Assembly: GCA_025454495.1 (NCBI GenBank)
Contig: JALOOI010000087.1
Coordinates: 1-32,707, forward strand
Direction of reading: 5' to 3'
DNA: 32,707 bases
Source: Anaerolineae bacterium
GTDB lineage: Bacteria > Chloroflexota > Anaerolineae > Aggregatilineales > Phototrophicaceae
Made by a program: the position numbers and the translations under genes. The notes below the pieces were generated by a model, which saw only the letters and a program-made list of their open reading frames with translations, had not been told where the DNA came from and did no database searches. Below, piece by piece: positions 1-32,707 of the stretch (positions are counted from its first letter, which is position 1; each line of letters starts with the position of its first letter).

Positions 1-1598
1 GCGGTGCCGGTCAGCGTCAGCGTCAGCGGGGCGGTGGCGATCCCGTTCAGTTGCAGGCTGCCTTCGGCCGCGTAACGGTCGCGCAGTTCCGGCGACCGGG
101 CGAAATCGGTATTGTCCAGCCCGGTGAGGGCCACGCTGGCCGCCCCCGGCACCGACCAGGTGAGGGTGATGCTGCTCACGGTATGCCGCATCAGGCTGTC
201 CGGTGCGGCCTGAAAGCTGGCGATACGCATCGGCTCGTAGATGATGGCGCTGGCATACTGCACCGCGTCCCCGGTGCGGTTTTGCGCCACCAGTTCAATC
301 GTCACTTCGCCCGCCAGGTTATCGGTGGGGATGCTGTACTGCGTATCCTGGGGCGCGGGCGGCGGCGACACCGGCCCATCGTTGACGTAGAGCGCCAGGC
401 TGGTGGCGTGCTGCGCCTGCCACGTCACCAGCAGCGGCTGGCCGCGGGCCACCCGGTCGGCACTCAGCGCCAGCCCCTGAATGACCGGCGGCGGCGCATT
501 AACCAGCCCGGTGGCGAACAGCAGCGCCAGGATGAGCAGCGACAGCGCAATGCCCGCCAGCGACAGCGCCCCCCACACCGGCAGGCGGGCTTTCACGCTC
601 ACCCGGCCGCCCACCACCGCCAGGTAAGCGGCGGCGGTTTGCGCCTGCGCCCGCAGATGAAATTCATACTCCCGGGCCGCCCCCACCAGCGCCCGCTGGC
701 GCGGCTGAATGGTGCCCGTCACCTGCAAGCGCTGGCCGGCGGCCAGCGTCAGCGGGGCAGACGGCAGGTTAAACAGCAGCGCCCCGGCTGGATCGCTGCC
801 GGTGATGCGTACCGGCAGCGGCTGGTTGCCCTGGTTGTGCAAATACAGCCGCAGCACATCGCCCGCTTCCGGGTGCCGGGTGCCCAGGGCGATGCCCAGG
901 CCGCCATAGCCGCGAATATGCACCGTCAGCGGCACTTCCAGCACGCTGTCCGGCTTATCCACCCGCGCCACATGCACCACCAGGGTAAAGGTGGCCGGCA
1001 GCACATCCGGGTGGCGCGGCGGCTTCACATGCACCAGGATTTGCGCCGTTTCGCCGGGGAACACTTCCAGTTCCGGCCGGGTGACGCGCACCCATTTATC
1101 CGGCATCCCCGTCAGCAGCAGGCGATACTGCGCCGGTTCGGTGGTTAAATTGGTCAGCGCCAGCTCCGCCGAACTGCTGGAAGCGGGCCACACGTCCAGC
1201 GTGGTGGTATCCACCTCCAGGCGGCAGTCCGGGCGCTCCACGCGGGCCGTTTCTTCTGGCAGGGCGGGCGTGGGCATGGTGGGCGCATCGTCCCCCGGCT
1301 GAAAAATGATGCGTAACTGCCCGGCCTGAATTTCCTCCACCGCTTCCAGCACCCGCGGCTGGTTGGGCGGCAGCGGCACCCCGTCAATGAACGTGCCATT
1401 GGCCGACCCCAGATCGGTGATGGTAATCACTTTGCGCTCATCGCGGCGAATGCTGAAGTGATAGCGCGACAGCGACTCCGTATCCAGCGCGATGGTGCTG
1501 CCCTCGGCCCGCCCCACCGTCACCGTGGGTTGCTCCAGCACATACGAGTCAAAATTGCCGTCGGGCCAGTAAATATCCAGGCGACCATAGACCGTCAT
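1..1598 (-). CDS. FHA-domain membrane protein (3' end beyond window)
   Basis: Minus-strand frame open from the ATG at 1598 to the window edge; 532 complete codons are visible and the C-terminus is missing. An AGGAG lies about 8 nt before the ATG. Residues ~25-75 form a forkhead-associated domain with its hallmarks: GR at 29-30, SRYH at 44-47, and NGT at 67-69 followed by IDG. FHA domains bind phosphothreonine peptides. Next come Ig/beta-sandwich-like repeats, a single hydrophobic segment at about residues 340-368, then further beta-rich sequence. With an N-terminal FHA domain I infer that the N-terminal half is cytoplasmic and the C-terminal half outside. It is divergent from the giant histidine kinase, so a phospho-signalling role is likely, but its partner is unknown. 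Confidence 0.85.
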   Translation of the reverse strand, partial: MTVYGRLDIYWPDGNFDSYVLEQPTVTVGRAEGSTIALDTESLSRYHFSIRRDERKVITITDLGSANGTFIDGVPLPPNQPRVLEAVEEIQAGQLRIIFQPGDDAPTMPTPALPEETARVERPDCRLEVDTTTLDVWPASSSSAELALTNLTTEPAQYRLLLTGMPDKWVRVTRPELEVFPGETAQILVHVKPPRHPDVLPATFTLVVHVARVDKPDSVLEVPLTVHIRGYGGLGIALGTRHPEAGDVLRLYLHNQGNQPLPVRITGSDPAGALLFNLPSAPLTLAAGQRLQVTGTIQPRQRALVGAAREYEFHLRAQAQTAAAYLAVVGGRVSVKARLPVWGALSLAGIALSLLILALLFATGLVNAPPPVIQGLALSADRVARGQPLLVTWQAQHATSLALYVNDGPVSPPPAPQDTQYSIPTDNLAGEVTIELVAQNRTGDAVQYASAIIYEPMRIASFQAAPDSLMRHTVSSITLTWSVPGAASVALTGLDNTDFARSPELRDRYAAEGSLQLNGIATAPLTLTLTGT

Positions 1599-1738
1599 GC
1601 CGTCAGCTCCTGTGTGTGCCAGCCATCCGTTAAGAATTGTAGTCATTTCCCGCTGGATGAACAAATGCCGGTTTTCCCGCCGATTGCCCCACGCCGCCGG
1701 GCGCTGCGGGGCCGGTGGCCCCGGATGGCTCCGCCCTC

Positions 1739-1765
1739 ATTATAGCGCCCGATTCCGGGTATAAT
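1739..1765. promoter_or_regulatory. Candidate divergent -10 boxes
   Basis: A perfect TATAAT lies at 1760-1765 on the plus strand, 32 nt before the kinase GTG. A second perfect TATAAT lies on the minus strand at 1744-1739, facing the FHA gene. The -35 regions are weak on both sides. The two genes are probably transcribed divergently from this short spacer. Confidence 0.5.
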
Positions 1766-1797
1766 TTCTCCGGTGTTGATAACCCCAGAGGCTGACC

Positions 1798-4700
1798 GTG
1801 AGTGCTGTTTCCTCCTCTTTTCATCGCGTGGTGCTGTATGTGCAGGAAGATCACGCTGCGACGGGCTGGTTAGCGGCCGGGCTGTCGTCGCAATGGGAGG
1901 TGCAGACGGTGGCCAGCCCGGCCGCGGTGCTGGCACAGTGCCAGGCGCAGCGGCCGGCGGCCGTGGTGCTGGCGGCGGCGGCGGATAGTATGGTCGCGCT
2001 GTGCCAGCAGGTGCGGGCCCGGTTCCCCGGTGAACCGCTGGCGCTGCTGGCCCTGCTGGCGCTGGATACGCTGGATGTAACGGCGCTGCTGGCGGCGGGG
2101 GCGGATGATGTGGTGATGGAGACGGCCGCCGCCCCGGCCCTGGTGCAGCACCGGCTGCGGCTGCTGCTGCGCCTGTATGCGGAGCGCCATGAACTGAATC
2201 GCTATAAAAGCCTGGCCCACAACAGCGCCGATGCCATGATCTTCGCCGATGCGGATGGCCAGCACATCACCGGCTGGAACAATGCCGCCACCCGCATCTA
2301 TGGCTGGTCGGCGGACGAAGCCCTGGGGCAGCCGGCGCACGACTTTCTGGATACGCGCCATGTGCAAACCAGCCGCGAAGTGATCGCCCAGGCGCTGACG
2401 ACGCGCTATTTCTGGCGCGGTGAAGCCCTCCAGCGCCATAAATCCGGCCGCGATATTGCCATCCTCATGTCCGTGGTGGCCGTGACCGATGCCGCCGGCC
2501 ACATTACCGAGTACATCGGCATTAACCGCGACATCACCCCGCAAAAACAGCTTGAAGAAACGCTGCGCCAGTCCGAACAGCAAATGCGCTCCATCCTCGA
2601 GGAACTGCTGGGCCGCTACATCACCGAGGTGCTGCCGGCAGATACCGCGCTGTACCTGATGCAGCAGCTTAAACGCATGGTCAGCACCGGCCGCCCGGTG
2701 CCGGTGGAATATGAACTGCTGATCGGCGAGCGCCGCTGCTGGTTTGGCGGCACCCTGTCGCCGCTGGCGGGGGAACAGGCGCTGCTGGTGGTGAACGACA
2801 TCACCGACCAGCACCATACCAGCGCCATCCTCAAAGAGACGGCCGGGCGCTACCAGCAGTTGTTTGAGTATGCCAATGATTCCATCCTGCTGATCGACGT
2901 GGAAAGCGGGATGATTATGGATGCCAACCGGCAGACCAGCCGCAGCCTGGGCTACCACCATGCCGACCTGCTGCGGATGAACATCAGCGATATTGAAATT
3001 CGCTCCTCGCCGGAAGATACCGACAGCCCGGCCGCCTCCCTGAACAGCACCGGGCGGCTCATCATTGAGCAGCTTTACCGCCACCGCAACGGCAGCGAGG
3101 TGCCGGTGGAAACCAGCAGCCGCCTCATCAGCCTCAATGATCGCGCCACCATCCTCACCTTCGCCCGCGACATCAGCGAGCGGAAACTGGCCCGCGACGC
3201 GGAACAGGAACAGCGCCGCCTGGCGGAAGCCCTGCGCGATACCGCCATGGCCCTCAGCACCACGCTGGAGCAGGAGGCGCTGATGGAAATTATCCTGGAG
3301 AATTTAACCCGCCTGGTGGCCATGGACGGGGCCAGCATCATGCTGCTGGACGAGGGCATCGTGCGGGTGATTAAGGTGCGCGGCTACAGCGAAAAAGTGG
3401 CGCAGTCGCTGCGGAACCATCATTTTGTGCTGCAAGAACTGCGCACCCTGCACTGGATGTATGAGCAGCGCCAGCCGCTGCTGATCCCCAATACCGCCCG
3501 TGATGAGCGCTGGCGCACCGATTTTGATGGCGTGCTGGCCGGCTCTTACCTGGCCATGCCCATCATCCTGGATGGCGTGGTGATCGGCTTCATCAATCTG
3601 GACAGCCAGCAGGCCTATCATTTTAAGCCGCAGCACGTCCCCCGGCTGGAAGCCTTCGCCGGCCAGGTGGCCATCGCCATCCAGAATGTCCGGCTGTACC
3701 AGGGGTCGCTGCGCCACGCCAGCAATCTGGAAGAACTGGTGCGCCAGCGCACCGCCCTGCTCAGCGATAGCAACCAGCAGTTGAAAGAGCAAATTATCGA
3801 GCGCCGCCACATCGAAGATGCGCTCCAGTCCGAGCGTAATTTGCTGCGGACGCTCATCGACCATTTGCCTGACCAGATTTACGTAAAAGACCGCGAGCAT
3901 CGCTTTGTGCTGCTGAACAAAGCCACCGCCCGCGCCCTGGGGGTGGAAAAGCCGGAAGAGGCCATCGGCCACCGGCATGGCGATTATGCTGCGCCGGAAG
4001 TGGCGGCCGCGTACCTGACGGCCGAACAGCAAATTCTGGAGCAGGAAAGCCCGCTGCTGAACGTGAACCAGCGCTTTACCGATGCCGGCGGCAATGAACT
4101 GTGGCATCTCATCAGCCGGCTCCCCCTGCGTGATCGCAGCGGCAGCCTCAGCGGCATCATCGGCGTGCACCGTGATGTGACGGATATGAAGCAGGCCGAG
4201 GTGCAGTTGCAGCAAATTTTAACCAGCGCCCGCTGCCTGCTGTGGTTCGCGGTGGTGGAAGAACACGGCCAGGATTTTGTGTGGCGCTCCTATGTGGCCA
4301 ACGAAGAAGCGGCGCACAAACTGCTGCCGCTGGCACTGGAGGGCCGCAGCTACACCGAAGCCTGGGAGGACAGCATCCTGCCGGAGGACAGCGAGCGCCG
4401 CCGCTATACGTTCCGCACCCATTTACGCTTTAACCGCATGAATTACACCCAGGAAATGCGCTGCCGCCTGGCGGATGGCAGCCTGCGCTGGCTGACGGAA
4501 GAAGTGCAAATTCGCCAGCTTACCCCGGGCCGCTGGAGCATGGTGGGCGTATGTACCGACATCACCGAGCGCAAACAGGCCGAGGAAACGCTGCGCCGCG
4601 CCAAAGATGACCTGGAACAGCGCGTCGAAGCCCGGACGCATGAACTGGTGCAGGCCAACGCCTCGCTGCGCCAGGAAATCTGGGAGCGCAAACGCGCCGA

Positions 4701-6327
4701 AGAAGCCGAGCGACATCAGCGTATTCTGGCCGAGGCCCTGCGCGACAGCGCCGCCGCCGTCAATAATTCGCTGGATCGTGACCAGGTGCTGGATTATATC
4801 CTGGGGGCGATGACCATGGTCGTGCCGCACGATGCCGCCAACATCATGCTGCTGCAAGACCAGGAAGCCAGCATCGTGCGCCAGCGCGGGTATGGCACGC
4901 CCATCACCCGCCTGATGCTGAATATTGAACCGCTGCCGGCCTTCCAGGAAGTGCTGCGTACCCGGCTGCCGTTCATCGTGCCGGATACGCGCCGCTTTAA
5001 AGACTGGAACAGCCTCAGCGGTTTTGAGTGGGTGCGTTCCAACATCACCATCCCCATCCGCCTGGAAGAGGCCGTGATCGGCTTTTTGAACCTGGACAGC
5101 GCCGAACCCTACCAGTTCAACGATGAACATGCCCGCTGGTTGCAGGCCTTCGCCGACCAGGCCAGCATCGCCATTCGCAACGCCCGCATGGTGACGGAAA
5201 TTCGCCGCCAGAAGGACGCGCTGGAGCAGCGGGTGGAAGAACGCACCGCCGAACTGCAATATGAACGGGCGCAGTTACGCGCGATTCTGGATGCCATGCG
5301 CGACGGCGTGGTGTATTATGACCTGGAGAACCGCCCGCAGTATTTCAACCGCGCCATGACCGATATTACCAGCTACAGCGCGACCGATGTGATGCGCTAC
5401 CAGGCCGATGAATTCATCCATGTGCTGTCCGGCGAGGATGGCGTGGCCTTCCTGGAACAGGTGGATCACAGCCTGGCGGCCCAGGGCATCTGGAACCGCG
5501 ATGTGGAAATGCACCGCCCGGATAACTCCGCCTTCGATGCCGCGCTGACCTTCACCGAAGTGAAAGCGCCGGAAGGCCGCCGCGTGGGCATTGTGGCCGT
5601 CGTGCGCGACGTGAGCCAGGCGAAACAGCTTGAGCAGCAAAAGAAGCGCTTCATTGCCGATGCCGCCCACGAACTGCGTACCCCCATCGCCAACATCAAA
5701 GTGCGGCTGCATTTGCTGCGCCGCCAGCCGGCCCGCTTTGAAGAAAATTTGGATATTGCCCAGAAAGCCACCGACTGGATGCAGCGCCTGGTGGATAACC
5801 TGTTCGATCTGTCGCGGTTTGAGCGCGGCGTGATCGAACTGAAGCGCGAACTGGTCATCCTCCAGCAGTTCCTGCGCGATGTCATCACCCGGTTCCATGA
5901 GCCAGAAGCCGAGCGCCTGGGCATTGATTTTCGCTATCAGTTGCCCGAACAGCCCATCCTGCTCCAGATCGACCCCTACCGTATGACGCAGGTGATTACC
6001 AACCTGGTGGGCAACGCGCTCAATTACATGGGGCGGGCCGGCACGGTGACGCTGGCCGTGGTGGTGGATGCCGAAGCGCAGCAGGCGGTGATCCGGGTGA
6101 TCGATACCGGCAGCGGCATCGCCCCGGAGCATTTGCCGTTTCTGTTCCAGCCCTTTTACCGTGCCCGCAACGATGACCGGCGCGGGACGGGCCTGGGCCT
6201 CACCATCAGCGATGATATTGTGCGGCTGCACCGCGGCACGCTGAGCGTGGAGAGCCAGCCGGGGGTGGGCAGCACCTTCATCGTGCGGCTGCCGCTGACG
6301 GATACCAGCGAACCGGCCTTACCGTAA
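1798..6327 (+). CDS. Multi-PAS/GAF sensor histidine kinase
   Basis: A 1509-residue kinase starting at GTG 1798, with AGAGG just upstream. Domain order by eye: degenerate receiver-like region (~8-125; no Asp where the phospho-acceptor is expected), PAS (~135-255), divergent PAS (~260-340), PAS (~345-465), GAF (~470-640), PAS (~675-800), PAS/PAC (~800-930), GAF (~970-1130), PAS (~1150-1270), HisKA and HATPase. The H-box HELRTP carries the phosphorylatable His1291. The N-box NLVGNALN is at 1402-1409, DTGSG at 1436-1440 and RGTGLGL at 1462-1468. All ATP-binding boxes are intact, so it should be active. There is no transmembrane segment, so it is probably a cytoplasmic redox, small-ligand or light sensor. 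No response regulator is adjacent; the FHA protein and the TPR protein are its neighbours. The ligands of the PAS and GAF domains cannot be told from sequence. Confidence 0.93.
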   Translation: MSAVSSSFHRVVLYVQEDHAATGWLAAGLSSQWEVQTVASPAAVLAQCQAQRPAAVVLAAAADSMVALCQQVRARFPGEPLALLALLALDTLDVTALLAAGADDVVMETAAAPALVQHRLRLLLRLYAERHELNRYKSLAHNSADAMIFADADGQHITGWNNAATRIYGWSADEALGQPAHDFLDTRHVQTSREVIAQALTTRYFWRGEALQRHKSGRDIAILMSVVAVTDAAGHITEYIGINRDITPQKQLEETLRQSEQQMRSILEELLGRYITEVLPADTALYLMQQLKRMVSTGRPVPVEYELLIGERRCWFGGTLSPLAGEQALLVVNDITDQHHTSAILKETAGRYQQLFEYANDSILLIDVESGMIMDANRQTSRSLGYHHADLLRMNISDIEIRSSPEDTDSPAASLNSTGRLIIEQLYRHRNGSEVPVETSSRLISLNDRATILTFARDISERKLARDAEQEQRRLAEALRDTAMALSTTLEQEALMEIILENLTRLVAMDGASIMLLDEGIVRVIKVRGYSEKVAQSLRNHHFVLQELRTLHWMYEQRQPLLIPNTARDERWRTDFDGVLAGSYLAMPIILDGVVIGFINLDSQQAYHFKPQHVPRLEAFAGQVAIAIQNVRLYQGSLRHASNLEELVRQRTALLSDSNQQLKEQIIERRHIEDALQSERNLLRTLIDHLPDQIYVKDREHRFVLLNKATARALGVEKPEEAIGHRHGDYAAPEVAAAYLTAEQQILEQESPLLNVNQRFTDAGGNELWHLISRLPLRDRSGSLSGIIGVHRDVTDMKQAEVQLQQILTSARCLLWFAVVEEHGQDFVWRSYVANEEAAHKLLPLALEGRSYTEAWEDSILPEDSERRRYTFRTHLRFNRMNYTQEMRCRLADGSLRWLTEEVQIRQLTPGRWSMVGVCTDITERKQAEETLRRAKDDLEQRVEARTHELVQANASLRQEIWERKRAEEAERHQRILAEALRDSAAAVNNSLDRDQVLDYILGAMTMVVPHDAANIMLLQDQEASIVRQRGYGTPITRLMLNIEPLPAFQEVLRTRLPFIVPDTRRFKDWNSLSGFEWVRSNITIPIRLEEAVIGFLNLDSAEPYQFNDEHARWLQAFADQASIAIRNARMVTEIRRQKDALEQRVEERTAELQYERAQLRAILDAMRDGVVYYDLENRPQYFNRAMTDITSYSATDVMRYQADEFIHVLSGEDGVAFLEQVDHSLAAQGIWNRDVEMHRPDNSAFDAALTFTEVKAPEGRRVGIVAVVRDVSQAKQLEQQKKRFIADAAHELRTPIANIKVRLHLLRRQPARFEENLDIAQKATDWMQRLVDNLFDLSRFERGVIELKRELVILQQFLRDVITRFHEPEAERLGIDFRYQLPEQPILLQIDPYRMTQVITNLVGNALNYMGRAGTVTLAVVVDAEAQQAVIRVIDTGSGIAPEHLPFLFQPFYRARNDDRRGTGLGLTISDDIVRLHRGTLSVESQPGVGSTFIVRLPLTDTSEPALP

Positions 6328-6350
6328 CCATAACCGTAACCGCAACCACA
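6321..6350 (+). repeat. Degenerate hexamer repeat at kinase stop codon
   Basis: Five units in register: accgta, accata, accgta, accgca, accaca. The run includes the kinase stop codon (6325-6327) and fills most of the 38-nt spacer before the next gene. It belongs to the same family as the repeats at 17641, 25699, 31561 and 31638. Confidence 0.8.
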
Positions 6351-6365
6351 CCGCAGGAGCGCCCT

Positions 6366-7205
6366 GTGCCGTATACCCCCATGGAACTGGCCAACGCCTT
6401 CATCCGCACCGGCGAACTGACCGACGCGCTGGCCGCGCTGGATGCCCGCCTGGCCGAAGCCCCGGACGATGACGAAGCCCGCCGGCTGCGGGCGGCCGTG
6501 CTGCTGCGCCTGCCGGTACCGGACGCGCTGGCCCGCGCCGCCGCCGACCTGGCCGCGCTGCCACAGCCCACCGCTGCGGATTATGTGCAATTAGCGCTGC
6601 TGGCCGAGCGCCGCCATGATCTGCCGGGAGCCATTGCCGCCATGCAGGCCGCCTGCCGCCTGGAGCCGGCCGATGAGCGCCTGCTGGAACGCCTGCCGGG
6701 GCTGTATGTGCAGCAGGGGAATATCCCGGCCGCGCTGGACGTGGTGCGGGCGCAGCCGCGTACCTGGCGCTGGTTGCAGTGGCAGGCCGATCTGGAAGTG
6801 CAGCAGGGGGCGTTTGCGGCCGCTGCCGACCTGTATGAGCAGGCGCAGCAGCACCTGGAAGCCCGGTTTGCCGGCCAACTGGCCCTGAACCGCGTGGCCG
6901 GGGCCATCCGCGCCCGGCTGCTGCTGGCCCGCGCCTTTGCCTGCCGCCGCTGCGGCCGCCTGGGCACCGCCGAACAGCTTTACCATGAGGCGCAACGTTA
7001 CTACCCGGATGATCCGACCGTGCTGTTTAACCTGGGGCTGCTGCGGGCCCTGCACGGCGACCTGGCCGGGGCGCTGGCACAGTGTCGCCAGGCGCTGGAT
7101 ACCACCGATCAGGCGCTGCTGCGGGCGGAGATGGTGGCCACCCTGCGCCAGGAAGCGGAATTGCAGCCGCTGGCGGCGCAGCTTCTCCCGGAGTCCCTGA
7201 CCTGA
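6366..7205 (+). CDS. TPR-repeat protein
   Basis: 279 residues. The start is GTG 6366, chosen because AGGAG (6355-6359) sits 6 nt upstream; the in-frame ATG at codon 6 has poorer spacing. The sequence is Ala/Leu-rich helical pairs with TPR-like spacing, for example ANAFIRTGELTDALAALDAR near the start and VLFNLGLLRALHGDLAGALA near the end, where the TPR consensus (A..LG.....G....A) is clear. A CRRC motif occurs near residue 195. There is no signal peptide or membrane segment. It lies 38 nt after the kinase and may be co-transcribed with it. TPR proteins act as binding scaffolds; the partner is not evident. Confidence 0.8.
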   Translation: MPYTPMELANAFIRTGELTDALAALDARLAEAPDDDEARRLRAAVLLRLPVPDALARAAADLAALPQPTAADYVQLALLAERRHDLPGAIAAMQAACRLEPADERLLERLPGLYVQQGNIPAALDVVRAQPRTWRWLQWQADLEVQQGAFAAAADLYEQAQQHLEARFAGQLALNRVAGAIRARLLLARAFACRRCGRLGTAEQLYHEAQRYYPDDPTVLFNLGLLRALHGDLAGALAQCRQALDTTDQALLRAEMVATLRQEAELQPLAAQLLPESLT

Positions 7206-7242
7206 CCTGACGTGACCGGGCGGTTCAAAAGGATAGCGGCTC

Positions 7243-7815
7243 ATGTTCATTCTCATTCGTCACAGCCTCACCCGCCAGCAGCCGGCAGTATCGTCCCATG
7301 CCTGGCAACTGACGGCCGAAGGGCTGGCCCGCTGTGAACGGCTGGCGGTGCATCTGCGCCCGTATGGTGTGCAGCAGCTATTCACCAGCCCGGAGGCCAA
7401 AGCGCAGCAGACCGCGCAGGCGCTGGCCCGGGCCGCCGGGTGGCCCGCGCCGCAGATAGCCCCGGCCGCCCATGAAACGCTGCGCCATACCGCCCCTTAC
7501 TACGCGGCAGTCGCTGATTTTGAGGCGGCCATTGGCGCGGCCATGCGCCGGCCGGAGGTGTGCCTGTTCGGGGAAGAAGCCTTTGGGGAGGCACAGCGCC
7601 GCCTGGCGGGCTGCATCGCCGGGCTGCACGCGGCGCAGCCGGGGGCCACGCTGGCGCTGGTGACGCACGGCACGGTCATGGCGCTGTACCTGGCGGCGCT
7701 CACCGGGGAAGACCCCTTCCCGCTGTGGCAGTCGCTGGCGATGCCGGCCTATGCCATCCTTGACGTGGCGGCGGGGCGGCGGCTGCACCTGGTGCCCGCG
7801 CTGCCGCCGGACTGA
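7243..7815 (+). CDS. Histidine phosphatase family protein (phosphoglycerate mutase-like)
   Basis: 190 residues beginning MFILIRHSLT. The Arg6-His7 pair is the catalytic RH of the histidine phosphatase superfamily (usually RHG/RHA; here RHS), and His7 would form the phosphohistidine. TSPEAKAQQTAQAL is the conserved second-Arg region with Glu/Lys in place of the usual R.R, and LVTHGTVM carries the second catalytic His. The length fits small cobC/gpmB-like phosphatases. The substrate is unknown. AAGGAT lies ~9 nt upstream of the ATG. The gene converges on gatC with only 12 nt between their stop codons. Confidence 0.82.
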   Translation: MFILIRHSLTRQQPAVSSHAWQLTAEGLARCERLAVHLRPYGVQQLFTSPEAKAQQTAQALARAAGWPAPQIAPAAHETLRHTAPYYAAVADFEAAIGAAMRRPEVCLFGEEAFGEAQRRLAGCIAGLHAAQPGATLALVTHGTVMALYLAALTGEDPFPLWQSLAMPAYAILDVAAGRRLHLVPALPPD

Positions 7816-7827
7816 ACGCCGCCCGGC

Positions 7828-8133
7828 TCATTCATCGCCCAGGACGGCGCTCACTTTGAACTGATCGCCTTCCGCGGCCGGTGCATTCGCCACCACCTCG
7901 GCCGGAGTGAGCGGCGGCAGCGGTGTATCCGCCCGCAGGGTACTGGCCGGCGGCAGCACCGAAGTCGTCAGCGCCAGGTGTGCGGTATCCACCTGCTGGA
8001 GCTTCTGAAAGTCGTCCAGGATGGCCGAAAGCTGGCGGGCATACAGGGCCACTTCGTCCTCGCTCAGGCTCAGCCGGGCCAGGTCGGCAATGGCACGCAC
8101 TTCATCATGGGTGAGCAACGGTTGGTCGGGCAT
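7828..8133 (-). CDS. gatC: Asp/Glu-tRNA amidotransferase subunit C
   Basis: 101 residues, the usual size for GatC. The start ATG at 8133 was chosen because GGAGG lies about 5 nt upstream; a longer reading from 8172 adds 13 residues that do not fit the family. The N-terminal LTHDEVRAIADLARLSLSED is the conserved GatC helix, followed by a Q..IL.....L...D segment and a C-terminal tail ending in a VSAVLGDE stretch. GatC stabilises the GatA-GatB complex that amidates mischarged Glu-tRNA(Gln) or Asp-tRNA(Asn). gatA and gatB are not in the window, so gatC is a solitary gene here. An AsnRS gene occurs at 30225, so Gln-tRNA formation is the likelier main role. Confidence 0.9.
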   Translation of the reverse strand: MPDQPLLTHDEVRAIADLARLSLSEDEVALYARQLSAILDDFQKLQQVDTAHLALTTSVLPPASTLRADTPLPPLTPAEVVANAPAAEGDQFKVSAVLGDE

Positions 8134-8189
8134 GGGGGCCTCCGGGTAGAATGCATCTGATTGAATCAACAAAACCGGGTAATGCCTGT

Positions 8190-8245
8190 TCCTTCACCCC
8201 TGATCCCTTTCCCTGACGGGCTGCGCTCCGGTTGAGGGGAACCGG
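8190..8245 (+). repeat. Dispersed intergenic repeat, copy 1
   Basis: A C-rich then G-rich element containing the 12-mer gacgggctgcgc (8215-8226), flanked by ccttcacccc and ttgagggga. It matches, in reverse orientation, the element at 9275-9324. An adjacent stem ccggtt/aaccgg (8228-8233 with 8240-8245) gives it a hairpin. It resembles REP-type intergenic elements; I see no coding in it. Confidence 0.6.
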
Positions 8246-8283
8246 GTACGCCGGCCTTCGGCATAGCGCATCCCTCTCGATCA

Positions 8284-8360
8284 GACGCGCTGTAGCGTCG
8301 CCGGGGCGCAGGGTATCGTTGTAGTGGCCCGATGCAGCGTGCCACTACCAAACCATCGGG
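8284..8360 (+). other. Structured intergenic segment with possible pseudoknot
   Basis: The hairpin gacgc/gcgtc (8284-8299) is followed by two interleaved 7-bp pairings: gtagtgg (8321-8327) with ccactac (8342-8348), and cccgatg (8328-8334) with catcggg (8354-8360). Order 1-2-1'-2' is that of an H-type pseudoknot. It lies between gatC and the TrpC-like gene, upstream of the apparent -10 box of the latter. Function unknown; it could equally be a decayed repeat. Confidence 0.4.
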
Positions 8361-8426
8361 GGTGAATTGGCCACCCGCCCGCCGCAGCCTGGCGCATTCA
8401 TGGCGGGCACGCAGCGTAAAATACGT

Positions 8427-8432
8427 TACAAT
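8427..8432 (+). promoter_or_regulatory. Candidate -10 box for the TrpC-like gene
   Basis: TACAAT at 8427-8432, placing a transcription start near 8439. The -35 region is not convincing. This position makes the downstream ATG at 8472 a better start than the ATG at 8448. Confidence 0.4.
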
Positions 8433-8471
8433 GGTCTTTGAATACCGATGAATCGGCATGATGGACTGAGT

Positions 8472-9260
8472 ATGACAACAGGCAGCCTGCACGTCAACCG
8501 TGATATTATCCTGGCGACCAAACGCCATTATTTAAATGAGCGCAAACACAGCACCCCGCTGGAAGCTGTGCTGGCGCTCGCCCAGATGCGCCAGCGCCCG
8601 CGCAACATCCTGAACACCATGCAGGATGACGGCCGCATCACGCTCATTGGCCAGCTCACCCGCACCGAAATTTATGATCCGGTGTCCACCGCCCTCACCT
8701 ATGTGCAGGAAGGCGTGGACGCGCTGGCCTTCTTCACCGATCATTCCATCTACCCCGGCGACCTGGATGATATGCTGCTGGTGGCCCGCGGGCTAAAAGA
8801 TACGCCCGTCATCTACCAGAATTACGTCATCGACGAATACAGCGTCATCAGTGCCCGCGCGGCCGATGCTTCGGCGGTGATTTTGTACAGCTCGCTGCTG
8901 GAAGCGGCCATGCTGCGGCGGGTGGTGGGGGCCACGCAGCGCTGGAAGATGACGGCCCTGCTCCAGGTGGAGGACGAAAGCGCCCTGGCGACCATCCGCG
9001 CCCTCAGCCCGCATGTGGTGGCCTATGGTGATGATCTGTCCGGCACGTTTGAGCGTTCCTTTAACGAACTGCGCCGGCTGCGGCCGGAAATTCCGCCGCA
9101 TACCCGCGTGATGTTCATGCACAGCCTGCAAACGCTGGATGAAGTGGAAGCGGCGCTCAGTTTGCGTGTCCATGCCATCATCGTGGGCGATGCGCTGCTG
9201 CGCCAGGAGAAAAAGGCCGCCCGCCTGCGCCAGTTGATCCAGCATCCTCTGTCCGGCTGA
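8472..9260 (+). CDS. TrpC-fold (indole-3-glycerol-phosphate synthase-like) protein lacking catalytic residues
   Basis: 262 residues from ATG 8472 (GGA about 6 nt upstream); the in-frame ATG 8448 would add 8 residues but has no ribosome site. The whole chain aligns by eye with indole-3-glycerol phosphate synthase: N-terminal helix ILATKRHYLNERK, FFTDHSIYPGDLDDMLLVAR matching the usual LT....F.G....L..., VIDEYSVISARAADASAVIL, and a final IIVGDALLR. The catalytic positions are changed: the beta-1 E.K motif reads GQLTR (Q61, T63), the usual KDF lysine is Q116, the beta-5 glutamate is Q165, and the beta-6 Asn is G186. I infer a TIM-barrel pseudoenzyme or one with a new activity, not tryptophan synthesis. 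There are no trp genes nearby. Confidence 0.75.
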   Translation: MTTGSLHVNRDIILATKRHYLNERKHSTPLEAVLALAQMRQRPRNILNTMQDDGRITLIGQLTRTEIYDPVSTALTYVQEGVDALAFFTDHSIYPGDLDDMLLVARGLKDTPVIYQNYVIDEYSVISARAADASAVILYSSLLEAAMLRRVVGATQRWKMTALLQVEDESALATIRALSPHVVAYGDDLSGTFERSFNELRRLRPEIPPHTRVMFMHSLQTLDEVEAALSLRVHAIIVGDALLRQEKKAARLRQLIQHPLSG

Positions 9261-9274
9261 GCGCCGCCAGTTGT

Positions 9275-9324
9275 CTCCCCTCGCCCAGGGCGCAGCCCGT
9301 CCGGGAGAGGGGCGGGGGTGAGGG
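9275..9324 (-). repeat. Dispersed intergenic repeat, copy 2
   Basis: Carries the reverse complement (9290-9301) of the 12-mer found at 8215-8226, bounded by ctcccctcg and gggagagggg. It lies in the 201-nt gap before the M42 peptidase gene. The rest of that gap holds a small hairpin (ctccgc/gcggag near 9357-9372) and no visible gene. Confidence 0.65.
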
Positions 9325-9461
9325 ATTGGGGTGAGGGCGAAAACCCCCAAAATCGACTCCGCTGACGCGGAGAGAGGCGGGGCACCGTTGCCGCTGGCAG
9401 AAGCCAGCCGTTCAGGTATCATACAGGGCGATGCATCACACCGCCTGCGGGGTAAACCAAC

Positions 9462-10514
9462 ATGCACTTTTTGAAAGAACTGTCCGAAGCCGTCGGCGTA
9501 TCCGGCGATGAGAGCGCGGTGCGCAGCATCGTGCTGCGGGCCATTCAACCGTATGTGAGCGATGTGCAGGTGGACAGCCTGGGCACCGTGACCGCCCGCC
9601 AGGCGGCGGCCGGGGGCGGGGCGGCGCTGCGCGTGCTGCTGGCGGCCCACATGGATGAAGTCGGCTTCATGGTGACGGGCTTTGAAAGCAGCGGGCTGCT
9701 GCGTTTTACTGCCGTCGGCGGCATTGATGATCGCATTTTGCCGGGGCTGCGCGTGCGCGTGGGCCGTAAAGGCCTGCCGGGGGTCATCGTGTGGACTCCC
9801 ATCCACAGAAATCAGGATAACGGGGTGAAGCCCCTCAAAGACCTGCGCATCGACATCGGCGCGACCGGCAAAGGCGGCGCAGAAGGCCAGGTGAAGCGCG
9901 GCGACCGCATCGCCTTTGACAGCGCCTACGGCGAGCTGGGCAGCCTGCTGGTGCGCGGCAAAGCCTTTGATGATCGCGTGGGGTGTTCCCTGCTCATTGA
10001 TGTGCTGGCGGGCGGGCCCTACCCGGTGGAACTGCTGCCGGCCTTCACCGTGCAGGAGGAGATCGGGCTGCGCGGGGCGCGGGTGACGGCGCAGCGCCTG
10101 ACCCCGGATGTCGCCCTGGTGCTGGAAGGCACCACCGCCAACGACATCCCCGACCCGCTGGCCGACCCCGATGAGCCGACGGTGGATAACCCGGCCTGCA
10201 AACTGGGGCACGGCCCCGTGCTAACGGTGATCGACAGCAGCATGATTACCGCGCCGCGGCTGCTGGCCTTCATCCGCCAGACGGCCACCGCGGCCGGCAT
10301 CCCCTGGCAGCTTAAAACCGCGCCGGGCGGCGGCACCGATGCCGGGCGCATTCATCTGGCGGCCGGGGGCATTCCGTCGGCGGTGATTTCCATGCCCTGC
10401 CGCTACATCCACAGCCCCACCGCCTACCTCCATCGCCAGGATTACACCGCCACCCTGCACCTGATCCAGTCCGTGCTGCGGGCCATCACCGCCGCCGATT
10501 TTCAGCCGGTGTAG
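9462..10514 (+). CDS. M42 family metallopeptidase (glutamyl aminopeptidase-like)
   Basis: 350 residues, the normal length for M42 aminopeptidases, which form large cytosolic tetrahedral shells that trim peptides. Expected di-metal ligands are visible: His in AAHMDEVGF (~65), Asp in KAFDDRVG, the catalytic Glu plus ligand Glu in VQEEIGLRGA, Asp in TTANDIPDP, and His in CRYIHSP near the C-terminus. The PGGGTDAG substrate-pocket motif is also present. The ribosome site is weak (GGGG about 9 nt before the ATG). The methyltransferase gene begins 4 nt after the stop codon, so the two are co-transcribed. Confidence 0.93.
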   Translation: MHFLKELSEAVGVSGDESAVRSIVLRAIQPYVSDVQVDSLGTVTARQAAAGGGAALRVLLAAHMDEVGFMVTGFESSGLLRFTAVGGIDDRILPGLRVRVGRKGLPGVIVWTPIHRNQDNGVKPLKDLRIDIGATGKGGAEGQVKRGDRIAFDSAYGELGSLLVRGKAFDDRVGCSLLIDVLAGGPYPVELLPAFTVQEEIGLRGARVTAQRLTPDVALVLEGTTANDIPDPLADPDEPTVDNPACKLGHGPVLTVIDSSMITAPRLLAFIRQTATAAGIPWQLKTAPGGGTDAGRIHLAAGGIPSAVISMPCRYIHSPTAYLHRQDYTATLHLIQSVLRAITAADFQPV

Positions 10515-10517
10515 CCC

Positions 10518-11165
10518 ATGCCCGAAGCAGTCGGCGATATTTTACGGCGGCATTTTCAGTCCGGCGATTATCTGGCCGCCTTCGAGGCCATCTACCAGAA
10601 CGCCGAACAGGGCGGCAGCATCCCCTGGGCCGAAGGGCAGGCCAGCCCGCTGCTGGCCGACTGGGCGCAGCACACCGGGCTGGCCGGCGACGGCCGGCGG
10701 GCGCTGGTGGTGGGCTGTGGCACCGGCGATGATGCCGAATTTTTAGACCGGCGCGGCTTCGTGGTGGATGCGTTTGATGTGGCGGAAAGCGCCATTCGCC
10801 TGTGCCGGCAGCGCTTCCCGTTTTCCACGGTGGATTACAGCGTGGCGGATGTGTTGCAGCCCCCGGCCGCCTGGCGGCAGCGGTATGACCTGGTGCTGGA
10901 ATGCCGCACGTTGCAGGCGCTGCCCTGGCAGTTCTATGCCCCGGCGGTGACGGCCATCGCCGGCTGTGTGCGCCCTGGCGGGCAACTGCTGGTGCTGTGC
11001 CTGGGCCGCGAGCCGGAAGACAGCCGCGCCGGCATCCCGTGGCCGCTCTCGCGGCCGGAGCTGGCGCTGTTCGAGCAGCAGGGCCTGGCCGAAGTGTCGT
11101 TTGAAGACCTGCCGCTCCGGCCGCGCCGCCATTTTCGCGTGGTGTACCGGCGGCCGCCGGTATAA
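10518..11165 (+). CDS. Class I SAM-dependent methyltransferase (TPMT-like)
   Basis: 215 residues. The glycine-rich SAM loop ALVVGCGTGDDAEFLDRRG is followed by VVDAFDVAESAI, with Asp at the end of strand 2 binding the ribose; the post-core motif RPGGQLLVL is also clear. The early segment SIPWAEGQASPLLADW resembles the Trp-containing entry of the thiopurine S-methyltransferase/halide methyltransferase group. The substrate is unknown. It follows the M42 gene by 3 nt, so it is translationally coupled. A hairpin at 11170-11190 follows the stop codon. Confidence 0.82.
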   Translation: MPEAVGDILRRHFQSGDYLAAFEAIYQNAEQGGSIPWAEGQASPLLADWAQHTGLAGDGRRALVVGCGTGDDAEFLDRRGFVVDAFDVAESAIRLCRQRFPFSTVDYSVADVLQPPAAWRQRYDLVLECRTLQALPWQFYAPAVTAIAGCVRPGGQLLVLCLGREPEDSRAGIPWPLSRPELALFEQQGLAEVSFEDLPLRPRRHFRVVYRRPPV

Positions 11166-11169
11166 GCAC

Positions 11170-11190
11170 GGGCGCAGGTGGACTGCGCCC
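11170..11190. terminator. Hairpin between convergent genes
   Basis: Perfect 8-bp stem gggcgcag (11170-11177) and ctgcgccc (11183-11190) with a 5-nt loop, between the methyltransferase and the acidic-protein gene, which converge. There is no T-run, so intrinsic termination is not assured. Confidence 0.5.
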
Positions 11191-11225
11191 GGCCGCTGCG
11201 TTAACGGTTCAGGACGGCGGGACGT

Positions 11226-11414
11226 TTATTCTTCGTCCTCGTCATCGTAGTAATCATCATCGTCGTCATCGTCGAAGTCGTCGTCTTCATCCTCATCGTC
11301 GAAGTCGTCGTCATCATCATAATCTTCATCGTCGAAGTCGTCGTCTTCGTACTCCTCCTCATCGTCGTCCTCACGCGGACCGATGACCCATTGCAGTTCC
11401 AGTTCGTCCATCAT
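11226..11414 (-). CDS. Extremely acidic small protein
   Basis: 62 residues. After MMDELELQWVIGPR, 41 of the last 48 residues are Asp or Glu, and the other seven are Tyr or Phe scattered through the run. AGGAG lies 8 nt before the ATG and a TTTTAC-N16-TATACT promoter lies further up, so it looks like a real, separately transcribed gene. I do not recognise the family. Such tails occur on proteins that mimic DNA, bind basic proteins or cations, or act like the RNA polymerase delta C-terminus, but nothing here proves a role. The coding DNA is an imperfect gtc/atc triplet run, which can expand or contract by slippage. Confidence 0.7.
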   Translation of the reverse strand: MMDELELQWVIGPREDDDEEEYEDDDFDDEDYDDDDDFDDEDEDDDFDDDDDDDYYDDEDEE

Positions 11415-11429
11415 GCTGCCTGCTCCTGG

Positions 11430-11457
11430 AGTATAGCCGGTGAACCGTATCGTAAAA
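11430..11457 (-). promoter_or_regulatory. Candidate sigma-70 promoter of the acidic-protein gene
   Basis: Reading the minus strand: TTTTAC (11457-11452), a 16-nt spacer, then TATACT (11435-11430), 16 nt before the start codon. The AGGAG ribosome site lies between. Confidence 0.45.
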
Positions 11458-11591
11458 CGCCGGTATCTTACCCCATCCAGCCACTTCGCGCTACCTTCCC
11501 GCGCGGCGCTGGCACAGTCTTAAAGATCACCTGTAACGTCTATCCCGCCGCCAGCGTGATACATGCCACACCCAACCGGCGGCAGGATGCG

Positions 11592-11597
11592 GTATCA
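11592..11597 (+). promoter_or_regulatory. Candidate -10 box for fhs
   Basis: TATCAT at 11592-11597 would start transcription near 11604, upstream of ATG 11642. The rest of 11415-11641 shows no gene. Confidence 0.35.
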
Positions 11598-11641
11598 TCA
11601 AAGAAATGATTTTATGGCTGTATAAAGACAGGATGTTTGCC

Positions 11642-13339
11642 ATGCTTTCGGATCTTGAGATTGCCCGGCGTGCCACGCTGCTGCCCATCGCCCGCATCGC
11701 GGAGCAGATGGGGTTTACGCCGGAGGATTACGATGTGTACGGCAGCCCGTACATCGCCAAACTGCGGCTGGACGTGCTGAACCGGGTGCAGGAACGCCCG
11801 GCCGCCAGATATATTGATGTCACGGCCATCACGCCTACCCCCCTGGGCGAGGGTAAATCCACCACCACAGTGGGCCTGGGCCAGGCCATGCAGCACATCG
11901 GCAAACGCGGGGTGGTCACGCTGCGCCAGCCGTCCATGGGCCCCACCTTCGGCATTAAGGGCGGCGCGGCCGGCGGCGGCTATTCCCAGGTGGTGCCCAT
12001 GGAAACCTTCAACCTGCACCTGACGGGCGATATTCATGCGGTGGCGGCGGCCAATAATTTGCTGGCCGCCATGCTGGATAACAAACTGCTGCGCGGCAAC
12101 CCCCTCAATATTGATCCCTACAGCATCACCTGGAAGCGGGTGGTGGATATGAATGATCGGGCGCTGCGGAACATCATCATTGGCCTGGGGACGAAAGACG
12201 ATGGCGTGCCCCGGCAGACCGGCTTTGATATTGCCGTGGCCAGCGAAGTGATGGCCATCCTGGCGCTGGCTACCTCCCCGGCTGACCTGCGGGAACGAAT
12301 GCGCCGGATCGTGGTGGCCTTCACCCACGATAAACAGCCCGTCACCGCCGCCGACATCGGCGCAGATGGCGCGATGGCCGTCCTCATGCAGGAAGCGCTG
12401 CGCCCCACGCTGCTGCAAACGCTGGAGAATACGCCGGTGCTGGTACACGCCGGCCCCTTCGCCAACATCGCCCACGGCAACAGCAGCATCCTGGCGGATC
12501 TCATCGCCGTGCGCGGCGCGGAATACGTCATCACCGAATCGGGCTTTGGCGCGGATATTGGCGCGGAAAAATTCTTCAACATCAAATGCCGCTACAGCGG
12601 GCTGCGGCCGGATGCCGCCGTGATCGTGGCGACGGTGCGGGCGCTGAAGGCCCACAGCGGCCAGTATCGCATTGTGCCCGGCAAAGCGCTGCCCGCCGAA
12701 CTGACCGATCTAAACGTGGCCCATGTGGAAAGCGGCGCGGCCAACCTCATCAAGCACATCGAAAATGTGCAAAAACACGGCGTTACGCCGGTGGTGGCCA
12801 TCAATGTTTTCGCCGGCGATCACCCGGAGGAACTGGCGGCCATCCAGCGCATCAGCCAGCAGGCCGGGGCCCTGGGCGCGGCCATCTGCCGGCACCATGC
12901 CGAAGGCGGTAAGGGCGCGGCGGAACTGGCAGAAATGCTGGTGCAGGCCTGCGACAGGCCGAATAACTTTAAATTTCTGTACGATCTGGATCAGCCGATT
13001 AAGACCAAGATTGAAACCATCTGCCGGGAAATTTACGGCGCGGGCAGCGTGGAATATGACAGCCAGGCGGAGAAACAAATCCGTGCCTATGAGGCCAGCG
13101 GCTTTGGCGGCCTGCCCATCTGCATGGCCAAAACGCATCTCAGCCTCAGCCCTGATCCAGCGCTGAAAGGTGCCCCCACCGGCTTCACCGTCACCGTGCG
13201 CGAAGTGCGGGCCAGCGTGGGGGCCGGCTTCATTTACCCGCTGCTGGGGGAAATGCGTACCATGCCCGGCCTCAGCGAGCATCCGGCCGCCGAGGCGATT
13301 GATGTGGATGACGAAGGGCGCATTGTGGGGCTGTTTTAG
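11642..13339 (+). CDS. fhs: Formate-tetrahydrofolate ligase
   Basis: 565 residues from ATG 11642, close to the family norm of ~555-560. The start was chosen because MLSDLEIARRATLLPI matches the conserved N-terminus and AGGA lies ~8 nt upstream; ATGs at 11606 and 11633 only add extra residues. The P-loop LGEGKST is at residues 68-74, followed by the conserved RQPSMGPTFGIKGGAAGGGYSQ region. The enzyme makes 10-formyl-THF from formate, ATP and THF, feeding purines, fMet-tRNA and, in acetogens, the Wood-Ljungdahl methyl branch. No other folate gene is adjacent, so the window does not say which use dominates. It is probably monocistronic. Confidence 0.97.
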   Translation: MLSDLEIARRATLLPIARIAEQMGFTPEDYDVYGSPYIAKLRLDVLNRVQERPAARYIDVTAITPTPLGEGKSTTTVGLGQAMQHIGKRGVVTLRQPSMGPTFGIKGGAAGGGYSQVVPMETFNLHLTGDIHAVAAANNLLAAMLDNKLLRGNPLNIDPYSITWKRVVDMNDRALRNIIIGLGTKDDGVPRQTGFDIAVASEVMAILALATSPADLRERMRRIVVAFTHDKQPVTAADIGADGAMAVLMQEALRPTLLQTLENTPVLVHAGPFANIAHGNSSILADLIAVRGAEYVITESGFGADIGAEKFFNIKCRYSGLRPDAAVIVATVRALKAHSGQYRIVPGKALPAELTDLNVAHVESGAANLIKHIENVQKHGVTPVVAINVFAGDHPEELAAIQRISQQAGALGAAICRHHAEGGKGAAELAEMLVQACDRPNNFKFLYDLDQPIKTKIETICREIYGAGSVEYDSQAEKQIRAYEASGFGGLPICMAKTHLSLSPDPALKGAPTGFTVTVREVRASVGAGFIYPLLGEMRTMPGLSEHPAAEAIDVDDEGRIVGLF

Positions 13340-13375
13340 GGGCTGCCCGCGCGGGGCCCGGCGGTGAAAAGTCCC

Positions 13376-13404
13376 TTGCAATCTGCCGCAAAGCATGTTA
13401 GGCT
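13376..13404 (+). promoter_or_regulatory. Promoter of the sulfur-operon leader
   Basis: TTGCAA (13376-13381), an exact 17-nt spacer, and TAGGCT (13399-13404) preceded by a TGn extension. Transcription would start near 13411, giving a ~170-nt leader ending at the terminator at 13553-13582. Confidence 0.6.
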
Positions 13405-13438
13405 GGTGGCCATCAATCAGGCGCTATCTGCTGGAAAA

Positions 13439-13540
13439 ATGTCCGCCATGTTACCTGTGCTGTGCTGTCCCATGTGCTGCTGTATGATGAACGGTCTCGC
13501 ACAGATACCGGATGGCCCTGCTTTGAAACGACGTGGATAA
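13439..13540 (+). CDS. Cys/Met-rich leader peptide
   Basis: A 33-residue frame from ATG 13439, or 30 residues from ATG 13448; both have only a GGA as ribosome site. From the second ATG it reads MLPVLCCPMCCCMMNG and continues to a TAA at 13538-13540. Five Cys codons (13463-13468 and 13475-13483) and three Met codons (13472, 13484, 13487) lie within 27 nt, a composition most unlikely by chance. The stop lies 12 nt before the terminator stem. It should work as a regulatory peptide sensing charged Cys- and Met-tRNA, not as a protein with its own job. Confidence 0.65.
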   Translation: MSAMLPVLCCPMCCCMMNGLAQIPDGPALKRRG

Positions 13541-13552
13541 CACCGAAGCTTC

Positions 13553-13582
13553 AAAAAGTCAGCCAGCACCGGCTGACTTTTT
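13553..13582 (+). terminator. Strong intrinsic terminator in the leader
   Basis: aaaaagtcagcc (13553-13564), 6-nt loop, ggctgacttttt (13571-13582), with the T-run continuing to 13583. The 12-bp stem with A- and T-tracts could stop transcription from either side. Lying upstream of the JAMM gene and 214 nt after fhs, it fits attenuation better than fhs termination. Confidence 0.85.
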
Positions 13583-13624
13583 TCATTCTACGGCCAGGAG
13601 GCCGGGGTACAGGATGCACAGATC

Positions 13625-14059
13625 ATGCCCGTACAGATAGAACTGAGCCGCGCCCTGGCGGCGCACATTGGCCGGCAAATGGCAGCCACCTTCCCCAATG
13701 AAGGCGGCGGTTTTCTGCTGGGCCACAGCACGCCGGCCGCCATCCACATTGTGGATTTGCTTCAGGTGGCGAATGTGTTTGCCAGCGAAGAACAGTATCA
13801 TCGCTACGCCATGACTCCGCAGCACTGGGCCCGCATGGAAGACGAAGCCGAGGCCCGCGGCCTGACCCTGGTGGGCTATTATCACAGCCACCCGCAGTCG
13901 CCGGCCATCCCGTCGGACTATGACCGGGTGCACGCCCTGCCCAATTTTGTCTATCTCATCACCTCGGTGATGGACGGGCAGGCGGCCGAAATGCGGGTGT
14001 GGTGGCTGCGGGCTGACCGCAGCGCCTTCGATGAAGCCCGCCTGATCGTCACCGCGTGA
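13625..14059 (+). CDS. JAMM (JAB1/MPN+) metalloprotease, Mec+/HcyD-like
   Basis: 144 residues. The zinc-protease motif is complete: Glu26 in PNEGGGFLLG, His87 and His89 in YYHSHPQSPAIPSDYD, Ser97 and Asp100. Bacterial stand-alone JAMM proteins cleave the C-terminus of ubiquitin-like sulfur carriers: Mycobacterium Mec+ frees cysteine from CysO-Cys, and Wolinella HcyD removes a terminal Ala from HcyS and later frees homocysteine. The gene opens a cluster with metY, metX, a ThiS/MoaD-like carrier and an E1-like enzyme, so both a trimming and a release role are likely here. AGGA lies 10 nt before the ATG. metY follows after 91 nt. Confidence 0.9.
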   Translation: MPVQIELSRALAAHIGRQMAATFPNEGGGFLLGHSTPAAIHIVDLLQVANVFASEEQYHRYAMTPQHWARMEDEAEARGLTLVGYYHSHPQSPAIPSDYDRVHALPNFVYLITSVMDGQAAEMRVWWLRADRSAFDEARLIVTA

Positions 14060-14064
14060 TCGAC

Positions 14065-14089
14065 CACAGCCGCCCGGCCGGGCGCTGTG
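14065..14089 (+). other. Hairpin between JAMM gene and metY
   Basis: The arms cacag/ctgtg and cgcc/ggcg form a near-perfect stem with one bulged C, a few nt after the JAMM stop codon. No T-run follows. It may set the relative expression of the two genes. I found no SAM-I riboswitch consensus between the genes. Confidence 0.4.
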
Positions 14090-14093
14090 TTGA

Positions 14094-15470
<1,377 letters not shown>

Positions 15471-15484
15471 CCCCCGGCGCTGAC

Positions 15485-15512
15485 GGCGGGGCCCGGTGCG
15501 GCCCCGCCTTTT
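15485..15512 (+). terminator. Terminator between metY and metX
   Basis: Perfect 9-bp stem ggcggggcc (15485-15493) and ggccccgcc (15500-15508), 6-nt loop, then TTTT. The short T-run suggests partial read-through into metX, 43 nt downstream. Confidence 0.7.
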
Positions 15513-15555
15513 CGATGGCTGGCTACAACTCAGGCTGGAGGAACAACAGGCTGCT

Positions 15556-16740
15556 ATGCCCCTGCGAGATTTACTGCCCGGCAGACGTGTCCGCCGTTAT
15601 GATCCGCGCTCGGTGGGCGTGGTGGATCGTTTTGAGGCGCACTTTGCCGAACCGCTGCTGCTGCGCTCCGGGGCCCGGCTGGAGACGTTCACGCTGGCCT
15701 ACGAAACCTATGGCACGCTGAACACCCGCCGCGATAACGCCATCCTCATCTGCCATGCGCTCTCCGGCGATTCGCACGTGGCCGGCTACTACACCGATGA
15801 CCCGGAAGAAAAACCGGGCTGGTGGGATGATGCCGTGGGCCCCGGCAAAATGTTCGATACCAGCCAGTATTTCGTCATTTGCTCCAACGTGATTGGCGGC
15901 TGCCGGGGCAGCACCGGGCCCTCATCCCCCGCGCCGGATGGCCGGCCCTACGCGCTGCGCTTCCCGGTCATCACCATTGCGGATATGGTGCGGGCGCAAA
16001 CGGCGCTGCTGCAACACCTGGGCATCGCGCGGTTGTTCGCGGTGGCGGGGGGCAGCATGGGCGGGATGCAGGCGCTGCAATGGGCGGTGGATTTCCCCGA
16101 CCAGGTGCAAAATGTGCTGTTCATCGCCAGCACGCCGGTGTCGTCGGCGCAGAATATCGCCTTCAACGAAATCGGCCGCCAGGCCATCTATGCTGACCCG
16201 CACTGGCAGCGCGGCAATTACTACGGCAAAGACCGCCCCAACCCCGACCCCGGCCTGGCCGTGGCCCGCATGATCGGCCATATCACCTACATGAGCGAGC
16301 AATCGCTGGAAGAAAAGTTCGGGCGGCGCTTGCAAAAGAAAGACCAGCTCACCTACACCTTTGAGACGGAATTCGCCGTCGAAAGTTATTTGCACTACCA
16401 GGGCTATAAATTTACCGAGCGCTTCGATGCCAACAGCTACCTGTACATCACCCGCGCGCTGGATTATTACGATGTGAGCCAGGGCTACGGCAGCATGGCG
16501 GCCGCGCTGGGCCGCACCACGGCGGATTTTCTGGTGGTGAGCTTTAGCAGCGACTGGCTGTATACCCGCGCCCAGGCGGAAATGCTGGTGCAAGGCTTAA
16601 AGCAGGCTGAGCGCCGGGTAGAGTATGAGCATGTCGAAGCGTCTTTTGGGCATGACTCGTTTCTGGTGGAAGTGGAGACGATGGAGCGCCTGGTGGGCGA
16701 TTATTTGCGCCGGGCCGCAGCGCGGCAGTCGCCCGCCTGA
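15556..16740 (+). CDS. metX: Homoserine O-acetyltransferase
   Basis: 394 residues from ATG 15556. The frame extends back to a GTG at 15496, but that codon lies inside the terminator stem, so it is rejected. GGAGG lies ~15 nt upstream, with AGG nearer. It is an alpha/beta-hydrolase: ICHALSGDSHVAG, nucleophile Ser167 in VAGGSMGGMQALQW, the catalytic Asp in FSSDWLYT and His in SFGHDSFLVE. It makes O-acetylhomoserine (some family members use succinyl-CoA; the acyl donor cannot be settled by eye), the substrate of MetY encoded just upstream. A hairpin at 16784-16806 separates it from the sulfur-carrier gene. Confidence 0.95.
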   Translation: MPLRDLLPGRRVRRYDPRSVGVVDRFEAHFAEPLLLRSGARLETFTLAYETYGTLNTRRDNAILICHALSGDSHVAGYYTDDPEEKPGWWDDAVGPGKMFDTSQYFVICSNVIGGCRGSTGPSSPAPDGRPYALRFPVITIADMVRAQTALLQHLGIARLFAVAGGSMGGMQALQWAVDFPDQVQNVLFIASTPVSSAQNIAFNEIGRQAIYADPHWQRGNYYGKDRPNPDPGLAVARMIGHITYMSEQSLEEKFGRRLQKKDQLTYTFETEFAVESYLHYQGYKFTERFDANSYLYITRALDYYDVSQGYGSMAAALGRTTADFLVVSFSSDWLYTRAQAEMLVQGLKQAERRVEYEHVEASFGHDSFLVEVETMERLVGDYLRRAAARQSPA

Positions 16741-16783
16741 CCACCCCGGCACAGCAGCGCCGGTGCCCCTTTGTGCAACCCGT

Positions 16784-16806
16784 ATGGCGGCCGACCCGGC
16801 CGCCAT
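16784..16806 (+). other. Hairpin between metX and sulfur-carrier gene
   Basis: Perfect 9-bp stem atggcggcc (16784-16792) and ggccgccat (16798-16806) with 5-nt loop, 27 nt before the carrier ATG. No T-run; it may be an RNA-stability or processing element. Confidence 0.45.
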
Positions 16807-16832
16807 TGCATCGCTGAGGAGAGAGAAACCGT

Positions 16833-17108
16833 ATGGCCAGCATCAAAATTCCTACCCCCCTGCGTGCCTACACCGGCAATCAGGCCGAAGTCACCGTCAG
16901 CGGGGCCACCGTGGGCGCGGCGCTCACCGACCTGGTGGCGCAGTACCCCGACCTGAAGCCGCACCTGTTCCAGGAGGACAAACTGCGGAATTTCGTCAAT
17001 GTGTTTCTGGGCGACGAAGATATTCGCTTCCTGGACGGCGTGGCCACCGACATCGCGCCGGATGCCCGGCTGCGGATTATCCCCAGTATCGCGGGGGGGC
17101 GGTGTTAA
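16833..17108 (+). CDS. ThiS/MoaD-like sulfur carrier with capped Gly-Gly tail (CysO/HcyS type)
   Basis: 91 residues with a ubiquitin-like beta-grasp pattern: short beta strands at the start, VGAALTDLVAQYPDLKPHL helix, VNVFLGDEDIRFLDGVATDI, then LRIIPSIAGG. In family members the C-terminal Gly is adenylated and turned into a thiocarboxylate. Here Gly88-Gly89 are followed by Arg90-Cys91 and the stop, so the tail is capped and cannot be activated until two residues are removed. Wolinella HcyS has a one-residue (Ala) cap removed by the JAMM protease HcyD; the JAMM enzyme encoded at 13625 is the obvious candidate here. GAGGAGAGAG is a good ribosome site. The stop overlaps the next gene's start. 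A 7-G run encodes the Gly-Gly, so the reading depends on that count. Confidence 0.88.
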   Translation: MASIKIPTPLRAYTGNQAEVTVSGATVGAALTDLVAQYPDLKPHLFQEDKLRNFVNVFLGDEDIRFLDGVATDIAPDARLRIIPSIAGGRC

Positions 17109-17641
17109 TCCGCCCGGCCACCGCCGCGGACGCGCCGGCCATCGCCCGCGTGCAGTCCCTCACCTGGCAGAGCGCCTACCGGGGCATCGTCCCGGATGCC
17201 GTGCTGGACGGGATGGACACCGCGGAGCGTATTCAGCAGCGGGCAGAGCGCTGGCTGGAGAACCTGAGCAGCGGGGCCAATATCGTCCATGTCGCGGTGG
17301 AGGCCACGGCGGCGGTGGTGGGCTTTGCGGCGGCCGGCCGCTGCCGGGATGCCGATCTGCCGCAGTACGACGGCGAATTGTTCGCCCTGTACCTGCTGCC
17401 GGCGTACCAGGGTGGCGGCACGGGCCGGGCCCTGGTGCAGCACAGCGCCGCCGCGCTGCGGGCCGCCGGCTATCGGGCGCTGCTGGTGTGGGTGTTGCAG
17501 GACAATCACCCCGCGCGCGGCTTTTACGAGCGCCTGGGCGGGCAGCCCGTCTCCCAAAAAAGCATCACCATCGGCGTGGACCTGGTCGAAGTCAGTTATG
17601 GCTGGCCCGACCTCGCCCGCGCCTTTGAAGCAGCATCGTAA
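17102..17641 (+). CDS. GNAT family N-acetyltransferase
   Basis: 179 residues starting at GTG 17102, which overlaps the last codons and stop of the sulfur-carrier gene, implying translational coupling. IRPATAADAPAIARVQ is the typical GNAT N-terminus and LYLLPAYQGGGTGRALVQ holds the acetyl-CoA binding motif A (Q-x-x-G-x-G/A). VLQDNHPARGFYERLGG is the usual C-terminal motif B. The substrate is unknown. Its position inside the sulfur cluster suggests an amino-acid or thiol substrate, but that is a guess. A hexamer repeat begins on the last base of its stop codon. Confidence 0.85.
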   Translation: MLIRPATAADAPAIARVQSLTWQSAYRGIVPDAVLDGMDTAERIQQRAERWLENLSSGANIVHVAVEATAAVVGFAAAGRCRDADLPQYDGELFALYLLPAYQGGGTGRALVQHSAAALRAAGYRALLVWVLQDNHPARGFYERLGGQPVSQKSITIGVDLVEVSYGWPDLARAFEAAS

Positions 17642-17676
17642 ACCATAACCGTGACCGTAAACTTGACCGTGAAACT
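17641..17676 (+). repeat. Degenerate hexamer repeat after GNAT gene
   Basis: Six units: aaccat, aaccgt, gaccgt, aaactt, gaccgt, gaaact. It starts on the last base of the GNAT stop codon and fills most of the spacer to the DUF4395 gene. Confidence 0.75.
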
Positions 17677-17697
17677 GTCAGCGAAGGGGCACACCGT

Positions 17698-18156
17698 ATG
17701 ACTACGACTACCACCCTGCGTCAGGTCGATCACACCGGCTTAAAGACCGGTATGGCCCTCACCATTGTCCTGCTGATTGTGGCCTTTGTGCTGAACAGCC
17801 CGCTGCTGGTGGCACTGGTGGCCGTCGCGCAACTGGCGGCGGCGCTGGCGCTGCCGTTTGGGCCCTACAAAGTGATCTATGAGCGCGTTGTGAAACCCGC
17901 CGGGCTGGCCGCGCCGCACGTCATCGCCGATAACCCGGAGCCGCACCGCTTCGCGTCGCTGGTGGGGGGGCTGTTCAACACGGCCGCCACGCTGCTGCTG
18001 CTGGCCGGGCTGCCCGCGCCGGCCTGGGTGCTGGTGGCCGTGGTGGTGGTGCTGGCCAATCTGAACCTGTGGCTCAATTTTTGCCTGGGCTGCTGGATGT
18101 ATTATCAGTTCAACCGCCTGGGCGTGCCGGGGTTCACCGCCGCCCCCATCCAGTAA
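17698..18156 (+). CDS. DUF4395 family membrane protein
   Basis: 152 residues. It has hydrophobic segments at about 19-36 and 38-56, then two more near 95-112 and 114-130. The last is followed by NFCLGCWMYYQ, the CxxC motif at a membrane edge that is typical of DUF4395. The family has no proven function but is often found next to thioredoxin, rhodanese or sulfur-transfer genes, which suggests thiol redox or sulfur-compound transport. Here the next gene is a broken membrane-anchored thioredoxin, with the sulfite-oxidase-like and MoeZ genes behind it. Confidence 0.8.
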   Translation: MTTTTTLRQVDHTGLKTGMALTIVLLIVAFVLNSPLLVALVAVAQLAAALALPFGPYKVIYERVVKPAGLAAPHVIADNPEPHRFASLVGGLFNTAATLLLLAGLPAPAWVLVAVVVVLANLNLWLNFCLGCWMYYQFNRLGVPGFTAAPIQ

Positions 18157-18193
18157 CCGGCCCGGTGGGCACACCAGAGCGAAGGGAGATCAC

Positions 18194-18530
18194 GTGCTGG
18201 AACGATTGCTGATCGTGTTCATCTTGATGGCGGCCGGGGTGGCGCTGTACTGCCTGTACCGGCAGCGCCATTTGCAGCGCATTCACGCCGGGCTGCATCC
18301 CCTGCAAAACGCAGCAGCAGCCCGCCCTGGCCCGGCTGAACCACCTGCTGGAGGGCCGGTTGCAGATTATCCAGATTGATGCCAGCCAGGAGCCGGAGAC
18401 GGCCGGGCGCTGGGGCGTGATGACCGCCCCCACCACCTTCATCCTGGGTAAGGATGGTACGCCGGTGGCCGTCAATTATGGCGTGGCGGATGAGCATAAA
18501 CTGGGGGCGCAGTTGCGCCAGGCGGCCTGA
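18194..18530 (+). pseudogene. Membrane-anchored thioredoxin, frameshifted/internally deleted
   Basis: GTG 18194, with GGGAG upstream, starts one frame: MLERLLIVFILMAAGVALY, an N-terminal membrane anchor, reading to a stop at 18379. From 18294 another frame reads the thioredoxin active site CIPC (Cys codons 18294 and 18303), then CKTQQQPALARL, IIQIDAS, WGVMTAPTTFIL and a VNYGVADEHKL end, stopping at 18530. WGVMTAPTTFI is the thioredoxin cis-Pro region. The beta-strand section normally found between anchor and CxxC is missing, so a deletion of tens of codons that is not a multiple of three best explains the break. The sulfite-oxidase-like gene starts 2 nt after the stop. An assembly error is the alternative. 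Confidence 0.75.
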
Positions 18531-18532
18531 CC

Positions 18533-19609
18533 ATGCCTGCCGGACGCATTATCTACACGGTAACACCGCTGAACGCCGAACCGGCCAGTTTGACCGATGC
18601 GCCCTGTACGCCCGTGGGCCGGCTGTTCCTGCGGACGCATGGCACCGTGCCGGCGCTGGAGGTGGCCACCTATCGCCTGCGGGTGACTGCGCCGGGCCAC
18701 AGCCAGGAGCTAACGCTGACACAACTGGCCGCGCTGCCTTTCGTGGAAGTGACCGCGCTGCTGCAATGCGCCGGCAATCGCCGCGAGGAATTGATGGCCA
18801 TCAGCCCGTTTCCCGGCGAAATTCCCTGGGGGGTGCGGGCGGCCGGCAATGTGCGCTGGGGCGGGTACCGCCTGCGCGATGTGCTGGCGCTGGTGGGGGT
18901 GACGGCCAATCCTGACCCTGACCCCGACCCCAACCCTGACCCCGACCGGGCCGGCTGGCATGTGGCCTTCCTGGGCGCGGATGAGGTGTACGTCGGCGGG
19001 CAGCCGGTGGGCTTTGGCGGCTCGGTGCCGCTGGAGCGGGCGCTGCACCCGGATACGCTGCTGGCCACGCACATGAACGGCGAACCGCTGCCGCCGGAGC
19101 ATGGCTACCCGGTGCGCGGCATGGTGCCGGGCTATTATGGCGCACGCTGCGTCAAATGGCTGGCGCATATCAGCGTGCAGCCGCAGCCCTCGGACAATTA
19201 TTATCAACAGGTGGCCTACCGCCTGCACCGGCCCGATAGTGCCGCTGCGCCCATGCTGGGCCCCATGCCGCCCACCTGCGCCATCGATACTGTCGGGCGC
19301 AGCGGCCCGGCCGTCCACGCCACCGGCTATGCCTTTGGCGGCGAACAGACGGTGGCGGCGCTGGAAATTAGCCTGGATGAGGGCCACACCTGGCACAGCG
19401 CCCGCCTGCAACCCCCGGCGGGCCCCTGGGGCTGGTCGCTGTGGGACATCACCCTGCCGGTGCCCCCCGGCGCGACGAGCCTCATCGCCCGCACCCGCGG
19501 CCCGCAGGGCGAACAGCTTCAGCCGGCCGCCCTGACGGCGACGTGGAATCGCCAGGGGTACGCCAACAACGCCTGGCACCGCGTGAGCCTGCCCGCCGAC
19601 CCCGCCTGA
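18533..19609 (+). CDS. Sulfite oxidase-like molybdopterin enzyme
   Basis: 358 residues. LLQCAGNRR contains Cys79, the molybdenum-ligating cysteine of the sulfite oxidase fold; IPWGVRAAGNVRWGGYRLRDVL, VPGYYGARCVKWLAHI and the C-terminal Ig-like dimerisation domain (VHATGYAFGGEQTVAALEIS) also match. There is no Tat signal, so it should be cytoplasmic, unlike periplasmic SorA or MsrP. The family oxidises sulfite to sulfate or reduces S/N-oxides. In this sulfur cluster it may dispose of sulfite or supply a sulfur intermediate. A run of Pro-Asp dipeptides near residues 127-138 is encoded by the hexamer repeat at 18911 and looks like an insertion in a surface loop. Confidence 0.87.
   Translation: MPAGRIIYTVTPLNAEPASLTDAPCTPVGRLFLRTHGTVPALEVATYRLRVTAPGHSQELTLTQLAALPFVEVTALLQCAGNRREELMAISPFPGEIPWGVRAAGNVRWGGYRLRDVLALVGVTANPDPDPDPNPDPDRAGWHVAFLGADEVYVGGQPVGFGGSVPLERALHPDTLLATHMNGEPLPPEHGYPVRGMVPGYYGARCVKWLAHISVQPQPSDNYYQQVAYRLHRPDSAAAPMLGPMPPTCAIDTVGRSGPAVHATGYAFGGEQTVAALEISLDEGHTWHSARLQPPAGPWGWSLWDITLPVPPGATSLIARTRGPQGEQLQPAALTATWNRQGYANNAWHRVSLPADPA
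18911..18946 (+). repeat. In-frame hexamer repeat in the sulfite oxidase-like gene
   Basis: Six units: cctgac, cctgac, cccgac, cccaac, cctgac, cccgac. They encode alternating Pro-Asp/Asn. The units resemble the intergenic hexamers of this window. Confidence 0.75.
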
Positions 19610-19658
19610 GCGGGGCGCGGTACCGCCTGCTGCTTATTTTTCAAGGAGAGGACACACC

Positions 19659-20900
19659 ATGCAACCCCTGGTCGCCAGCCTGGCCGATCTATCCAATGAG
19701 GAAATTAAGCGCTACAGCCGCCACCTCATCATGCCGGAAGTGGGCATTGAGGGGCAGCGCCGCCTGAAAGCCGCCAGCGTGCTGCTCATCGGCACCGGCG
19801 GCCTGGGCAGCCCCACCGCCCTGTACCTGGCCGCGGCCGGCATCGGGCGCATGGGCCTGGTGGATTATGATGTGGTGGATGCCACCAATTTGCAGCGCCA
19901 GGTCATTCACGGCATCAGCACCGTGGGCCTCAGCAAGCTGGACAGCGCCGAAAAGCGCCTGCGCGACCTGAACCCCGATCTGGTGATCGAAAAATACAAT
20001 GTGCCGCTGACCAGTGATAACGCGCTGGAATTGTTCGCGCCCTACGACATCATCATCGACGGCACCGACAATTTCCCCACCCGCTACCTGGTGAACGATG
20101 CCTGCGTGAAACTGGGCAAGCCCAATGTGTACGGCAGCATCTTCCGTTTTGAGGGCCAGCTCAGCGTGTTTTACCCGCAGGCGGGCGGCCCGTGCTACCG
20201 CTGCATGTTCCCGGAACCGCCCCCGCCCGGCCTGGTGCCCAGTTGCGCCGAAGGCGGCGTGCTGGGCATTTTGCCGGGCACGGTGGGCACCATGCAGGCC
20301 ACCGAGGCCATCAAGCTCATCCTGGGCATCGGCCAGCCGATGATCGGGCGGATGCTGCTGTACGATGCGCTGGACATGGAATTTAACACGCTGAAGGTAC
20401 GCCGCAACCCGGAGTGCCCGGTGTGCAGCCGCCCGGCCGCTGAGATCGAACTGATTGATTATGAACAGTTCTGCGGTATGCCCGCGCATGATCGCAGCAG
20501 CTTCACCACGCTGGAGCCGGAGTATGCCGGGATGCACGAAATCAGCGTGCAGGAACTGAAGGCGCAGATGGAAGCCGGCGCGGATGTGGTGGTGCTGGAT
20601 GTGCGCGACCCGCACGAATGGGAGATTGCCGCCATTGACGGCACGCTGCGTATCCCCAAAGGCGACATTCAGCAGGCCAAGAATGCGCTGCTGGCCGGGC
20701 GCAAATTGTACGAGGAAACCGTGCTGGCCCGCATCCCGAAAGACAAAGTGCTGCTCGTCCACTGCCGCAGCGGTAAACGCAGCGCCGATAGCATCAACTT
20801 TTTGAAGGAAGCCGGCTACGATGCTGACAAAATGTTCAACGTCGCCGGCGGCATTCTGGCGTGGGCCAAAGAGATTGACCCCACGCTGCCCACCTACTGA
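19659..20900 (+). CDS. moeZ: E1-like sulfur-carrier adenylyltransferase with rhodanese domain (MoeZ/MoeBR type)
   Basis: 413 residues. N-terminal ThiF/MoeB domain: RYSRHLIMPEVGIEGQ, nucleotide loop GTGGLG at 45-50, DATNLQRQV, DGTDNFPTRYLVND, and two Cys pairs, CYRC and CPVC, for structural zinc. The C-terminal rhodanese domain (~295-413) has VLDVRDPHEWE and active-site Cys369 in HCRSGKRSA. These enzymes adenylate the Gly-Gly end of a carrier and deliver sulfur to form the thiocarboxylate; Mycobacterium MoeZ does so for CysO and MoaD homologues. Together with the carrier at 16833, JAMM, MetY and CysM it completes the pathway. AAGGAGAG is a strong ribosome site. A terminator follows at 20964. 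Confidence 0.93.
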   Translation: MQPLVASLADLSNEEIKRYSRHLIMPEVGIEGQRRLKAASVLLIGTGGLGSPTALYLAAAGIGRMGLVDYDVVDATNLQRQVIHGISTVGLSKLDSAEKRLRDLNPDLVIEKYNVPLTSDNALELFAPYDIIIDGTDNFPTRYLVNDACVKLGKPNVYGSIFRFEGQLSVFYPQAGGPCYRCMFPEPPPPGLVPSCAEGGVLGILPGTVGTMQATEAIKLILGIGQPMIGRMLLYDALDMEFNTLKVRRNPECPVCSRPAAEIELIDYEQFCGMPAHDRSSFTTLEPEYAGMHEISVQELKAQMEAGADVVVLDVRDPHEWEIAAIDGTLRIPKGDIQQAKNALLAGRKLYEETVLARIPKDKVLLVHCRSGKRSADSINFLKEAGYDADKMFNVAGGILAWAKEIDPTLPTY

Positions 20901-20963
20901 CCCCCCGGCCGGGCGGTGTTGTGGGGCCGCCCCGCGCCCACTGGTGAACCTGCACAACAGATG

Positions 20964-20988
20964 GCCCGCCCGCGCTGGCGGGTCTTTT
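20964..20988 (+). terminator. Intrinsic terminator after the sulfur cluster
   Basis: Stem gcccgcc (20964-20970) with ggcgggt (20977-20983), 6-nt loop, then cTTTT. It ends the cluster after moeZ. Confidence 0.75.
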
Positions 20989-20990
20989 GC

Positions 20991-21065
20991 TTGACAATCT
21001 CGCGGGAAAAGGGCAAACTCTTAAACGAATTGCAAAGAATTTAGTGTAACACGTTTTTTAACGTG
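20991..21065 (+). promoter_or_regulatory. Promoter and operator-like hairpin before the ABC ATPase genes
   Basis: Perfect TTGACA at 20991-20996; the best -10 at 17-nt spacing is a weak CAAACT (21014-21019). Further down, cacgtt (21050-21055) and aacgtg (21060-21065) form a 6-bp palindrome around tttt, just before the coding region. It may be an operator or a hairpin affecting translation. Confidence 0.45.
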
Positions 21066-21084
21066 AATGAAGGAGCAGGAGGTC

Positions 21085-22116
21085 GTGGCACAGTCAGACA
21101 GGAATGTGTTGCTGGAGGTCAAAGACCTGACAGTACGATTTTATACGCAGGAAGGCATTGTCTATGCCGTCAACGGTGTTAGCTACAACCTGCATGAAGG
21201 GGAAACCCTGGGCATCGTGGGCGAAAGCGGCAGCGGCAAAAGCGTTCATGCGCTGGCGATGATGGGCCTGATTCCCCGGCCGCCCGGCCGCATTGAAGCC
21301 GGGCAGGTGCTGTTTGAGGGGCGCGACCTGCTGAAGCTTACCGATGACCAGATGCGCCTGGTGCGTGGCAAAGAAATCGCCATGATCTTCCAGGACCCGA
21401 TGACCTCGCTGAATCCCGTGTTGACCGTGGGGACGCAGATTACCGAAGCGCTGCGCCTGCACATGGGCATGAACAACGATCAGGCACGCAAACGCGCCGC
21501 CGAACTGCTGGACCTGGTGGGCATCCCGGATGCCATGAAACGGCTGGATGACTACCCGCACCAGTTCTCCGGCGGGATGCGCCAGCGCGTGATGATCGCC
21601 ATGGGGCTGTCCTGCAACCCCAAACTGCTCATCGCCGATGAACCGACCACGGCGCTGGATGTGACCATTCAGGCGCAGATCATCGAACTGGTGAAGCAGC
21701 TTAAAGACGAATTCAACATGGCCATGATCTGGATCACCCATGATCTGGGGGTGGTGGCCGGGCTGGCGGATGTGGTGCAGGTGATGTATGCCGGGGCGGT
21801 GGCGGAACGCGGCCCCACGCGCGAAGTGTTCACCGATACGCGCAACGCCTACACCCTGGGGCTGCTGCGCTCGCTGCCGCGGCTGGACAAAAAAGGCCAG
21901 CGCCTGGTGCAGATCGAAGGGTCGCCGCCGGACATGCGGATTCCGCCGAAGGGCGATGCCTTTGCGCCGCGCAACCCGTATGCCACCGAGCGCTGCTACG
22001 AGGAAAAACCCGTGCTGCTGCCGGTGCCGGGCGGCCATCCTGAGCATTTATCCGCCAACTGGTATGACCTGCGCGAAGCCCTGAAGCAGGAAGCTGTCGC
22101 AGAGAAGGGTGTTTAG
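21085..22116 (+). CDS. Oligopeptide/dipeptide ABC transporter ATPase (OppD/DppD-like)
   Basis: 343 residues from GTG 21085. An in-frame ATG at 21067 exists, but AAGGAG and AGGAGG (21070-21082) lie directly before the GTG, whereas the ATG has no ribosome site. Walker A is GESGSGKS, the signature is [12 protein letters not shown], Walker B is [12 protein letters not shown], and the switch His is in WITHDLGVV. The C-terminal oligopeptide-type extension has a cluster around [14 protein letters not shown], with a single Cys where the related OppF shows several. It energises a permease for peptide, nickel or opine uptake. The partner gene begins 4 nt after the stop codon. Permease and binding-protein genes are not nearby, so they must lie elsewhere. 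Confidence 0.93.
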
Positions 22117-22119
22117 GCT

Positions 22120-23148
22120 ATGGCTGCACTACCGGCCCAGAAGTCGCGCCAATCGGCCAGCGGCAGCAGGGATATTATCCTGCGGGTGAAGAATCTGAAA
22201 AAGCATTTCCCCATCTCCTCCGGCTTCATCATTCAGCGCCAGGTGGGCGCGGTGCGGGCGGTGGACGACATCAGTTTTGATGTGTACCGGGGCGAAACCC
22301 TGGGGCTGGTGGGCGAATCCGGCTGCGGCAAAAGCACCACCGGCCGCACCATTTTGCAGTTGTATAAGCCCACGGCCGGCTCGGTGGAATTTGAAGGCAA
22401 AGACCTGGCCACCCTGCCGCCGGCCGAAATGCGTAAAATGCGCAAGCAAATGCAGATCATCTTTCAGGATCCGTTTGCGTCGCTCAACCCGCGCATGACC
22501 GTGGGCAGCATCGTCAGTGAGCCGCTGCAAATCCACAGCATGTACACCGGCAAAAATGAACGCCAGGAATTTGTGGAAGCGCTGCTGCAAAAAGTGGGGC
22601 TGAACCCCTATTTCATCAACCGCTACCCGCATGAATTTTCCGGCGGGCAGCGCCAGCGCATCGGCATTGCCCGCGCTCTGGCGCTGAACCCCAGTTTCAT
22701 CGTGTGCGATGAGCCGATTTCGGCGCTGGATGTGTCCATTCAGGCGCAGGTGGTGAACCTGCTGGAACAGCTACAGGATGAACTGGGGCTGACGTACCTG
22801 TTCATCGCCCATGACCTGAGCATGGTACGGCACATCTGCGACCGCGTGGCGGTGATGTACCTGGGCAAGATTGTGGAACTGGGGCCCACGGAAGACGTGT
22901 ACGAAAATCCGCTGCACCCCTACACCCAGGCGCTGCTGTCGGCGGTGCCGGTGCCCGACCCAACGGTGGAAGAAAAACGCCAGCGCATCATCATTCGCGG
23001 CGACCTGCCCAGCCCGGCCAACCCGCCGCCCGGCTGCAATTTTAACACCCGCTGCCCGGTGGAATTTGAGCTGTGCCATCATGACCCGGATCCGCCGCTG
23101 GTGGAAGTGCTGCCGGGTCATTGGGCGGCCTGCCACCGCGTGACGTAA
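22120..23148 (+). CDS. Oligopeptide/dipeptide ABC transporter ATPase (OppF/DppF-like)
   Basis: 342 residues. Walker [11 protein letters not shown]-loop [14 protein letters not shown], signature [15 protein letters not shown], Walker [15 protein letters not shown], switch His in IAHDLSMV. The C-terminal Cys motif [15 protein letters not shown] is the Fe-S/regulatory-type extension of OppD/DppD/OppF ATPases. It pairs with the preceding gene as the two ATPase halves of one importer. The last six codons and the stop are repeated twice more downstream as part of a 43-bp tandem repeat (23129-23235). Confidence 0.93.
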
Positions 23149-23235
23149 AGTGCGGGCCGGGTCACCCGGCACCTGCCACCGCGTGACGTAAAGTGCGGGC
23201 CGGGTCACCCGGCACCTGCCACCGCGTGACGTAAA
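23129..23235 (+). repeat. 43-bp tandem repeat covering the OppF-like stop codon
   Basis: About 2.5 copies with a period of exactly 43 bp (tgccaccgcg at 23131, 23174 and 23217). The first copy is the end of the coding region; each copy includes the TAA. Each complete unit carries the near-palindrome gccgggtcacccggc, able to form a hairpin, so the duplication multiplies a terminator-like element. Confidence 0.9.
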
Positions 23236-23400
23236 AATTTTGCCCTCACCCTGTTTCCCTCTCCCCCAGGCGAGGGACAGCCAAAACGCCGCCTGCCCTG
23301 CACCCCTTCGCCATTCGGGAGAAGGGGCCGGGGGATGAGGGCGCAGGATATTGCCCTCACCCTGTCTCCCGTTCTCGCAGGGGAGGGATGACGGGCCCCG
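23236..23400. repeat. Cluster of C-rich/G-rich intergenic repeats
   Basis: Two copies of ttgccctcaccctgt (near 23240 and 23353), each followed by a C-rich and a gaggga block, with a ggagaaggggccgggg block between. They resemble the elements at 8190 and 9275 (ccctcaccc and gggagagggg modules). No coding frame is convincing from here to 23548. Confidence 0.6.
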
Positions 23401-23548
23401 CCTGGCGCGATGCTGTATGTTCCCGGTACCCGCCAAGCTGAGGGAAGCGCGGGATCAGGGTGTCACTGGCTTCAGATGATCTCAGGGGTACGCGACGGCG
23501 TGCCCCTGCTGCGTATCCGCCCCCGGCCGATGCAGAAGGGTGCTGCCG

Positions 23549-24424
23549 ATGAAAATTTACCTCCTGCCCGTGGCCCCGCAGTTCCAGCCGGCCACGCAAA
23601 ACGTGCCGCGCTACCCGCCGCATAACCCGCGGGATGGCTACGGCGTGGAGCAGGATATGCTGCGCTATTTGCAGCGGCAACCACACCTGCTGACGACCGA
23701 TCCCGCCCGCGCCGACTGGCATTATCTGCCGGTGTTCTGGACGCGCTGGCACCTGAATCATGAGTATGCCAGCACCGGGCGCACCGAACTGGCGCAGGGG
23801 GTGGCGGCGGCCCTGCGCGATGACCGGCGCACATTTACCGTGGTGCAGTATGATGATGGTACGGTGATTGATGTGGGGGCGGTGGTGCAGCTTCATGCCT
23901 CGCCGCGCCTGCCGGAGCATCTTCCCATCCCGCTGCTGTGCCGGCCGCATCGCCAGCCGTGGTTCCCCCCGCGCCGGCGCTACCTGGCTTCTTTCGTGGG
24001 CACGCTGCGTAACCACCCGGTGCGCCGCGAACTGGCCGACCTGCTGCAAAATCGACCGGATGTGTGGCTGGTGGATGGCAACCACGGCACACGCTTTTAT
24101 GTGCGGGCGCTGCTGGCGGCGGATATTGGCCTGTGCCCGCGCGGGTATGGCACCAATTCCTACCGGCTGTACGAAACCATGCAGCTTGGTCGCGTGCCGC
24201 TGCTGGTGGGCGATGTGGACGTGCGTCCCTTCCGGCGACAGATTGCCTGGGAGCAGATCAGCCTCAGCACGGATAGCGCCGCCGCGGTGCCGGCCCTGCT
24301 GGCGCAGCATTCCCCGGCCGCGCTGCGGGCGATGGGGGCCGCCGCGCAGCAAACCTACTGGCAGTCGCTGGCCTACCAGCAGTGGTGCCGCCTGGCCCTG
24401 GCGGAACTGGCACAGCGCGGGTAA
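23549..24424 (+). CDS. Exostosin-like (GT47-type) glycosyltransferase
   Basis: 291 residues from ATG 23549 (AGGG 8 nt upstream); a GTG at 23540 is possible. The C-terminal half contains LCPRGYGTNSYRLYETMQLGRVPLLV, interrupted here only by my citation of its core GYGTNSYRLYE; this Gly-Ser-R-x-x-E pattern is the nucleotide-sugar signature of exostosin/GT47 proteins. RYLASFVGTLRNHPVRREL is the family's other conserved block. There is no signal or membrane segment. The product is probably a polysaccharide or surface-glycan sugar transferase, but no glycan cluster surrounds it. It is an isolated gene between repeat-rich DNA and a promoter at 24470. Confidence 0.8.
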   Translation: MKIYLLPVAPQFQPATQNVPRYPPHNPRDGYGVEQDMLRYLQRQPHLLTTDPARADWHYLPVFWTRWHLNHEYASTGRTELAQGVAAALRDDRRTFTVVQYDDGTVIDVGAVVQLHASPRLPEHLPIPLLCRPHRQPWFPPRRRYLASFVGTLRNHPVRRELADLLQNRPDVWLVDGNHGTRFYVRALLAADIGLCPRGYGTNSYRLYETMQLGRVPLLVGDVDVRPFRRQIAWEQISLSTDSAAAVPALLAQHSPAALRAMGAAAQQTYWQSLAYQQWCRLALAELAQRG

Positions 24425-24469
24425 ACGCCTTTACAGAACAATCTTGCTGGTATTCAGGCGCGTTTGGCG

Positions 24470-24475
24470 TATAAT
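24470..24475 (+). promoter_or_regulatory. -10 box for the small membrane-protein pair
   Basis: Perfect TATAAT at 24470-24475, 51 nt before the ATG at 24526. TTGCTG at 24444 is the best -35 but is 20 nt away. Confidence 0.5.
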
Positions 24476-24525
24476 AAACATCGCACAATCAAAACAGTTC
24501 TGACTGTGAGGCACCATACGCGACA

Positions 24526-24744
24526 ATGAAAACCCCACCTTTCCTCTTTGAAGTGTATGAACGCTATCGCTCCATTTTCCTGGGCATCCTGGCCGGCATT
24601 GCGGCGGCGATTGTGTTTGCCTACATCCGCGAAGCCTATCAGCCGGATATTTTCTTCGCCCTGGCGATCCTGTCCCTGGCGTTTGTGCTGCTGACCCTCC
24701 TGCTGGAGCGCCGGAGCCACCATGGTCGAATCCAGCAGGAATGA
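24526..24744 (+). CDS. Small two-helix membrane protein
   Basis: 72 residues with hydrophobic helices at about 16-34 (IFLGILAGIAAAIVFAYI) and 42-60 (IFFALAILSLAFVLLTLLL). It has charged ends and no recognised family. It overlaps the next gene by 23 nt, so the two are translated together and may form a membrane complex. Confidence 0.7.
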   Translation: MKTPPFLFEVYERYRSIFLGILAGIAAAIVFAYIREAYQPDIFFALAILSLAFVLLTLLLERRSHHGRIQQE

Positions 24745-25399
24745 TGTTCGTGTTATTGCACTGGCGCTGATTACCTCCTTTTTGGCCGCCAGCCTGCCCC
24801 AGATTACCGGCATCATCCCCGTCCAGGTTCTGGGCATCATTCTGGTTATTTACCTGCCGGTGATTGCGATCCTGCATCTTTTCTCACAGCGTTATGATTT
24901 GCAGTCGCTGAACGCGCTGCTGGCGGAACTGCTCAGCGAAGCCGGGGCGTTAGACAGCGCTGCGGCCGACCTGGAAACGGCGCTGGACAAAGTAGCCAGC
25001 CGCAGCCAGGAAGAAATTCTGCACACCCTGGCCGATGCGCCAAAAGATACCGTGATCTACCGTATCGCCGGGCATTACTTCGATATTTTTCAGAGTGTGA
25101 ACCAGTTGCAGCAGGATGCGCTGGATTTTCAGCACGACATCATCGAACTGAGCCGTGCCGTAGACACCGGTGCCATGACGGTGCAGGCCGCCCGCCGCGC
25201 GGCCAGAGAGCAGCAGCAGCGCTGGCCGGAATTACAATTGCGCTTCGTGGCCATCAAGAAAAATATTCAGGTACTGCGGTTGGAGTGGTCGCAATCTGCC
25301 ATTGAGCGCCGGCGGCGCTTGACCGGCCCGGCAGCGCCGGAGCGCCCGGCAGACGATGACAACCCCACGCCGCCGGCGCAAAGCATTCGCCCGCCGTAA
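24722..25399 (+). CDS. Membrane-anchored coiled-coil protein of unknown function
   Basis: 225 residues from ATG 24722, with GGAG 5 nt upstream inside the previous gene. Two hydrophobic helices at about 10-28 and 30-53, then a long soluble helical region with Leu/Gln/Glu-rich heptad-like pattern (about 60-200) and a Pro-rich C-terminus. I do not recognise a family. The overlap with the small membrane protein suggests joint function; no enzymatic motif is visible. Confidence 0.75.
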   Translation: MVESSRNDVRVIALALITSFLAASLPQITGIIPVQVLGIILVIYLPVIAILHLFSQRYDLQSLNALLAELLSEAGALDSAAADLETALDKVASRSQEEILHTLADAPKDTVIYRIAGHYFDIFQSVNQLQQDALDFQHDIIELSRAVDTGAMTVQAARRAAREQQQRWPELQLRFVAIKKNIQVLRLEWSQSAIERRRRLTGPAAPERPADDDNPTPPAQSIRPP

Positions 25400-25501
25400 A
25401 CGCCCCCGCAGGGCAATCGTCAGAAACAAACTCTGTCTTTTTGGCGCGGAATGGCGCATCATCAGGCGTGGCAACCGTTGTTGACGGAGAAAGCACGCAG
25501 C

Positions 25502-26770
25502 ATGAGCACATTCACCGAACCGCCTTTTCACCCGCAGGAAGATACCAGCCCCTCGCTGGCCATTCGGCCGGTGCCGGCGCGGCCGGCCGGCTGGCGTACC
25601 GCGGTGGCCTGGCTGTCGCTGCTGGGGGCGGCGGCCCTCACCCTGGGGGCGGTGGCGCTGCTGCTGCTGCCGGGGCCGGCTCCCGCTCCGCGGCCCGCGG
25701 TTACGGTTACGGTTGCGGTTGCGGCGACGGAAGTCGCCGGGGTGGCCACCGCCACCCCCCCCCCCACGCTGCTCCCGGCCGAAACCCTGCCCACCCTGCC
25801 GCCCGATGCGGCCCCGGCTCTGGTGGTCGCGGCGGAAGCGACGCTCAGCCCGCAGCAGCGCCAGGCCCTGCTGGCCGCGCCGCTGCTCCAGGAGGGCAGC
25901 CGCTTCACCCTCAATTATGATCCGTTCACCGTCATCAAAGGGGATCGCCCGCGCAGCAGTTTTGTGCAATATACCATCGTGCGCGGCGATACCATTGATG
26001 CCATCTCGCGCCGCTACAACCTCAAATCGGAGAGCATCGCCTGGTGCAATGACCGGCGCATTATCTTTGTGCTGCGCGTGGGCGATGTGCTGACCATCCC
26101 GCCGACCGATGGCGTATGTCATCGCGTGCTGGGCACCCGCGAAGAAACCGTGGCGGAACTGGCGACGACCTATAAGGTGGCCAATCCGCTGGATATTATT
26201 GATTTTCCGCTGAATAACCTGTATGGCACCGACCCCACCGCCCGGCTGCCCGGCGGCCTCACCGTCTTCATCCCCGGCGGTGAGGGCGAGCCGATCACGT
26301 GGAACCCCGGCTACAATGCCGAAAAAGACGAAAATGGCAACGTCGTCAGCGTGACCTTTGCGGCGGGCCAGGCGGGGAGCTGTGGCAATGTGCCGGCCGG
26401 CGGCGGCAGCTTCTGGGGCAACCCGCTGCCGGGCGGGCGCTGGGTGCGCGGCTTTTACGCCGGCCACACCGGCATTGATCTGTCTGCGCCGGTGGGCACG
26501 CCGGTCTATGCCGCCCAGACGGGCCCGGTGCTGTTCTCCGGCTTCAGCCGGTGGGGCTATGGCGAAGCCATTGTGCTGGCCCACGGCGCTTTTTCCACGC
26601 TGTATGGCCACATGAGCCAGCGCAACCTGGGCTGCGGGCAGGTGGCCGTGGTGGGGCAGGTGATCGGGCTGGTGGGCAGCACCGGCAATTCCACCGGGCC
26701 GCACCTGCATTTTGAAGTGCGCTTCAACGATGTGCCCATGAACCCCTCCGGCCTGGGCACCGGCTGGTGA
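25502..26770 (+). CDS. LysM-M23 peptidoglycan endopeptidase
   Basis: 422 residues from ATG 25502 (GGAG upstream); an ATG at 25451 would add 17. One N-terminal membrane anchor (~35-58) is followed by a Pro/Ala/Thr-rich linker, then a LysM domain (VQYTIVRGDTIDAISRRYNL ... LRVGDVLTIPP), a second weaker LysM-like stretch, and a C-terminal M23 (lysostaphin/LytM) domain. Zinc ligands: His and Asp in GHTGIDLSAP, and the HLH in TGPHLHFEV. It should cut cell-wall or related cross-links outside the membrane. The linker includes VTVTVAVA, encoded by hexamer repeats at 25699. It is an isolated gene. Confidence 0.92.
   Translation: MSTFTEPPFHPQEDTSPSLAIRPVPARPAGWRTAVAWLSLLGAAALTLGAVALLLLPGPAPAPRPAVTVTVAVAATEVAGVATATPPPTLLPAETLPTLPPDAAPALVVAAEATLSPQQRQALLAAPLLQEGSRFTLNYDPFTVIKGDRPRSSFVQYTIVRGDTIDAISRRYNLKSESIAWCNDRRIIFVLRVGDVLTIPPTDGVCHRVLGTREETVAELATTYKVANPLDIIDFPLNNLYGTDPTARLPGGLTVFIPGGEGEPITWNPGYNAEKDENGNVVSVTFAAGQAGSCGNVPAGGGSFWGNPLPGGRWVRGFYAGHTGIDLSAPVGTPVYAAQTGPVLFSGFSRWGYGEAIVLAHGAFSTLYGHMSQRNLGCGQVAVVGQVIGLVGSTGNSTGPHLHFEVRFNDVPMNPSGLGTGW
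25699..25728 (+). repeat. In-frame hexamer repeat in the M23 peptidase linker
   Basis: Units ggttac, ggttac, ggttgc, ggttgc, ggcgac. The first two are the reverse complement of the gtaacc units found at 6321 and near 17641. They encode alternating Val with Thr or Ala in the linker after the membrane anchor. Confidence 0.8.
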
Positions 26771-26812
26771 GTGCCGCGGGCGGCCGCAAAAGGGCCGCCC
26801 GCCGCCCCGCCC

Positions 26813-27469
26813 CTAACGCCAGGCTTCCAGTTCCAGGATCGCGCCGCTGGCGGCATCCACATAGACGGCCAGACCGTTGTTCAGCTTCACATCCCACGCC
26901 TGCGGCCCGCTCTGGCGTGGCCCGCGCCGCGTCAGTTCCGCCAGCACCACCTGCGCTCCCGGATACTGTGCCAGCGCGATGGCCGTGGCCTGCTCCAGCG
27001 TGATGGCTGTGGTCGCCGGGGATGATTGGGCCGGGACACCCTGCGCCGGGGCACGCCCCTGCTGCGCTTCCCACGCCCGCCGCCCGCCGGGGAAACCGGC
27101 CCAGGGGGGCGGCCCGCCGCGTTCATCGCGCCCGCGCCCGCCACGGACTTCGCGGGCCTGGCTCCACGGTTCCAGTTCCAGGATCGCGCCGCTGGCGGCA
27201 TCCACATAGACGGCCAGACCGTTGTTCAGCTTCACATCCCACGCCTGCGGCCCGCTCTGGCGCGGCCCGCGCCGCGTCAGTTCCGCCAGCACCACCTGCG
27301 CCCCCGGATACTGCCCCAGGGCGATGGCCGTCGCCTCCTGAAGATCAATACCATCGGCCGGGTTAATGCTGACAGCCGGGTTAGACAGACGATCAGTACG
27401 GGCCGCCAGCAGCGGCAGCCCGCCCGTCAATATCAGCGATAGTAAGAGTAAAATAAATTTGCGTGCCAT
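26813..27469 (-). CDS. Secreted protein with two near-identical PepSY domains
   Basis: 218 residues from ATG 27469, with GGGAGG 11 nt upstream; a GTG at 27478 is too close to that site. A signal-peptide-like start (ARKFILLLLSLILTGGLPLL) is followed by two PepSY-type domains (~39-96 and ~156-213) sharing GQYPGAQVVLAELTRR/AQYPGAQVVLAELTRR, WDVKLNNGLAVYVDAASGAI and ILELE. Between them is a Gly/Arg/Pro-rich linker. PepSY domains often regulate peptidases or line the outer face of the membrane. Its nearest neighbour is the convergent M23 peptidase, which may be the target. Confidence 0.85.
   Translation of the reverse strand: MARKFILLLLSLILTGGLPLLAARTDRLSNPAVSINPADGIDLQEATAIALGQYPGAQVVLAELTRRGPRQSGPQAWDVKLNNGLAVYVDAASGAILELEPWSQAREVRGGRGRDERGGPPPWAGFPGGRRAWEAQQGRAPAQGVPAQSSPATTAITLEQATAIALAQYPGAQVVLAELTRRGPRQSGPQAWDVKLNNGLAVYVDAASGAILELEAWR
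26825..26990 (-). repeat. Internal duplication, PepSY copy 2
   Basis: This 166-bp stretch matches 27170-27335 at an offset of exactly 345 bp (115 codons), with about six mismatches by eye. It is a recent in-frame domain duplication. Confidence 0.9.
27170..27335 (-). repeat. Internal duplication, PepSY copy 1
   Basis: Partner of 26825-26990. Differences are mostly at the 3' side of the match (plus-strand positions near 26974-26988). Confidence 0.9.
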
Positions 27470-27568
27470 ACGATTCACAGCCTCCCAAAAACAGCCGCCG
27501 ATACCTTATCCTGAACGGCCGGCTGTGGCTGTATATGAATGGGTTATGAACGCATGATGAGCGGGACA

Positions 27569-27593
27569 GGGCCGGCCCCGGTCGGGCCGGCCC
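27569..27593 (-). terminator. Hairpin after cysM
   Basis: Two copies of the self-complementary gggccggccc (27569-27578 and 27584-27593) around a 5-nt loop, 13 nt after the cysM stop codon on the minus strand. No T-run. Confidence 0.5.
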
Positions 27594-27605
27594 GGCCGCG
27601 GGCGC

Positions 27606-28562
27606 TCAGTCGCGCCAGAAGGACTCGGTGAGGTATTTGTAGGCGTTATCCGGGAACAGCGTCACGATGAGGGCCGGCCGGCCGGCGCGGGCGTGGTCTT
27701 CGGCCACCTGCAACGCTGCCACCATGGCCGCCGCGCTGCTGATGCCCACCAGATAGCCTTCTTCGCGGGCCAGCCGCCGCGCCATGCGGTAGGTGTCTTC
27801 CGTGCTAATGCCCACATCCATATCGGCCAGCGCGGCTTCGTAAATGCCGGGCTTGATGGCCGTGGGCATGTGCTTCCAGCCTTCGATGCCGTGAAAGGGC
27901 GAATCCGGCTGCGCCGAGATGGCCACCACCTGCGGGTTGTAATCCTTCAGGCGGCGCGTGGTGCCCATGAAGGTGCCGCTGGTGCCCAGTCCGGCCACAA
28001 AATGCGTGATGTGCCCGTGCGTCTGCTGCCAGATTTCCACCCCGGTGCTGTGATAATGCGCCTGCCAGTTGGCCGGGTTATTGTACTGGTCGGCATAGAA
28101 ATAGCGCTCCGGTTCGCGGGCGGCCAGCTCGCGCACGGCTAAAATCGCGCCATCGCTGCCTTCCAGCGGGTCGGTGAACACCAGGTCTACCCCGTAGGCC
28201 TGCAAAATGGCGATGCGCTCCGGGCTGGCGTTGGCCGGCAGGAACAGCTTCACCCGGTAGCCCTTTGCCGCGCCGATCATGGCATAGGCGATGCCGGTGT
28301 TGCCGCTGGTGCTGTCCATGATGATCTTATCCGGGGTCAGCCGGCCATCTTTTTCGGCCTGCTGGATGATGTTCCAGGCCGCGCGGTCTTTCACGCTGCC
28401 GCCGGGGTTCGTCCATTCCGCTTTGGCATACACCTGCACCTCATGCGGCAAATGCTGCGTCAGCCGGCGAAAGGCCAGCAGCGGCGTATTGCCGATCTGG
28501 CTTTCCAGCGTGTGATACGAGACGGCCGTCGGCAGGTAATCAATTTTTCTGATGGCGCTCAT
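27606..28562 (-). CDS. cysM: Cysteine synthase, CysM type
   Basis: 318 residues. It is a fold-type II PLP enzyme: Lys58 in NPGGSVKDRAAW binds PLP; STSGNTG (84-90) binds the substrate carboxylate; GLGTSGTFMGT binds the phosphate. YNNPANWQAHYHSTGVEIW and ITHFVAGLGTSGTFMGT resemble Mycobacterium CysM, the enzyme that takes sulfur from CysO thiocarboxylate. I do not see the Arg-containing loop that gives that enzyme O-phosphoserine specificity; the matching segment is QPDSPFHGIEGWKH. The acceptor could therefore be O-acetylserine. GAGGAT lies ~6 nt before the ATG. Its 240-nt leader contains a poly-Cys attenuator. Confidence 0.92.
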   Translation of the reverse strand: MSAIRKIDYLPTAVSYHTLESQIGNTPLLAFRRLTQHLPHEVQVYAKAEWTNPGGSVKDRAAWNIIQQAEKDGRLTPDKIIMDSTSGNTGIAYAMIGAAKGYRVKLFLPANASPERIAILQAYGVDLVFTDPLEGSDGAILAVRELAAREPERYFYADQYNNPANWQAHYHSTGVEIWQQTHGHITHFVAGLGTSGTFMGTTRRLKDYNPQVVAISAQPDSPFHGIEGWKHMPTAIKPGIYEAALADMDVGISTEDTYRMARRLAREEGYLVGISSAAAMVAALQVAEDHARAGRPALIVTLFPDNAYKYLTESFWRD

Positions 28563-28614
28563 CTGCTATCCTCTGTTCCCATGCTGTCTGGTGTGCCTGT
28601 GCGTCCCGGTGATG

Positions 28615-28693
28615 AAAAAAGCCAGCAATCCATGAAAAAAGCGTGGCACAATACCCTCAAGTGGGAAGTGTCCACGCTTTAGCGATTGCTGGC
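28615..28693 (-). terminator. Nested double terminator in the cysM leader
   Basis: On the minus strand, the outer stem GCCAGCAATC/GATTGCTGGC (28693-28684 with 28630-28621) is followed by six Ts (28620-28615). Inside it, AAAGCGTGG/CCACGCTTT (28680-28672 with 28646-28638) is followed by its own T-run. Both stems are perfect. Confidence 0.88.
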
Positions 28694-28724
28694 TCAGATA
28701 ATGCTCTGGTTCAGTCGTTGTTGT

Positions 28725-28781
28725 CTAAAGCGGCAGTAACCTCCCGGTGTTCGGACAACAACAACAACATGTGTGCTGCAT
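28725..28781 (-). CDS. Cysteine leader peptide of cysM
   Basis: 18 codons reading MQHTCCCCCPNTGRLLPL, ATG at 28781-28779 and TAG at 28727-28725. AGGGG lies 8 nt before the ATG, and a consensus promoter starts transcription ~22 nt before it. The five consecutive Cys codons are all TGT. It acts as a sensor of charged Cys-tRNA. Poly-Cys leader frames that attenuate sulfur genes are known from mycobacteria; here there is also a clear intrinsic terminator. Confidence 0.85.
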   Translation of the reverse strand: MQHTCCCCCPNTGRLLPL

Positions 28782-28809
28782 GTATTTCGCCCCTGATGAA
28801 CTTAAATTG

Positions 28810-28838
28810 ATTGTAGTGGACGAGCGTCCGTCTGTCAA
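28810..28838 (-). promoter_or_regulatory. Near-consensus sigma-70 promoter of the cysM leader
   Basis: Minus strand: TTGACA (28838-28833), exactly 17 nt, TACAAT (28815-28810). Eleven of twelve positions match consensus, the best promoter in the window. Confidence 0.85.
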
Positions 28839-28865
28839 TAAACGCCGGCTGAGAAAACGCCGCAC

Positions 28866-28893
28866 AAAAAAAGGACGTGGCGAACCGCGTCCT
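28866..28893 (-). terminator. Intrinsic terminator after the 28980 gene
   Basis: Minus strand AGGACG (28893-28888) and CGTCCT (28877-28872) around a 10-nt loop, followed by a run of seven Ts. It separates the gene at 28980-29297 from the cysM promoter. Confidence 0.8.
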
Positions 28894-28979
28894 GGGAGAG
28901 TACCGCAAAAATTATTTTCTATTTTCGGTGGCGCAGGTGTGTCCCTCAATCCGCATCACGGGGACGGTGCGGGTTGCGC

Positions 28980-29297
28980 TCAGGCGGCTTCTTCCTTGTT
29001 TTGTGCGCCATCCACCACCTGAATTCCGCTGGTCTGCAAAAAGCGCTCAATATAGGGGTTGGTAATCACCGGCATGGTCATCGCTTCGCCGCCGCGTTCC
29101 AGCTCGAACTGGTAGACGGTGACGAAACGCATTCCGGCGTAGGTGTGGGTGACCTGGACGCAGCGATGCAGCATCCAGCCATCGGTGAGGGCCGTCAGCA
29201 GGTGATCGCCACCGGCATAGCGCCCGGAACCCGCGTGCCAGTGTTGATTGGTGACACCGGGATATTGAATGTGGTAATTCTGGGCATTCGACATCAT
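28980..29297 (-). CDS. Unknown small protein, tandem paralogue A
   Basis: 105 residues from the ATG at 29297 (AAGGAG 11 nt upstream). Family unknown. It shares a pattern with the next gene: QHW near residue 19, YAGGDHLLTALTDGW, then VYQFELERGG and MTMPVITNPYIERF. The fold looks alpha/beta, with no signal or membrane segment. Its leader has a GCGTTAA/TTAACGC hairpin (29352-29372), and TTGTTC-N18-TATAAT forms a promoter (29414-29385). It has its own terminator at 28866, so it is transcribed alone. Confidence 0.7.
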   Translation of the reverse strand: MMSNAQNYHIQYPGVTNQHWHAGSGRYAGGDHLLTALTDGWMLHRCVQVTHTYAGMRFVTVYQFELERGGEAMTMPVITNPYIERFLQTSGIQVVDGAQNKEEAA

Positions 29298-29351
29298 GTT
29301 GACCCATGCTCCTTTTTTCACAATGAGCCACGATGCACTATACAACAAAGC

Positions 29352-29414
29352 GCGTTAAAAACAGCTTAACGCACCTTGAAGACTATTATAAGGGCAGTCG
29401 TGGCATTTGAACAA
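29352..29414 (-). promoter_or_regulatory. Promoter and leader hairpin of paralogue A
   Basis: Minus strand TTGTTC (29414-29409), 18-nt spacer, perfect TATAAT (29390-29385). Downstream, GCGTTAA (29372-29366) pairs with TTAACGC (29358-29352). Confidence 0.6.
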
Positions 29415-29434
29415 CGCCGGGCACAGATCGCCCA

Positions 29435-29800
29435 TCAGGCCAGGGCCAGTTCTTGCAGCGCCGGTTCTTCGGCGGTGATGCGCGGGTCGGCCCGTTCGGA
29501 ATCCGCCGTGTGGATGACGCGCAGTTGCAGCGAAGCCACAAAGCGCACAATGAACGGGGTGCTGATGATGGGCATGGTCACGGTGCGGTCATCGCGCTGA
29601 AGCTCAAAGTAGTAGATGGACGTATGCCGTGCGCCGCTGTACAGCACATCCTGCCGGGACACAATACGGTTCACCGACCACCCCTCGCGCAGGGCAGTGA
29701 TGAGGCTGTCGGCTCCGGTATATTTTTCTGAATGTGGGCACCAGTGACGCGGAGTTTCTACGTAGGAAATTTGGATATCACTCAAATACTGATTAATCAT
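29435..29800 (-). CDS. Unknown small protein, tandem paralogue B
   Basis: 121 residues from the ATG at 29800 (AGGGG 4 nt upstream). It aligns with paralogue A over most of its length: RHW, YTGADSLITALREGW, IYYFELQRDDRTVTMPIIST and FIVRF. The divergence is large, so the duplication is old. The C-terminal tail is acidic and Ala-rich. No known domain is visible. The conserved Trp/His and Gly-x-Asp positions suggest a folded binding domain. AT-rich DNA with palindromes lies upstream. Confidence 0.7.
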   Translation of the reverse strand: MINQYLSDIQISYVETPRHWCPHSEKYTGADSLITALREGWSVNRIVSRQDVLYSGARHTSIYYFELQRDDRTVTMPIISTPFIVRFVASLQLRVIHTADSERADPRITAEEPALQELALA

Positions 29801-29881
29801 GTGACCCCTCACACTTTACCTGTGTTATTGGACTGCGTGTGCAGGTGAATTGCCTTTCACGATAATTGATTTGACGATTTT

Positions 29882-29924
29882 ATGACAAATTGAGATTGTC
29901 ATTGTTTTATTGTGACAATTCACA
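29882..29924. promoter_or_regulatory. Operator-like palindromes
   Basis: ATGACAA (29882-29888) with TTGTCAT (29896-29902), and TGTGA-CAAT-TCACA (29911-29924). The TGACAA core appears three times in 35 nt. The second palindrome resembles Crp/Fnr-family sites. It lies between paralogue B and asnS, with spacing nearer to paralogue B's promoter region. Confidence 0.5.
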
Positions 29925-29996
29925 GGTTTACTTTACGCTCATTATAGGGGCTTTTTGCTTAAGCGTTTGTAAAATCTTTGCAATCTGCGCAAAATT

Positions 29997-30044
29997 GAAA
30001 ACCTTTTCCTGTACACTTTGCACATTAGAAAACCTTTTCCTGTA
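29997..30044. repeat. 17-bp direct repeat upstream of asnS
   Basis: gaaaaccttttcctgta at 29997-30013 and 30028-30044, 31 bp apart, about three helical turns. Paired spacing suggests a protein-binding site. The rest of 29801-30224 is AT-rich and has no visible gene. Confidence 0.6.
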
Positions 30045-30174
30045 ATAAAACCACCAGAATGGTAATATTTTAGCCGGCGGGGTGGCTGCGGCGGGCCCGG
30101 CCGTCGTGGATTTTAACCGTTCTCCAACCATTCTTTCGGCACATTACACAAAGGCGCGGCCGGGGGCGGGCGCG

Positions 30175-30183
30175 TGTTATAAT
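30175..30183 (+). promoter_or_regulatory. Extended -10 promoter of asnS
   Basis: TGTTATAAT at 30175-30183: a perfect TATAAT with a TGn extension. No -35 is evident, as allowed for extended -10 promoters. It is ~42 nt before the start codon. Confidence 0.6.
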
Positions 30184-30224
30184 GGGGCCCATTATTCATC
30201 GGCCGTCTGGAAAGGATCATCATC

Positions 30225-31562
30225 GTGACCGCCCTGATCGACTTACGGAACATCGGGCAGTATGTGGGACAAACGGTACAGGTGCGCGGCTGGGTGTATG
30301 ACCGCACCGATAAAGGCAAGCTTCAGTTTATTCGCCTGCGCGATGGCAGCGGGCAGGTGCAGTGTGTGGCGTTTAAGAAAGAGATGGCCGAAGACCAGTT
30401 TGAGGTGGCCCGCACGCTGACGCAGGAATCGTCGGTCATCATCACCGGCAGCGTGCGGGCGGATGACCGCGCCCCCGGCATCCCCGGCGGCTACGAGATC
30501 GGCATTCAAACGCTGCACCTGGGGCAAATGGCGCAGGATTACCCCATCACCCCCAAAGAGCATGGCGTAGAATTTTTGATGGACAACCGGCATCTGTGGT
30601 TACGCAGCACGCGCCAGTGGGCCATCTTACGCATTCGCGCCACCATCGTGAAAGCCATGCGCGACTTTATGGATGAGCAGGGCTTTTTGCTGGTGGATAC
30701 GCCCATCATCACCCCGGCGGCCGGCGAAGAAACCACCACCCTGTTCGCGCTGGATTATTTTGGCGAGCCGGCCTACCTGGCGCAGACGGGCCAGCTTTAC
30801 AATGAGGCCAACATGGCCGCCTTCGGCAAAGTGTACTGCTTCGGGCCCACCTTCCGCGCCGAAAAGAGCAAGACGCGCCGCCACCTGATCGAATTCTGGA
30901 TGCTGGAGCCGGAACTGGCCTACTGCTCGCTGGAAGACCTGATGAGCCTGGAGGAAGGGCTGGTGTGTTACATCGTGCAGCAGGTGCTGGCCAAAAATCG
31001 GCCGGAACTGGCGCTCATTGAGCGCGATGTGAGCAAACTGGAGGCCATCACCCCCGGCTTTTACCGCATCAGCTATGATGAGGCGGTGGATCGCCTGGAG
31101 CAACTGGCCGCCGCCACCACCGACCCCGAACAGCAGCAGCTTTTAAAGATTGAGCGTGGCGATGATTTTGGCAGCCCGCACGAAACCGCGCTGACGGAGA
31201 TGTTCGATAAGCCGGTGTTCGTGTATCACTACCCGTCGCGGGTGAAGGCGTTTTACATGCAGCCGGTGGCGGGCAACCCGGAGCGCTGCCGCAGCGTGGA
31301 TTTGCTCGCGCCGGAAGGCTACGGCGAGATCATCGGCGGCAGTGAGCGCATTTATGACCATGATGTGCTGGTGAGCAAATTGCAGGCGCAGCATTTGCCG
31401 GTGGAAAATTATGCCTGGTACCTGGACCTGCGGCGCTACGGCACCGTGCCCCATGCCGGCTTTGGCCAGGGGCTGGAACGCACCGTCGCGTGGATTTGCG
31501 GGCTGCCCCACGTGCGCGAAACGATTCCCTATGCGCGGCTGCTGAACCGCAAATATCCCTGA
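30225..31562 (+). CDS. asnS: Asparaginyl-tRNA synthetase
   Basis: 445 residues from GTG 30225 with AAGGAT ~9 nt upstream. An N-terminal OB-fold anticodon domain (VQVRGWVYDRTDKGKLQFI) precedes the class II core. Motif 2 is FRAEKSKTRRHLIEFWMLEPE; motif 3 is GFGQGLERTVAWICG. The full length is normal. PVFVYHYPSRVKAFYM and the GSERIYD segment are usual for AsnRS rather than AspRS. It charges tRNA(Asn) in the cytoplasm. With gatC also present, the amidotransferase is more likely needed for Gln-tRNA. A hexamer repeat begins on its stop codon. Confidence 0.95.
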   Translation: MTALIDLRNIGQYVGQTVQVRGWVYDRTDKGKLQFIRLRDGSGQVQCVAFKKEMAEDQFEVARTLTQESSVIITGSVRADDRAPGIPGGYEIGIQTLHLGQMAQDYPITPKEHGVEFLMDNRHLWLRSTRQWAILRIRATIVKAMRDFMDEQGFLLVDTPIITPAAGEETTTLFALDYFGEPAYLAQTGQLYNEANMAAFGKVYCFGPTFRAEKSKTRRHLIEFWMLEPELAYCSLEDLMSLEEGLVCYIVQQVLAKNRPELALIERDVSKLEAITPGFYRISYDEAVDRLEQLAAATTDPEQQQLLKIERGDDFGSPHETALTEMFDKPVFVYHYPSRVKAFYMQPVAGNPERCRSVDLLAPEGYGEIIGGSERIYDHDVLVSKLQAQHLPVENYAWYLDLRRYGTVPHAGFGQGLERTVAWICGLPHVRETIPYARLLNRKYP

Positions 31563-31602
31563 CCGTAATCGTAACCCCAACCCCAACCCTAACCGTGAAA
31601 AC
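31561..31602 (+). repeat. Degenerate hexamer repeat at the asnS stop codon
   Basis: Seven units: gaccgt, aatcgt, aacccc, aacccc, aaccct, aaccgt, gaaaac. It starts inside the stop codon and contains telomere-like ccctaa. Confidence 0.85.
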
Positions 31603-31607
31603 AGCGG

Positions 31608-31640
31608 GCCGCGCCGGCGCAATCTGACCACCGGCGCGGC
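31608..31640. terminator. Strong hairpin between asnS and the rhomboid gene
   Basis: A perfect 10-bp stem gccgcgccgg (31608-31617) and ccggcgcggc (31631-31640) with a 13-nt loop, between convergent genes. No T-run. Likely serves both directions. Confidence 0.6.
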
Positions 31641-31661
31641 TGCGGTTGCGGTTGCGGGTTA
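31638..31661 (-). repeat. Hexamer repeat at the rhomboid stop codon
   Basis: Plus-strand units ggctgc, ggttgc, ggttgc, gggtta; read on the gene's own strand they are taaccc, gcaacc, gcaacc, gcagcc, beginning on the stop codon. Same family and same orientation relative to the gene as the other 3'-end copies. Confidence 0.8.
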
Positions 31662-32378
31662 TTCATCCAGGTAGGCGAAGGGGTCGGCCTGCGGCGCGGG
31701 CCGCCAGAACAGGGTGGCCACGAACACCAGCGCGAAGCCGGCCACAAAGCCGCCGATGTGCGCCCAGTGCGCCACCCCCAGCGACGAAATCCAGCCGATG
31801 CCTTTCAGCACATCCAGGATGAACCAGTAGCCCAGGAACAGGATGGCCGGCAGCTTCATCTCCCAGAAGAAGGGGCGGAACAGCCCGATGAGGGTCCGCA
31901 CCCGCGCCCCCGGATGCAGGAACAGGAACGCGCCCATCACCCCGGCGATGGCCCCGCTGGCCCCGATCACCAGGCCGGCGGTGCTGCCGCTGGTGAGGCA
32001 CACCACCCCGCCGAACAGCACATGCCCCAGGGCGGCCGCATGGCCCACGATGAGGTAGAACACCAGGAAGGGCACCCGCCCGAAATATTCTTCCACTTTG
32101 CCGCCAAACACCCACAGGAACAGCATATTGCCGAACAAATGCAGCAGGTCGCCATGCAGGAACATGCTCCGCAGGCTGTCCAGCGCCAGCCCCGGCAGCG
32201 GCTCCACCCCCACTTCACACACGTTCAGCGCATAGGCCCGCAGCGCCCCGATGAAGGCATTTTGCCCCAGGGACTGCACGTACAATTCCCAGATGAAGAC
32301 CACCATATTGATGGCGATCAGCGCATAGACCACATAGGGCTGATATTTGCTCTTGCCGACCACGCCAACCGGTAACAC
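31659..32378 (-). CDS. Rhomboid family intramembrane serine protease
   Basis: 239 residues from GTG at 32378, chosen because AGGAGG lies ~8 nt upstream and a membrane helix follows soon after; a longer open frame up to 32525 has no ribosome site. About six helices. Catalytic Ser141 in GASGAIAGVMGA and His207 in AHIGGFVAGF are both present; HLFGNMLFLWVFG (80-92) is the conserved TM2 stretch with the oxyanion Asn. The loop after helix 1 is long, as in bacterial GlpG-like proteins. It should cut membrane proteins within the bilayer. The substrate is unknown. Confidence 0.9.
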   Translation of the reverse strand: MLPVGVVGKSKYQPYVVYALIAINMVVFIWELYVQSLGQNAFIGALRAYALNVCEVGVEPLPGLALDSLRSMFLHGDLLHLFGNMLFLWVFGGKVEEYFGRVPFLVFYLIVGHAAALGHVLFGGVVCLTSGSTAGLVIGASGAIAGVMGAFLFLHPGARVRTLIGLFRPFFWEMKLPAILFLGYWFILDVLKGIGWISSLGVAHWAHIGGFVAGFALVFVATLFWRPAPQADPFAYLDE

Positions 32379-32463
32379 GGGCCATCCTCCTGCCAGGGGG
32401 TGTGAACGCTTTTCATGACAATAACACAAAAACGGTGCCGGCTGCCCAACGTTTAACCGGCGC

Positions 32464-32707
32464 TCAGGATTTTTCGCCGGCATCCGGGCGGGACAGGCGC
32501 GAAATGCGCCGCGCCATATCCTCATCCACCGCTTTTTGATCCATCGGGTGGACGGGTTTGGCCGGCGGCGGCACTTCGTCCACCAGGTCGGTATTCTGCC
32601 GCAGCGACGCGCCGGTGGTGCTGGCGATGAGTTCGCTCAATTTCTGGCGCGTGCTGTCGATTTTTTGCGCCAGGTCGCGGGCGATGTCGCCGCCGCTGCC
32701 GTCGTCG
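32464..32707 (-). CDS. C-terminal part of an unknown protein (5' end beyond window)
   Basis: About 80 codons are visible before the TGA at 32464-32466. The sequence is polar and helical, with DIARDLAQKIDSTRQKLSEL suggesting a coiled coil, then a Pro-rich segment and a charged tail with DEDMARRISRLSRPD. There is no recognisable family. Codon use matches its neighbours. The 85 nt between it and the rhomboid start hold only that gene's ribosome site and possible promoter. Confidence 0.6.
   Translation of the reverse strand, partial: DDGSGGDIARDLAQKIDSTRQKLSELIASTTGASLRQNTDLVDEVPPPAKPVHPMDQKAVDEDMARRISRLSRPDAGEKS

Follow-up and report, generated by a model that had tools for sequence, protein, structure and literature searches.

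A cysteine-codon leader with nested terminators and a covarying antiterminator as a probable transcription attenuator of cysM in the Anaerolineae

For a long time most known leader-peptide attenuators came from the Proteobacteria and Actinobacteria, to which the Firmicutes have been added (PMC2965389), and the Rfam models of such elements covered four amino acids only (PMC3766115). In the Rhodobacterales, the uORFC-8-2 motif upstream of cysS combines a short ORF, in which two Cys codons stand in tandem, with an intrinsic terminator on its 3' side, and attenuation was proposed for it (PMC8632094). In mycobacteria, poly-Cys leader ORFs precede cys operons, and conserved terminators were absent (PMC1262725). 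Translational attenuation in M. smegmatis was reported by Canestrari 2020, as cited in PMC13236596. A cysteine attenuator in the Chloroflexi or at a cysteine synthase was not found in Rfam or in the open-access literature. The initial annotation of the locus studied here had pointed to the mycobacterial leaders correctly and had called the arrangement apparently undescribed. Within the literature searched, this is fair for a cysteine synthase and for the Chloroflexota, but the Cys leader with a terminator before the Rhodobacterales cysS had been proposed earlier.

The window, which is the whole stretch of 32,707 nucleotides analysed, has its nearest matches in MAGs of the Anaerolineae, as the suspected Chloroflexota origin implied. 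On its minus strand, a gene at 28562-27606 encodes a PLP-dependent enzyme (PALP, 7.7e-68) that is, by homology, a CysM-type cysteine synthase; the match to the TIGR01138 cysM model was 1e-106 with 357 bits, below the 394-bit cut-off. The promoter, the ribosome site, the 18-residue peptide with five TGT codons and the two nested T-tailed terminators that had been claimed upstream of the gene were all present on the minus strand. The promoter is of the sigma-70 type with TTGACA at 28838-28833, a spacer of 17 nt and TACAAT at 28815-28810; it matches the consensus at 11 of 12 positions and is the best promoter-like site of the region. Transcription would start near 28803, some 22 nt 5' of the leader ATG. 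Among 57 homologous leaders, 49 had a promoter with at least 10 of 12 matches within 120 nt 5' of the leader ATG (0.8 expected from mononucleotide shuffles). A T-tailed hairpin (GGACGCGGTTCGCCACGTCCTTTTTTT) at 28860-28900 of the minus strand, just 5' of the promoter, probably ends the preceding transcript.

The leader ORF runs from the ATG at 28781 to the TAG at 28725 and encodes MQHTCCCCCPNTGRLLPL in 18 codons, five of which are TGT codons for cysteine at 28769-28755. The SD-like AGGGG (28794-28790, minus strand) is located 8 nt 5' of the ATG. Start and ribosome site are conserved in the homologues and the ORF is predicted to be translated. Four TGT codons in a row were unique to this leader within the 4.7-Mb assembly, and since TGC outnumbers TGT by 44 to 11 in the ORFs of the window, the five-TGT run does not reflect codon bias. 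When the same genome was scanned for four TGY in a row, 480 matches were obtained, mostly TGC repeats. With its ribosome site and its 5' UTR, as deduced from the probable start, the cysM leader is not leaderless.

The 241-nt leader folded at -83.2 kcal/mol, compared to -64.4 +/- 4.9 kcal/mol for shuffled sequences (z -3.86), and none of the 200 shuffles was as low. The Cys codons are also part of a pause hairpin of 12 bp, in which the 5' arm at 28765-28754 pairs with GACAACAACGAC at 28725-28714, as seen by folding and by covariation. The antiterminator is formed by a 5' arm at 28745-28725, which ends at the leader stop, and a 3' arm at 28682-28663, which doubles as the 5' half of the inner terminator. 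The 8-nt pairing CGCTTTAG/CTAAAGCG that had been predicted is exact and joins CGCUUUAG at 28732-28725 to CUAAAGCG at 28682-28675. The size of the antiterminator had been understated, since GGGAGG (28745-28740) pairs with CUUCCC (28668-28663) in a further helix of 6-7 bp outside of this pairing. Together with a middle helix, the antiterminator comprises about 18 bp with -26.5 kcal/mol.

The inner terminator (28680-28635, -21.5 kcal/mol) is formed by AAAGCGUGG at 28680-28672 and CCACGC plus UUU, followed by a U-tract at 28640-28635. The outer terminator (28693-28615, -38.7 kcal/mol including the inner hairpin) encloses it with a stem of GCCAGCAAUC at 28693-28684 and GAUUGCUGGC at 28630-28621 and a U-tract at 28620-28615. 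Six T follow each of the two nested hairpins. A simple terminator scan of the region did not list the two, probably because their stems and loops are outside the limits of the scan. The antiterminator uses up the 5' half of the inner terminator, so that these two exclude each other by a shared stem. The 5' strand of the outer terminator is enclosed in the antiterminator loop and is not used by it, and a pseudoknot that still terminates may form.

The pairings were tested in 57 non-redundant leaders by comparing the duplex energies that each 5' arm gives with the 3' arm of the same leader and with all swapped partners. The antiterminator arms paired with -29.1 kcal/mol with their own partners and with -24.3 kcal/mol over all pairs (z -9.6), and none of 20,000 permutations was as good. 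The z values were 0.7 and 0.8 in two control segments, -9.6 for the outer terminator and -5.3 for the pause hairpin. Taken separately, the G-rich part of the antiterminator had a z of -6.0 and its CUUCAG part one of -5.3. Covariation was analysed in a sequence-only alignment of 33 leaders, where the cells changed on both sides were counted and compared to 500 shuffles that ignore relatedness. The antiterminator had 34 such cells versus 16.4 in the shuffled alignments, both terminators had 49 versus 15.7 and the pause hairpin 11 versus 2.3, and in each case none of the 500 shuffles reached the count. Paired cells were lost when the partners were slid by 1-3 columns, and the inner terminator was paired in 94.6% of the cells across the homologues. 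Of these two lines of evidence, the swap test, whose controls were null, is stronger than the shuffle-based covariation. Both agree with the covariation that was expected for the antiterminator pairing.

These results bear on a translational attenuation as in mycobacteria, where stalling of the ribosome within the poly-Cys ORF would unmask the ribosome site of cysM. Such a mechanism has the precedent of the M. smegmatis cysteine genes, at least as PMC13236596 cites it, and of poly-Cys leaders reported without conserved terminators (PMC1262725). Here, however, two T-tailed terminators with strong covariation stand between the leader and cysM, and the partner of the antiterminator is the terminator stem, not the SD of cysM. 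The distance from the leader stop to the cysM match ranges from about 129 to 411 nt, and the mycobacterial type, a leaderless ORF that begins at the mRNA 5' end, also does not fit a leader with an SD and a probable 5' UTR. We consider translational attenuation very unlikely.

For the conservation of the leader, 80 and 30 cysM loci were fetched. Removal of duplicates left 83, almost all of them in MAGs that carry an Anaerolineae or Chloroflexi label. In 73 of the 83 loci, an ORF with three or more Cys within five codons precedes cysM, and 8 further loci had a shorter leader with 1-2 Cys at the same place (e.g. ACLCLKQGR, LWLRSCCTYKP and AGVCLKLGR). As one locus was cut by a contig end, the conserved Cys codons expected in related genomes were present in 81 of 82 testable loci; L081 had no leader before cysM. 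The covariance model matched all eight of the short leaders, L066 weakly. In the set of 101 loci before removal of all duplicates, at least 3 Cys in 5 codons were found on the forward strand in 86 and at least 4 in 62, compared to 8 and 1 on the reverse strand. One genus-level group has a divergent leader in place of the poly-Cys form, LWLRSCCTYKP or LWLRVCRPYKR with one or two Cys codons (L058, L073).

The order of the elements was constant among the leaders. The Cys codons come first, then UGUCUGAAG and, close to the leader stop, an element rich in G. CUUCAGAC and the first arm of the outer terminator follow, then (CU)GAAGCGUGG, an element rich in C, CCGCGCUUUUU and the second outer arm with its U-tract. 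CUUCAG can pair either back with CUGAAG at the Cys codons, forming the pause hairpin, or forward with (CU)GAAGC. The G-rich and C-rich elements, which pair with each other outside this forward helix, are GGGAGG/CUUCCC in the window, GGUAGUCC/GGACUACC in L055, GGAGUUC/GAACUCC in L054 and GGGGUGU/ACACCCC in L006. A small Cys-rich protein (metal- or redox-binding), whose gene would lie upstream of cysM ahead of ordinary terminators, would also account for a conserved Cys-rich peptide. But the residues outside the Cys run vary (LKRGR, LETHR, LNGGVLTL) while the base pairing is kept, and the end of the ORF follows the RNA arm with its strong preference for the own partner (z -9.6), which makes a functional small protein barely plausible.

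In the phylum, 78 CysM orthologues were sampled. A leader with at least 2 Cys in 5 codons preceded 24 of 27 in the same class and 1 of 51 in other classes, with 2 and 6, respectively, in the reverse-strand controls. The covariance-model matches at E <=0.1 in this sample were all in the same class. The cysM leader is thus largely confined to the class Anaerolineae. A covariance-model scan of 301 Chloroflexota scored 9 candidates per genome and its low tally is not a census; the upstream regions of the orthologues were therefore used for the distribution. The matches L148 and L149 were weak, and L148 lies amid unrelated genes.

The position of the ribosome was modelled with an assumed footprint that reaches about 18 nt to the 5' side and 13 nt to the 3' side of the A-site. 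With the nascent RNA extending to 28663, the full antiterminator was obtained when the ribosome stood at the first or third Cys codon and a partial one at the fifth, whereas none was formed with the ribosome at the stop codon or absent. The claimed geometry held: a ribosome on the first Cys codon left the antiterminator arm free in 57 of 57 leaders, and one at the leader stop covered a median of 76% of the arm (34% at random stop positions). Once the inner hairpin was complete, the terminator was the minimum-energy fold even with a stalled ribosome, and antitermination must therefore be kinetic. Kinetic switching is usual for attenuators.

We conclude, with a probability of about 0.9, that the leader is a ribosome-mediated transcription attenuator and that the transcription of cysM depends on charged tRNA-Cys. 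When cysteine is ample, the ribosome would reach the leader stop and cover the arm at 28745-28725, so that the nested terminators form and the RNA ends at about 28635 or 28615. When cysteine is short, the ribosome would stall on the Cys codons and hold the pause hairpin open. The freed arm would then pair with 28682-28663 ahead of the formation of the inner terminator, and the polymerase would continue into cysM. In an untranslated leader the pause hairpin would form and hold the arm, and transcription would terminate. The attenuator interpretation is supported by the leader ORF, the Cys run, the intrinsic terminators, the antiterminator and the pause hairpin; the homologues with 1-2 Cys codons only and L081, which lacks the leader, count against it, as do the minimum-energy preference for the terminator and the outer terminator strand that the antiterminator leaves unused.

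The cysM leader resembles the his/trp-type attenuators of the enterobacteria (the His, Leu, Thr and Trp leaders of Rfam) in its run of the regulated residue, its pause hairpin, the mutually exclusive antiterminator and terminator and the geometry at the stop codon. It differs from them in the use of cysteine, in its two nested terminators and in its occurrence in the Chloroflexota. Rfam covariance models, including the T-box, gave no match in the window at the gathering threshold, and six homologous loci had no match with an E-value of 0.1 or less. The uORFC-8-2 motif is alike in its tandem Cys codons, its 3' intrinsic terminator and the logic proposed for it. However, it belongs to the Alphaproteobacteria, has the Cys codons at positions 14-15 and precedes cysS and not a cysteine synthase, whereas the leader studied here is upstream of cysM. 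With the mycobacterial leaders the cysM leader shares the Cys-codon runs before cysteine biosynthesis genes, but their mechanism is translational, whereas here there are two intrinsic terminators between leader and gene and a covarying antiterminator.

Other sulfur genes of the relatives also have such leaders. Upstream sequence could be read for 15 cysK loci, and in 14 of them a short ORF with clustered Cys codons was found within a few hundred nt, the one without a Cys-rich leader being L155. The cysK gene of the genome under study (L167) is outside this count as its match stops short of the 5' end. A T-tailed hairpin followed the cysK leader in 11 of 12 examined loci and the own-versus-swapped test gave a z of -3.7, some of the loci being close relatives. 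The Cys-rich leader ORFs 5' of cysK (L152-L154, L156-L166) are mostly followed by terminators; their antiterminator layout is unlike that of cysM, and cysE adjoins cysK in several genomes. The cysM-type RNA model was found before a cysK in L145. The cysS gene was rejected as a member of the regulon, because a Cys leader occurred in 1 of 28 relatives, which is not above the background.

In the window, another leader ORF (MSAMLPVLCCPMCCCMMNGLAQIPDGPALKRRG, plus strand, 13439-13540), with many Cys and Met codons, precedes a JAMM-metY-metX-cysO cluster. It is followed by a terminator hairpin at 13553-13584 (AAAAAGTCAGCC/GGCTGACTTTTT, -16.9 kcal/mol), and no promoter match better than 7/12 was observed for it. 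The first gene of the cluster encodes a JAMM-type protease (Prok-JAB, 13625-14059, PF14464 8.7e-22), the second the O-acetylhomoserine sulfhydrylase MetY (14151-15470, TIGR01326 above cut-off) and the third the homoserine O-acetyltransferase MetX (15496-16740, NF001209 above cut-off). An ORF rich in Cys and Met was found 5' of metY in 10 of 23 relatives, with none on the reverse strand and 0.2 expected from shuffles. These leaders are of the MCMCMC type, and a strong T-tailed hairpin follows most of them.

The related leaders upstream of cysK(-cysE) and of the JAMM-metY-metX operon point to a regulon that is sensed by ribosomes. We lean towards a sulfur amino acid regulon of the Anaerolineae with separate and architecturally different attenuators on cysM, cysK(-cysE) and JAMM-metY-metX-cysO. 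In this regulon, Cys-only leaders would belong to the cysteine synthases and mixed Cys/Met leaders to the homocysteine synthase operons, where one leader would integrate two amino acids. Attenuation could also be triggered by the nascent peptide or by a general slowdown of translation instead of the Cys codons, as the homologues with only one or two of these codons might indicate. However, the Cys density is far above that of the controls, Cys recurs in the different leaders before cysK and, with Met, before metY, and the same test gave no signal above background for cysS; we regard such a trigger as extremely unlikely.

The enzyme had been called carrier-dependent, and the gene context is consistent with this. 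The plus strand of the window encodes a CysO-like sulfur carrier (16833-17108, PF02597 ThiS) and a MoeZ-like E1-type adenylyltransferase with a rhodanese domain (19659-20900, PF00899 and PF00581), besides the JAMM protease. The carrier ends with AGGRC, so its GG is not C-terminal, and exposing the GG may require the protease. Within one family of the Anaerolineae (L146, L147) the order is cysO, leader, cysM and JAMM. The carrier of the window is 41% identical to that beside cysM in L147, and its CysM is 58% identical to the enzyme located between cysO and JAMM there. The cysE gene was absent from 23 of 31 relatives. This context favours a putative carrier route for CysM. In L146 and L147 the attenuator (1400-1660 in both) is internal to the operon, with cysO before and cysM after it, and carrier and synthase could therefore be regulated unequally.

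Our results add a probable cysteine attenuator at a cysteine synthase, with class-wide covariation, from a mostly uncultured phylum, and a covariance model of the cysM leader is now available. The attenuator of the cysM leader is probably how the Anaerolineae control their cysteine supply.
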